From the NCBI RefSeq assembly GCF_900066015.1, contig NZ_LN890657.1, forward strand, positions 1 through 40,759: a stretch of DNA of 40,759 nucleotides. Direction: 5' to 3'. The position numbers and the translations under genes were made by a program. The notes under the pieces were generated by a model. It saw only the letters and a program-made list of their open reading frames with translations. It searched no databases and was not told the DNA's origin. Positions 1 through 40,759 of this stretch are shown piece by piece (the first letter of the stretch is position 1; every line of letters begins with the position of its first letter). The stretch comes from Candidatus Promineifilum breve (GTDB taxonomy: Bacteria; Chloroflexota; Anaerolineae; Promineifilales; Promineifilaceae).

Positions 1-77
1 ACCGTAGTGTTCAATCTGACGCACAGAGAGAAAACCGTAGTGTTCAATCAATGAACACTACGGAATTGAACACTACG
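1..77. repeat. Terminal copy of the 96-bp iteron unit (77 bp identical to 40664-40740)
   Basis: These 77 bases are identical to 40664-40740 and diverge immediately afterwards. The 14-mer CCGTAGTGTTCAAT is at 2-15 and 35-48, and its reverse complement with one mismatch is at 50-63 and 65-78, so the unit is two direct copies facing two inverted copies. Joining base 40759 to base 1 recreates GCAGCCTAA/ACCGTAGTG, the junction seen internally at 40655-40672. That supports a circular molecule with tandem 96-bp units. Such arrays are typical of plasmid iterons, centromeres or multi-operator regions. Which of these it is cannot be decided here, and the true copy number may be collapsed. Confidence 0.85.
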
Positions 78-326
78 AATGATGACGATTGGCAGCGCGG
101 TCGTGACTTCGAGGCCGCCGACACAGACAAGAAAGTCGAGATTCGATTTAACCGGCGCAAGGGTAAGGAACCTTATTACTACTGGGTTTATCGCTGGCCT
201 GACAGAGATGGGAACGGCAATCCGGTTAAACGGGCATCGGGAACATACGTAAGGAAATATGCCTACGGGGGCAAACTGTCAACGATTGATAAGGAGAGGC
301 TAAACCGCTATGAGCCTAGAGAATGA
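51..326 (+). CDS. Small basic hypothetical protein (91 aa) beginning inside the iteron array
   Basis: This 91-residue protein is rich in Lys, Arg and Tyr. Its core reads KEPYYYWVYRWPDRDGNG (about residues 39-56), the pattern of small phage proteins that carry a basic aromatic beta-hairpin; I cannot name a family. The ATG at 51 lies within an inverted iteron copy, so residues 1-9 (MNTTELNTT) are repeat DNA translated twice. No good ribosome binding site precedes it, and TTG at 66 is an alternative start. The end overlaps the next gene by 17 bases, suggesting coupled translation. Any protein bound to the iterons would also cover this start. Confidence 0.55.
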   Translation: MNTTELNTTNDDDWQRGRDFEAADTDKKVEIRFNRRKGKEPYYYWVYRWPDRDGNGNPVKRASGTYVRKYAYGGKLSTIDKERLNRYEPRE

Positions 327-540
327 TGTAACCCTACAGGACTGGATTGATATTCTTTGGCAGAGCGCCATACAAGCCAAAGAGAAGGGCGCGGACGTTC
401 GCTTTGTCGATATGGGTGAAAGTGTGGGAATCCGTCTCTATGGCGTAGTGGTCAGAGATGGCCGTCCCTATTTGAACACTACGGATGATTCTAAAACCGT
501 AGTGTTCAATTCACCCGCCCCCACCGAGGCCACGCCATGA
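310..540 (+). CDS. Hypothetical protein (76 aa) with an iteron pair in its 3' end
   Basis: This is an acidic 76-residue protein of unknown function (DVTLQDWIDILWQSAIQAKEKG at the N-terminus, probably helical, followed by a beta-rich half). It overlaps the previous gene and ends in ATGA shared with the next start. Its last third is written through two more iteron copies (471-484 inverted, 497-510 direct), translated as LNTT and KTVVFN. The repeats here are therefore in coding DNA, which may reflect spread of the repeat or a binding site conserved within the gene. No signal peptide or membrane segment is visible. Confidence 0.6.
   Translation: MSLENDVTLQDWIDILWQSAIQAKEKGADVRFVDMGESVGIRLYGVVVRDGRPYLNTTDDSKTVVFNSPAPTEATP
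471..510. repeat. Inverted iteron pair inside a gene
   Basis: TTTGAACACTACGG (471-484, one mismatch to the 14-mer) and CCGTAGTGTTCAAT (497-510, exact) face each other across 12 bases. The same convergent arrangement occurs at the genome ends, so the two clusters, about 400 bp apart on the circle, could be bound by the same protein. Confidence 0.8.
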
Positions 541-854
541 CCGACTTTATTGACAGTCCAACACCGCCGACGCAAGAAGGCGCGAAGCACGATCTCCTGA
601 GCGCATCATGGTATCCATATGACGCCAGCGACGAATGGCGGCAGTCCTGGCCGTCACCACCGGCGGCTCCGGCCGGCGATTGGGCAGTCGCAGCCGCGCG
701 GGGCATCATTCACAACTTGCTAGATCGCCGCGCCATTAAACGCGGCTTCGAGGACGTTGACGAGGATGTACGGCTTGAGATTGTGGAGACGATAGCTATG
801 ATCATTCGCACCGCGCCGGGATGGTATGAGCAACAAGAGGAGGCCACGCCGTGA
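537..854 (+). CDS. Hypothetical acidic protein (105 aa)
   Basis: The ATG overlaps the preceding stop as ATGA. The protein is proline-rich and Trp-containing at the N-terminus (SWYPYDASDEW around residues 23-33), followed by a helical C-terminal half with LDRRAIKRGFEDVDEDVRLEIVETIAMIIR. No known domain is recognised. It ends in GTGA shared with the next start, so it sits in the middle of a tightly coupled five-gene operon. Its position among small early genes suggests a host-takeover or regulatory role, which is inference only. Confidence 0.65.
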   Translation: MTDFIDSPTPPTQEGAKHDLLSASWYPYDASDEWRQSWPSPPAAPAGDWAVAAARGIIHNLLDRRAIKRGFEDVDEDVRLEIVETIAMIIRTAPGWYEQQEEATP

Positions 855-1036
855 AACCAACCTACATCGTGGTGACAAGCCGCCGTCTATTTCATCTGTC
901 AGACGACGGGATTACTACCCTGTGCGGAAGGTCTATACCTACCCGATGGCTGCGCCATGATGAGCGCATAGCTTTATTTGTTGTATATCTATCAGGCGAG
1001 CCGCTATGCAAACGATGCGAGGAGGCCGTCCAATGA
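851..1036 (+). CDS. Small zinc-ribbon-like protein (61 aa)
   Basis: GTG start overlapping the previous stop (GTGA). The pattern HLSDDGITTLCGRSI then PLCKRCEEA gives H16, C25, C53 and C56, an HxnCxnCxxC arrangement resembling the short zinc-binding proteins common in phages of high-GC hosts. These are usually annotated only as zinc finger proteins. Zinc binding is inferred from the residues and no substrate is known. It is followed by an ATGA overlap to the next gene. Confidence 0.7.
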   Translation: MKPTYIVVTSRRLFHLSDDGITTLCGRSIPTRWLRHDERIALFVVYLSGEPLCKRCEEAVQ

Positions 1037-1266
1037 ACCTACTCTCGCGCTCAACACTAGCCTACATCCGCGCCCACGATGCAACCGCCGCCGCGCACCT
1101 CGAAGCCGCCGGCGCCACGACGCCCGCGCCGACGCGCCACGCGCCACGCCGGGCCGTCATCGACAACCGGCCGGCGCTGGTTGTCATCTGGCGTGAATGG
1201 TATGGCCGGGGTGAGCCGGCCGGGGATGAGGACGCGATAGAGGGGGAATGGGAGGAAGTGGATTAA
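1033..1266 (+). CDS. Hypothetical protein (77 aa)
   Basis: The start was chosen at ATG 1033 because it overlaps the upstream stop (ATGA) and has GAGGAGG nine bases upstream. An in-frame ATG at 1006 is less likely. The product has an Ala/Arg-rich first half and an acidic C-terminus (EGEWEEVD), with a VVIWREWYGRGEP segment in between. Function is unknown. It is the last gene of the leftmost plus-strand operon, and its end overlaps the convergent repressor gene by four bases. Confidence 0.6.
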   Translation: MNLLSRSTLAYIRAHDATAAAHLEAAGATTPAPTRHAPRRAVIDNRPALVVIWREWYGRGEPAGDEDAIEGEWEEVD

Positions 1267-1514
1267 TCGGGCTGTTCGTCCTGGGGCGTGGCCGGTACGT
1301 AGACAATCAGATGGGCCACGTCACAGGCGAAATAGTCTATCAGCCTTTCAATGACCGAGATACCCACCATGCTCGATTTACCACGGGCCAGCAGGCTTAA
1401 TGTATTGGAGCTAATCCCGGTGGCCTGGGTGATAAGGTCATAGGTGACTGGCTGGCCGGTTAGCCGGCTCCTTTCTGCCATTAGTTCACGAATTCTAAAT
1501 TGTATCTTGCCCAT
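1263..1514 (-). CDS. Cro/CI-type transcriptional repressor (83 aa)
   Basis: The open frame extends upstream, but the start is placed at ATG 1514 (MGKIQFRIRELMAERS). The helix-turn-helix lies at about residues 20-50: TYDLITQATGISSNTLSLLARGKSSMVGISVIERLIDYF, matching the XRE/HTH_26 family (LITQATGIS as recognition-preceding helix, then SLLARGK). It has no C-terminal cleavage or oligomerisation domain, unlike lambda CI. A near-consensus promoter ends seven bases before the ATG, so its mRNA should be leaderless, as is lambda cI from PRM. Divergent to the gene at 1656, it very probably controls the shared intergenic operators. Confidence 0.85.
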   Translation of the reverse strand: MGKIQFRIRELMAERSRLTGQPVTYDLITQATGISSNTLSLLARGKSSMVGISVIERLIDYFACDVAHLIVYVPATPQDEQPD

Positions 1515-1517
1515 GTC

Positions 1518-1605
1518 TACTATATTACTGGTAAACCATACTATTGTAAATAGGGAATATACACGAATTAGTAAATTGCCTATTGACAAGATACTAAAGC
1601 TAGTA
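1518..1605. promoter_or_regulatory. Operator region with five TACTA/TAGTA half-sites
   Basis: TACTA occurs at 1518-1522, 1539-1543 and 1592-1596, and its complement TAGTA at 1569-1573 and 1601-1605. The last pair forms ATACTA-N4-TAGTAT (1591-1606), lying exactly between the -35 and -10 boxes of the rightward promoter. This is the expected geometry for a repressor that blocks the rightward promoter and tunes its own. Binding is inferred from position. Confidence 0.6.
1522..1550 (-). promoter_or_regulatory. Sigma70-type promoter of the repressor, leaderless
   Basis: Reading the minus strand, TTTACA (1550-1545), 17-bp spacer, TAATAT (1527-1522). The predicted start point falls at or within a base or two of the ATG at 1514, so no ribosome binding site would be transcribed. 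The inverted repeat CTATT-N3-AATAG (1541-1553) covers the -35 box and TTAC-TG-GTAA (1525-1534) abuts the -10. Confidence 0.75.
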
Positions 1606-1611
1606 TATAAT
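1583..1611 (+). promoter_or_regulatory. Perfect-consensus rightward sigma70 promoter
   Basis: TTGACA (1583-1588), 17-bp spacer, TATAAT (1606-1611): both hexamers and the spacing match the consensus exactly. The predicted start is near 1618, giving a leader of about 38 bases to the ATG at 1656. The spacer holds the ATACTA/TAGTAT palindrome, so a strong but repressible promoter is implied, the likely equivalent of PR. Confidence 0.85.
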
Positions 1612-1655
1612 ATATTCATAGTTAGGAATTGAGACAGAGACAGGAGATAGACGAG

Positions 1656-1883
1656 ATGACTAAGAAAATTAGTAACTGGCTGGATGCAGTACAAATCATG
1701 TCAAGCGAACATGGTTACGGTCAGAACGATGAGCGTTTAGAGGCCGCGCGATGGATGGTGCGGAATCTAAATACCTACGGCGATCCTGATGGGATTATGG
1801 ATTGGCTCTTGGATGGCGACTGGAAAGGAAACGAGGCACAAACCGACATTCAGGGACAGATACGGCTAATAAGTGAAGTTTAG
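1656..1883 (+). CDS. Small hypothetical protein (75 aa), first gene of the repressed operon
   Basis: The start at ATG 1656 has AGGAG 9-10 bases upstream; a TTG at 1629 is rejected because it lies close to the promoter start. The product is acidic, about two thirds helical and Trp-rich (NWLDAVQIM, RWMVRNLNTYGDPDGIMDWLLDGDW). No family is recognised. Its position directly behind a perfect promoter divergent to the repressor is where Cro-type, antirepressor or host-takeover proteins usually lie. It shows no helix-turn-helix, so a Cro role is unlikely. Confidence 0.75.
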   Translation: MTKKISNWLDAVQIMSSEHGYGQNDERLEAARWMVRNLNTYGDPDGIMDWLLDGDWKGNEAQTDIQGQIRLISEV

Positions 1884-1899
1884 CCTAACAACAAGCAGC

Positions 1900-1926
1900 C
1901 CCCGGCCTAGCGCCACTAAGCCGGGG
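1900..1926 (+). terminator. Hairpin after the first switch gene
   Basis: CCCCGGC (1900-1906) pairs with GCCGGGG (1920-1926) around a 13-base loop. There is no T-tract, so it may be a weak or factor-assisted terminator or an RNA-stabilising stem. Confidence 0.45.
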
Positions 1927-1954
1927 CCACAGTCATACCTTACAGGAGATGACA

Positions 1955-2233
1955 ATGACCACCATAACCTACAATGAAATTGACGACTATTACGAGGTGA
2001 TGACGCGGTTCACTGAGCAACGTTATCCGACCCGGCAGCAAGCGGCCATAGCGGCCAACGAAGCCGGCGACACGGTGTATTTAGTCAACTTCGACCCGGA
2101 GGGGCAGTCATGGATGCGCGAGACGTTGAACATTCTGGCTCAGTTCCGAACCGACCGCGCCGCCATTCCGGCCCGGCCGCGCCGCTTGCGCACGACGCAA
2201 GCGCAGCGGCGGTGGCAGGAAGGTGCACGATGA
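1955..2233 (+). CDS. Hypothetical protein (92 aa)
   Basis: ATG 1955 is preferred over ATG 1949 because GGAG at 1945-1948 is then six bases upstream. The protein begins MTTITYNEIDDYYEVMTRFTEQRYPTRQQ, has a DTVYLVNFDPEG beta segment, and ends in a strongly basic tail (PARPRRLRTTQAQRRWQEGAR). The basic tail could touch nucleic acid, but no domain is recognised. It is translationally coupled to the next gene by ATGA. Confidence 0.6.
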   Translation: MTTITYNEIDDYYEVMTRFTEQRYPTRQQAAIAANEAGDTVYLVNFDPEGQSWMRETLNILAQFRTDRAAIPARPRRLRTTQAQRRWQEGAR

Positions 2234-2568
2234 ACATCTATCCCAGCGATTACGACGACGACCGGCCGGAAGCGCCGTGGAACGACGCGGCCCAGGCCGC
2301 CGCAGATCGGGAATGGTCTGAGCACCTTGACGCAATCGGAGACCCGGCGGCCGAACGGATTGACGAGCACCTCGACGAACAGGACGCCGCCGCTGACTGG
2401 ACGCCGGAAACCGTCTATGACCCGCGCCCGTTCCGCCTTTGGTGGCACGGCAAGATGACTTACCAAGAGTATCAGGCGCATAAGGCCCGGATAGCGGCTA
2501 TGCGCGAGGAATGGAACCGGCGGCAGGATGAGTATGTATTTCGGCTTATGGCCGAGATGGGATGGTGA
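2230..2568 (+). CDS. Acidic hypothetical protein (112 aa)
   Basis: The start at ATG 2230 overlaps the upstream stop (ATGA) and has AGGAAGGTG upstream; the open frame extends further 5' without a better start. The protein is highly acidic (DYDDDRPEAPWNDAAQ, RIDEHLDEQDAAAD) and ends in a helical stretch YQEYQAHKARIAAMREEWNRRQDEY. The charge resembles DNA-mimic or hub proteins of phages, but no family match is seen, so function is unknown. Confidence 0.6.
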   Translation: MNIYPSDYDDDRPEAPWNDAAQAAADREWSEHLDAIGDPAAERIDEHLDEQDAAADWTPETVYDPRPFRLWWHGKMTYQEYQAHKARIAAMREEWNRRQDEYVFRLMAEMGW

Positions 2569-2569
2569 C

Positions 2570-2647
2570 ATGATGACCGCCGGTGATGGCAAGCCCTGTA
2601 CTCGTTGTGGTACGTCTGAGGCGACGGCGCGGGGCGAACTGGACTAA
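2570..2647 (+). CDS. Possible 25-aa peptide with a CxxC motif
   Basis: ATG 2570 (or 2573) to TAA 2645 encodes [20 protein letters not shown] and five more residues. GKPCTRCG is a single zinc-knuckle half (C10, C13). It directly follows the previous gene on the same strand. No strong ribosome binding site is visible, so it may be a remnant of a zinc-ribbon gene or a real microprotein. Confidence 0.35.
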
Positions 2648-2689
2648 ATCAGGCGGGGGGAGTGACTAACCCGGCCAATGGAGGACAAA

Positions 2690-3262
2690 GTGAACTGGAC
2701 AGAAACACGTGAATTACTGATTGCCGCCGGTATCGCCGCCGGGTTGCCGACCCAGTGGCTACCGGCAATCGACTTGAGCGGGGCCAACCTGAGCGGGGCC
2801 AACCTGAGCGGGGCCAACCTGAGCGGGGCCAACCTGAGCGGGGCCGACCTGAGCCGGGCCGACCTGAGCGGGGCCAACCTGAGCGGGGCCAACCTGAGCG
2901 GGGCCAACCTGAGCGGGGCCGACCTGAGCCGGGCCGACCTGAGCGGGGCCGACCTGAGCGAGGCCGACCTGAGCGGGGCCGGCCTGCGCTGGGCCAACCT
3001 GAGCGGGGCCAACCTGAGCGGGGCCAACCTGAGCGGGGCCACAGGAAATTTCACGGTGGGGTATTTCGGCCGGCAACACGCCGTAGCCGCCGGTGGATTC
3101 ATTTCAATCGGCTGTGAACACCACACGTATGACGTGTGGCTAGCTGAGTACGAGGCTATCGGTCGACAGCGCGGCTACAGCGATGATGAGATCGCCGACT
3201 ACGGCGTGTGGATCAAGTTGGCCGTTGCCCGCCAGCAGCGGATTGAGGCGGGAAACAAATGA
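2690..3262 (+). CDS. Pentapeptide-repeat protein (about 190 aa)
   Basis: Eighteen consecutive pentapeptides of type [15 protein letters not shown] (about 2774-3043) predict a right-handed quadrilateral beta-helix of four to five coils. Repeats are nearly identical at the DNA level, so slippage can change their number. The C-terminal 70 residues ([35 protein letters not shown]) form a conserved helical domain that I recall in other pentapeptide proteins. GTG 2690 is preferred because GGAGG at 2680-2684 is then its ribosome binding site; ATG 2678 is the alternative. Some family members mimic DNA and inhibit gyrase (MfpA, Qnr), but no such role is shown here. The next gene overlaps by ATGA. Confidence 0.85.
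2774..3043 (+). repeat. 15-bp tandem coding repeat (18 units)
   Basis: The unit CTGAGCGGGGCCAAC and close variants are repeated without interruption. The array is free of stops in several frames on both strands, producing spurious open frames such as [10 protein letters not shown] on the minus strand. Confidence 0.9.
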
Positions 3263-3699
3263 GCAAGAAAACCACGAAAATACTGGTAATTGGCAATTAC
3301 CGCGCAAGAATGCAAAACGTAGCCGTATCGGATGACGGCCGCGTGGCCTGGATTGATGATACTTTGTATCAGATCCAAACAGAGACGGCTCAGAAGCAAG
3401 CCGTTCTGAAACACAGCCGCGCTCGTCACACGGACGCGGCAGCCATCGCCGCCGCGACGGCGTGGGTGTGGCAATCGCGCGGCGTCACGACGAAAGAAAA
3501 CCGCACCGTCACGCTGGTACAGCGCGTCGCCCGGTGCGGCATTTACCGGACGGAACGGTCGAAAGCCAGTGTCCGCATCACCCGTTTCGATGGCAAAGAA
3601 TATGCCATCGTCGCGGATAAGGAGGCCGACCATCCCTACCCCGTAGAACGGGGTGAGGTCAACATCGGCGGACTTTGGGATACCGGCGACCGGGGATAA
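3259..3699 (+). CDS. Hypothetical protein (146 aa)
   Basis: The ATG overlaps the pentapeptide gene stop (ATGA). The basic N-terminus [23 protein letters not shown] leads into a beta-rich segment with [15 protein letters not shown], an Ala-rich helix ([16 protein letters not shown]), and a second beta-rich half ending [23 protein letters not shown]. No family is recognised. Coupling to the pentapeptide gene suggests co-expression. It is followed by a strong hairpin, so it is probably the last gene of this operon. Confidence 0.65.
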
Positions 3700-3710
3700 T
3701 TCAACCGTTC

Positions 3711-3735
3711 ACGGCCGGGCTGGAACCCCGGCCGT
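3711..3735 (+). terminator. Nine-bp perfect hairpin after the operon
   Basis: ACGGCCGGG (3711-3719) pairs perfectly with CCCGGCCGT (3727-3735) around seven bases. It lies 12 bases after a stop codon. No T-tract follows, so termination is inferred from position and stem strength only. Confidence 0.5.
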
Positions 3736-3805
3736 AAAGGCGCGGCGTAGGGCGTGAATCGCCGCGAAGCAGGCTCCTACTACACAGTAGTCTATTTGGA
3801 CCAAT

Positions 3806-3836
3806 CCCACCGTCGTCAGCGCCCGGCGACGGTGGG
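3806..3836. other. Ten-bp perfect stem-loop in the 186-bp gap 3700-3885
   Basis: CCCACCGTCG (3806-3815) pairs with CGACGGTGGG (3827-3836), loop of 11 bases. A smaller ACTAC/GTAGT stem lies just upstream at about 3777-3791. The gap 3700-3885 holds no gene I can support; these hairpins and the terminator upstream are its contents. They may shape the leader of the gene at 3886. Confidence 0.5.
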
Positions 3837-3885
3837 GGTGGGGGTAGAGGTAACGAGCGCCGCATGAGCGAGTCGGGGAAGGTGA

Positions 3886-4398
3886 ATGATGGATATTTCA
3901 CATCTAAGTGAACCTGAAATATTAGACGAGCTACAGAGGTTGTATCGCGCCGAATGCGCCCGCGCCGACGCCCTAGCCGCCGAGAACGCCGCACTCCAGG
4001 CGCAACTAGCCGAACTCGCGCCCCAACCAATCACAACCAACCCGGTCAAAGAGGATTACTACCTAATAACCGGCCACAAAGAAGAAGCTGAAATCTGGTA
4101 CTGGGAAGCCCTTTCCACAGAAACCGACGATTGGGAAGCCGGTGGCCGAACACGGCATTACGGCGGGGCGTGGGATACTCACCTGGGCAACGGTGACTAC
4201 AAGGACATTAGTGCGAACGGAAACGAAGCCTGGGCGACCCACTGGCGCAAAATCGCATGGCTGGACGATAATGCTATTATGATTGTCCAGGATGAAAGAG
4301 ACGATATATCCCCGCCGCCCCAGGAGTGGCCCATCCCCCACGGCCGGGGCGTCCGGCTTGAGGAACGAGTTTGGGAAATTGGATGTTTTACCTATTGA
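3886..4398 (+). CDS. Hypothetical protein with N-terminal coiled coil (170 aa)
   Basis: Starts MMDISHLSEPEILDELQRLYRAECARADALAAENAALQAQLAEL, a convincing coiled coil over about residues 8-46, so it probably dimerises. The rest is beta-rich and aromatic (DYYLITGHKEEAEIWYWEAL, HYGGAWDTHLGNGDYKDIS), with no recognised domain. GGGGAAGGTG upstream serves as ribosome binding site for ATG 3886 or 3889. The stop overlaps the -35 box of the next promoter, marking an operon border. Confidence 0.65.
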   Translation: MMDISHLSEPEILDELQRLYRAECARADALAAENAALQAQLAELAPQPITTNPVKEDYYLITGHKEEAEIWYWEALSTETDDWEAGGRTRHYGGAWDTHLGNGDYKDISANGNEAWATHWRKIAWLDDNAIMIVQDERDDISPPPQEWPIPHGRGVRLEERVWEIGCFTY

Positions 4399-4423
4399 CA
4401 ATCAAGTTAATTTGATTTATACT
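4395..4423 (+). promoter_or_regulatory. Sigma70 promoter with overlapping palindromes
   Basis: TTGACA (4395-4400), 17-bp spacer, TATACT (4418-4423). The spacer contains ATCAA-N6-TTGAT (4401-4416), and ACTTATAAGT (4421-4430), a perfect 10-bp palindrome, covers the expected start point. Both look like regulator binding sites. Confidence 0.75.
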
Positions 4424-4456
4424 TATAAGTATAAGCTAGAGATTGAGGATATAGAA

Positions 4457-4759
4457 ATGCACCAATTCATGAGCAGGCCGGAAGTAAAAAAGATGATTAG
4501 TGTGAAAGGGGAACCGGCACGTAATATCATGGCGGAAACGACCCCCAACGTTGGAGAGGAATTCGACTCCTGGTGGAGTCGGGCCGGGACTTCCTACAAA
4601 GAATGGTACGGGAATTTACAGCCACACACCAATGCCACGCTCCCCGTCGCGCGGGGAAATTTCACCGACGATCAGGGCGTGAAATGGTTTGAGGACATGG
4701 TGGCCGGTTCGTTACGCTTGAGCAAGGTGGTGGACGATTACGACCAATATAAGAGATGA
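4457..4759 (+). CDS. Hypothetical protein (100 aa)
   Basis: The long open frame reaches back to 4283, but the promoter at 4395-4423 and a GAGGAT sequence eight bases upstream fix ATG 4457 as the start. The protein MHQFMSRPEVKKMISVKGEP has a helical N-terminus, a Trp-rich middle (FDSWWSRAGTSYKEWYGNL) and a helical end. It contains no recognised motif. A dedicated strong promoter with operator-like palindromes suggests a regulated early gene. Confidence 0.65.
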   Translation: MHQFMSRPEVKKMISVKGEPARNIMAETTPNVGEEFDSWWSRAGTSYKEWYGNLQPHTNATLPVARGNFTDDQGVKWFEDMVAGSLRLSKVVDDYDQYKR

Positions 4760-4784
4760 GAATCCGGCTTAGGTGAGGTGTGAA

Positions 4785-4997
4785 ATGTTTGAAATCGGTA
4801 GCAAAGTCAAAGACAAATACGGCGTGGAAATGGTGGTAGTCGGATACACGTCTGACTACGCCGGAATATTGATGATTGAAACCGATGAGGTGCATACCGC
4901 GGAGTGGCATACCGAAATTGACGATTTATTAGACGTAAAGGTTGGCGACGTTTTGCGCCATGCGTACTATCTCGCTGACCTGGAGACGGTGAAATGA
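4785..4997 (+). CDS. Small SH3/KOW-like hypothetical protein (70 aa)
   Basis: The start is ATG 4785 (GAGGTG just upstream; a GTG at 4773 is possible). The sequence MFEIGSKVKDKYGVEMVVVGYTSDYAGILMIETDEVHTAEWHTEID reads as five beta strands, like the small barrel proteins that begin FxxGDxV. It ends VKVGDVLRHAYYLADLETVK. The fold assignment is my inference from the strand pattern. The stop overlaps the next ATG. Confidence 0.6.
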   Translation: MFEIGSKVKDKYGVEMVVVGYTSDYAGILMIETDEVHTAEWHTEIDDLLDVKVGDVLRHAYYLADLETVK

Positions 4998-5557
4998 TGC
5001 CAAAGAACACCAAAGCCCGCCACGAACAACTCCAGGCCTATGCGATGGAGCATCTCCGCCTTGACGACGACGACCGCGAACTGCTCAATCAAAATGAGGT
5101 CATCCGCGGCCTCATGGCGCAGTTCGGCTGCACGAAAGAGACAGCCCGCATCAACGTCGCCAAAGCCGCGCGGCGCAAGCGCGGCCTCATGGTAAAAGCG
5201 TGGGGCGGCTATCGGCCAGGGGCCGGCCGGCCGAACATCCGCGAACAGGTACAGCGATACATCGATGAGTCCGGCCTGGCTCATCTGGAAACGAGAGACG
5301 AAGTTAACGGCGTGGTATTCCATGATGAGATGGAATTCATACCACTTAGCGAGTTACAGTATGATGCGATTCTTGGATTCAATTGGACTTGTTTGAGGAA
5401 TGCGACGCCGCCCTGCTCTTGGAAGTGTGGCAGGCCATCGAAGAATAGAAAACGCCCGCCCGTGCAGGAGGAGACACAGGCGGGCGTGGAAATCGGCGCG
5501 GGTGAAGGAGCCACACTACCCCGGCCGGAATTCCCTACTCGCGGATACCGGCCGTGA
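4994..5557 (+). CDS. Basic DNA-binding-like protein, probably frameshifted near 5370
   Basis: Residues 1-95 contain a helix-turn-helix-like region (NEVIRGLMAQFGCTKETARINVAKAARRKRG) and GGYRPGAGRP, the basic loop common in small phage DNA-binding proteins. After FIPLSELQYDA the frame turns into Cys/Pro/Arg-rich sequence that runs across a hairpin. The -1 frame from about 5371 instead reads SWIQLDLFEECDAALLLEVWQAIEE and stops at 5446-5448, five bases before the hairpin. A single-base indel at about 5363-5371, real or from assembly, is the simplest reading. No slippery heptamer is present. The intact gene probably ended at 5448. Confidence 0.6.
   Translation: MMPKNTKARHEQLQAYAMEHLRLDDDDRELLNQNEVIRGLMAQFGCTKETARINVAKAARRKRGLMVKAWGGYRPGAGRPNIREQVQRYIDESGLAHLETRDEVNGVVFHDEMEFIPLSELQYDAILGFNWTCLRNATPPCSWKCGRPSKNRKRPPVQEETQAGVEIGAGEGATLPRPEFPTRGYRP
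5453..5486. terminator. Hairpin between convergent early and late blocks
   Basis: CGCCCGCC (5453-5460) pairs with GGCGGGCG (5479-5486), preceded by AAAA at 5449-5452. It lies where the plus-strand early genes meet the minus-strand late operon. The AAAA would give a U-run for minus-strand transcripts, so it could end the 26-kb late message. Confidence 0.65.
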
Positions 5558-5780
5558 GCCGCGCCATCCGCACTTGCGTCATGTGGCCCAGATACGACCG
5601 CGCCACAATGCCCAGGATGATGATCGCCACCGGCCCAATGACGGCCGCGGCCAGTTGAATCCACAGTTGACCCTCGGCCGCGTCCAGCAGGCCGCGCGCC
5701 ACCAAAATAGCGACGACCGCCGTCACAATCGAAGTCAGCGCCGCAATCCAAAACTCAGGTGATTTCCAATCGTTCGACAT
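5535..5780 (-). CDS. Holin-like membrane protein (81 aa)
   Basis: The start is ATG 5780 with AGGAG eight bases upstream; an upstream ATG overlaps the previous gene and lacks a site. Two hydrophobic helices are clear: FWIAALTSIVTAVVAILVARG (about 10-30) and LAAAVIGPVAIIILGIVAR (about 43-61), joined by a short polar loop, with a basic C-terminal tail. Size, topology and position at the very end of the late block fit a class II holin that permeabilises the inner membrane at lysis. No endolysin was recognised beside it. The role is inferred from topology. Confidence 0.65.
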   Translation of the reverse strand: MSNDWKSPEFWIAALTSIVTAVVAILVARGLLDAAEGQLWIQLAAAVIGPVAIIILGIVARSYLGHMTQVRMARLTAGIRE

Positions 5781-5796
5781 GCTATTTCTCCTATTT

Positions 5797-7272
5797 CTAC
5801 TCAATCAAATCGATCAACTTCTGCAACTCATCACGCGCCACACCTTGTTTGTACAGCGCCTCATTGATGACAGTCAGCGCATAATCCAACTGCTGACCGC
5901 TTTCACCCAACGCGCCCCAGGCCGCCGCCGCCCGGTTCGCCACCTCCTGTAAGTCCACGCCCGGCGGGTCATCCGGCGGGTCGGGCGGTTCCTGTTCGCC
6001 CGGTTCCAGCGCACCCAACGTGCCGCCGCTGCTGCTCGCCCCAATCAGCGGCGACCCCGCCGCCGGCCGGTAGTTGGCCACGTCGAAATCCGTCTCGCTC
6101 GTCTCGGCGTCTTTGGTGATGACCGCCGCCGGATTCACCAGCCGCAAGTCGCCCACCACGTCCCCCTCGCCGCGCATCCGCTGGATCGGCGCCACGCTCC
6201 AGGCGTTATGGTCGAACGCGATGTCACCCGCGCCCCCCTTGCTCAGTACCGCGTTAGGCCGCGCGGCCGAGAACTCGAACACGTTATTGCGCACCACGCT
6301 ATTGACGTGCTCGCGGCCAAAGGCATTGTCGGCAATGGCGATACCCTCGCTCGTTTCCGGCCCGGCCACGAACGTATTGCCGACGATCTCATGCCCGTCG
6401 AGCGCCGTGTTGTAGCCGCCGCCGGTCGTCTTGGCGTTGTTGCGCACCTCCACAAAGCGGCCGAACCAGACCACCAGGTTATCGTTGAAACGGTTCCCTC
6501 TCTGGCGCGGGAAACCATCGGCCAGGCTGCCGCGCTCGTCGCCAATGACGACCGCCGCCGGGAAGTTGCCGTTCTTCCGGTTCCGATACCGCTCATCGAG
6601 CGTATGGTAGAACACACATTTTTCGACCGTGTTATCCCGACTGCAATTGAAATAAACCAGACCGTGGTTGCTGTCGTAGCCGATACATCCCGTAATGAGC
6701 ACCCGTTCCGAGCCGCGGTCAATGTTGAAGAGTTCCTTGTAGCAGTCGCCAAAAACGCAGTCACGAATAATCGAATCCAGCACGCCGACAATGGTGCAAC
6801 CGCCCCCCACGGCCTCATTGCTCCGATCCACCGCCATGCCCTGGCACACCCGCACCGCCGAGCAATTCTCGATGAGCAGCCCGGTCAGCTTCTCGCTGCC
6901 CGGCCCGTTCGCCAGGAAGCCGTGCATGTAGCAGTTGAACACGTGCACGTCCTGAATGATGACATGCGACGCCGACACAGCGATACCCGGCCCCTTGCTA
7001 TTGCGACCGCGCAAATTGCGAATTGTTACACCCGGCGCTTTCACGGCGAACAATGCCCCGCCGTCCTTTTCCAGCGTCTGGCTATTCCAACCACCGTCGA
7101 ATACCGGCGCATGGCCCGGCGCGGCCTGCCACGTCGTATCTGCCACGTCAACCCGCAACGTCTCATCATAGACGCCGCTCAGGATGTTGAACACGTCGCC
7201 CGGCTTGGCCGCGCTCATGGCCGCGCCAATCGTGGCAAAATCGCCGCCTTCGCCTACTGTATGAACTGCCAT
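5797..7272 (-). CDS. Right-handed beta-helix protein, probable tail spike or fibre (491 aa)
   Basis: Residues 1-30 (VGEGGDFATIGAAMSAAKPGD) and the repeated pattern of short strands with Asn ladders (VTIRNLRGRNSKGPGIAVSAS, LLIENCSAVRVCQG, IIRDCVFGDC, VLITGCIGYDSNHG) are typical of pectate-lyase-like parallel beta-helices. The body ends about residue 410. A Pro-rich linker (EPPDPPDDPPG) and an alpha-helical C-terminus (LQEVANRAAAAWGALG to DELQKLIDLIE) follow, perhaps a trimerisation stalk. Phage proteins of this fold bind or cleave surface glycans. No catalytic triad can be assigned by eye. GGAGG lies eight bases before the ATG. Confidence 0.8.
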   Translation of the reverse strand: MAVHTVGEGGDFATIGAAMSAAKPGDVFNILSGVYDETLRVDVADTTWQAAPGHAPVFDGGWNSQTLEKDGGALFAVKAPGVTIRNLRGRNSKGPGIAVSASHVIIQDVHVFNCYMHGFLANGPGSEKLTGLLIENCSAVRVCQGMAVDRSNEAVGGGCTIVGVLDSIIRDCVFGDCYKELFNIDRGSERVLITGCIGYDSNHGLVYFNCSRDNTVEKCVFYHTLDERYRNRKNGNFPAAVVIGDERGSLADGFPRQRGNRFNDNLVVWFGRFVEVRNNAKTTGGGYNTALDGHEIVGNTFVAGPETSEGIAIADNAFGREHVNSVVRNNVFEFSAARPNAVLSKGGAGDIAFDHNAWSVAPIQRMRGEGDVVGDLRLVNPAAVITKDAETSETDFDVANYRPAAGSPLIGASSSGGTLGALEPGEQEPPDPPDDPPGVDLQEVANRAAAAWGALGESGQQLDYALTVINEALYKQGVARDELQKLIDLIE

Positions 7273-7273
7273 T

Positions 7274-7822
7274 CTAAAATCCTCCGTTGGGCCGTTCAGC
7301 CCGGCACAGTTCGATCAACCGTACCAACAATCCGCGCCGCTTGGCGACGTTGACCAGCGACACGGCCCGCGTCGCCTGCGTGTCGCCGGTAACGCTGCCA
7401 TCCATCCCAAGCTCAAACGCCAGATTAGTCATCTCATCCAGCGAAAAGCGGTTCTCAATCGTCCGCGCTAGTCGCCCCAGGTCGCCCGGCGACACGACCC
7501 GCGCCCGCGCTGCTGGTTCGGGCGGCGGTTCCTGCCCCGTCGCCTCACGAAACAGCGCCGCCAACCGCCGGGCATAGGCGATCCATTCCTCTAGGAGCGC
7601 GTGGTCAGCGATGCGGCCCTCGCGCAACTCGGCGATCTGATTGCGCAAGTCGTCTATCTCGCTCTGTTGCGCATCCTGTCGCGCCTGATTGCTGACCATC
7701 GCCCGCTCCAGGCTTTCGATAATCGACGCCCGCGCCGACGCTCGCCATATCCAACTGACCGCCAGCACGGCCAGGGCCAGGCCGACAATAATCACCGCTG
7801 CAAAATCCGTCACGGCCGCCAC
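7274..7822 (-). CDS. Membrane-anchored protein with C-terminal bacterial death-like domain (182 aa)
   Basis: One N-terminal membrane helix (about 7-26: FAAVIIVGLALAVLAVSWIW) is followed by Arg residues, predicting the C-terminus in the cytosol. A coiled coil spans about 35-95. Residues about 115-180, RFSLDEMTNLAFELGMDG to RGLLVRLIELCRAERPN, match my memory of the effector-associated/bacterial death-like domain (FsLdELrtLcFdLG...L...Rrgrl.eLi...r..RP). In bacteria that domain recruits immune effectors by homotypic binding. GTG 7822 or GTG 7813 (GTGA overlap) starts it. It lies among small membrane proteins at the lysis end of the late operon. A decoy or adaptor role toward host immunity is inference. 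Confidence 0.65.
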   Translation of the reverse strand: MAAVTDFAAVIIVGLALAVLAVSWIWRASARASIIESLERAMVSNQARQDAQQSEIDDLRNQIAELREGRIADHALLEEWIAYARRLAALFREATGQEPPPEPAARARVVSPGDLGRLARTIENRFSLDEMTNLAFELGMDGSVTGDTQATRAVSLVNVAKRRGLLVRLIELCRAERPNGGF

Positions 7823-8106
7823 CTGTCGCGCCGCACGGCCAGCGCCAGCGCCAACGCCGCCACGCCCAGCACCTCATAGCGCAGAATGAACGACAATAGC
7901 ATCGTCTGCCGCCCATCCAGCGCCTCCGGCCACCACAGGAACAGCGCGTAGAACACCACGTGCCCGGCGGCGACCATCCCGGCGGCAAAGGCCAGTGGTC
8001 GCAGCGGCGGCCGTCTACCGCCGACGATGAACGCCGCCACGAGCAGCGCGGCATAACCGGCAAATAGCCCGGCCTGCATCAACGTGGCCGTTTGCTCAGG
8101 CGTCAC
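7810..8106 (-). CDS. Small membrane protein, three helices (98 aa)
   Basis: GTG start. Hydrophobic helices are at about residues 12-29 (AGLFAGYAALLVAAFIVG), 36-57 (PLAFAAGMVAAGHVVFYALFLW) and 69-90 (LLSFILRYEVLGVAALALALAV), then a basic tail RRDRWRP. It may be a second holin, an antiholin or another envelope protein of the lysis module. It overlaps the death-domain gene by four to thirteen bases, so the two are probably made together. No specific family is recognised. Confidence 0.6.
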   Translation of the reverse strand: MTPEQTATLMQAGLFAGYAALLVAAFIVGGRRPPLRPLAFAAGMVAAGHVVFYALFLWWPEALDGRQTMLLSFILRYEVLGVAALALALAVRRDRWRP

Positions 8107-8108
8107 GT

Positions 8109-8363
8109 CTATCGCGCATCTCCAGGTACGCCCACAGCGGCCAACGATTCGACCCCACCGGCCTCCTCGATCATCTGTAGTAGCGCCCGGCGCTCGCCGT
8201 CACTGAGACGTTCCAGCGCCGCTGCCGCGCCCTGTTCGGCCAGGCGCTTATCCAGTTCGGCGTGAACCTGGCGCATCTCCTCGCGGATCGCCGACCTCTT
8301 TTCGTCCAGCGTGTGAATCTCTTTTTCCAGTTGCTCAACGGTCATATTGGTCAGGTTTTTCAT
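8109..8363 (-). CDS. Small coiled-coil protein (84 aa)
   Basis: MKNLTNMTVEQLEKEIHTLDEKRSAIREEMRQVHAELDKRLAEQG is an almost continuous amphipathic coiled coil (about 5-50). The second half, LERLSDGERRALLQMIEEAGGVESLAAVGVPG, is also helical. AGAGG precedes the ATG. Small coiled-coil proteins of this type often sit between tail genes and lysis genes, but no function is assigned. Confidence 0.65.
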   Translation of the reverse strand: MKNLTNMTVEQLEKEIHTLDEKRSAIREEMRQVHAELDKRLAEQGAAAALERLSDGERRALLQMIEEAGGVESLAAVGVPGDAR

Positions 8364-8364
8364 C

Positions 8365-8760
8365 TTAATCCTCTCGTGATTGTTGCTTTGGTGGGGCTAC
8401 CGTAACACGCGGCGTCCCAAATACCGTCTGATTGGCGATGCCCGCCGCGTTGTCGCCACGGATATACCGCCGCAAATCTCTGTTCCATGCCGCCTCTTTA
8501 GCGGCCTCGGCCAGAATATCAGGCCGGTTGCTGAGGCCAATGGGGAAGCCGACGCGGGTGAGGATCGCCTGGTCGAAGACGATTCTCGCGGCGTTGGCTT
8601 CCTCTTCGGCCCGCTTGCCCTGCACATGCAACGCCCGGCCCAGGTCGAGCGCCGCCTGCCACGGTAGCGAGAAGAGCAGCCGACCGTTGTGCAGCAGCAG
8701 CACGCGGTCGCCCTCCTGCCGCACCGTCACCTGTTTCATTTCGCCCGGCGAGATGTCCAT
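8365..8760 (-). CDS. Hypothetical virion-region protein (131 aa)
   Basis: The N-terminus MDISPGEMKQVTVRQEGDRVLLLHNGRLLFSLPWQAALDLGRALHVQGKRAEEEA forms a short beta-hairpin followed by a helix. The middle contains QAILTRVGFPIGLSNRPDILAEAAKEAAWNRDLRRYI and the tail is basic and proline-rich. No domain is recognised. Two bases separate it from the upstream gene stop, so it is part of the continuous late operon. Confidence 0.6.
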   Translation of the reverse strand: MDISPGEMKQVTVRQEGDRVLLLHNGRLLFSLPWQAALDLGRALHVQGKRAEEEANAARIVFDQAILTRVGFPIGLSNRPDILAEAAKEAAWNRDLRRYIRGDNAAGIANQTVFGTPRVTVAPPKQQSRED

Positions 8761-8761
8761 T

Positions 8762-9169
8762 TTACAGTTTGAAAATCTTATCCGAGCCGTTCGACCACGC
8801 GACGGTAATGTCGCCGCCGTTTGGCGTGACGGGCAAGCCGGTCGCCGTGTCGATGTTGAAGATCAGGCGGCTGGTCGATTCCGTGCCCGTGTCCTTGTAG
8901 CCGTCGATACTCTCACACGGATCGCCGGTCACGGCCGAAAACGTCACGTCGGCCGCGTCGGCCACGCCGTTAGTCGCCGTCTTGCTGCTCAGCGCCGCGC
9001 TCGTGGCGACCCGCGAACCCGCCGCCCGGTCATCCAGATTGTCATCGACGGCCAGGTCGATGGTGTCGTCAGCCTCGTCGATGAGCACGATCTTGATCGT
9101 GTTCGCGTCCCAGTCGATGTCACCGGCCAGGAATCCTTCGCGGCCCTTGTCGTACAGTGCGTTAGCCAT
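8762..9169 (-). CDS. Conserved virion fibre-like protein (135 aa)
   Basis: The pattern MANALYDKGREGFLAGDIDWDANTIKIVLIDEADDTIDL, then RVATSAALSSKTATNGVADAADVTFSAVTGD and TGLPVTPNGGDITVAWSNG, belongs to a beta-rich family that I recall as widespread in tailed phages and annotated as tail or capsid fibre protein. The C-terminus NGSDKIFKL is the usual ending of the family. It probably decorates the virion. The exact location in the particle is unknown. Confidence 0.7.
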   Translation of the reverse strand: MANALYDKGREGFLAGDIDWDANTIKIVLIDEADDTIDLAVDDNLDDRAAGSRVATSAALSSKTATNGVADAADVTFSAVTGDPCESIDGYKDTGTESTSRLIFNIDTATGLPVTPNGGDITVAWSNGSDKIFKL

Positions 9170-9170
9170 C

Positions 9171-9464
9171 TTATTTATCCTCTACTGTGATTTCTATTGT
9201 GCCGTCCAACGTCTCGCCGTTGACGGCCGTTACAATCCGGTTCGTCACCTTATAGGTCGTTCCCACTACACCGCCGGAGAGTTTCACCCCGGCCGCCTTC
9301 GTCATGCTCATGGCGTCCGCCTCGGCCAGGCCGTCCGGCACAGTCCAGTCGGATGACACGATGCTGTCGGCGGCAAAGACGCCATCGCCTTGCAGCCGTT
9401 CTGTCCAGTCTACGCCGAACCATTCAATTGAATGCGGGTCTTTGGTAAACGAATTCTGCGCCAT
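9171..9464 (-). CDS. Small beta-sandwich virion protein (97 aa)
   Basis: MAQNSFTKDPHSIEWFGVDWTERLQGDGVFAADSIVSSDWTVPDGL, followed by VKLSGGVVGTTYKVTNRIVTAVNGETLDGTIEITVEDK, matches the small Ig-like phage proteins with DW and GTTYxVTNRI motifs found next to fibre genes. ATG 9464 (or TTG 9467) follows GGAGG closely and overlaps the preceding stop, indicating translational coupling. A structural accessory role is likely. Confidence 0.65.
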   Translation of the reverse strand: MAQNSFTKDPHSIEWFGVDWTERLQGDGVFAADSIVSSDWTVPDGLAEADAMSMTKAAGVKLSGGVVGTTYKVTNRIVTAVNGETLDGTIEITVEDK

Positions 9465-12400
9465 CAATCCTCCACGTGATAAACGCGCCGCTTAAACGGC
9501 ACGGCGTACACCTGCCCCTCGGCCGCCACCCGGTAGACGCGATTGCCGGCCGCCACGCGGTAGATGGTGAGCGTCGGCAGGAAGCGGGCGATAAGGATCA
9601 GCCAGCCGAACGATTCAGCCGACGGGATGCCCAACGGCCCGATAGCCACCGGCCCGACGGTCAGCGCCGCGCTGCCGAACATTTCGACCGACGCGACGGC
9701 CGCGGGCGTGACGACAATCGCGCCACGAGAAAACAGGCTCAGGCCGATACTCTCCAGACTGGCGATAGCGTCGGGCGATAACGCCACCCCGCCCGGCACA
9801 AGCGCGGCCAGCCCCACGCCCTCGCCCGACGGGACGCCAATCGGCGCGATAGTAGCCACCGCCGACAGGGCAGGGGCAGCGACCGCCTCAAGCGACCCGA
9901 CCCCATTAGGCGCGATGCCATGCGCGCCGGGGATGACAATCGCCGCGCCGACGCTTTCGGCCGAAACGACGCCAGCGCCGACGGCGACGCCGACCACGCC
10001 CGACAGACTGGCCGCCCCAACGCTCTCAGCCGATGCGACGCCCGGCGGCGTGACGGTCACCGCGCCGGGTGTTACCACGGCTGCGGCGACACTTTCGCCC
10101 GATGCGACGCCATCCGGCGCGACCAGCAGCGTCCCGGCTGTCACCAGCGCCGCGCCAAACGCCCCGGCCCCGGCCACCGAACCGGCGACGATGACGACCC
10201 CGCCGGGCATGACGACGGCAGTCCCAACGCTTTCGCCCGATGCAATCGCGGCGGCCGTCACGGCCACCCCCGTGGTCAGCCCTACCGGCCCGAACGTTTC
10301 GCCCGACAACACGCTGCCGGGCAGGATGGTAATCGCCCCAATCTGGACACCCGGCGCGGCCACGCTTTCGGCTGTGGCTACGCTGTCGGTGACGGTGATC
10401 TCGAACTCGACGATGACCGCCACCCCGCCAAACGCCTCACCCGACGGGATGGCCTCGGCGCTGACGACCGGCCCGCCCTGTGCGACGGTCGCGCCCACCG
10501 ACCGGAAGGCCGAGGCAATCTCGCCCGCCTCGACCACGGTCTGGGTCGTAGCGAGGAACGGCTCGACGACGATCTCCTGTGTGGCGACGCCGTTCACCAC
10601 ATCAATCGTCGTCGTGCCGGGGGCAACGGTCGCTTCGCTCAGCGCCTCGCCCGTGGGGATGCCTTCGACCGTCACCGTCTGCGCCGTCGCGCCGATGACG
10701 TAATCGATGATCAGTTGCGGCCGGTCGGTTGGACTGTCGGCCATGTGAAAGCGAAACAGCCCGCCCGCGCCGTTGTCGTGCAGCACGATCAGGATGTCGC
10801 TCACGCCCTCTGTCCAGCCCGGCAGGTTCAACACCTCCTGAAAGGCCGCCGCCAGGTCGGGCGATTGGTTGTACTGGTTTAAGCCAATGTTTGAGGCGCT
10901 CCATACCGCGCCGTTCTCGGTCAGGGTGCGGCCGGAGATGTCGCCCGCCGTGGCCGACAGTGGGGCCGGACTGGCGCTTAATTCCATTTTCGCCGTCAGG
11001 ATCGGGTCATCGTACAGAACGGTAAATAGCCGCAGATAGGTGTGGATCGCCGTTGCCCCGGCCGGTACGGGGATGTCGGGGAAGCGGAAGGCAGCATAGG
11101 GCTGGGTGGCGTTGACATTGCCCGATGTCGTCGTCAGGTACATGCTGCCGTTCGAGAATTCCAGCGCGTCGTCGGCGCTGTCGTTGAGCGTGGTTGTGTA
11201 GCGGTTGCCGCTCAACGTCGGCACACCGAACGATTCCACCCCGCCGATAGCGTTAGGCGCGATGGTCGCTGACCCACTGGAAACAGTCACCCCGTTGACG
11301 TTCGCATCCGACGTGATACCCGCCGGAGTGATGGCGACCGCGCCGGGGGCCAGCAACGCCCCGCCAAACGCTTCGGTCGTGGCGATGTCGCCGGCCACGA
11401 TGCCGCCTACGGCCAACAGGACGGCCGCGCCGACACTCTCGGATGAGGCCATACCGCTGGGGGCAATCGCAACGCCGCCCGGTGCGAGGGAGGGAGAGGG
11501 CACGCTTTCAACCGACCCGACGCCGCTGGGGGCGACCATCGCCCCAGCCGCCAGCGCGGGCGAGCCGACGCTCTCGGCGCTGCCTACGGCCGCCGGGGAG
11601 ATAGCGACCACGCCGGGCGCAATGGTCGCCGGATTGACATTTTCTCCCGACCCGATGACTGACGGCGCGACCGTCACCGCGCCCCGACCGACAACCGGCC
11701 CAGGGACACTTTCGGCAGTTGCCAATGACGACGGCACGACGGTCGCCGTGCCCTGCCCCACCGTCGGCACGGGCACGCTTTGTGCGGTCGCCACCGAAGA
11801 CGGGGCCACCACGACCCCGCCCGTCGTGACGATTGCCGACGGCACATTGCCCGCCGACGCGATACTGCCCGGCAGCACCGACACCGGCCCGCGCCCTACC
11901 GTCGCCGCGCCGATACTCTCCAGCGACGTGAAGCTGCCGGGTGCGACGGCCACCGGGCCGGGCGCGGCCGTCGGCGAGGGAACGTTGCCGGCCGACGCAA
12001 TCGCGCCGACGGCGGCGATGTTCAGGCCCAGGCCCAGACCACCGAACGCCTGGGCTGTAGCGATACCCGCCGACGGGGTGATGCTCTGCGGCGCGGCCGA
12101 CGCGGGCAGGAATTCGACGAGCACGGCCGCCTGTGGGTTGCTCTGTGACTGGGTGATGTAGTAATCCCCCAGCGTCCCCTCGTCGTCCGCCCAGCCGCCC
12201 CATCCGGCTACCTCGCTGTTGCCGGTTCCAGCCCGGAGGTCGTACTGCTCGGTGAGATCGACCGTATCCCAGGTTGGCACACTGCTGGCGTGCGTCGTTA
12301 CCGCCGCCATTACGACCCCGCCGCCAAAATCAGCTATCGTCAGAACCGCTTCCGGCGATACTATATCCGTGTTCGTTTCGGCTATCGGCGATGTTTGGGC

Positions 12401-12745
12401 CGCGCCGGTCAACGTGTCGGCGGCAATAATACAGCCCTGCACGGTCTGCGAGAACGTGACAACGATGTTACCCGCGCTGCTGGACGGGTTAATCAGATAG
12501 TAGATCGATGTTCGGTACGTGCGGCTCGCGCCGGTATGCCGCAACGTCACCGCCTCGGTCAACGCCACCCCGCCGAATGTCACCGACGATACGCCGTATG
12601 TGCCGGTGTCGTTGCTTCCCAGACCATGAACACGCACAACCAATATCCGGTTCGTCCCAGTGGCAGGCGTATACGATGACAGCGTATAGCTGTTGGCATT
12701 CGTCGTAGACGATGTAGTCGTGTGCCCGGCTACAGCAACGGCCAT
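9464..12745 (-). CDS. Giant repeat-rich virion surface protein (1093 aa)
   Basis: Residues 1-215 form a beta-rich head domain (VTFGGVALTEAVTLRHTGAS, IVVTFSQTVQGCIIAADTLTG). Then follow about 28 degenerate repeats of roughly 18-22 residues with the core (P/A)xxVAS(A/G)ESVGxAxVxPGxVxV. They are split by an inserted domain at about 510-670 (ADDALEFSNGSMYLTTT to RPQLIIDYV) that resembles DNRLRE/CBM96-type beta-sandwiches. The C-terminus YRVAAGNRVYRVAAEGQVYAV is another short repeat. I recall such ESFG-type repeats in fibre-like proteins of environmental phages. It is probably a long fibre or adhesin. Only Ala, Gly, Val, Ser and Pro dominate the repeats. Confidence 0.7.
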   Translation of the reverse strand: MAVAVAGHTTTSSTTNANSYTLSSYTPATGTNRILVVRVHGLGSNDTGTYGVSSVTFGGVALTEAVTLRHTGASRTYRTSIYYLINPSSSAGNIVVTFSQTVQGCIIAADTLTGAAQTSPIAETNTDIVSPEAVLTIADFGGGVVMAAVTTHASSVPTWDTVDLTEQYDLRAGTGNSEVAGWGGWADDEGTLGDYYITQSQSNPQAAVLVEFLPASAAPQSITPSAGIATAQAFGGLGLGLNIAAVGAIASAGNVPSPTAAPGPVAVAPGSFTSLESIGAATVGRGPVSVLPGSIASAGNVPSAIVTTGGVVVAPSSVATAQSVPVPTVGQGTATVVPSSLATAESVPGPVVGRGAVTVAPSVIGSGENVNPATIAPGVVAISPAAVGSAESVGSPALAAGAMVAPSGVGSVESVPSPSLAPGGVAIAPSGMASSESVGAAVLLAVGGIVAGDIATTEAFGGALLAPGAVAITPAGITSDANVNGVTVSSGSATIAPNAIGGVESFGVPTLSGNRYTTTLNDSADDALEFSNGSMYLTTTSGNVNATQPYAAFRFPDIPVPAGATAIHTYLRLFTVLYDDPILTAKMELSASPAPLSATAGDISGRTLTENGAVWSASNIGLNQYNQSPDLAAAFQEVLNLPGWTEGVSDILIVLHDNGAGGLFRFHMADSPTDRPQLIIDYVIGATAQTVTVEGIPTGEALSEATVAPGTTTIDVVNGVATQEIVVEPFLATTQTVVEAGEIASAFRSVGATVAQGGPVVSAEAIPSGEAFGGVAVIVEFEITVTDSVATAESVAAPGVQIGAITILPGSVLSGETFGPVGLTTGVAVTAAAIASGESVGTAVVMPGGVVIVAGSVAGAGAFGAALVTAGTLLVAPDGVASGESVAAAVVTPGAVTVTPPGVASAESVGAASLSGVVGVAVGAGVVSAESVGAAIVIPGAHGIAPNGVGSLEAVAAPALSAVATIAPIGVPSGEGVGLAALVPGGVALSPDAIASLESIGLSLFSRGAIVVTPAAVASVEMFGSAALTVGPVAIGPLGIPSAESFGWLILIARFLPTLTIYRVAAGNRVYRVAAEGQVYAVPFKRRVYHVED

Positions 12746-12751
12746 GAGTTG

Positions 12752-12934
12752 TTACGCCTCTGTCGCCTCCGGTTCGGTGTCCGGCCCGATCTCAGCCAAT
12801 AGTTGTTTCAACACGACAATCGCGCCCTGCTGGGCGACGATCTGCCGGTTCGCGTCCTCAAAGAAGGCGGCTAGCTCCTGTTCCAGGGCCGCGATCTTGT
12901 CCCTCAGCACGTCGATAAAGTGATTGTTGTCCAT
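12752..12934 (-). CDS. Small coiled-coil protein (60 aa)
   Basis: MDNNHFIDVLRDKIAALEQELAAFFEDANRQIVAQQGAIVVLKQLL is a heptad-patterned coiled coil covering about residues 5-46, with an acidic tail (EIGPDTEPEATEA). AGGAG precedes the ATG by seven bases. It lies between the tail-tip gene and the giant repeat protein and may be a fibre chaperone or a trimerisation aid. That role is guessed from size and position. Confidence 0.65.
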   Translation of the reverse strand: MDNNHFIDVLRDKIAALEQELAAFFEDANRQIVAQQGAIVVLKQLLAEIGPDTEPEATEA

Positions 12935-12949
12935 AAATCCACTCCTGTT

Positions 12950-15900
12950 TTACGTCGCGCTCGCCAATTCGCGGGTCACGCCATTGGTGAATCGCGCATA
13001 CAATTTCTGCACCCCGGCCACTTCCTGCGCCCACAGGTAAACGAACCCTGCCGGCGGTGCGCCCGCCGAAGATGTCCTTTGTTCAAACAGTATCGCCCCG
13101 CTGCTCGGCGTTTGTGTGGTATCTCCGACGACGACGCCCGTACCCGTTTTGAGCGCACTGTTAGTTGTAATCGTGCCGCTGGTCGAGAAGCTGGCCGCGC
13201 TCATATGCTCGGCCACGGCCAGATTACCCAGCACGCCGACCTCACTGGCTTTCAGGTCGATGCGGTCGCCGCCCGACGCCGACGGGTCTTCGTAGATGTC
13301 GATGCCCGTCGCGGCCAGGACATCGCCGAAGGCTGGCCGCAGGCCCAGCGACAGCCAGTAATATGTGTCTCCGCGCACAGCCAGAGCGGCCACGTTCGCA
13401 CCATTCGATTTCATCCAGCGGATTGACCGCTCGGCCGGAAATGTCGTCGAGCCGTTCAGCAGCGTCAGGCCGCCGGTGAATAACCGGATGACCCGTTCCG
13501 CGCCGCTGTAGATCGACAGGTCAACGTTTCTGAGTGTCACGCCCGCATCGGACGCAACAATGTAGCGTGCGGCCGTCGTCGTGTCGGATAGGTCTGTGCC
13601 CGCTGCGATGCCCCACTGCTCGCTCAATCCCAGCACGCCGTCGAGGTTTCCCAACCGCACGCGCGGCTTGATCGTCGGCGGCGTGCGCAGGTCGCCGCTG
13701 CCCGGCCACGGCGACTGGGACGCGAGCGAGGCGTCAACGGTGAACACGTCAATGTAGGGCGCATAATCCAAGTCGGCGGTGATAATCATGCCGCCTTTGT
13801 ACGCGCCCGTTCCCTGTCCGGTCTTCGTCCATTTAGCAACGCTTGACCCGGTGGGCACGACGTAGCCGGTGTAGCCGCCCGATTTGCGCACACAGACCAA
13901 CACGTGGCGGCCGGGGTTGCCCTGGGCTAGATTACGGTCGCCCAGGTTGATAACCGACACTACCTCCAGATAGATGTCGGGGATGTACAGCGATCCGCCA
14001 CCGGAAATCTCCCCCTGCGACTTGATCCTCACCACGTCCTTAGAACCGAAGTAGCACATCCCGGTGGCCCAGGACGCAGTGACGACCAGGTAAGTCGTTG
14101 CCGTCACATCGACTGCCTTCATCGTGTTGTTGTAGCTACCCGACGGCTCGGCTACGGTCGTCGCCGAGGCCACCAGCAACGTACCGCCGGTGGCGTGCAT
14201 CTCATCGGCCACGAATGTCGTGGCGTGGAATTCGCCCCGGAAGCGGCCGTTGTTGAACTCCACATTGCCCGCGGCCGAAATCTGCCAACCGAGTAAGCCG
14301 GACGTGAACCCCGGATTGCCGCTTTCCAGATCGCCGTCGCGTGTGAGGATGAGCAGCGCCGTCCCGGCCGCATTTTCAATGCGCAACAATGGCGCGATCT
14401 GATCGCTACGTTGTTTGAGTAGCAATCCCGTCCACGTCGCGCCGGGCGGCGTGATTTTCAGCGCGTTCACGCCGTCCGGCGCGACGCCGATGCCCAGGGC
14501 CAGAAGTTGCAAGTAGCCGCTGGTGTCGGTTTTGAGAAGTTGTGTCGCCGCGCCCGGATTGGACGAGGCGCTCACGGCATGTGTGTGGCTGGTCGCCGTC
14601 ACCGCGCCGACGCTGGTCGCGCTCAAAGCGCCCGGTGTCCCCATCGCCAACGCGCCGGAAGAAAACACCATCCCGGAGACGGCCGCCAGACGCAGGGAGA
14701 GCACCTGATTGGTGAGCAGTATCCCGTTCCCGGCCACCGACGCCGACAGGCGCAACCCGGCGTTGATTTCCAGCGCCGACGGGCTGGCAAGGCTAACGCC
14801 GACTGCCTGCCCGGACACAATGACGCCGGTATTGAGCGGCACGACCGCCGGATGATGGGCGTCAGGATTGGCCGCGTGGTCGCTGAGATCGACGCCATCT
14901 ATGACCACACCGTCGGCAACGGACAGATGACCGACCAACTGCCGTGTGCCGTCCGCCCTCAGGTAGTGCGGATGGTCATCGTCGGCCAGGCCGGTCAGGC
15001 TGCCGTGGTCGCTCGCCGAGCCGCCGGTGATGACGGTCGTCGTGCCGCCCATGCGACCAGTTACACCGTTTCGCGCCGCACTTGCCAGTTTTGGAATGGC
15101 GTAAATCTGGTCGGCGGCGCTGGTCACAACATCGGGTATGAGGTCGGGTTCCTCCAGCAGAGTCAGAGACGTGAGAATAATGCCGCCGCTAACTGACTGC
15201 CCATTGTCCTCGACCGGGGCAAACTCCCGTCGCACACTCTCAACGTAGAGCGAATTCACGCCGGTTTTATTGACCGACCAGATGCCCGCCGGGTCGTTGA
15301 AAACCATTTCCACGCGCTGGCCGGGCAGAATCAGCAGCGGGCAAACGACGTTGCTCACCTCGTACCGATACCGCGCGTTCGTCCCGTGCCGTTTCATGTA
15401 GCGTAGCGTCGTCATCAGCAGGCTGTCGGCCGCCGTCTGCCACTCGGCCGTGTTGTCCGTCTCGGCCCGGATTTCAGAGAACGTGACGTTGCGGCTGATA
15501 ACGCCCCAGGTCGTTTCGGCCGCGGCGCTGCGAACGTAGGGCGGGGTGTACAGGCCCAGGCCTGTATCGACCAGGGTGAAACCGCTGGCTGTTGCCAGTG
15601 ACCGCGCGCCGTTGCTGCACAATCTGAGGGAGATACGGTCATCTCCGGCGTAGGGCGTGACCCGCGTCACCGGCACGAACCGGCCGACGCGCCGCACGTC
15701 GCCGGTGATGATGCCGCGATTGATATTGGCCGCCTCGTTGTCGATGTCGTCGGCGCCGGGCACGACCAGCCGCAGGTTGCCTCCGCCGTGGCCCGCGTAG
15801 TCGGCGGATCGCCGCCAGATGATCTGCTTCACCGGGTTGATGACGACTTCACGCAGCCGGAAGAATTCGCCCGACCGCGCCGCCGTGGCGACCAGCAGGT

Positions 15901-16888
15901 CGTAAACCGACTCGCCTTTGGGTGCGTGGTGCGTGCCGTTAGCCGTGCCGGTGTAGCCGCCGCTGTCGTAGACCGCCGTCCAACCGGCGTAGCCGAGAAT
16001 GGTGTTCACGTCGCTGGTCGTCGGGTTGGCATAATTCGTGGCGGTGATCGATTTACCCACGGCCGCCCCGTCGGGCGCGCCGGCTTGCATGGTGATAATG
16101 TCATCGTCGGGCGACGATTCCACCAGCGTCTCGTGGACGCTGTTGTTATCCATCGTCAGGCGGCACTCGACGCCGACGGCGAACGCCGCGCCATGCCCCG
16201 CGCCGACCTGTACCTGCCGGCGGCGACGTTCCAGGTCATTACCGGCGGCAACGGCGACCGGCAGTGACTCGCGCAGCACGAGCGTATTGGGATTCGTCTC
16301 TTCCTCGTCGTCGTTGATGGCCGCGACGACCGTGACGTGCGTTCCCAGCCCGCCGTTGAGTTCGACCCGCGCCTCGTCGCCCGCTTGCCAGCCGGTCATC
16401 GACGAGGGTTTGACGATGTTCGCGCCGGCAACGGCCGCCTCGGCCACCGTCATCACCACCGGGTCGGCCACGACGACGGCAACAGTCGAGCTTGTCACCA
16501 CCCCCGCGCCGATGGGCCGAAACACCTGTGTGTCCTTGAGCCAGGTCAGCAAATCCGGGCCACTGACTCGCACCTGTCCCGGATCGAGCAGTTCCACCGT
16601 CTCGATGACGATAGGAACCCCGAACGGCACTGCCGGGTAGGGCGGCACGGCGACCGACAGCGTGACGGTATCGGTCTGGAACATCGTCATCACGCGGCCG
16701 ACCCGCGCCAGTTCCCACAGCAGGAGATCGTGGGCAAACACCACCTCGGCGCGGCCCTCGGCATTTCGTTCCAGCGTCGTCGTGCCGGAGATGGGCACGC
16801 GCGTGTAGACACCGGCCGAATCCATTAGCGGGGTCGCCAGGTTCATCCGGTCGAAAAAATGCGCGGTGATAGGGCCGAATCGACTCAT
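12950..16888 (-). CDS. Tail-tip / receptor-binding protein (1312 aa)
   Basis: The first 630 residues resemble siphovirus tail-tip hubs of the ReqiPepy6 gp37 type: MSRFGPITAHFFDRMNLAT, a WRRSADYAGHGGGNLRL segment and LILPGQRVEMVFNDPAG. The collar signature DHGSLTGLADDDHPHYLRA at about 650-670 introduces a fibre half with repeated DHAANPDAHHPAVVP and SHTHAVSAS segments. From residue 850 on, repeated beta-fibre modules lead to a C-terminus ending QKLYARFTNGVTRELASAT. It follows the distal tail gene directly and ends just before the small fibre genes, so it should form the baseplate hub and contact the host. Boundaries of its domains are approximate. Confidence 0.8.
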   Translation of the reverse strand: MSRFGPITAHFFDRMNLATPLMDSAGVYTRVPISGTTTLERNAEGRAEVVFAHDLLLWELARVGRVMTMFQTDTVTLSVAVPPYPAVPFGVPIVIETVELLDPGQVRVSGPDLLTWLKDTQVFRPIGAGVVTSSTVAVVVADPVVMTVAEAAVAGANIVKPSSMTGWQAGDEARVELNGGLGTHVTVVAAINDDEEETNPNTLVLRESLPVAVAAGNDLERRRRQVQVGAGHGAAFAVGVECRLTMDNNSVHETLVESSPDDDIITMQAGAPDGAAVGKSITATNYANPTTSDVNTILGYAGWTAVYDSGGYTGTANGTHHAPKGESVYDLLVATAARSGEFFRLREVVINPVKQIIWRRSADYAGHGGGNLRLVVPGADDIDNEAANINRGIITGDVRRVGRFVPVTRVTPYAGDDRISLRLCSNGARSLATASGFTLVDTGLGLYTPPYVRSAAAETTWGVISRNVTFSEIRAETDNTAEWQTAADSLLMTTLRYMKRHGTNARYRYEVSNVVCPLLILPGQRVEMVFNDPAGIWSVNKTGVNSLYVESVRREFAPVEDNGQSVSGGIILTSLTLLEEPDLIPDVVTSAADQIYAIPKLASAARNGVTGRMGGTTTVITGGSASDHGSLTGLADDDHPHYLRADGTRQLVGHLSVADGVVIDGVDLSDHAANPDAHHPAVVPLNTGVIVSGQAVGVSLASPSALEINAGLRLSASVAGNGILLTNQVLSLRLAAVSGMVFSSGALAMGTPGALSATSVGAVTATSHTHAVSASSNPGAATQLLKTDTSGYLQLLALGIGVAPDGVNALKITPPGATWTGLLLKQRSDQIAPLLRIENAAGTALLILTRDGDLESGNPGFTSGLLGWQISAAGNVEFNNGRFRGEFHATTFVADEMHATGGTLLVASATTVAEPSGSYNNTMKAVDVTATTYLVVTASWATGMCYFGSKDVVRIKSQGEISGGGSLYIPDIYLEVVSVINLGDRNLAQGNPGRHVLVCVRKSGGYTGYVVPTGSSVAKWTKTGQGTGAYKGGMIITADLDYAPYIDVFTVDASLASQSPWPGSGDLRTPPTIKPRVRLGNLDGVLGLSEQWGIAAGTDLSDTTTAARYIVASDAGVTLRNVDLSIYSGAERVIRLFTGGLTLLNGSTTFPAERSIRWMKSNGANVAALAVRGDTYYWLSLGLRPAFGDVLAATGIDIYEDPSASGGDRIDLKASEVGVLGNLAVAEHMSAASFSTSGTITTNSALKTGTGVVVGDTTQTPSSGAILFEQRTSSAGAPPAGFVYLWAQEVAGVQKLYARFTNGVTRELASAT

Positions 16889-17332
16889 TTATCCCCAGTT
16901 CGTGAACTGTTCCCAGACTATCTCGATCTCAACCTGGTACACCCGTCCCACCGCCATTGGTAGGTCCGCGCGCAGGATCGGCCGCGCCGTCACGCAGCGG
17001 GCGTTACAGGTGCGAAATAGCGTCGTGGAGGCCAGGTATTCCACACCGCCCAGTGTCCCCCGTCGATTCAACAACGCCTCCAGCGCCAGCAGCAGGGTGT
17101 TGGCCGCGTTGTGGGTTGCGCCGGTGACGCGGAATGTCGCCCGGAGATTACCCTGCGTGATGTCGCCGTCTTCCGTGCCGTCGGCGTCGTATTTCACGCC
17201 GTTTACCAGCCGGAATATGCGGGTGACAGCCAATTTGCCGGACAGTTCGTATGGCGCGATCTGGCGGATCGTCGTGCCGTTGTGCAGCGTGACGCCGATA
17301 AACTGAGTCAGCATCATGGGCCGGTCGCTCAT
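16889..17332 (-). CDS. Distal tail protein-like (147 aa)
   Basis: The protein lies between the tape measure and tail-tip genes, the usual place of Dit. It is beta-rich (QFIGVTLHNGTTIRQIAPYELSGKLAVTRIFRLVNG, NLRATFRVTGATHNAANTLLLALEALLNRRGTLGGVEYL, GRVYQVEIEIVWEQFTNWG). The ATG overlaps the tape measure stop (ATGA). At 147 residues it is shorter than classical Dit and probably holds only the N-terminal ring domain. Assignment rests mainly on gene order. Confidence 0.6.
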   Translation of the reverse strand: MSDRPMMLTQFIGVTLHNGTTIRQIAPYELSGKLAVTRIFRLVNGVKYDADGTEDGDITQGNLRATFRVTGATHNAANTLLLALEALLNRRGTLGGVEYLASTTLFRTCNARCVTARPILRADLPMAVGRVYQVEIEIVWEQFTNWG

Positions 17333-19623
17333 GTCGGCATCCCCATCTGGCTCAGGCGCTCTAGCAGTCTCCGCCCGGCCGTGTCGGTTGCCCGCGCCAC
17401 GTCAGCAGCGTTGGTCGGGCCATAGAAATAGTTTTGGATGGTCACCCCGCCGCCGTCGCCGCCGCCCCAGTTGACGCGGTGGTTCGGGACAATGCTGCCA
17501 TCCGTCCAGGGGACGAACAACTCCGGCCCCACCTCGCCGACGATGTAGGGGTTGCTGCGGGATACCGGGCCGCCGACCGCGTTGCCGGGAATGGGCGGGG
17601 GCGTGCCGGTTGTGTAGTCAACGATGATCTGGAGATGGCTGTTGTCCAGCCGCGTCACGTCATCATCTACCAGTTTCGTGTCGGATAGGAACTGCACCGT
17701 CCGCGCATCGGCCGAAATACTGGAGATCGCGTTGGGGATGTCGGACTCGGCCGCCGTCGTCACCGCCTCGTAGTCGGCCAATATCTGGATCGTGCGGGTG
17801 TCGCTGGGCGAGCCGGTGATGAGGCCCAGCGCCGTGCCCAGCGCGGTTTCAACCGGCGTATAATTGGCCTCTATGTCTATCTGCCTCTCTTCGAGCGGCA
17901 AGTTATGCCACGGCTGGTCATTGACGGGTTTCTTGGCATTAATCTCCAGTTCAATGGTCGGCAGGTCTTTGTTTTGCAGTTCGGTGATGACCGCATCGAC
18001 ACTAGCCAATAGTTGCGACGTGTCGATCTCGCCGCTCTGCCACGCGCCAATCAACTGCTGGATAGCGGTCTGGGCGACCGTTGCCGCCACGGCCGCGCGG
18101 GCCGCCGCCGGTTCCATCTCGCCCAGTTTAATATTGAGGTCGGCCATCGCCAACGCCCCGGCCCCGGCGTCATCGGCCATACCGAGTATCGCCTGACTGA
18201 TCGCGTCGGTGTTGGCTACCATGTCGGCGCTAAATATCTGGTCGCCCGCCTCGGCCCCGGCCTGCTGCATGAACGCGTCGCCACCGGCGGCCATTGCCGC
18301 CTGATAGGTCGCCATCTGCTCCTGATACGCCTGATGCCGCGCCGCCAGATTGTCAACCGCCGCCGCCTGCTGGTCGATGACCATCTGCCCGTAGGCGAAT
18401 GAGCCATAGAATGCCGTCGCCGCGCCGTCGGCCGATTTATACGAATCCATCAGGTCGGCGATATAGTCGCTGTTCTTGCGAGCGGCCACAGCCTGGACGC
18501 TCATCGAATCGGCCAGCTTTTGATTCGTATCAACCGAATCCTGACCCTGGCCGTCATCTTCCATGCGCGCCTCGGCCAGGGCGCGGTATGAATCGACCAG
18601 GGAGAGAACCAGGGCGTTCTCCGTGATGAGTTGCTCATTGACCAGTTGCGCCAGGCGCAAATCCTCCTCGGCGCTTAGCCAGATACCCATCCCCTCACGG
18701 TCGGCGATTTGGTTGTACAGCTGGGACAGTTCGCGCTGGGAGATGCCCGCCGTTTCGGCGATCTGTTCATTCAGCGAATCCAGGCCGATTGACGCCGCCA
18801 CATTCATGGCCGCGCCCATCGCCTCGCCCGCTTTTTTCCCTAGCTCGCCCATACCCTCCTCAAAGCCCGGCGCGTTCTGCCCAATAGCGTCCGTTACTGA
18901 GTCCAGTTGGTCAACCACGGCCTCGGCAAAATTTATCTTGAACGCATCGGTCGCATCGGCCCACATGGCCCCCAACTGCTGGATTTTGCCCGCGCTCGTG
19001 TCGGCCGCGCTGCCCAGCAGTTCCAGCTTGGCCTCACCGGCCTCAATCACCGCTAGGTCGAACGCATCGCCCAGGGCCATGCCGGAAGCGGTTAGAGCCT
19101 CCACCCGCGCGTCAATATCCGACACTGACAGTCCCAACGAGTCGAGGCGCATCTTACTGTCATTGGCGAGCGTGAGCGTGAGGACTTGCATGTCCCAGCC
19201 CAACTGGCCCACGAGATTGCCCAGGCGCACAACCTCGTCGCTCGTGTCGCCCAGACCCAGAGAGATGATGTCGGTCGCCGACGCCACGATCTGCGCGTTG
19301 GACAGCATCCCCTGCGTCGCCGCGCCCAGTTCGCCGGTCAGGGCGTCGGCCGTTGTGCCGATGGACGCGGCCAGATTGTCGAACCTGCTCTGGGCCAGTT
19401 GTAGCTCGGCCCCTTCGGTCAGCGCCGACATCGCGGCCTTGCCGGCCATCACGATGCTGCCCAGCGCCGCCCCGGCCGCGCCGATAGCCAACGTGTACTT
19501 GGCCCACGACCGTTGCGCCCCCTCGATGCCGTCGTTGAGGTTTTTGACCTGAGTCGATACCCCTTTGAGCGCGGCGCTGCCTCGGTCTACGGTTTTGACA
19601 CTGATCTCGACTTCACTAGCCAT
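17329..19623 (-). CDS. Tape measure protein (764 aa)
   Basis: N-terminal MASEVEISVKTVDRGSAALKGVSTQVKNLNDGIEGAQRSW, then hydrophobic helices (LAIGAAGAALGSIVMAGKAA) and a long Ala-rich helical body, are typical of tape measures. The C-terminus has the family signature NAVGGPVSRSNPYIVGEVGP (about 700-719), continuing ELFVPWTDGS. The protein spans the tail lumen and sets tail length. By the usual 0.15 nm per residue the tail would be about 115 nm. It directly follows the tail chaperone pair, as expected for a siphovirus. Confidence 0.9.
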   Translation of the reverse strand: MASEVEISVKTVDRGSAALKGVSTQVKNLNDGIEGAQRSWAKYTLAIGAAGAALGSIVMAGKAAMSALTEGAELQLAQSRFDNLAASIGTTADALTGELGAATQGMLSNAQIVASATDIISLGLGDTSDEVVRLGNLVGQLGWDMQVLTLTLANDSKMRLDSLGLSVSDIDARVEALTASGMALGDAFDLAVIEAGEAKLELLGSAADTSAGKIQQLGAMWADATDAFKINFAEAVVDQLDSVTDAIGQNAPGFEEGMGELGKKAGEAMGAAMNVAASIGLDSLNEQIAETAGISQRELSQLYNQIADREGMGIWLSAEEDLRLAQLVNEQLITENALVLSLVDSYRALAEARMEDDGQGQDSVDTNQKLADSMSVQAVAARKNSDYIADLMDSYKSADGAATAFYGSFAYGQMVIDQQAAAVDNLAARHQAYQEQMATYQAAMAAGGDAFMQQAGAEAGDQIFSADMVANTDAISQAILGMADDAGAGALAMADLNIKLGEMEPAAARAAVAATVAQTAIQQLIGAWQSGEIDTSQLLASVDAVITELQNKDLPTIELEINAKKPVNDQPWHNLPLEERQIDIEANYTPVETALGTALGLITGSPSDTRTIQILADYEAVTTAAESDIPNAISSISADARTVQFLSDTKLVDDDVTRLDNSHLQIIVDYTTGTPPPIPGNAVGGPVSRSNPYIVGEVGPELFVPWTDGSIVPNHRVNWGGGDGGGVTIQNYFYGPTNAADVARATDTAGRRLLERLSQMGMPT

Positions 19624-20194
19624 TACGTTCTAATACCCATCTCTTCCAGCCAGGCCAGCAGGCGGCCGTCATCCGGTCGCATCTGGTGGATGTTCTCGCC
19701 GGTCAGCCCGCGCACCCGCTGCGCCGTATCGTAGACGTTGCCCAGCGTGGTCATGCGACCGATGAGACCGGCGTCCTGATCGAGCATCGCCCCCGTATCC
19801 GGCAATGCCCCGTAGCGTTGGCACATCCAGTACAACCTAAGTTCCGGCGGCGGTGATTCCTTTGCACCGCCAGCCAGGTCTACGGCCGCCTGGATCATTT
19901 TTTTGGGGGCGTCTCCAGACGGTTCATGTGGCCCGCGACGGTGTTGGCCGTCCAGGCCACGATCTCGGCCACGTTCATATTGTCGGTCGCGTCGAGGTCG
20001 AGCGCGGCCATGTCGGCCACGGCGTCGCATGACCACGCCTGAATCACCGTTTGCCCGGCCATCCAGTAGCGCACGAACACCGACTCGCCGAACGATTCGG
20101 CTACCTTGCCGCGAAAAACCAGTTGCTCGCGGACGGTGAATCGGTCGGCGATGTCGAACTCGACACCGAGTTCCTCGTTTGCGTAATGAGCCAT
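19623..20194 (-). CDS. Tail assembly chaperone fusion (gpGT-like) made by -1 frameshift, about 190 aa
   Basis: The short gene (19895-20194) ends in CCA AAA AAA TGA. A -1 slip on the A7 run moves ribosomes into the frame that continues MIQAAVDLAGGAKESPPPEL to EEMGIRT and stops at 19623. This downstream part (91 residues, helical) has no ribosome binding site of its own and is the equivalent of lambda T. Lambda-type chaperones keep the tape measure soluble and recruit tube subunits, and the gene order tube, chaperones, tape measure is conserved here. The spurious extension of the downstream frame back to 20036 is not translated from its own start. Confidence 0.8.
19895..20194 (-). CDS. Tail assembly chaperone, short form (gpG-like, 99 aa)
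   Basis: MAHYANEELGVEFDIADRFTVREQLVFRGKVAESFGESVFVRYWMAG is the N-terminal part, followed by a helical half DAVADMAALDLDATDNMNVAEIVAWTANTVAGHMNRLETPPKK. It is placed between the major tail protein and the tape measure. Most ribosomes should stop at the TGA at 19897-19895 and a minority shift into the long form. The family assignment rests on gene order and on the frameshift architecture. Confidence 0.8.
   Translation of the reverse strand: MAHYANEELGVEFDIADRFTVREQLVFRGKVAESFGESVFVRYWMAGQTVIQAWSCDAVADMAALDLDATDNMNVAEIVAWTANTVAGHMNRLETPPKK
19898..19904 (-). promoter_or_regulatory. Slippery heptamer A_AAA_AAA for programmed -1 frameshifting
   Basis: Seven A residues on the minus strand are positioned as A_AAA_AAA in the zero frame and immediately followed by the TGA of the short chaperone. 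The C5 run just upstream is not part of the slip site. This is one of the most efficient bacterial -1 slip sequences. Confidence 0.85.
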
Positions 20195-20216
20195 ATCTAT
20201 CCCACTCCCTGCTCGA

Positions 20217-20630
20217 TTAGGTGGCCGCCACGCTGGTCGTGTTCAGCCCGTTCTCGGCAAACAGCGTCGCCGAAAAAGGCGATTTCTGGCCGACACTTTG
20301 GCTCAGCTTGACGTTGGTCACATAGACCTCGCCCACCTGATATTTGGCCGCGAAATATTTGACCTCGACGGTTTTCGTCACCGACGTGCCGTTTTTGAGC
20401 GGCGCGAAGATGGGGTAGGTCGTGCTGTTCAGCCAGCCGTTGATCTGCACCTGGGTCGCCTGGGCCAGACCGTTGATCGACCGCTCGCGGGTGTCGCCCA
20501 GGCCAGTGTCATCCAACCGGGACGCACCGCCGCTGTCGTCCACGCTGTTGATGTACTGGCCGATGTTAACCAACGTGCCGGACGGCCCGTCGATGCGAAA
20601 TCCGCCGTTCGCGCTAGTCCAGTTTGGCAT
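20217..20630 (-). CDS. Major tail (tube) protein (137 aa)
   Basis: MPNWTSANGGFRIDGPSGTLVNIGQYINSVDDSGGASRLDDTGLGD, then RSINGLAQATQVQINGWLNSTTYPIFAPLKNGTSVTKTVEVKYFAAKY, and VGEVYVTNVKLSQSVGQKSPFSATLFAENG show the tube-protein pattern: loop-rich N-terminus, KNG hairpin and the GxxxxxSATLxxxG ending. GAGGTG precedes the ATG. It lies directly upstream of the chaperones. It polymerises into the tail tube around the tape measure. Confidence 0.8.
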   Translation of the reverse strand: MPNWTSANGGFRIDGPSGTLVNIGQYINSVDDSGGASRLDDTGLGDTRERSINGLAQATQVQINGWLNSTTYPIFAPLKNGTSVTKTVEVKYFAAKYQVGEVYVTNVKLSQSVGQKSPFSATLFAENGLNTTSVAAT

Positions 20631-20820
20631 CTTTCACCTCGTCTACTTGGTTTAATGCGGCGCGCAGTTGCGCGGCGCGCTTGTGATGATACGTGTCTGT
20701 CTGCCCCGTTCGGCTCTCGATGCTCATGGCCGCCTGTTCGTGCCAGTCCAACTCAGCGGCCAGGGCGGCATATTGCGCCTTACTCAGCGGGGTCGATGAA
20801 TCGCTCTTCTTGCCAGTCAA
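20614..20820 (-). CDS. Small helical tail-region protein (68 aa)
   Basis: TTG 20820 is chosen as start because GGAGG lies six bases upstream and the frame upstream belongs to the neighbouring gene. The product (TGKKSDSSTPLSKAQYAALAAEL, then DWHEQAAMSIESRTGQ) is basic and helical and ends EVKDAKLD, overlapping the tube gene by 17 bases. Function is unknown. Its position suggests an assembly accessory. Confidence 0.55.
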   Translation of the reverse strand: MTGKKSDSSTPLSKAQYAALAAELDWHEQAAMSIESRTGQTDTYHHKRAAQLRAALNQVDEVKDAKLD

Positions 20821-21226
20821 TGTAAACCTCCCAGACAGCCCACATGGGGCCGCCTTCTTTGAGCCATCGTTGTTGCATTTCACTGCCGCCCGCAACCCAG
20901 GCCAGCAGGCCATCGCCGCCTAGCGATGGATACCGTTCCAGATGTTCGATCACTTTCTGGGCCAACACCTGGAGCGCCACGGCCGTCGGGCCGTCGTCTA
21001 CCCAGCGTTGCCAGACCTCGATAATGGTGCGCCACGTTGTCACCGCCGATTCGCCGCCAAGGCTGTCGGCCGCGTTCAGCCACGCGCCCGGCTTGAGGAT
21101 GACGTAGTGGTCGCTCGCACCGCTGTTGAGCGGCTTCCAGTCGGCCCGCGCCGCGTTGCGCCGGTCGAACTCCGGCATGGCCTGAATCAGGGTAAGGATC
21201 GCGGCCTCGCCGTCGGGGTAGCTCAT
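20780..21226 (-). CDS. Tail terminator / tail completion protein (148 aa)
   Basis: MSYPDGEAAILTLIQAMPEFDRRNAARADWKPLNSGASDHYVILKPG is followed by TTWRTIIEVWQRWVDDGPTAVALQVLAQKVIEHLERYPSLGG and a C-terminal EGGPMWAVWEVYIDWQEE, the alternating helix and strand pattern of tail terminators. It sits between the head-tail connector and the tube genes, where this protein belongs. It caps the growing tail and joins it to the head. Overlaps the upstream gene by ATGA. Confidence 0.7.
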   Translation of the reverse strand: MSYPDGEAAILTLIQAMPEFDRRNAARADWKPLNSGASDHYVILKPGAWLNAADSLGGESAVTTWRTIIEVWQRWVDDGPTAVALQVLAQKVIEHLERYPSLGGDGLLAWVAGGSEMQQRWLKEGGPMWAVWEVYIDWQEERFIDPAE

Positions 21227-21684
21227 GCGTCGAATTGCCCCCTGGTAAAGACGGCCACCGACGTGCCGGTGAAACTAAGGCCATCGCGGGCGTTGCCGTG
21301 CGCCAGTAGCCCGGCCTTTCGCAGCGCCGCCGCCACCGATGAGGCTACCGCCTCGCCCGTGTCCATTCGTAGCGCCTGAATGCGGCTGCCTTCGTCGGCG
21401 TTCCAGCCCGTGCCGCGCTGGGTCAGTTCCACCTCGGCCGCCGCCTGCCGGATGACCCATTGGTCGCAGACCAGCCGCGCCGGGCTATCGGCGGCCACCG
21501 GCACAGTCACCTCGCGGTTGATGAGGTCCACATTGAGCACTGCCGACCAGCGGTCGATCATGCCCTCGACCTCGGCCAACGTCGGCCGCGTCGTGGCGCT
21601 GAATGTGGCCGCGCCGTCGAGCAGGTGACGGGTGAGCGCCCGCACTGCCTCAACGCTGCCATAGCTATCCGCGCGTAGGGTCAT
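21223..21684 (-). CDS. Head-tail connector / head completion protein-like (153 aa)
   Basis: The start at ATG 21684 (MTLRADSYGSVEAVRALTRHLLDGAATFSATTRPTLAEVEGMIDRW) has GAGG upstream and overlaps the glycosyltransferase end by 20 bases; the longer frame upstream is shadow. The N-terminal helical part (RALTRHLLDG ... EVEGMIDRWSAVLN) is typical of gp6/gp15-type connectors. The rest (VIRQAAAEVELTQRGTGWNADE, GLSFTGTSVAVFTRGQFDA) is mixed. Role is deduced from pattern and order. Confidence 0.6.
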   Translation of the reverse strand: MTLRADSYGSVEAVRALTRHLLDGAATFSATTRPTLAEVEGMIDRWSAVLNVDLINREVTVPVAADSPARLVCDQWVIRQAAAEVELTQRGTGWNADEGSRIQALRMDTGEAVASSVAAALRKAGLLAHGNARDGLSFTGTSVAVFTRGQFDA

Positions 21685-22564
21685 GTTCGGTTTCCTCGAT
21701 GAGGGCCAGCCACTCGGCGGCCGACCGCTCGACGTTCCACTCCCGTTCCACCTCGGCCCGACCGACGGCGGCAGTGATTCGCCGTACATCCTCATTGGCG
21801 ACGAACGCCCGCAACTGGCCGTAATCCTCACCGCTCACGACCGGCAACCCGCAGGCCGCCGCCGTGAGCGACTTGTTGTTCGACTTGACCGCCCCCCACG
21901 GGCCGGGGTAGGGCGGCAACAGCGCCAGGTCGTGGGCGGCCAGCGTCTCGACTTCCATTTCCAGTGACCAGCGGGTGTAGTAGATCGGGTACGTACCGGC
22001 GATGTCGGCGAACGGCGCGTGGGACGCATTGTCGCAGACGGTCAACTCGATCCGGTAGCCGTTGGCAATCAGCCGCTCCAGATTGGCGTGGGCCGCATAG
22101 AGGGCCATGCGATTCTGCGCCGCGCCGAACCAGATGAGGCGCACCGGCTCGGCCGCCGTGTGCTGCCGTTGCCGGTCGAAATGTTCCAGCAGCAACCGGT
22201 CGGGGATGCACCGGCACGCGCGCCCGGCCCAGCGGGTGAAGTCCTTCGCCAGGGCGTCGGATGACGCCACAATGCCGTCGATGAGGGTTAACGCCTCGTT
22301 CACGTCGCCGGGATTGAACCACCATGACGGATCACACACGTCCCAGAAGACGAGGCGGCCCCGCTCGCGTAGTTCGGCCATCACGGGCACGTTGACGAAC
22401 TTCTGGAATACGTAAGCCCGCGCGTCGGGCAGTCCCTCGCCGGCTCGTTCCCAATGCACGACGGTAGCGCCGTCGATGAACCGCGCCGGCCAGTAGGCCC
22501 GCATCCGGCTACCGGCGTTATTGAGATTGCCGCCGGCAATGAAGCAGACGGGACACTCAGCCAT
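21665..22564 (-). CDS. GT-B fold glycosyltransferase, GT4-like (299 aa)
   Basis: A Rossmann-type N-terminus (CPVCFIAGGNLNNAGSRMRAYWPARFIDG) and a donor-binding C-terminal half with RLIWFGAAQNRMALYAAHANLERL and KSNNKSLTAAACGLPVVSGEDY are hallmarks of family 4-like transferases; the glutamate-containing E-x7-E type loop is replaced by KSNNKSLTAAACGLP. DVCDPSWWFNPGD sits in the acceptor domain. It probably transfers a nucleotide-activated sugar to a protein, glycan or DNA base. Located between the capsid gene and the tail genes with a second transferase, virion glycosylation is a reasonable inference. Confidence 0.8.
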   Translation of the reverse strand: MAECPVCFIAGGNLNNAGSRMRAYWPARFIDGATVVHWERAGEGLPDARAYVFQKFVNVPVMAELRERGRLVFWDVCDPSWWFNPGDVNEALTLIDGIVASSDALAKDFTRWAGRACRCIPDRLLLEHFDRQRQHTAAEPVRLIWFGAAQNRMALYAAHANLERLIANGYRIELTVCDNASHAPFADIAGTYPIYYTRWSLEMEVETLAAHDLALLPPYPGPWGAVKSNNKSLTAAACGLPVVSGEDYGQLRAFVANEDVRRITAAVGRAEVEREWNVERSAAEWLALIEETEHDPTRG

Positions 22565-23393
22565 ACAACAGCCTCATGCGCTCTTTCCACATGGCCCGGC
22601 CTCGCGCCGTGGCTTCCTGCGCCTGCTCCTGGACGGCCGCCTTCATCCCCGCGTCCTGCTGGCTAAAGTCATTTTTGCCCAGCGGGTAGTTGATGAGATG
22701 GCCCGGCCGCACGTCCGGGTCGCCGTACAACGGATAGCCCGCCGCCCGCGCGTAGAACGGATAACGGATGTCGCTGCCGATGGGCTGCCGGTCGTACTGG
22801 CCTCGCAATGGGCATAGCTCGCGGCGCAAAGTTTCTATATCCCCCTCGCTCAGGGCAGCCATGACAACCGCCAGGTCGTACGGCCACGTGTCCATGGCGT
22901 CTTCGAGCACGTCCCACTGCCCCTTTAGAATGCGGGCGCGCACGGCCTCGACGACCGTGCGGTGAATCAGGACGCACCCCCAACCGCTGGCCCCCAACTC
23001 ATGCAGACGGCCGCTTTCCGGTTCGTCGAGAAACGGCTCCATCGGCCATACCCAATCCGTCGCGCCGTCGTTGTTCGGCTTGAACCACACCGGCAACATC
23101 GGGTGATAGCGCCGTTGCAGGTAGTAGCCGCTCACATAATGAACGCCGTGGGCCATGAGCCGCGTCAACGTGTCCGGCGCATAAACCATGTCGTGGTCGA
23201 GCATGAGCAACCATTCGTGGTCACTGTCGATGAAATTGTTAAAGTGCCTCTGGCGGACTTCGTAGCCCTTCGTGCCGCGCCCGTACCAGATTGCGTCACC
23301 CGGCCGCCGCTCGATTTGTTCGATGCTGTCGCGGCAGATGCCGATCTCGCTGTCAGGCCCGGCTACGCCTATGTAACACGTACCAGTCATCAT
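22557..23393 (-). CDS. GT-A fold glycosyltransferase (278 aa)
   Basis: The metal-binding DxD is seen in HEWLLMLDHDMVYAPDTLTRL (about residues 60-80), within the usual GT-A arrangement: an N-terminal strand (CYIGVAGPDSEIGICRDSI), RQRHFNNFIDSDHEWLLMLD, and a later acceptor-side ELGASGWGCVLIHRTVVEAV. The family is close to GT2-like phage glycosyltransferases. ATG 23393 is preferred over GTG 23402 upstream. It overlaps the next transferase by eight bases, so both act together. A 20-bp hairpin precedes it and probably lowers its expression relative to the capsid gene. Confidence 0.8.
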   Translation of the reverse strand: MMTGTCYIGVAGPDSEIGICRDSIEQIERRPGDAIWYGRGTKGYEVRQRHFNNFIDSDHEWLLMLDHDMVYAPDTLTRLMAHGVHYVSGYYLQRRYHPMLPVWFKPNNDGATDWVWPMEPFLDEPESGRLHELGASGWGCVLIHRTVVEAVRARILKGQWDVLEDAMDTWPYDLAVVMAALSEGDIETLRRELCPLRGQYDRQPIGSDIRYPFYARAAGYPLYGDPDVRPGHLINYPLGKNDFSQQDAGMKAAVQEQAQEATARGRAMWKERMRLLYG

Positions 23394-23405
23394 TGACCCC
23401 ACTCT

Positions 23406-23477
23406 CGGCCGCTCAGGTGAGACCGTCCACAGGCGGGGAGTGGGTCGCGCCCGTCGCCGGTCTCACCTCAGCGGCCG
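23406..23477 (-). terminator. Long stem-loop between capsid gene and glycosyltransferases
   Basis: Bases 23406-23425 pair with 23458-23477: 20 positions with a single mismatch, around a 32-base loop. It starts ten bases after the major capsid stop and ends 12 bases before the glycosyltransferase ATG. No T-tract follows, so partial termination or mRNA 3'-end protection after the capsid message is the likely role. Confidence 0.65.
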
Positions 23478-23486
23478 TCAATACCG

Positions 23487-24422
23487 CTAAACGATGTCAG
23501 AGAAGAAGTAGCCCAACTCCGGCGCAACAAGCTTTTGATCCCATTGCTCCTTGTGCTGGATAACCGTGGCGTGGCGGCCGTTGTCGTAGTAGCTGTAGAT
23601 GGAACCCGCGCCGCCACCCGGCTGCCACACGAACGTCTTGCCGGCTGAAATGCCCGACCAGCCAACGGTCGGGTTGATGTACAGCAGCAGCGCGTCATCG
23701 TCGATGATCGGCCCGTAGCTGGCCGCCTGGCCCTCGTTGGCCGAGTCGTAAATGGCCGAGGACACAAGGTAATTCTCGATGCCCAGCGCGCCGGCAATCG
23801 CCGCCCGGACGGCCTGCATCGTGGTCGCCTGGGTGTACTTGATGACCTCGCGGATTTTGGCGCTCTTGCGCAGCGCCCGGTCAACAACTGCGCCCACGAC
23901 CAGCGTGTTCGGCTCGTAGCCGGTCGCCGCCGAGATGACGCCCGACGCCTCGATGATGTCGGCAATCGGGTCGCCGTTAGCATCGTCCCAGTCGGTGGCT
24001 GAGGTGTTATCCGTGCCCCACACGCCGGTCTTCATAAAATCCGTGGCGAACTGGATTTCCTTGCGCAGCATCGACACGTTGCCCAAGTGCTCGATAGCCG
24101 TCCGTTCCAGATCGAGCGGCAACGTCGAGTTGGCCCGCTCTTCATCGGCGATGGCCTCGTCACCCGCCCACTGCTCGGTCTTGAACGTGTCGCTTTCCGT
24201 GCCGTAGTCCAGGCGGATGAATGGGTCGCCGGGGGCGCGGCGCTGTAGGCCATCCTGAAACCAGTACCGCTTGGTCAGTTTCAGGAAGCTGCCTGAATCG
24301 GTTTGAACCGGCACGGCCGGGAAGACCCGCTCGGCCACAAAGCGCAATTGTGCCTGCTGGTAAGCGGTCAGGATGCCGGTCAATACCGGCTCAACGGTTT
24401 GTGCTTGGTTGATCGTCGGCAT
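23487..24422 (-). CDS. Major capsid protein (311 aa)
   Basis: MPTINQAQTVEPVLTGILTAYQQAQLRFVAERVFPAVPVQTDSGSFLKL followed by an RRAPGDPFIRLDYG loop, a spine helix (ANSTLPLDLERTAIEHLGNVSMLRKEIQFATDFM), and a C-terminal domain (GYEPNTLVVGAVVDRALRKSAKIREVIKYTQ, ENYLVSSAIYDSANEGQ) matches Mu-like HK97-fold capsid proteins. It directly follows the decoration protein. AGGAG precedes the ATG. No long N-terminal delta domain is seen, which fits the separate nested scaffold at 24818. Confidence 0.88.
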   Translation of the reverse strand: MPTINQAQTVEPVLTGILTAYQQAQLRFVAERVFPAVPVQTDSGSFLKLTKRYWFQDGLQRRAPGDPFIRLDYGTESDTFKTEQWAGDEAIADEERANSTLPLDLERTAIEHLGNVSMLRKEIQFATDFMKTGVWGTDNTSATDWDDANGDPIADIIEASGVISAATGYEPNTLVVGAVVDRALRKSAKIREVIKYTQATTMQAVRAAIAGALGIENYLVSSAIYDSANEGQAASYGPIIDDDALLLYINPTVGWSGISAGKTFVWQPGGGAGSIYSYYDNGRHATVIQHKEQWDQKLVAPELGYFFSDIV

Positions 24423-24431
24423 GGTTATCTC

Positions 24432-24815
24432 CTAGTAGTTGCTGGGGGCCAGGAAGACCTCGAACAGATCGCCCGCAGTCGCAGCGGCGGTGATCGCCTT
24501 GCCGATGACCTTGTCGTTGGCCGTGGTCGTCGCCACGCACTGGCCGGTCGTGTTGGCGGTGATCATGTCGCCCGCGGCGATTTCCCCGCCGGCCTCAGCC
24601 CTCGTCAGCCCCGCGCCACAGACCGATGCGGCCTCGTTCAGTTTCGGGTCATTCTGCAAAACGCCGATGTTGGCGACGGTCGGCCCGGTGCTGACCTTGA
24701 CCTGCTTGGCCGTGGATGCCAGCATGACGACGTGGTATCGTTTGGCGCTCAAATCCACCCCGGCCACCAGGCCAGGAATGCGCAGATGCTCGCCGGTATT
24801 GCCTGCGATAGTCAT
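24432..24815 (-). CDS. Capsid decoration / cement protein (127 aa)
   Basis: MTIAGNTGEHLRIPGLVAGVDLSAKRYHVVMLASTAKQVKVSTGPTVANIG, then GGEIAAGDMITANTTGQCVATTTANDKVIGKAITAAATAGDLFEVFLAPSNY, shows the conserved capsid-cement (DUF2190-type) pattern with a GDxItxxxxGxxxxa core and GxAltaaxxGxxxxvxl ending. These trimeric proteins stabilise the expanded shell. It lies between scaffold and capsid genes, as in many Mu-like head modules. Confidence 0.75.
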   Translation of the reverse strand: MTIAGNTGEHLRIPGLVAGVDLSAKRYHVVMLASTAKQVKVSTGPTVANIGVLQNDPKLNEAASVCGAGLTRAEAGGEIAAGDMITANTTGQCVATTTANDKVIGKAITAAATAGDLFEVFLAPSNY

Positions 24816-24817
24816 TG

Positions 24818-25378
24818 CTACTTACCTCCGTAGACGGCGGTCACGAGATCGGGCTGCTCGGCCCGAACGCGCAGCAGCGCCGCGTTGTAATCCACCTTGT
24901 TTTTCGCCATCTCGGCGCGAATGGCTGCGTCGAGCGCGGCCGTCGGGTCGCCCGTCGCCGGTTGGCCTTCGTGGCCCACGTCGGCGGTCAGGGCGGAAAC
25001 TCTGGCTTGCTCGGCCAGCGCCCGGAACCGGCGAGTCAGTTCGGTCGCCGGTTCGTCGGGGAGCGCGGCCAAGAGCGCCGGCAGTTCGGCGTCGGTCGCC
25101 AACGACGTGCCGACCAGTTCGGCCGCGAACCGTTCCACGCGCTGGGCGCGGGTGGCGTCGGCTTCCATTTGGGCCACACGGGCGGCCAGGGTGTCACGCT
25201 CGGCTTGCACCGCCGCGAACTGGTCAACGGTTACGGCCGCCGACAGCGCGACGGCTGGTTCAGGGTCGGCCGCGGGCGGCGTGGGGGCCGGGTCAGTCGG
25301 CTCGGTCGGCGTCCGGCCCAACAGGGCCAGTAGCCGATCCAGCAGCGACGCCGGCATGGTTACAGTTTCACTTGTCAT
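24818..25378 (-). CDS. Nested internal scaffold protein (186 aa), in-frame start
   Basis: Inside the protease gene ATG 25378 (MTSETVTMPASLLDRLLALLG) is preceded by AGAGGTGAAT, a good ribosome binding site lying just after the protease domain. The product would be the Pro-rich linker (TPTEPTDPAPTPPAADPEP) and the helical scaffold. An analogous nested gene, Z, is known in phage Mu gene I. The internal start is inferred from this site and from the domain border. Confidence 0.65.
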   Translation of the reverse strand: MTSETVTMPASLLDRLLALLGRTPTEPTDPAPTPPAADPEPAVALSAAVTVDQFAAVQAERDTLAARVAQMEADATRAQRVERFAAELVGTSLATDAELPALLAALPDEPATELTRRFRALAEQARVSALTADVGHEGQPATGDPTAALDAAIRAEMAKNKVDYNAALLRVRAEQPDLVTAVYGGK

Positions 25379-25834
25379 ATTCACCTCTTGGGGGGTAATG
25401 TCCGCGGCGTACAGCGCCGCTGCTTCGCCTAAATGGGGCGTGTGCAGGAGCGCGTCGCCGATGATCAGCGGCCCCTCCTGCACCACGCCGGTGCGCGGGT
25501 CTTCCAACCCACCTTCCCATACGATTTCGGGGGAGTGATACCGATACGCCCCGCGCGTCATGGCCGCCGCGCCCTCGTCGTTGTACTCCGGCACGGCATA
25601 AAGCCCGTCGTTTCGCACCTCTAGCCCGATGATGTGGCCCCCGGCCGGCGTCTCGTCGCGGTGACTGCCCAACTTGATGGGCGGCCGAAAATGGGGTAAC
25701 TGGAATCGGCGGGCCAGGTCGGGCGTGATTTCCCGCGCCCGACCGTTCTTCACCAACCGGCCGAACGGCAACAGCCGGAACGGCTCGCCCGGCGCGACGG
25801 TCACGAACTCGGTGATGGCGTACTCACTGTCCAT
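24818..25834 (-). CDS. Prohead protease with C-terminal scaffold (Mu gpI-like, 338 aa)
   Basis: Residues 1-150 form the protease: RLLPFGRLVKNGRAREITPDLARRFQLPHFRPPIKLGSHRDE with the catalytic-type His in GSH, then GLEVRNDGLYAVPEYNDEGAAAM and a YRYHSPEI segment containing the Ser. The rest is a Pro-rich linker and a long charged helical scaffold. This protease-scaffold fusion is typical of Mu-type phages. The ATG at 25834 has no clear ribosome binding site, so weak translation relative to the nested scaffold start is likely. A 74-base gap upstream holds a small hairpin only. Confidence 0.8.
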   Translation of the reverse strand: MDSEYAITEFVTVAPGEPFRLLPFGRLVKNGRAREITPDLARRFQLPHFRPPIKLGSHRDETPAGGHIIGLEVRNDGLYAVPEYNDEGAAAMTRGAYRYHSPEIVWEGGLEDPRTGVVQEGPLIIGDALLHTPHLGEAAALYAADITPQEVNMTSETVTMPASLLDRLLALLGRTPTEPTDPAPTPPAADPEPAVALSAAVTVDQFAAVQAERDTLAARVAQMEADATRAQRVERFAAELVGTSLATDAELPALLAALPDEPATELTRRFRALAEQARVSALTADVGHEGQPATGDPTAALDAAIRAEMAKNKVDYNAALLRVRAEQPDLVTAVYGGK

Positions 25835-25903
25835 AAACGCAAAAGAGACCAGCGGCGCATGGCCGTCTGGTGGCGATATTCAGTTAGCTACTCACAATCA
25901 TAA

Positions 25904-25919
25904 CCGAACTATTGTTCGG
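25904..25919. other. Small hairpin at the end of the Com-like gene
   Basis: CCGAAC-TATT-GTTCGG (25904-25919) is a perfect 6-bp stem with a four-base loop, overlapping the Com-like stop. With no T-tract it is a weak terminator at most. Bases 25835-25908 otherwise hold nothing I can identify. Confidence 0.4.
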
Positions 25920-26142
25920 TGTCAACGGCGGGCGGCCCATCGGTCGATTCGTCCGACCATTTGTCGCCCCCGGCCACGTCTATGACGTGGACACGGCCGC
26001 AAGCCGGGCAACGTATCTCAATGTGCGTGCCCGGCGGCAGGTAGCCGACGAACAGCAGCCGCGAACATTGTGCCGCCGCGTGACGGTATTCGCGCCGCGC
26101 CCGACGCCAAGGGCCGATGGCAATCGCTGCCGTGGAATTCAA
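25909..26142 (-). CDS. Com-like small zinc-binding protein (77 aa)
   Basis: CSRLLFVGYLPPGTHIEIRCPACGRVHVID fits the Mu Com family (xCxxCxxLLF...IEIKCPRCG), in which four Cys bind zinc and the protein regulates translation of the adjacent modification gene. Here the first knuckle has only one Cys (AAAQCSRLLF), so a normal four-Cys site is not present; a His (H21) could substitute. Start is TTG 26142 behind GGAGGGG, overlapping the gpG-like stop. Location between gpG-like and protease genes matches small zinc genes in other Mu-like head modules. Confidence 0.65.
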   Translation of the reverse strand: MNSTAAIAIGPWRRARREYRHAAAQCSRLLFVGYLPPGTHIEIRCPACGRVHVIDVAGGDKWSDESTDGPPAVDTEQ

Positions 26143-26576
26143 TGCCCCTCCAGAAATTCGACCATCCGCCGGCCCATGCCCTCGAACAGGCGCTCAATGC
26201 CCGGCTTGGCCTTTTCCAGCACCGTCCGCATTGTGAACCAGCCGCGGGCCTTGTGGGCGACCGTCTGACTCTCCGACCCGATGACGTAAGGCGCATACTC
26301 CAGCCGCGTGCCCAACCGCGCCTCATACCCCTGACCAATGGAGCGCACTTCGTAGATGTCGGCCTGTCCACCCAGACCGATGGAGCGGCCGAGCGTGCCC
26401 GTGCGCCGGTAGCTACTCGCCGGATCGGCCGGTGGGTAGCCCGGCACGCTGCCCTGAAGATGAAGAAGCGATTGCTTCATCGTCTTTTCCATCTCTTCTT
26501 TCAGCCGCAGGGGATACTGATCCATCCGGCGTATCAGGTCGGGCGGTTTGAATTTGATTTCGATGTCGTTGGACAT
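26139..26576 (-). CDS. Virion morphogenesis protein, gpG/HK97 gp10-like (145 aa)
   Basis: MSNDIEIKFKPPDLIRRMDQYPLRLKEEMEKTMKQSLLHLQGSVPGYPPADPASSYRRTGTLGRSIG carries the conserved helix and the Y(R/K)RTGxLxRS motif of the Mu gpG / HK97 gp10 family. The later part (GYEARLGTRLEYAPYVIGSE, then a helix ending RRMVEFLEGH) also fits: xYAxYVxxG is typical. These proteins join heads and tails. It is directly downstream of the MuF gene with GAGAGG as ribosome binding site. Confidence 0.8.
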   Translation of the reverse strand: MSNDIEIKFKPPDLIRRMDQYPLRLKEEMEKTMKQSLLHLQGSVPGYPPADPASSYRRTGTLGRSIGLGGQADIYEVRSIGQGYEARLGTRLEYAPYVIGSESQTVAHKARGWFTMRTVLEKAKPGIERLFEGMGRRMVEFLEGH

Positions 26577-26580
26577 AGCG

Positions 26581-28278
26581 TTACCCTCTCAAAGGCGTGG
26601 GGTTGTAGCCGCCCGCCGCGCGCTCTTCGTCGGTCAACGCCTCGAACACGACCGGCTGCAACCAACAGCGGCAATTACTGGTAATAATTCCATCTGTAAT
26701 GTATAATTCATAGTCATCGACCTGGAGATCATAGACATGACCGCTAAAGCCGAATTCCCTGATACTGACAATCTCATCCGGCGTTACCAGTCCGGCGAAT
26801 CGCTCTACAAACTGGCGAGCGAAAAAGGCGTGACGCCTAAAGTTATCGCTCGCATCATGCGCGAGGCGGGCGTTCTCGAATCCCGTCAAGGTCTTAGGAT
26901 TGATCTGGACATCGAATCTATTATTGCCCATTACCTTGCCGGTGAATCCGAAAAGGCTATCTCTGATAGTCTGGGGGTCAACCGCTGGACTATCCGCCGC
27001 CGTTTGCAAGCGGCCGGGATTGAGCCGCGCGGCCGATCCGAAGCCGAACTCCTCAAATGGTCGCAGATGACCGCCGAACAGAAACGGCAACAGGTCGCTC
27101 CGGCCCATGACGCGGTTCGCGGCGTGCCGGTTCCTCATGCCCGCAAAGTCAAGATCGCCAAAGGAAAGGAGCGGATGCAAGGCCATGCTGTTGCTGCTGA
27201 GCGACACCTGGCGCAAGTGCTCACAGATCGCGGCCTCACCGTCACGTTGCAACGAGCGGTCGATAAATACAATATCGATATTGCCATTGACTCGCCGCCC
27301 GTCGCTGTGGAAATCTTCGGCGGTGGCTGGCATAGTTCGGGCGACCACGCCCGGCGCTTCTTTGAGCGCACTAAATACTTTCTCGATTGCGGCTGGAACG
27401 TAGTCATTGTCTGGGTTGACGGCCGCCGCTATCCCGTCGGCGTTGGTTGTGCTGATTACGTAGCCGCCTTTGTTCAAGAACTTGGCGGCGACATATCCGG
27501 CCGGGGTCAATATCGGGTGATTCTCGGTGACGGTCAGGACGCGCCCGCTACGGACAGTTATTTCAATAGCCTTGCCGTCATAGAACGATTGCGCGGCGGC
27601 TGATAGGCGGCCGGGTATTACCACCTCGTTGCCCGGCAAAATGCACATCACATGAGCCGGCGGCACGACGACGGTCAGCGGCGCGCCCAGCGCCCGTTTG
27701 AGCGCCGGATCGGCCGCCAACATCGCCTCATTGAACTCCCAACCCCTGTCCAGTTCAACGAATTTGCCGTTCAACTTTGCGCAAATCGGGCACACGTTCT
27801 CATCGACGGCCGTGCGCCACCGCTTGCCGCTCACCACGCCCGCCGCCTTCCAGGCCGTGACATTGCCCGCGGCGTAGATGCGCGTAACCTCGGTCACGGC
27901 CACGCGGTGCGCCCGCTTGGCGTCGAAGAAGCTGCCTAACCGCTGTTCCAACTCCGGCAGTGGCGCGCCGCTTCTCACCCAGCGGTCTATCTCGCGCACC
28001 ACGCCGCGCCGGGTCGTGTCGTTGAGCATGAACGCCCAGGCGTAGGCCCCCTCGCTGGTCAGGCCGGGAATGGGGGCGCCGCCGAGGTACATATCCAGCC
28101 ACGCCAGCGCATCCTCATTGAACACGTCCCAATCGACCAGTACCGACCCGGCGCGGATGGCCCCGGCTCCGGCGTCGCCGCCGGCGATCAGGATGTCCAT
28201 CGTCAACTCGGCGAACTCGCGCCGCAGTTGGGGGAGATGCGGCTGCCACCAGCCCGGATCGCGGATGCTACCGGCCAT
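26581..28278 (-). CDS. MuF/SPP1 gp7-type head morphogenesis protein interrupted by an intein (565-aa precursor)
   Basis: Extein residues 1-211 and 536-565 form a MuF-type protein (KRAHRVAVTEVTRIYAAGNVTAWKAAGV; CPICAKLNGK; PPAHV then CRCW). The mature product would be about 241 residues. Between M211 and C536 lies a 324-residue intein (27645-26674) interrupting the family's most conserved PPAHxxCRCW motif. Splicing must occur for the phage to make the head protein, which acts with the portal. The gene overlaps the portal end by 11 bases. The opposite strand of the intein encodes a separate nuclease. Without splicing the motif is destroyed. Confidence 0.85.
   Translation of the reverse strand: MAGSIRDPGWWQPHLPQLRREFAELTMDILIAGGDAGAGAIRAGSVLVDWDVFNEDALAWLDMYLGGAPIPGLTSEGAYAWAFMLNDTTRRGVVREIDRWVRSGAPLPELEQRLGSFFDAKRAHRVAVTEVTRIYAAGNVTAWKAAGVVSGKRWRTAVDENVCPICAKLNGKFVELDRGWEFNEAMLAADPALKRALGAPLTVVVPPAHVMCILPGNEVVIPGRLSAAAQSFYDGKAIEITVRSGRVLTVTENHPILTPAGYVAAKFLNKGGYVISTTNADGIAAAVNPDNDYVPAAIEKVFSALKEAPGVVARTMPATAEDFHSDGRRVNGNIDIVFIDRSLQRDGEAAICEHLRQVSLSSNSMALHPLLSFGDLDFAGMRNRHAANRVMGRSDLLPFLFGGHLRPFEEFGFGSAARLNPGRLQTAADSPAVDPQTIRDSLFGFTGKVMGNNRFDVQINPKTLTGFENARLAHDASDNFRRHAFFARQFVERFAGLVTPDEIVSIREFGFSGHVYDLQVDDYELYITDGIITSNCRCWLQPVVFEALTDEERAAGGYNPTPLRG
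26674..27645 (-). mobile_element. Intein (Hint domain, 324 aa) in the MuF head protein
   Basis: Block A begins C212 ILPGNEVVIPG. Block B contains RVLTVTENHPILTPAGY with the TxxH pattern (T251, H254). Block F is SGHVYDLQVDDYELYITDG (512-530) and block G is IITSN, ending N535 before C536. The penultimate residue is Ser, not the usual His. The centre (about 290-500) has no LAGLIDADG or HNH nuclease, but has TAEDFHSDG (319-327) and NGNIDIVFIDRSL (331-343), which resemble a segment I recall from other phage Hint proteins. C1, H(block B), N(last) and C+1 are all present, so it should splice. It lies across from an antisense nuclease gene. Confidence 0.88.
26737..27603 (+). CDS. Antisense Vsr-like homing endonuclease inside the intein (288 aa)
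   Basis: Transcribed opposite to the late operon. GGAG at 26724-26727 lies nine bases before ATG and the gene ends TGA TAG. The N-terminal half has two resolvase-type helix-turn-helix units (SLYKLASEKGVTPKVIARIMR, 22-42; AISDSLGVNRWTIRRRLQAAG, 74-94). The C-terminal half has a Vsr/PD-(D/E)xK-like core: E155, D181 in NIDIAIDS, E192 in VAVEIFGGGWH, H199, R206/R207, K213 and GWNVVIVWVDG. This resembles the EDxHD homing-endonuclease family first described with phage split inteins. It probably cuts intein-free MuF genes and so spreads the intein. It covers 867 of 972 intein bases, in exact codon register with the other strand. Confidence 0.82.
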   Translation: MTAKAEFPDTDNLIRRYQSGESLYKLASEKGVTPKVIARIMREAGVLESRQGLRIDLDIESIIAHYLAGESEKAISDSLGVNRWTIRRRLQAAGIEPRGRSEAELLKWSQMTAEQKRQQVAPAHDAVRGVPVPHARKVKIAKGKERMQGHAVAAERHLAQVLTDRGLTVTLQRAVDKYNIDIAIDSPPVAVEIFGGGWHSSGDHARRFFERTKYFLDCGWNVVIVWVDGRRYPVGVGCADYVAAFVQELGGDISGRGQYRVILGDGQDAPATDSYFNSLAVIERLRGG

Positions 28279-29737
28279 GTTCCCGTTTCACCTGCCGCGT
28301 CACCTCGCGGCCTTGTTTGCTCAGAAAGTCGCCCATTTTCTTCTGCCACTGCCGTTCCCAGCGCCGACGGGCCGCGTCGTCACCGTCGGCGGCAAACGAT
28401 TCGGCCCACATCGCGGCTGCCTGCTCATCGACCGCGGTCTCATCCGGCGCGTCCGGCTGCTGCCGCTGGGCCAGCGCCTGCCGCATGGCCTCGGCCCGGT
28501 CGGCCGCTTCCTGCCGCGCAACTTCCCGTTCACTTTCGATTTCCGCCGGGTCGCGTTCGGGCAACCGCATGAGCGACCGCAGCCACGCCTCATCATCCGC
28601 CGTCCAGGTGATGAAGCCTCCTGACGCGATTTTCGCCAGCGCGTCGGCGATCATCTCCGGTCGCACACTACCGGCCGGGCTGTGTTCCAGCCGCACGCCG
28701 TCGGGGTCGTAGCCGTTCAATTCTAGCAGCCGCGCCACGGCGAACTTGGTGAACGTCTCGGCGATGGTGTCGGCCACGGCATTGAGGGTCAGGATGAAAA
28801 AATCGGTCGCCCCCTCAAACGTCGCCAGCGCGCCGACGTTATCCATGCCGAGCATAATGAACTGGCTGAGCGTCGCCATGAGCATCCGCTTGTCGTAGCG
28901 GTTAATGACCATATCCGTGTCGGCCGTCTTCGACGCCCCGGCCGATGCCACCAACTCAAAGCCCCAACCGTGGGGCATGACGACCGACGCCAGTTCGTCG
29001 TTGCGGACTTTGCGACCGATGGCCCGCGCCCGGCCCACGTCGGTCGCCTCGCTGTCGCTCTCGGTCGTGTCGGCGTGTTCGGGTAGCGTAATCTTCGGCA
29101 ACCCGGCCAGGTTGCGCTCGATGCCAATGGCCTCGATCTGCTGGATGTTTTTGACGTAGTACCACGCGGGCCAGGCCGGGCGGAGGATGCTCTCGCCCTC
29201 CGGGTTGCCCCGCGCCCGGCGAAAGCGGTAGATGACCATGCGCTCGATGGGGATGGCCTCCGGCCACAGGTGCGGCCACTGCTGCATACCGGCCAAACCG
29301 CCGTCGTCGGCGAACTGCCAGCGCATAATGGTATCATGTGCCAACGGCCGCAGCTTGCGCCACAGCACCCGCCCGCCGTCCTGCTGGTAGGTGATGGTGA
29401 ACATCGACCAGCCGTACCACAGGAACGAAAGCGCGTCGCTGATATGGTCATTCCATGAGTGCGTCATCGCCGCCCAGGCGTCGTTGAGCAGCGCGAGCCG
29501 CGGGTCATCCTCGCCCGCGTTGCTGACGAACTGCCAATCGATGTCGCGGATGGGCATTTCTGTCGCCAGTCGCAGCGCGGCGATGACCGGCGAGTTGTAG
29601 AGCATCTCGCGCACCCGCCTGGCCTTCTCCCCCGCGCCGCGCCATTCACTCAGGAACTCGTCGCCGATTTCCCCCCATCCGGTCGTGTTCAGGCCGGTGT
29701 CGCCGGCGTCCTGGTACAAAGATGCACGTGTTGCCAT
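28268..29737 (-). CDS. Portal protein, Mu gp29-like (489 aa)
   Basis: ATG 29737 (AAGGA upstream) is chosen; an ATG eight codons earlier overlaps the terminase. The wing and stem pattern is typical: VREMLYNSPVIAALRLATEMPIRDIDWQFV, the conserved GWSMFTITYQQDGGRVLWRKLRPL, then RMVIYRFRRARGNPEGESILRPAWPAWYYVKNIQQIEAIGIERNLAGLP (clip region) and a charged C-terminus. Twelve copies form the head vertex through which DNA is pumped. The C-terminus overlaps the MuF gene by 11 bases. Family naming within portals is by pattern memory. Confidence 0.85.
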   Translation of the reverse strand: MATRASLYQDAGDTGLNTTGWGEIGDEFLSEWRGAGEKARRVREMLYNSPVIAALRLATEMPIRDIDWQFVSNAGEDDPRLALLNDAWAAMTHSWNDHISDALSFLWYGWSMFTITYQQDGGRVLWRKLRPLAHDTIMRWQFADDGGLAGMQQWPHLWPEAIPIERMVIYRFRRARGNPEGESILRPAWPAWYYVKNIQQIEAIGIERNLAGLPKITLPEHADTTESDSEATDVGRARAIGRKVRNDELASVVMPHGWGFELVASAGASKTADTDMVINRYDKRMLMATLSQFIMLGMDNVGALATFEGATDFFILTLNAVADTIAETFTKFAVARLLELNGYDPDGVRLEHSPAGSVRPEMIADALAKIASGGFITWTADDEAWLRSLMRLPERDPAEIESEREVARQEAADRAEAMRQALAQRQQPDAPDETAVDEQAAAMWAESFAADGDDAARRRWERQWQKKMGDFLSKQGREVTRQVKREHGR

Positions 29738-29739
29738 AT

Positions 29740-31305
29740 TCAGAATCCTTGATTGCGCCAACGGCTGGGCTGTTCGGCTTGTCGCTCAGGCAGTGAATGA
29801 ATGGCTGGCCGATAGTGGGCCAGCAGCAGGGCGTCGCCCACGTCCGGCGAACGGCCGAGCCGCGAGCGAATATCCTCTTTCGATTCGACCTCGACCACGC
29901 CCCCGGCCAACACGCGGTAGCGGGCGCTGCACAGGTCGGCCACTATCTCATTGCCCGGCGGCAGCGCCACGTCATCACCACGGTCGGGGTCGAGCGCGTC
30001 GCGTAGCCGCCAATACAGTTCGGCCCGCAGGTTGCGCATCCGCAATTTGCCACTGCGGTCGGTGTAGCGGCTGGCCTCGGACACGTTCACCGGGCGGGCG
30101 TCACTGACCCGGCCCCGGCTGTACATCGCCGCCAATGAGTCATAGGCCGATGACCCCACGCCGATGACATCGACGTGCAAACGCTCGGCGTTGGGGTAGG
30201 CCGCCTGTACCAGCCCGGCCACCGTCGGCCCGTCGGTCGTCATCGACCCCGGCCAGGTCTGCGGCCGACTGTACCAGTTGCCGTAGCGGGCGATGAGGGC
30301 CGTCCTGTCCTGTCCGCCGCGGGCCACGTCCACGCCGAGGCAGTCGGGCGCGCCGCTGGGCGGATCGCTCTCCTGCCACCGCTGCTGCGCCGCCCGCACC
30401 CAATCGGTCGGTATCACCTGCCACGGGTCAACCCCGGCCGCGGCGCGGAAATCGCCGTCGCGCAGGCAGCTTCGCAATGGTTCGGGCATGGAGTTCAACA
30501 GCGCCAGATAGCGGCCGTCGGCGGCCAGATGAGGGTTGTCGCCCAGCCGCGCCGGGATGAACGTCCGCGAGCGCGGCACGGTCGTCACGCCGTCGATTTC
30601 GACCGGCGCGGCTGTGCGCAGCCAGACGACGTTGTTATCCCGGTCGTGGTAGTACCAACGCAGTTCGCCCGGTTCGGCCGGGTCGGGGAAGTCCGGGTCG
30701 AGCCACGGCCCCCACTCCTCCATCACCCACGCCCCATCGGCGTCGAGCGGCGGGTTGCCGGTCACAATCACCCGGCAGCGTTGGTCAGGGTTGGTCGTGC
30801 GGTTCCAGCCGATGATGAACTGGTATTGGGTGCGCGTGAACTCGGTGATCTCATCAAAGCCGTAGAAATCTCGCGGCCGACCCTGCTGTTTGGTTTTGTC
30901 GCTCTCGTGCTGACACGCCTCGAATTCCAGCCGGCAGCGCGGCAGTCGCCAGACCCGCGTGGCCTTGTTGAACCCGCCATCGTTGCCGACGATCTCAATG
31001 CTACGCTCGATGATGGCGTCCAGGTTCGGGTAAACGCGCCGGAAGACGACCGCCCGCCGGTGCTGGGTCAGGGCACAGCCCAGCAGGAGATCGGATTTGC
31101 CGCCACCGGCCGCGCCGCCGTAGTACAGTTCGTCGGCGGCCGATTCCAGGGCTAGGCGTTGCGGGTTGGGTTGGTCGTCGGCGTCGGGGTTGGGTGTCCA
31201 GTGCGGGCGAATCATCCCCGCCGTGAGCGCGGCGGCGCGGTTCGATTCCTGGAGTTTGGCGGCGATGTCGCGCCGTGCCGTGGCCTGTTTAGTCGGGGCG
31301 ATCAT
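29740..31305 (-). CDS. Terminase large subunit (521 aa)
   Basis: The start is placed at ATG 31305, seven bases after AGGTG; ATG 31311 is possible. The ATPase has Walker A YYGGAAGGGKSDLLLG, Walker B with catalytic acidic residue RDFYGFDEITEF, and the coupling motif VIVTGNPP. The RNase H-like nuclease has CLGVDVARGGQDRTALIARYG, DVIGVGSSAYDSL and the last acidic group SPDVGDALLLAHY. All key motifs are intact. The enzyme packages DNA into proheads through the portal. Its start overlaps the small-subunit end by 17 bases. Confidence 0.92.
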   Translation of the reverse strand: MIAPTKQATARRDIAAKLQESNRAAALTAGMIRPHWTPNPDADDQPNPQRLALESAADELYYGGAAGGGKSDLLLGCALTQHRRAVVFRRVYPNLDAIIERSIEIVGNDGGFNKATRVWRLPRCRLEFEACQHESDKTKQQGRPRDFYGFDEITEFTRTQYQFIIGWNRTTNPDQRCRVIVTGNPPLDADGAWVMEEWGPWLDPDFPDPAEPGELRWYYHDRDNNVVWLRTAAPVEIDGVTTVPRSRTFIPARLGDNPHLAADGRYLALLNSMPEPLRSCLRDGDFRAAAGVDPWQVIPTDWVRAAQQRWQESDPPSGAPDCLGVDVARGGQDRTALIARYGNWYSRPQTWPGSMTTDGPTVAGLVQAAYPNAERLHVDVIGVGSSAYDSLAAMYSRGRVSDARPVNVSEASRYTDRSGKLRMRNLRAELYWRLRDALDPDRGDDVALPPGNEIVADLCSARYRVLAGGVVEVESKEDIRSRLGRSPDVGDALLLAHYRPAIHSLPERQAEQPSRWRNQGF

Positions 31306-31885
31306 CGACATGCACCTGTATCCCGGCGCGGGCAAAAATATCGTCGGCCAAATCGGGGTAGGCGGCGCGCACGTCGGCCGGCTCCAACTCGCGCCGCCGC
31401 AGCAGGTCGATGACCTCATCTTGCCAATCAGTGACGCGCACCTTGTCGTTGTACAGACCGTGATAGCGCATGAGTCGGTCGTGCGCCGCGTCGGCCGGGT
31501 ATAGCTCAACCTCGGTCGTCACGGTTTCGGTTTCGTCGCCGCCCTTAGTCGTGTGCGTGCGGCGCGTCACCCGGTATTTTTTCAGCAGATACCCCTTCCC
31601 CGCCGCCTTGAGCGCGGGCACGTCCAGACGGCCGTCGGCGTCGATCCACTCCGTCAGGTCGCCGCGGGCAATGTCGGCTGTCCGCGCCAGGACCTCATCA
31701 GCCGGCATTGCCCGCTCGGAAAGGCGGCGCTTAACCTCAGCGGCAATGTCAGGTTTTGTCAGGTTTTCTTGACCAATTGAGCGGGCCGTCTTCTCCGAGT
31801 ACCCGGCAGCCTTCGCCGCGGACGTGGCGTTCCACGTCCGCAGATACTCTTCAACGAAAACGCGCTGCTTGGCGGTCAGTGACAT
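31289..31885 (-). CDS. Terminase small subunit (198 aa)
   Basis: MSLTAKQRVFVEEYLRTWNATSAAKAAGYSEKTARSIGQENLTKPDIAAEV is the classic Terminase_2-type N-terminal helix-turn-helix (LTxKQxxFxxxYxxxxNATxAAxxAGYS). The middle (MPADEVLARTADIARGDLTEWID ...) is the oligomerisation region, and an RRTHTTKGGDETETVTTEVELYPADAAHDRLMRYHGLY segment leads to a C-terminal acidic tail. It binds the packaging site and loads the large subunit. As first gene of the late block, it follows a good promoter at 31919-31947. Confidence 0.9.
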   Translation of the reverse strand: MSLTAKQRVFVEEYLRTWNATSAAKAAGYSEKTARSIGQENLTKPDIAAEVKRRLSERAMPADEVLARTADIARGDLTEWIDADGRLDVPALKAAGKGYLLKKYRVTRRTHTTKGGDETETVTTEVELYPADAAHDRLMRYHGLYNDKVRVTDWQDEVIDLLRRRELEPADVRAAYPDLADDIFARAGIQVHVDDRPD

Positions 31886-31918
31886 CCGATACTACCTGTT
31901 CCCCCTCCCATTGGCCTT

Positions 31919-31947
31919 ATTGTAGAACATCCTTGCGGATATGTCTA
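31919..31947 (-). promoter_or_regulatory. Likely late-operon promoter
   Basis: On the minus strand TAGACA (31947-31942), 17-bp spacer, TACAAT (31924-31919), giving a start at about 31912 and a 27-base leader before the small-terminase ATG. It lies just downstream of the strong hairpin at 31962-32005, so it would be insulated from the truncated methylase gene. Confidence 0.65.
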
Positions 31948-31961
31948 GAAGCGTGGTGATA

Positions 31962-32005
31962 AAACGAGAAACGAGCGCCGGTTGGCGGGCGCTCGTTTCT
32001 CGTTT
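31962..32005. terminator. Perfect 18-bp hairpin flanked by A and T runs
   Basis: AAACGAGAAACGAGCGCC (31962-31979) pairs perfectly with 31988-32005 across an 8-base loop. The A-rich base on one side and TTT on the other give U-tracts in both directions, so it looks like a bidirectional intrinsic terminator. It lies inside the open frame of the truncated methylase, immediately upstream of the late promoter. Confidence 0.8.
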
Positions 32006-32353
32006 GTCAGATTCGGAGAGGAAGACAGTACGCGGCCGGGCGACCGTGTTGACGACATCGCCGTCGAGGTCGTTGTATATTTCCAGATTGGAGCGCGGCT
32101 TGTTGAGCAGCACGGCCGCGCTGCCGCCGAACGGCTCGATATAGCTGTCGTGGTCGGCCGGCAGACAGGAGACGATCCACGACGAGAGTACCCACTTCGC
32201 GCCGCGGTAGCGCAGGGCGGGGCGGGTGGGGGCGTCAGCAGCGGGGGTCATTCGTCACCTCCAAATAGGGCCAGGGTTAGGATGGCGATGGTTAGGTAGG
32301 ATAGGTGTGTGTGGGTCATTGGTCGCATAATGGAATTATAACGAACTAAAAAT

Positions 32354-32380
32354 ATTAGTCAAGTATTTAGCTTGACTAAT
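32354..32380. promoter_or_regulatory. Ten-bp inverted repeat operator over the early promoter
   Basis: ATTAGTCAAG (32354-32363) and CTTGACTAAT (32371-32380) are perfect inverted repeats with a 7-base spacer. The right arm contains the -35 hexamer, so a protein bound here would block the promoter. The downstream excisionase-like protein is the obvious candidate. Bases 32252-32353 hold only the methylase ribosome binding site and G/T-rich sequence. Confidence 0.7.
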
Positions 32381-32400
32381 TTGTGTTAATCCTGTAATAT
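32372..32400 (+). promoter_or_regulatory. Early replication promoter, leaderless
   Basis: TTGACT (32372-32377), 17-bp spacer, TAATAT (32395-32400). The ATG at 32407 is only six bases beyond the -10 box, so the transcript probably starts at the ATG and has no leader. It should drive 32407-34646. Confidence 0.75.
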
Positions 32401-32406
32401 TGGCGT

Positions 32407-32658
32407 ATGGACGTTTCAGAGGTTTCCCCCCTGATGGAGTGTCAAGAAATGAAAAAGAAATATCTAACGATTAAGGAATTGGCAAATGCAATTGGCGTTG
32501 CCCCGGCGACGGTGACAAAGTGGATCAGGGATGGTAAGGTGATAGCCTACCAGGTGGGGCCGTATGAGCTATCACCTTATCGCATCCCGGCCAGCGAAGC
32601 CGAGCGCGTCATCCGTGAATACGGCCCGCCCGTAGAATCTAAACCTACCCCCGCATAA
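32407..32658 (+). CDS. Excisionase/MerR-type helix-turn-helix protein (83 aa)
   Basis: YLTIKELANAIGVAPATVTKWIRDGKVIAYQVGPYELSPYRIPASEAERVIREYG is an HTH_17 (excisionase-family) DNA-binding domain with the wing PYRIPASE. ATG 32407 fits the leaderless promoter; ATG 32449, just before this domain, is an alternative. Such proteins act as excisionases or as regulators. Because no integrase is found, and because a palindrome covers its own promoter, autoregulation of the replication block is more likely. It is followed eleven bases later by the primase-polymerase gene. Confidence 0.8.
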   Translation: MDVSEVSPLMECQEMKKKYLTIKELANAIGVAPATVTKWIRDGKVIAYQVGPYELSPYRIPASEAERVIREYGPPVESKPTPA

Positions 32659-32668
32659 GGAGGCCGCC

Positions 32669-33589
32669 ATGCAGACTATAGCACAGTTGAAGTTGCGCCC
32701 GGCGTGGGTAGGTTACAACACCCAGAAAGTTCCCCTCGACCCGCACACCGGGCGCGCAGCAGCGACGAATAACCCCGACACGTGGGGGACGGCCGCGCAG
32801 GCCTGGGCCGCCAAGAAGCGTCACAGATGGGCGGGGATCGGCTATGTATTCACCATCGGCGCGGGGGTGGTTGGCGTCGATCTTGATGACTGTTTTACAG
32901 ATGACGGCCACCTGAATGACACGGCGCGTCAGATTGTCCAGATGTTAAACTCCTATACCGAGCGGTCGCCATCCGGGAATGGCCTTCACATTCTGGCTTG
33001 CGGCGCGATTCCCCATAGCGTTAAACCTCCCGGCGGCGGCTTTGAGATGTATAACGAACTCCGCTATTTCACCGTCACCGGCCGGCAGTTCGGCGCGGCG
33101 GCCGTCGAGCAGGGATTCGTATCCGGTGACATTGAAGACCGGAACGACGAACTAAATGCCCTGTTCGTTGTCTTTGGCGGCGACACGGAACCGACCGCGC
33201 CGCAACCTCGACCGGCTATTGAGCGCGGCAACCTGACGACAAGCGAAGCCGAGGTAGCGCGGGCGCTGGCCGTCATTCCCCCAAACGGCGACTATAATAC
33301 GGATTGGCTACCTATCCTTATGGCGGTGCATGACGCCTTTCCCGATGAACGCGGCATATCTCTAATTGAATCCTGGTCACCGGGCTATACAGGAGAGGTC
33401 GCCCGTAAATGGCGGAGCTTCGAAACGACCGAGCGGGCGGGCCGGATCACCATCGCGTCGCTATTTCACCGGGCTAAACAATACGGATATGAGCCGATAC
33501 GCCGAATAGCCACGTCTAGTGCTAGACGTGGCTCAGATATAACCGATGCGCTGGCACAACGGAGGCGCGTCAATGAACACGGCTTATGA
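32669..33589 (+). CDS. Bifunctional primase-polymerase-like replication protein (306 aa)
   Basis: The N-terminal Prim-Pol domain (about 1-165) begins QLKLRPAWVGYNTQKVPLDPHTGRAAATNNPDTW and has the catalytic acidic pair in GAGVVGVDLDDCF, the SPSGNGLHILACG motif with catalytic-type His, and YFTVTGRQFG. The C-terminal part (AEVARALAVIPPNGDYNTDWLPILMAVHDAF... ISLIESWSPGY) is a PriCT-2-type primase domain. It should make primers or copy DNA at the phage origin. AAGGAGG lies before the ATG. It precedes the RepA-like helicase by a 17-base overlap, the usual plasmid or phage replication pair. Confidence 0.82.
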   Translation: MQTIAQLKLRPAWVGYNTQKVPLDPHTGRAAATNNPDTWGTAAQAWAAKKRHRWAGIGYVFTIGAGVVGVDLDDCFTDDGHLNDTARQIVQMLNSYTERSPSGNGLHILACGAIPHSVKPPGGGFEMYNELRYFTVTGRQFGAAAVEQGFVSGDIEDRNDELNALFVVFGGDTEPTAPQPRPAIERGNLTTSEAEVARALAVIPPNGDYNTDWLPILMAVHDAFPDERGISLIESWSPGYTGEVARKWRSFETTERAGRITIASLFHRAKQYGYEPIRRIATSSARRGSDITDALAQRRRVNEHGL

Positions 33590-34646
33590 TGAACCGCCCA
33601 CCGTGCAACGATGGGTCTTCCGCACATTGGTCGAGGCGCGTGTACCGCGCGCACCTACGGAATACATCGTTGATAAATATCTGGCAACCCATACGCTAAA
33701 CGTTCTGTATGGAGCGCCGGGGTCTCTTAAATCGATGATAGCCCTCAGTCTGGGCTTGTGCGTCGCCGGTGGTTTGCCGTGGCTGCGTGGCCTGTTCGGT
33801 GGTGATCAGGGAGCGACCGTCATTCAATCACCTGTCATCTGGATCGACCTTGACAACGGCCAGCGCCGGACGGATGAGCGCGTAGATGCCATGTCTAAAG
33901 CGATGCACTTACCGGACGATGCGCCGTTCTACTACCTATCAATGCCTACGCCCTCGCTACGGGCCACTGATGTAGAAAGTATGGGTTTGTTACATGACGA
34001 GATTACACGCCTGTCGGCGCGGATGGTTGTCATTGATAACCTGGGACTCGTCACCGGCACAGTGGAAGAGAATAGTGCGGAAATGGCTCAAGTAATGAAA
34101 AATTTCCGATGGTTAGCCGAAGAGACCGGCGCGGCCTTTCTTATCCTGCACCATCAGCGCAAGGGCGGGGCTAACGGATCGCGGCCGGGTGACGCTCTTC
34201 GAGGTCATAGTAGTATCGAGGCGGCCATTGACCTCGCGCTTCATGCAGTGCGTGAGGCGAACTCGAATCAGGTAGGATTACGTAGCACAAAAACGCGCGG
34301 CGTAGACGTGCCTAATGCCGTCATGGAATTCAGCTATGAGCACGTGCCCGGCACGAATGACCTGAGCAATGCTTACTTTACATCGGTCGCCGTTCGCCAG
34401 AATAACCTGCTACTAAAACAATCGCTACTATCTTTTGCCGAGGGCAACTCCCCCCACGGCATACCCAAAAATCGCCTACGCGAATTGGTCTATGATGACC
34501 TGGCCGGCGAATTTTCCCACGGCAAGATACGCGCCGAGATGGATCACCTCATCGAAGTCACCGGCGAATTGGGCATTACCGAAGGTCGCCAGGGGGCAAA
34601 ACTAGTCATTCTAAGCGGCGGTAATGGGGTAAATAACAATGACTAA
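33573..34646 (+). CDS. RepA-like hexameric replicative helicase / AAA_25 ATPase (357 aa)
   Basis: ATG 33573 (GGAGG seven bases upstream) is preferred over ATG 33546. It has Walker A VLYGAPGSLKSMIALSLGL (about 46-64), a VIWIDLDNGQRRTDERV motif, Walker B RMVVIDNLGLVTG, the sensor-like FLILHHQRKGG, and ALRGHSSIEAAIDLAL, the pattern of RSF1010 RepA and phage RecA-fold helicases. The C-terminal winged-helix-like part (KNRLRELVYDDLAGEFSHGKIRAEMDHL) could bind DNA. It would unwind DNA at the origin with the primase just upstream. The CTGTACA repeat array begins directly after it. Confidence 0.85.
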   Translation: MNTAYDEPPTVQRWVFRTLVEARVPRAPTEYIVDKYLATHTLNVLYGAPGSLKSMIALSLGLCVAGGLPWLRGLFGGDQGATVIQSPVIWIDLDNGQRRTDERVDAMSKAMHLPDDAPFYYLSMPTPSLRATDVESMGLLHDEITRLSARMVVIDNLGLVTGTVEENSAEMAQVMKNFRWLAEETGAAFLILHHQRKGGANGSRPGDALRGHSSIEAAIDLALHAVREANSNQVGLRSTKTRGVDVPNAVMEFSYEHVPGTNDLSNAYFTSVAVRQNNLLLKQSLLSFAEGNSPHGIPKNRLRELVYDDLAGEFSHGKIRAEMDHLIEVTGELGITEGRQGAKLVILSGGNGVNNND

Positions 34647-34657
34647 AACGGCGCTTA

Positions 34658-34840
34658 GACCTGTACAAAAAGCTGTACAGGGGGTGTTTTTGCGAGACCT
34701 GTATATACAGGTCATACAGCTTTGTACAGCTTGCATCGCTATATATAGAAGAGAGACCTGTACAAGCCTCATTCAGCTTACCGTTCAGCGCGTAAGCTGT
34801 ACGGGTGTACACACCCTTATAAAGGTGTGTCACCTGTACA
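34658..34840. repeat. Array of about nine CTGTACA-type repeats, possible origin
   Basis: Copies of ACCTGTACA, AGCTGTACA or their complements lie at 34659-34667, 34671-34680, 34714-34720, 34723-34730, 34755-34764, 34795-34802, 34806-34811 and 34832-34840. GACCTGTATATACAGGTC at 34696-34713 is a perfect 18-bp palindrome. The array fills the 217 bases between the helicase and HNH genes (34647-34863). That interval is AT-richer than its surroundings. Repeats beside a helicase gene suggest origin iterons or a partition or control site. The in-frame open stretch through it is probably not coding. Confidence 0.75.
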
Positions 34841-34863
34841 CGTCTACCTTTGTAGGGGTAAAT

Positions 34864-35139
34864 ATGACAATTGATTACCGCGAATATATCCAGTCGAAAG
34901 AATGGAAGTCGAAGTCGAAAGCCGCAAAGCATAGGGCGGGATACAGATGTGAACAATGTGGGATGATGAAGCCCGAACACCTACTCCATACTCATCACCT
35001 GACGTACGAAAGATTGGGCTACGAACGGAAAAGCGATCTAAAGGTGTTGTGTAGCGATTGCCATGCAGAGGAACACGGCATCAGGCGGCCAGGAATCCCG
35101 ACCCATAAAGAGATAATGGCATGGTTACGAAAGGTCTAA
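34864..35139 (+). CDS. HNH endonuclease-like protein (91 aa)
   Basis: The frame is open back to ATG 34639, but the repeat array there is unlikely to code, so ATG 34864 is taken (MTIDYREYIQSKEWKSKSKAAKHRAGYRC). The HNH core has CEQCGMMKPEHLLHTHHLTYERLGYERKSDLKVLCSDCHAEEH, with two CxxC zinc pairs (C29, C32 and C64, C67) and the HH pair before LTYERLG. It matches small HNH proteins of phages that act in DNA processing or homing. The N-terminus resembles YxxYLxSxxWKxKSxxAxxRAGYRC, a common pattern. Confidence 0.82.
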   Translation: MTIDYREYIQSKEWKSKSKAAKHRAGYRCEQCGMMKPEHLLHTHHLTYERLGYERKSDLKVLCSDCHAEEHGIRRPGIPTHKEIMAWLRKV

Positions 35140-35360
35140 TACTGGCGCATTTACGCCAGTGGCTACGCGCTCTTCTGCAAAGCAACAAGGAACCGCAGAT
35201 GGTCTTTCTGGATAAGGTCAACAACAAGGCCACTGCTTTACGAATTGAAACTGACTGGATTCTCACCTTGAAGGCCGCCGGGGTTCCGTTGACCAATCGG
35301 CTTTATCCCGGCCATGAGGATTGGGGCCGCGAATCAAGACTGGCCCGACGGAAACGCTAA
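35121..35360 (+). CDS. Hypothetical protein (79 aa)
   Basis: ATG 35121 overlaps the HNH gene end by 19 bases. The product MVTKGLILAHLRQWLRALLQSNKEPQMVFLDKVNNKATALRIETDWILTLKAAGVPLTNRLYPGHEDWGRESRLARRKR has an amphipathic helical N-terminus and a basic tail. No ribosome binding site is clear, and no family is recognised. Its codon use resembles the neighbouring early genes, which supports it modestly. Confidence 0.5.
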   Translation: MVTKGLILAHLRQWLRALLQSNKEPQMVFLDKVNNKATALRIETDWILTLKAAGVPLTNRLYPGHEDWGRESRLARRKR

Positions 35361-35381
35361 GGAATATCGACAGGAGAAGCC

Positions 35382-35501
35382 ATGACCGCACTAGTCACCC
35401 CCACCACCCCCGCCGAATGGGCCGCCCGCATCGTCGTGCGCCATCCCGCACTGGCTCAGCCCGTCCAAAAGGCGCTGGCCCTCCCCCGGCCCGGCAGCTA
35501 A
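35382..35501 (+). pseudogene. Truncated copy of the SWIM-protein gene start (39 codons)
   Basis: AGGAG precedes ATG 35382. Residues 10-33 (PAEWAARIVVRHPALAQPVQKALAL) are encoded by 73 bases identical to 36018-36090 within the full-length SWIM gene; then the copy departs and stops at 35501. It therefore represents a partial duplication. A 39-residue peptide may still be translated. A strong terminator follows 26 bases later. Confidence 0.75.
35410..35482 (+). repeat. 73-bp direct repeat, left copy (right copy 36018-36090)
   Basis: The 73 bases are identical to 36018-36090 and lie 608 bases apart. They bracket a terminator, a repressor gene and its divergent promoters. Such perfect identity implies a recent event: tandem duplication with deletion, or insertion of a regulatory cassette by homologous ends. 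Confidence 0.9.
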
Positions 35502-35526
35502 CTGAGTGGGGTAGGGCGATCTAACG

Positions 35527-35553
35527 ACAAGGCCGCCTAATCAGCGGCCTTGT
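35527..35553 (+). terminator. Intrinsic terminator (10-bp stem, T-rich tail)
   Basis: ACAAGGCCGC (35527-35536) pairs perfectly with GCGGCCTTGT (35544-35553) around CTAATCA, followed by TTGCTTCT. It would end rightward transcription from the replication block before the second switch. It also lies just after the convergent repressor stop. Confidence 0.85.
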
Positions 35554-35562
35554 TTGCTTCTC

Positions 35563-35835
35563 CTACTCGGAAACACCCTCCACCTCGAACAAGTCCCCCA
35601 GCCTCATGTCGGCTATTTCAGCGTCCGACATACCCAATCCCAACGATAGCATCGTGTATAGCACGGGGCCGGAAAAGTTGTCCACCTCTTCGGCCTCGGC
35701 GTACTTGACGACGGTGGGATAGGAAACGCGTCCCGACTGACTTAGCTGATGGCGATTGACTTGCATCTGGCCGAAGACGCCTCTTTTCAGTCGAAGCCGT
35801 CCGGTTGCCATCTGTCTCTCTAATGTCATCTCCAT
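35563..35835 (-). CDS. Second Cro/CI-like repressor (90 aa)
   Basis: MQVNRHQLSQSGRVSYPTVVKYAEAEEVDNFSGPVLYTMLSLGLGMSDAEIADMRLGDLFEV resembles compact HTH_26-type repressors: NRHQLSQSGRVSYPTVVKYA as helix-turn-helix, then the helical dimerisation part ending in LGDLFE. A consensus promoter ends seven bases before ATG 35835, predicting a leaderless mRNA; ATG 35829 or 35811 are alternatives. It is divergent to the SWIM gene promoter and lies inside a 73-bp duplication, so it behaves as a mobile control cassette. It differs clearly from the repressor at 1263. Confidence 0.75.
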   Translation of the reverse strand: MEMTLERQMATGRLRLKRGVFGQMQVNRHQLSQSGRVSYPTVVKYAEAEEVDNFSGPVLYTMLSLGLGMSDAEIADMRLGDLFEVEGVSE

Positions 35836-35842
35836 GAGTTAC

Positions 35843-35870
35843 ATTATACGGGTTTGTCTGGTCTTGTCAA
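35843..35870 (-). promoter_or_regulatory. Consensus promoter of the second repressor, leaderless
   Basis: On the minus strand TTGACA (35870-35865), 16-bp spacer, TATAAT (35848-35843), then seven bases to the ATG at 35835. Both hexamers are perfect. Confidence 0.85.
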
Positions 35871-35873
35871 TAG

Positions 35874-35920
35874 TTGTTTCTAAACAATCGCTTGACAACT
35901 TAGTAACAAGCGTTTATACT
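35874..35920 (+). promoter_or_regulatory. Divergent rightward promoter with operator palindromes
   Basis: TTGACA (35892-35897), 17-bp spacer, TATACT (35915-35920), start near 35927. TTGTTT-CT-AAACAA (35874-35887) is a perfect palindrome between the two promoters, and CGCTTG/CAAGCG (35890-35895 and 35907-35912) are inverted arms across the -35 and spacer. The second repressor probably binds them. Confidence 0.8.
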
Positions 35921-35968
35921 AGGGTGTATAGAAATGACCGAATGCAAACGAAAGTAAGGACACCCGAC

Positions 35969-36547
35969 ATGCAAGCCCAGATGACCTACACCGCCCCGCC
36001 CCCGCTGCCGATGACCGCCGCCGAATGGGCCGCCCGCATCGTCGTGCGCCATCCCGCACTGGCTCAGCCCGTCCAAAAGGCGCTGGCCCTGGTCGAGGAA
36101 GGCCACGTTCACGCCCACGACCGCCGGGCCGAAGTCGTCGGCAGTGACGGCAAAAATACGTACCACCTGCGCTACATCGAAGCGACCGGCGCATGGCTTT
36201 GCACCTGCCCGGCCTTCCTCTACCGGCCGCACATGATCGGCCAGACCGCCTACTGCAAACACACCCTTGCCCGCGCCATCGCCGCCCGCGCCGACAAACA
36301 CCACCACCTCCGCGTCACCGCCATCCACCGCGAACGCAACCGCCACGCATCGAGCGACGAACCCTGGACAAAAACCCCCGTCGCCTTTTTCACCGACGGC
36401 CGCCACGAAACCAGACACGCCATCACCGACGACCAATACGACCAACTCGCCGCCATAGCCACCGACGACGACTACCACGACCACGACTACATCGCCTACA
36501 ACCAACCCATTCAATGGCACGACGTATTCAGCGAAGACCGAGCCTGA
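35969..36547 (+). CDS. SWIM-type zinc-finger protein (192 aa)
   Basis: The start ATG 35969 has AAGGA eight bases upstream, within a 42-base leader. WLCTCPAFLYRPHMIGQTAYCKHTLARAI (about 95-123) is the SWIM zinc motif CxCx(15)CxH that binds DNA or protein. The N-terminal AAEWAARIVVRHPALAQPVQKALALVEEGHVHAHD is helical. The C-terminal part is rich in His and Asp (DDDYHDHDYIAYNQPIQWHDVF), and a YHLRYIEATGAWLCTC strand leads into the finger. It is the first gene behind the second switch. Codon use is extremely C-ending, unlike the late genes, suggesting transfer. Its 5' part was duplicated at 35410. Confidence 0.82.
   Translation: MQAQMTYTAPPPLPMTAAEWAARIVVRHPALAQPVQKALALVEEGHVHAHDRRAEVVGSDGKNTYHLRYIEATGAWLCTCPAFLYRPHMIGQTAYCKHTLARAIAARADKHHHLRVTAIHRERNRHASSDEPWTKTPVAFFTDGRHETRHAITDDQYDQLAAIATDDDYHDHDYIAYNQPIQWHDVFSEDRA
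36018..36090 (+). repeat. 73-bp direct repeat, right copy
   Basis: This is the intact copy within the SWIM gene, identical to 35410-35482. Confidence 0.9.
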
Positions 36548-36548
36548 C

Positions 36549-36737
36549 ATGATCACCTACAACCCCCAATATACCCACATCGTCCACGCCGCCGAACGCA
36601 TGGCCCTCAATGGCCTACGCGCCCAACGCACCCTCGCCGACATCCTCGCCGAGGCCCGCCGACGCTGGCGACTCCCCGAACGTCAGGTAGCCGAAACCGT
36701 CATCCGCGACATCTACAACACCCATAACGCCCAATAG
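36549..36737 (+). CDS. Small helical protein (62 aa)
   Basis: The ATG lies one base after the SWIM stop. MITYNPQYTHIVHAAERMALNGLRAQRTLADILAEARRRWRLPERQVAETVIRDIYNTHNAQ is helical and basic and could be a small DNA-associated partner of the SWIM protein. No family is recognised. It shares the C-rich codon use of this island. Confidence 0.6.
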   Translation: MITYNPQYTHIVHAAERMALNGLRAQRTLADILAEARRRWRLPERQVAETVIRDIYNTHNAQ

Positions 36738-36747
36738 GAGCACAGCC

Positions 36748-36990
36748 ATGAAAACAACCAGCGTCACCGCACACTACGAACGCAAACTCAACACCGGCGA
36801 CTACAGCAGCGTAACCCTCGGCGCCTGGGCCACCGTCGAGGTGGAAGAGGGCGACAGCGAGCACGACGCCCTGGCCCACGCCATGAGCCTCTGCCGCGAG
36901 CAAGTGCGCGAATCTGCCGCGCCATTCACCAAGCGAGCCGCCATCAACACCAGCGAGCAATTCGCCGGACTCAACGTCAACGGAGCCTAA
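36748..36990 (+). CDS. Hypothetical protein (80 aa), phage replication-region type
   Basis: AGGAG lies before ATG 36748. MKTTSVTAHYERKLNTGDYSSVTLGAWATVEVEEGDSEHDALAHAMSLCREQVRESA has two long beta strands and a helix, like small proteins often found beside phage recombination or replication genes (YERKxNxGxYxSxxxxxWAxVE). The function of that group is unknown to me. It is followed by the Gp3-like gene five bases later. Confidence 0.6.
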   Translation: MKTTSVTAHYERKLNTGDYSSVTLGAWATVEVEEGDSEHDALAHAMSLCREQVRESAAPFTKRAAINTSEQFAGLNVNGA

Positions 36991-36995
36991 ACGCC

Positions 36996-38126
36996 ATGAT
37001 CAAGTCACACCAACAACAAATCGACCTACGCCTGCCCCGCATCGGCATCATCCGCAAAGGCGCGCCCAAGCCCCAGAAAGGCCCCGGCCGCGACCTCGAC
37101 TATTTCCGCCTCGACCGCGCCGATCCCGTCGTCGCCGCCGCCTGGAACGACACCCTCGGCCCCGAACCCAAATCAATCAGCGGCATCCTCCCCTACGCCG
37201 ACCCCGCCGAAAATCTGTCGATCTGGGACGAACTATGGCAAGGGCCGCGCCTCCTCTGGCGCGGCGACGGCGAACGGCTCCACATCAAACTCGACGGCAA
37301 CGCCTACGTCCGCTACGCCCCCGGCGAAGGCCCCCCCCAGCCCGCCGCCGCCGGGGAGAAAGTCGGCAAGGGCAAGGTCGCCCGCCTCTCCCGCCTGCGC
37401 CTGCTGCTCCCCCAACTCCGCATCGCCGGCATCTTCGAGATCATGTCCTCATCCGCCATCGACGCCGACGAGCTATGGTCAAACCTCATGTGGATACGCT
37501 CCACCGTCGCCACCCTACAGGCCGCGCCCGTCACCGTCTTCCGCGCCGCCCGGCAATTCAACGTTCCCCAGGCCGACGGCAAAACGATGGTTGTCACCAA
37601 ACACATGCTCCACCTCATGCTCGACGGCCGCTACCTCGACGCCCTCCTGCCCACCCAGGGCACACCCGCCCAACTGGCCCCCGTCCAGACCGCCGTCGCC
37701 CTGCCGTCCGGCCAGAGCGGACTCCTGTCCGACGACGACGAAGCGCCCGACGAAGGCGAATATGAAGATACCCCGGCCATCGACCCCGTGGCCGCATTTG
37801 TAGCCACAGCCGAAACCCTGCCCGGCGTTGAGGCCGTGAACTTCGCCAACGGCCGGCTGACCGCCTGGGTCAACTACGTCACCGCCGACAGCTATGACCC
37901 GGCTCATGGCGAATTCCTGACACAGGTGCTCGACCGCTATTGCAGCGCCGTCGCCGACAACGGCCACACCCACACAAAAGCCGACGCTGAAAAAGCCCGC
38001 GCTGACTATCAGACCGGCCTGGCCGCATTGAATGACGAGCAAGACGACCTCTTCGGCGCTGAATACGACGCCCGACAGGAGGAAGTGAAAGCGGACTTGG
38101 CGACGGCTCAGGGCAAGGCGAATTAG
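36996..38126 (+). CDS. Gp3-like recombination directionality factor family protein (376 aa)
   Basis: IDLRLPRIGIIRKGAPKPQKGPGRDLDYFRLDRADPVVAAAWNDTLGPEPKSISGILPYADPAENLSIWDELW, followed by LLWRGDGERLHIKLDG, matches the N-terminal pattern of the Gp3-like family, whose best-known member is the phiC31 gp3 directionality factor (LPxIGxIxxG...DYFRx...GxxPxxIxIxLPxxxxxxN). The middle domain RLRLLLPQLRIAGIFEIMSSSAIDADELWSNLMWI fits too. The C-terminal 100 residues are acidic and family-variable. The usual Cys cluster of the family is absent, since YAPGEGPPQP replaces it. No serine integrase is present, so it may act in replication or on an integrase supplied elsewhere. Confidence 0.7.
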   Translation: MIKSHQQQIDLRLPRIGIIRKGAPKPQKGPGRDLDYFRLDRADPVVAAAWNDTLGPEPKSISGILPYADPAENLSIWDELWQGPRLLWRGDGERLHIKLDGNAYVRYAPGEGPPQPAAAGEKVGKGKVARLSRLRLLLPQLRIAGIFEIMSSSAIDADELWSNLMWIRSTVATLQAAPVTVFRAARQFNVPQADGKTMVVTKHMLHLMLDGRYLDALLPTQGTPAQLAPVQTAVALPSGQSGLLSDDDEAPDEGEYEDTPAIDPVAAFVATAETLPGVEAVNFANGRLTAWVNYVTADSYDPAHGEFLTQVLDRYCSAVADNGHTHTKADAEKARADYQTGLAALNDEQDDLFGAEYDARQEEVKADLATAQGKAN

Positions 38127-38150
38127 TCCCATTAGACACCCGCCGGGGAG

Positions 38151-38164
38151 GTGACTAACCCGGC
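38151..38164 (+). promoter_or_regulatory. Leader element GTGACTAACCCGGC, shared with 2662-2675
   Basis: The 14-mer is identical at 2662-2675 (upstream of the pentapeptide gene) and here (upstream of the gene at 38178). Both are preceded by a purine-rich GGGG(A)G stretch and followed by GGAGG. It may be a shared translational or regulatory leader. Confidence 0.45.
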
Positions 38165-38177
38165 AAGGAGGCTTATT

Positions 38178-38462
38178 ATGACTAATAATTTCAACGACAC
38201 GCTAGACAGAATCAGACTTTCACTCGAATCAGGCGAGCGCCAATTCGGATATGGCAATGATCATGGCGACCCTCAAGAGGGCGACCGCATATTAGAGTAT
38301 GCGGCCGCTATTTTCACCCGAACCGCAACCATGAACGCCGTGTTCCAGACCGAGGTGCTGCTAGTCATTGCCAACAGTCTGGAACGAATTGCAAACGCGC
38401 TGGAAGATGACGCGGAGCGTGACGGACTGGCTCAATCAGTCGCAATCTGGGGGGCAAAATAG
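38178..38462 (+). CDS. Hypothetical protein (94 aa)
   Basis: ATG 38178 is fixed by AAGGAGG upstream; the open frame from 38151 is leader. MTNNFNDTLDRIRLSLESGERQFGYGNDHGDPQEGDRILEYAAAIFTRTATMNAVFQTEVLLVIANSLERIANALEDDAERDG is helical and acidic. The LLVIANSLERIANALE segment is a common pattern of small phage proteins that form helical bundles. No specific function is known. It is followed by two tiny membrane proteins. Confidence 0.65.
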   Translation: MTNNFNDTLDRIRLSLESGERQFGYGNDHGDPQEGDRILEYAAAIFTRTATMNAVFQTEVLLVIANSLERIANALEDDAERDGLAQSVAIWGAK

Positions 38463-38560
38463 TGAACGAATCAATTACCAACGCCGCGATAGCATTGTTT
38501 ATCTGTGCCGTCGGCTGCATAGCCGCCGCGTGGTCACTGCGAGGTGACGACCATGAGTAG
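38462..38560 (+). CDS. Tiny single-pass membrane protein (32 aa)
   Basis: GTG 38462 overlaps the previous TAG by one base. The peptide NESITNAAIALFICAVGCIAAAWSLRGDDHE has a hydrophobic helix (about 8-24) with a charged tail. Tight overlaps with neighbours and the next ribosome binding site inside its 3' end argue for a real gene in a membrane-protein operon. Function unknown. Confidence 0.6.
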   Translation: MNESITNAAIALFICAVGCIAAAWSLRGDDHE

Positions 38561-38678
38561 CATCATCCTGTCCCTGACCGTCCTGCTATGCGGCACGGTC
38601 GGATTGCTCGCCCTGCTCGCCCTGCTCTACGGGCTTACTGGTCGCGGCCGACACGCGCGACGTGCCGGATGGCAATGA
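38553..38678 (+). CDS. Tiny single-pass membrane protein (41 aa)
   Basis: ATG 38553 has GAGGTG seven bases upstream and overlaps the previous gene. SSIILSLTVLLCGTVGLLALLALLYGLTG is a hydrophobic helix of about 28 residues, followed by a basic tail GRGRHARRAGWQ, which predicts the C-terminus in the cytosol. It ends ten bases before the next gene start. Function is unknown. Confidence 0.65.
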   Translation: MSSIILSLTVLLCGTVGLLALLALLYGLTGRGRHARRAGWQ

Positions 38679-38687
38679 GGAGTGGCT

Positions 38688-39140
38688 ATGAGCGAGACGA
38701 CGTTCTATCTGATTGGCATAGCGGTGTTGTGCGCCCTGATATTTTTCAGCGCCGCCAAGACGCTGGGAGAGTTCACCTTCCTCGTGTCCATCACCCTCAT
38801 CGGCGGCGGGTATGTGGCCGTTCTTGCTCAGGCGTTTTTCGGCATCAGTGCGCTCTGGGCGGCGGTGGTGCTGACCGCGCTCGGCATGATCGTCGGGCGA
38901 TTGAGCGCCCAGCGCGACATCCCGACGGTCGAATGGAGAGCGCGCGGCTTTCACGCCACGGCAATGGCGTCCGTGTTCACGGCGCTGGCGTTCGTCACGT
39001 TCGTCACGTCGCCATTGACGCCCGGCGCGGCCTACCGCTATGTGGCTGTCGCCTACGGCCTGCTGGCCGCATGGAACTGGATAGTAGCGCTGCGCATGGC
39101 GGCGCGTGTGATGAACAACTACGACGGACGATCGAAGTAA
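38688..39140 (+). CDS. Multi-pass membrane protein (150 aa)
   Basis: ATG 38688 with GAGGAG upstream is preferred over GTG 38682. About five hydrophobic helices: FYLIGIAVLCALIFFSAA (6-23), FTFLVSITLIGGGYVAVLAQ (29-48), ALWAAVVLTALGMIVG (55-70), ATAMASVFTALAFVTFVTS (90-108) and YVAVAYGLLAAWNWIVALRM (118-137). No transporter or holin family is evident. It belongs to the membrane protein operon 38462-39140 and may alter the host envelope, for example superinfection exclusion, which is inference only. Confidence 0.65.
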   Translation: MSETTFYLIGIAVLCALIFFSAAKTLGEFTFLVSITLIGGGYVAVLAQAFFGISALWAAVVLTALGMIVGRLSAQRDIPTVEWRARGFHATAMASVFTALAFVTFVTSPLTPGAAYRYVAVAYGLLAAWNWIVALRMAARVMNNYDGRSK

Positions 39141-39287
39141 CCTACATCCCGGCGGCCGTCAAACCGCCGGATAGGGCGACGGCAGAGCGTCGTCGCATAG
39201 GGCGCATTGTAACAGTTGTGTATTGCGCATGTGCCATCCCCCGGTGATAGCGCCCCGCCGGGGGTAATGGCGAGATAGGAGAATGAT
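39141..39287. other. 147-bp non-coding gap with hairpins
   Basis: GGCGG/CCGCC forms a small stem shortly after the stop (about 39152-39169), and CCCCGG/CCGGGG another at about 39239-39263. I see no gene or convincing promoter here; GGAG upstream of 39288 belongs to the next gene. Confidence 0.5.
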
Positions 39288-39548
39288 ATGAAAAACGGAA
39301 AGACGATTTTGAGAGAGAATACGAACGGTTTCCCGCCGACCGTCGAGGTCGGCGGCGACGACCGCGCGGTTCATGTCAGTTTCGGCACGATTGTGATTAG
39401 CCTGAGCATGGCCGGAGCGTACACCATCGTAGCCACCGCCCGCGCACGCGACCAAAACGACCGCGCATTGCCAATGACCGCGCGGCTCGCAACCGACGCC
39501 CGCGCCACGGTTGAATTCAATCTGCCGTTGGAGGCCCCGGCCGCGTAG
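39288..39548 (+). CDS. Hypothetical beta-rich protein (86 aa)
   Basis: ATG 39288 is preceded by AGGAGAATGAT. The product MKNGKTILRENTNGFPPTVEVGGDDRAVHVSFGTIVISLSMAGAYTIVATARARDQNDRALPMTARLATDARATVEFNLPLEAPAA is a small alternating beta protein with a HVSFGTIVISL strand and no known family. It ends 29 bases before a terminator-like hairpin, so it appears to be transcribed alone. Confidence 0.6.
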   Translation: MKNGKTILRENTNGFPPTVEVGGDDRAVHVSFGTIVISLSMAGAYTIVATARARDQNDRALPMTARLATDARATVEFNLPLEAPAA

Positions 39549-39576
39549 GTTGGCCCCCTGACCTGAGAGAAAATGA

Positions 39577-39598
39577 CGGCCTCGCACGAACGAGGCCG
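39577..39598 (+). terminator. Hairpin between two plus-strand genes
   Basis: CGGCCTCG (39577-39584) pairs with CGAGGCCG (39591-39598) around CACGAA. The tail is not T-rich, though ATTTTAATTC lies about 28 bases farther on. Bases 39549-39655 hold only this and a ribosome binding site. Confidence 0.5.
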
Positions 39599-39655
39599 GG
39601 CGGCGAGAACAGACCGCCAAACTATTTTAATTCGGTTTGTAATAAGAGGACAAAA

Positions 39656-40567
39656 ATGAGCATATTCAACCGTAAGCAATCCAGGTACCCTGTCAGCGAC
39701 GCCCAGGCCAAAGAGCGCATGAGCCGCAACTTAAAAATGCTGGCTTATGCCGTAATTGGCGGCCTGGCCGTCATTACCGGCTTCCACGCCGTCATGATCG
39801 TTCTCTCCGAAACGGCCAGCTTCACCTTTCAGGGTCAAACCGGCCTGCTGCTGCTGGTCATGACAATTTTCAGGCTCGGCTTCCCCCTGCTCGTTGAAGC
39901 GTCGGCCGTCATTCACACCGTCGGCGCGGTAAACGGCGCGTGGAAAGGCGACCAGAAAACGTGGGGCGGTTTCATTGATGCCGTTTGGCTGCTGTTTGCC
40001 GCCGCCAACATGATCACCTTTTTCGCCATAGAGCGCGGTGCGCCTCTGGATGGCTGGCAGATCAATTGGCTGCAATATGGCCTTCCCCTGTCCGGCATCA
40101 TTGCCGGTGTGCTCGTCACGAAGATGATCCTCAGCGACCCGGCCCACAAGCGGGCCGAGGAGGAATCCGCGGCCGAAGAAGAGCGCGTCGGCACGGAGCA
40201 CCTTGCCCGGTCGCAGGTCGAAAATTCCGACGCCATGTATGCTGTCCAGATTCGCCGCGCGTGGCGTGATTACGTGAAGAAACTTGAGGCGCAGGGCTAC
40301 GACGATGATGAAATTGATTTCATGCTCGCTAACGTGCCCGAACTGCACTCAATAAACGGCCCTCAGCGCCGAGAGCCGCGCCCCGGCCTGTTTGACCGTG
40401 CCAAAGCCAAAGTCGGACTAGGTGACGGCGTAGGTAATTCTACTTATGACGCACCGCGGCAATCCACGCCGCCCGCGGCCGTACAGGCGGGGCAGGGGGA
40501 GCGGCCGAACGGCCCGCCCGCGCCGACGATTGGCCGCCGGTCGCCCGATGGTGCGCCGGATTTTTAG
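39656..40567 (+). CDS. Four-helix membrane protein with cytosolic tail (303 aa)
   Basis: AAGAGGA precedes the ATG. Membrane helices lie at about 29-51 (LAYAVIGGLAVITGFHAVMIVL), 62-82 (GLLLLVMTIFRLGFPLLVEAS), 106-123 (FIDAVWLLFAAANMITFF) and 139-158 (YGLPLSGIIAGVLVTKMIL). The rest is a charged helical cytosolic domain (EEESAAEEERVGTEHLARSQVE, IRRAWRDYVKKLEAQGYDDDEIDFML) and a Pro-rich tail. No family is recognised. As the last gene before the iteron array it could tether DNA to the membrane or carry out exclusion; both are inference. Confidence 0.65.
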   Translation: MSIFNRKQSRYPVSDAQAKERMSRNLKMLAYAVIGGLAVITGFHAVMIVLSETASFTFQGQTGLLLLVMTIFRLGFPLLVEASAVIHTVGAVNGAWKGDQKTWGGFIDAVWLLFAAANMITFFAIERGAPLDGWQINWLQYGLPLSGIIAGVLVTKMILSDPAHKRAEEESAAEEERVGTEHLARSQVENSDAMYAVQIRRAWRDYVKKLEAQGYDDDEIDFMLANVPELHSINGPQRREPRPGLFDRAKAKVGLGDGVGNSTYDAPRQSTPPAAVQAGQGERPNGPPAPTIGRRSPDGAPDF

Positions 40568-40631
40568 GAGCGGTCGCCGCCGAAGAAGCGAGACGACCGC
40601 GCGTAACCGAGCCGCGCCCGGCGGCAATGGA

Positions 40632-40759
40632 ATTGAACACTACGGTTTCACCGGGCAGCCTAAACCGTAGTGTTCAATCTGACGCACAGAGAGAAAACCG
40701 TAGTGTTCAATCAATGAACACTACGGAATTGAACACTACGGTTTCACCGGGCAGCCTAA
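40632..40759. repeat. Iteron array with 96-bp tandem units
   Basis: The 14-mer CCGTAGTGTTCAAT is at 40665-40678 and 40698-40711; the reverse complement at 40632-40645, 40713-40726 (one mismatch) and 40728-40741. Bases 40664-40759 make one 96-bp unit; the preceding 32 bases (40632-40663) repeat the end of the unit and the unit continues in bases 1-77. Bases 40568-40631 are GC-rich and show nothing else. The convergent pairs could be bound by an initiator or partition protein, or be operators of the gene at 51. Confidence 0.85.

Follow-up and report, generated by a model that had tools for sequence, protein, structure and literature searches.

The contig of Candidatus Promineifilum breve analysed here (NZ_LN890657.1, 40,759 nucleotides, referred to as the window) carries what is very probably a mobile intein of a MuF head protein, against which a homing endonuclease gene is overprinted in antisense, codon against codon. 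The interrupted gene (26581..28278, minus strand) encodes a 565-aa precursor of the MuF/SPP1-gp7 type of head morphogenesis protein; its ORF matches Phage_Mu_F (E 8e-9) and, above the cut-off, TIGR01641 (E 2.6e-10), and it adjoins the Portal_Mu, Mu-like protease, cement, and capsid genes. The insert (26674..27645, minus strand), located just 5' of the CRC in the MuF motif, is 324 aa long and runs from C212 (residue 1) to N535 (residue 324), with C536 as the +1 residue and block B at T251xxH254 of the precursor, which is T40xxH43 in intein numbering; these residues and the strand agree with those given in a preliminary description of the window. The window intein matches Intein_splicing below the curated cut-off (E 5.8e-8) and TIGR01443, which represents the C-terminal splicing region, above its cut-off. 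The AF2 model of the intein is confident over residues 1-130 and 265-324, with pLDDT below 50 across most of 132-255, and in structure comparison it resembles the Mtu RecA intein (Z 12.6, rmsd 2.0, 108 residues aligned) and PI-PkoII (Z 12.3); Foldseek alone gave weak E-values for this model and for that of the nuclease. In the intein family, Cys1, T40, and H43 are present in 63 of 63 aligned members and the N-C junction in 94 of 99, and the penultimate residue is His in 59 members and Ser in the window. Possessing the features by which a Hint-type intein is recognized, namely Cys1, TxxH, a terminal Asn followed by Cys at +1, a predicted Hint fold, and in-frame insertion, the minus-strand insert is, judged from sequence and model, an intein that would be expected to splice.

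The plus strand of the same DNA contains a nuclease gene of 288 aa (26737..27603), which was assigned from MTES_1575, the 3r3p profile, and the AF2 model and which lies in its entirety, 867 bases, within the intein. The codons of the two frames coincide exactly, nuclease residue r facing intein residue 304-r, as the preliminary description had noted for Met1 and His514, the stop codon and Ser226, and E192 and F323. A Shine-Dalgarno-like GGAG (26724..26727, plus strand) is situated opposite L307-Q308 of intein block F, the start ATG (26737..26739) opposite intein H303 (His514 of the precursor), and the tandem stops TGA (27601-27603) and TAG (27604-27606) fall 14 codons short of intein Cys1; gene boundaries, ribosome binding site, and stops were likewise found as first described. 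Two predicted helix-turn-helix (HTH) domains are followed by a Vsr-like PD-(D/E)xK catalytic domain, all on the plus strand: the first HTH spans residues 10-43 (26764..26865; HTH_58; helices 10-18, 23-30, and 34-43), the second residues 59-92 (26911..27012; HTH_23 or HTH_7; helices 59-67, 72-79, and 83-92), and the catalytic domain residues 149-266 (27181..27534), with E155, N179, D181, E192, H199, and H204 as candidate active-site residues. The window protein matches Pfam MTES_1575 just under the curated cut-off (E 5.8e-9) and the HTH families weakly, and among 61 nuclease relatives MTES_1575 is matched by 52 and a resolvase-type HTH by 40. The family profile matches the homing endonuclease I-Bth0305I (3r3p, E 8.5e-5) and also the Vsr-like 3hrl. 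The AF2 model, for which the input alignments consisted of the window and IMG/VR loci only, has a mean pLDDT of 90 and shows a pair of HTH bundles together with a single nuclease domain of the alpha/beta type. In VIA-align, Vsr ranked top for model residues 149-280 (Z 11.1 over 116 residues), followed by 3hrl (Z 10.1) and I-Bth0305I (Z 9.4), and Foldseek placed 3r3p and 3hrl on top with weak E-values, so that the Vsr-like assignment made earlier is supported by profile and predicted structure. N179, D181, and E192 are present in 61 of 61 sequences, E155 in 60, and H199 in 53; of these, E155, D181, and H199 are the putative equivalents of EDxHD positions, of which the final D is not conserved, the D203 column being mostly Arg. 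By its profile matches and predicted fold, the plus-strand ORF is a double-HTH, Vsr/I-Bth0305I-like nuclease. In the window, a scan for sigma-70-like promoters around the start of the nuclease gene yielded none, the host not being E. coli.

As for the remainder of the contig, bases 1-77 recur exactly at 40664-40740, and further iteron-like ACCGTAGTGTTCAAT palindromes are found at the contig end (40629-40759). Taken with the genes for a PriCT_2 primase and an AAA protein (32669-34646), these repeats give the contig the look of a circular phage maintained outside the chromosome (phage-plasmid), opened within a repeat. In addition, a 15-base unit is repeated in tandem over about 18 registers at 2712-3101, inside an ORF of the plus strand, and a 77-base duplication, 99% identical, occurs at 35406-35482 and 36014-36090, 608 bases apart.

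The two-strand arrangement is kept in more than 100 phages and prophages of many bacterial groups. By tblastn, the nuclease was found in 125 phage records and the intein in 114, the phage hosts including Salmonella, Gordonia, Pseudomonas, Klebsiella, E. coli, Vibrio, Idiomarina, Edwardsiella, Aggregatibacter, and others, and a locus search of IMG/VR with an intein profile recovered at least 555 relatives. The window intein alone as a query had no match in IMG/VR, where the alignment query succeeded, and one alignment of the nuclease (A2) proved too divergent to be of use in searching for loci. In all of the 99 distinct inteins assembled from IMG/VR, phage records, one plasmid, and the window, the strand opposite the intein encodes the nuclease, always in this codon register. 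Bacterial genomes were searched with the N-terminal splicing domain only, and of the 21 loci obtained, 20 were family members, distributed among Chloroflexota, Actinomycetota, Proteobacteria, Firmicutes, and others; each of the 20 carries the antisense nuclease in register, and the remaining locus, L136, falls outside the intein family. MuF inteins that are homologous to that of the window and keep the antisense frame, which the preliminary description had named as supporting evidence, do exist, and the single register together with full-length homology indicates a single origin of the intein/nuclease pair. Since these searches were seeded with this intein family, other kinds of MuF intein may exist outside it. 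Neither a second copy nor a relative was found in 56 genomes of the host's order. Insertion just before the CRC-type MuF motif is common to all members in which the site could be resolved, and the nuclease stop lies within the intein at 92 of 99 loci; in most of the other seven the start of the intein could not be placed or the contig is cut off, and at L090 the nuclease frame extends about 8 codons into the extein. The Snoke and KMB36 records already annotate the intein and that of PK1 lists the antisense ORF as a hypothetical protein, and no annotation connecting the two was found in the records examined.

Variation within the family affects both strands together in several phages. In the Guernseyvirinae loci L012, L014, L015, L016, L032, and L035, both strands are shortened in register, the first HTH being absent from the nuclease and the corresponding part of the linker from the intein; in the 272-aa Guernseyvirinae inteins the nuclease is devoid of the residues before the second HTH. 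Four Burkholderia records match the nuclease, where seen, in its HTH part only. In GIY-YIG or endonuclease proteins of Burkholderia jumbo phages (NC_049851, 30765-31073; NC_049850, 30059-30367), the HTH part alone is shared with this nuclease, which suggests that DNA-binding modules may have been swapped.

Mobility of the intein is indicated by empty sites and by divergence of the intein that is uncoupled from that of the host gene. When an empty site is taken as a contiguous match over at least 80% of the joined-flank query, 403 of the 497 Guernseyvirinae-type phage records matched by the LP31 intein flanks, once joined, are contiguous, and so are 110 of the 160 Gordonia records matched by those of the Fosterous intein; the empty-site records are up to 94% (Guernseyvirinae-type) and 98% (Gordonia) identical, with empty alleles of Gordonia Vividuovirus reaching 97.7%. 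The inteins of Snoke (E. coli) and LP31 (Salmonella) are 95% identical with upstream exteins of 70% identity, and conversely KMB36 and Snoke share 93% in the upstream extein and 44% in the intein. Raised identity is partly expected of a doubly constrained stretch; however, at an extein divergence similar to that of Snoke/LP31, the inteins of Snoke/AH01 and PK1/STM-ZS are just 79-81% identical. For L030 and L012, two E. coli Kagunavirus phages with MuF exteins of 93% and family inteins of 44% identity, the sequences suggest independent invasions of what is apparently the same site. With regard to the observations that the preliminary description had named as speaking against the arrangement, a family member with unrelated antisense sequence was found at none of the loci recovered, whereas a broken nuclease frame beside an intact intein does occur, in L109 and L129 only. 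The former (3022-3873) has a stop in the nuclease catalytic domain, and the latter (2501-3103) has an internal deletion and a stop in the nuclease and retains an intact 193-aa intein; these two loci look like the decay of a homing endonuclease gene.

A probable homing cycle can be proposed from these features. The minus strand would be transcribed into MuF mRNA and translated into the precursor, from which the intein would splice out to restore the CRC motif of MuF. The plus strand, transcribed in antisense and provided with a ribosome binding site for the nuclease alone, would give the double-HTH nuclease as a separate protein. In co-infecting or resident phages, this protein would presumably cut MuF genes that lack the intein, close to the CRC codons, and both genes would be installed in one step when the break is repaired from the copy that has the intein. 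Splicing, cutting specificity, homing, and the expression and timing of the antisense transcript are what we infer here, and the nuclease is probably the spreader of the intein. Alternatively, both genes could be real, with the nuclease excluding superinfecting phages or repairing DNA as Vsr does and the intein moving passively by recombination. The nearest fold is indeed that of the Vsr mismatch endonuclease (Z 11.1), but this explanation is unlikely, because the nuclease is nested in a mobile element with abundant empty alleles, its profile relative is a homing endonuclease, two HTH domains suit the recognition of a specific site, and decayed copies are to be expected of a homing cycle.

Selection on the two strands was estimated by an OLGenie-like count in which substitutions were classed by their effect in both frames; the control was the MuF extein, whose antisense strand was read in the matching register. 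With ten pairs and a transition bias (kappa) of 2, antisense w was 1.01 (0.91-1.12) in the extein control, where sense w was 0.33, and 0.36 (0.32-0.40) in the nuclease overlap; where the intein tail extends beyond the nuclease gene, antisense w was 1.03 and sense w 0.14. Within the overlap, the N-terminal splicing domain (intein 16-95) showed a sense w of 0.45 (0.36-0.57) and an antisense w of 0.48 (0.39-0.60), and the linker (96-284) values of 0.84 and 0.32, respectively. The earlier view that both frames are coding is borne out by this two-strand test, with 0.36 for the nuclease in antisense and 0.45 for the N-terminal domain in sense against 1.01 for the control. In a second test with eleven disjoint pairs (bootstrap over pairs, kappa 2), the control gave an antisense w of 1.05 (0.96-1.14), while sense and antisense w were 0.33 and 0.54 (0.33-0.82) at intein 16-60, 0.54 and 0.28 at 61-95, 0.54 and 0.17 at 96-130, and 0.43 (0.29-0.59) and 0.43 (0.27-0.69) at 285-303, with a sense w of 0.88 in the linker. 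A 27-pair test included very diverged pairs, for which saturation and the chosen transition bias shift absolute w, and the contrasts with the controls persisted although absolute w varied; as absolute w depends on the assumed transition bias, only the contrast with the controls is robust. For the window against six relatives, the N-terminal domain had a sense w of 0.47 and an antisense w of 0.48, and the linker 1.25 and 0.51.

Purifying selection thus acts on the nuclease frame throughout, and on the intein frame where the intein folds, the linker being near neutral. Overprinting of two constrained proteins is clearest in two zones, namely intein 16-130 over nuclease 174-288 (27256..27600), where w is below neutral on both strands, and intein 285-303 over nuclease 1-19 (26737..26793), where it is 0.43 on both. 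In the middle linker (intein 131-255, 26881..27255; sense w 0.88-1.02, antisense 0.28-0.39, kappa 2), which is predicted to be disordered, the nuclease on the other strand is the only evident constraint. A conserved DFHGD motif of the linker lies exactly opposite the VAVE active-site strand of the nuclease, and its conservation is therefore most simply attributed to the other strand. On the other hand, the C-terminal 45 residues of the nuclease are only moderately constrained (w 0.54-0.72, CI up to 0.88), so that some of them may do no more than passively shadow intein blocks A-B. L036-L037, the nearest relatives of the window, show an unusually weak constraint on the nuclease (antisense w 0.76, 0.57-1.03). 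The near-neutral, disordered linker could be read as the sign of a nuclease gene whose complementary strand is incidentally open, the intein frame being passive and non-splicing, and ShiLan-type inserts without splicing domains do exist (PMC11855218). This is very improbable, however, in view of the invariance of C1, T40, and H43 in 63 members, the N-C junction in 94 of 99, the sense w of 0.14 at the intein C end and of about 0.33-0.45 in the N-terminal splicing domain, the predicted Hint fold (Z 12.6), and the inteins of L129 and L109 that stayed intact after nuclease decay.

The length of the open frame in the window was rejected as evidence for the nuclease, because at 61% GC and with extein codon usage the antisense frame would be open by chance with a probability of 0.32. 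In members of lower GC, the corresponding probabilities are 3e-7 (Aaphi23), 5e-14 (Vibrio phage 1.113.A), and 5e-10 (Idiomarina phage 1N2-2). The reality of the nuclease follows from homology and selection rather than from openness in the window. That the ORF might be a spurious long antisense frame, a codon-aligned shadow of GC-rich DNA that merely resembles a nuclease, may be suggested by the 0.32 and by accidental antisense ORFs of similar length nearby in the window, but it is virtually inconceivable against the homology to nuclease families and I-Bth0305I, the confident predicted fold, N179/D181/E192 invariant in 61 sequences, an antisense w far under that of the controls, and frames open in lower-GC phages at chance levels of 1e-7 to 1e-14; a chance ORF is ruled out by the homology and by the difference in selection between the nuclease frame and the extein control.

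The translation signals of the nuclease are written across intein block F. In most loci, 51-66 nt separate the nuclease start codon from the 3' end of the intein, and GGAGG, GAGG, or GGAG usually precedes the start; a stricter scan found both the start and the Shine-Dalgarno sequence in 58 of 86. His303, opposite the start, is encoded by CAT in 61 of 70 cases compared with 113 of 305 His codons in the extein (p 6e-15), and L307, opposite the Shine-Dalgarno sequence, by CTC in 62 of 75 compared with 370 of 1702 extein Leu codons (Fisher p 1e-27). These biases indicate that synonymous choice in block F is set by the other strand.

Like the canonical endonuclease-bearing inteins, such as PI-PkoII and PI-MtuI, the element described here is a mobile, endonuclease-linked intein with C1, TxxH, N, C+1, and a predicted Hint fold; in those inteins, however, the nuclease forms a domain within the intein polypeptide, encoded by one strand in one frame with it, whereas here it is a separate antisense protein. 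With the I-Bth0305I/Vsr-like (EDxHD) family the nuclease shares the predicted catalytic fold and, putatively, the E-D-H pattern (E 8.5e-5, Z 9.4), and compared with that family N179, D181, and E192 are invariant here and E155 nearly so. I-Bth0305I resides in a group I intron, and other EDxHD members are encoded between the halves of split inteins; they are not known to lie in antisense within an intein. Among the nearest described elements is the insert of ShiLan, which contains a same-strand, out-of-frame HNH gene and no splicing domain and was reported to be unspliced (PMC11855218). In both elements a phage gene contains an in-frame insert that hides a homing nuclease in another reading frame; the ShiLan insert differs in the strand, in the HNH type of the nuclease, and in the absence of the splicing domain. 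In Porphyra rDNA group I introns, the strand complementary to the mobile element carries a homing endonuclease gene, in a P1 extension (PMC2585584), as the strand complementary to the intein does here; unlike the present case, that gene overlaps a non-coding RNA element, so that no DNA is doubly protein-coding. The open-access literature searched, outside which several key papers on Vsr-like homing lie, yielded no antisense homing endonuclease gene in an intein, in line with the initial impression that such overprinting is undescribed.

The family is thus likely to represent an undescribed class of mobile inteins with a wholly antisense, in-register homing endonuclease, which arose once and now occurs in phages infecting many bacterial phyla, and to be among the strongest long antisense gene pairs in bacteria and phages. 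Such pairs are usually dismissed in prokaryotes, and the present one covers 867 bases, is deeply conserved, and bears a calibrated selection signature on both strands. It adds an architecture to those of mobile inteins and reveals a nuclease missed by annotation in about 120 public phage records. Since the carriers include cultured phages of Salmonella, E. coli, Gordonia, Pseudomonas, and Vibrio, both activities are directly testable. Furthermore, overprinting of the splicing domain may shield the nuclease from decay and slow its loss, since any frameshift in it would at the same time disrupt an essential head gene, and the family makes it possible to examine whether a selfish gene becomes entrenched in this way.
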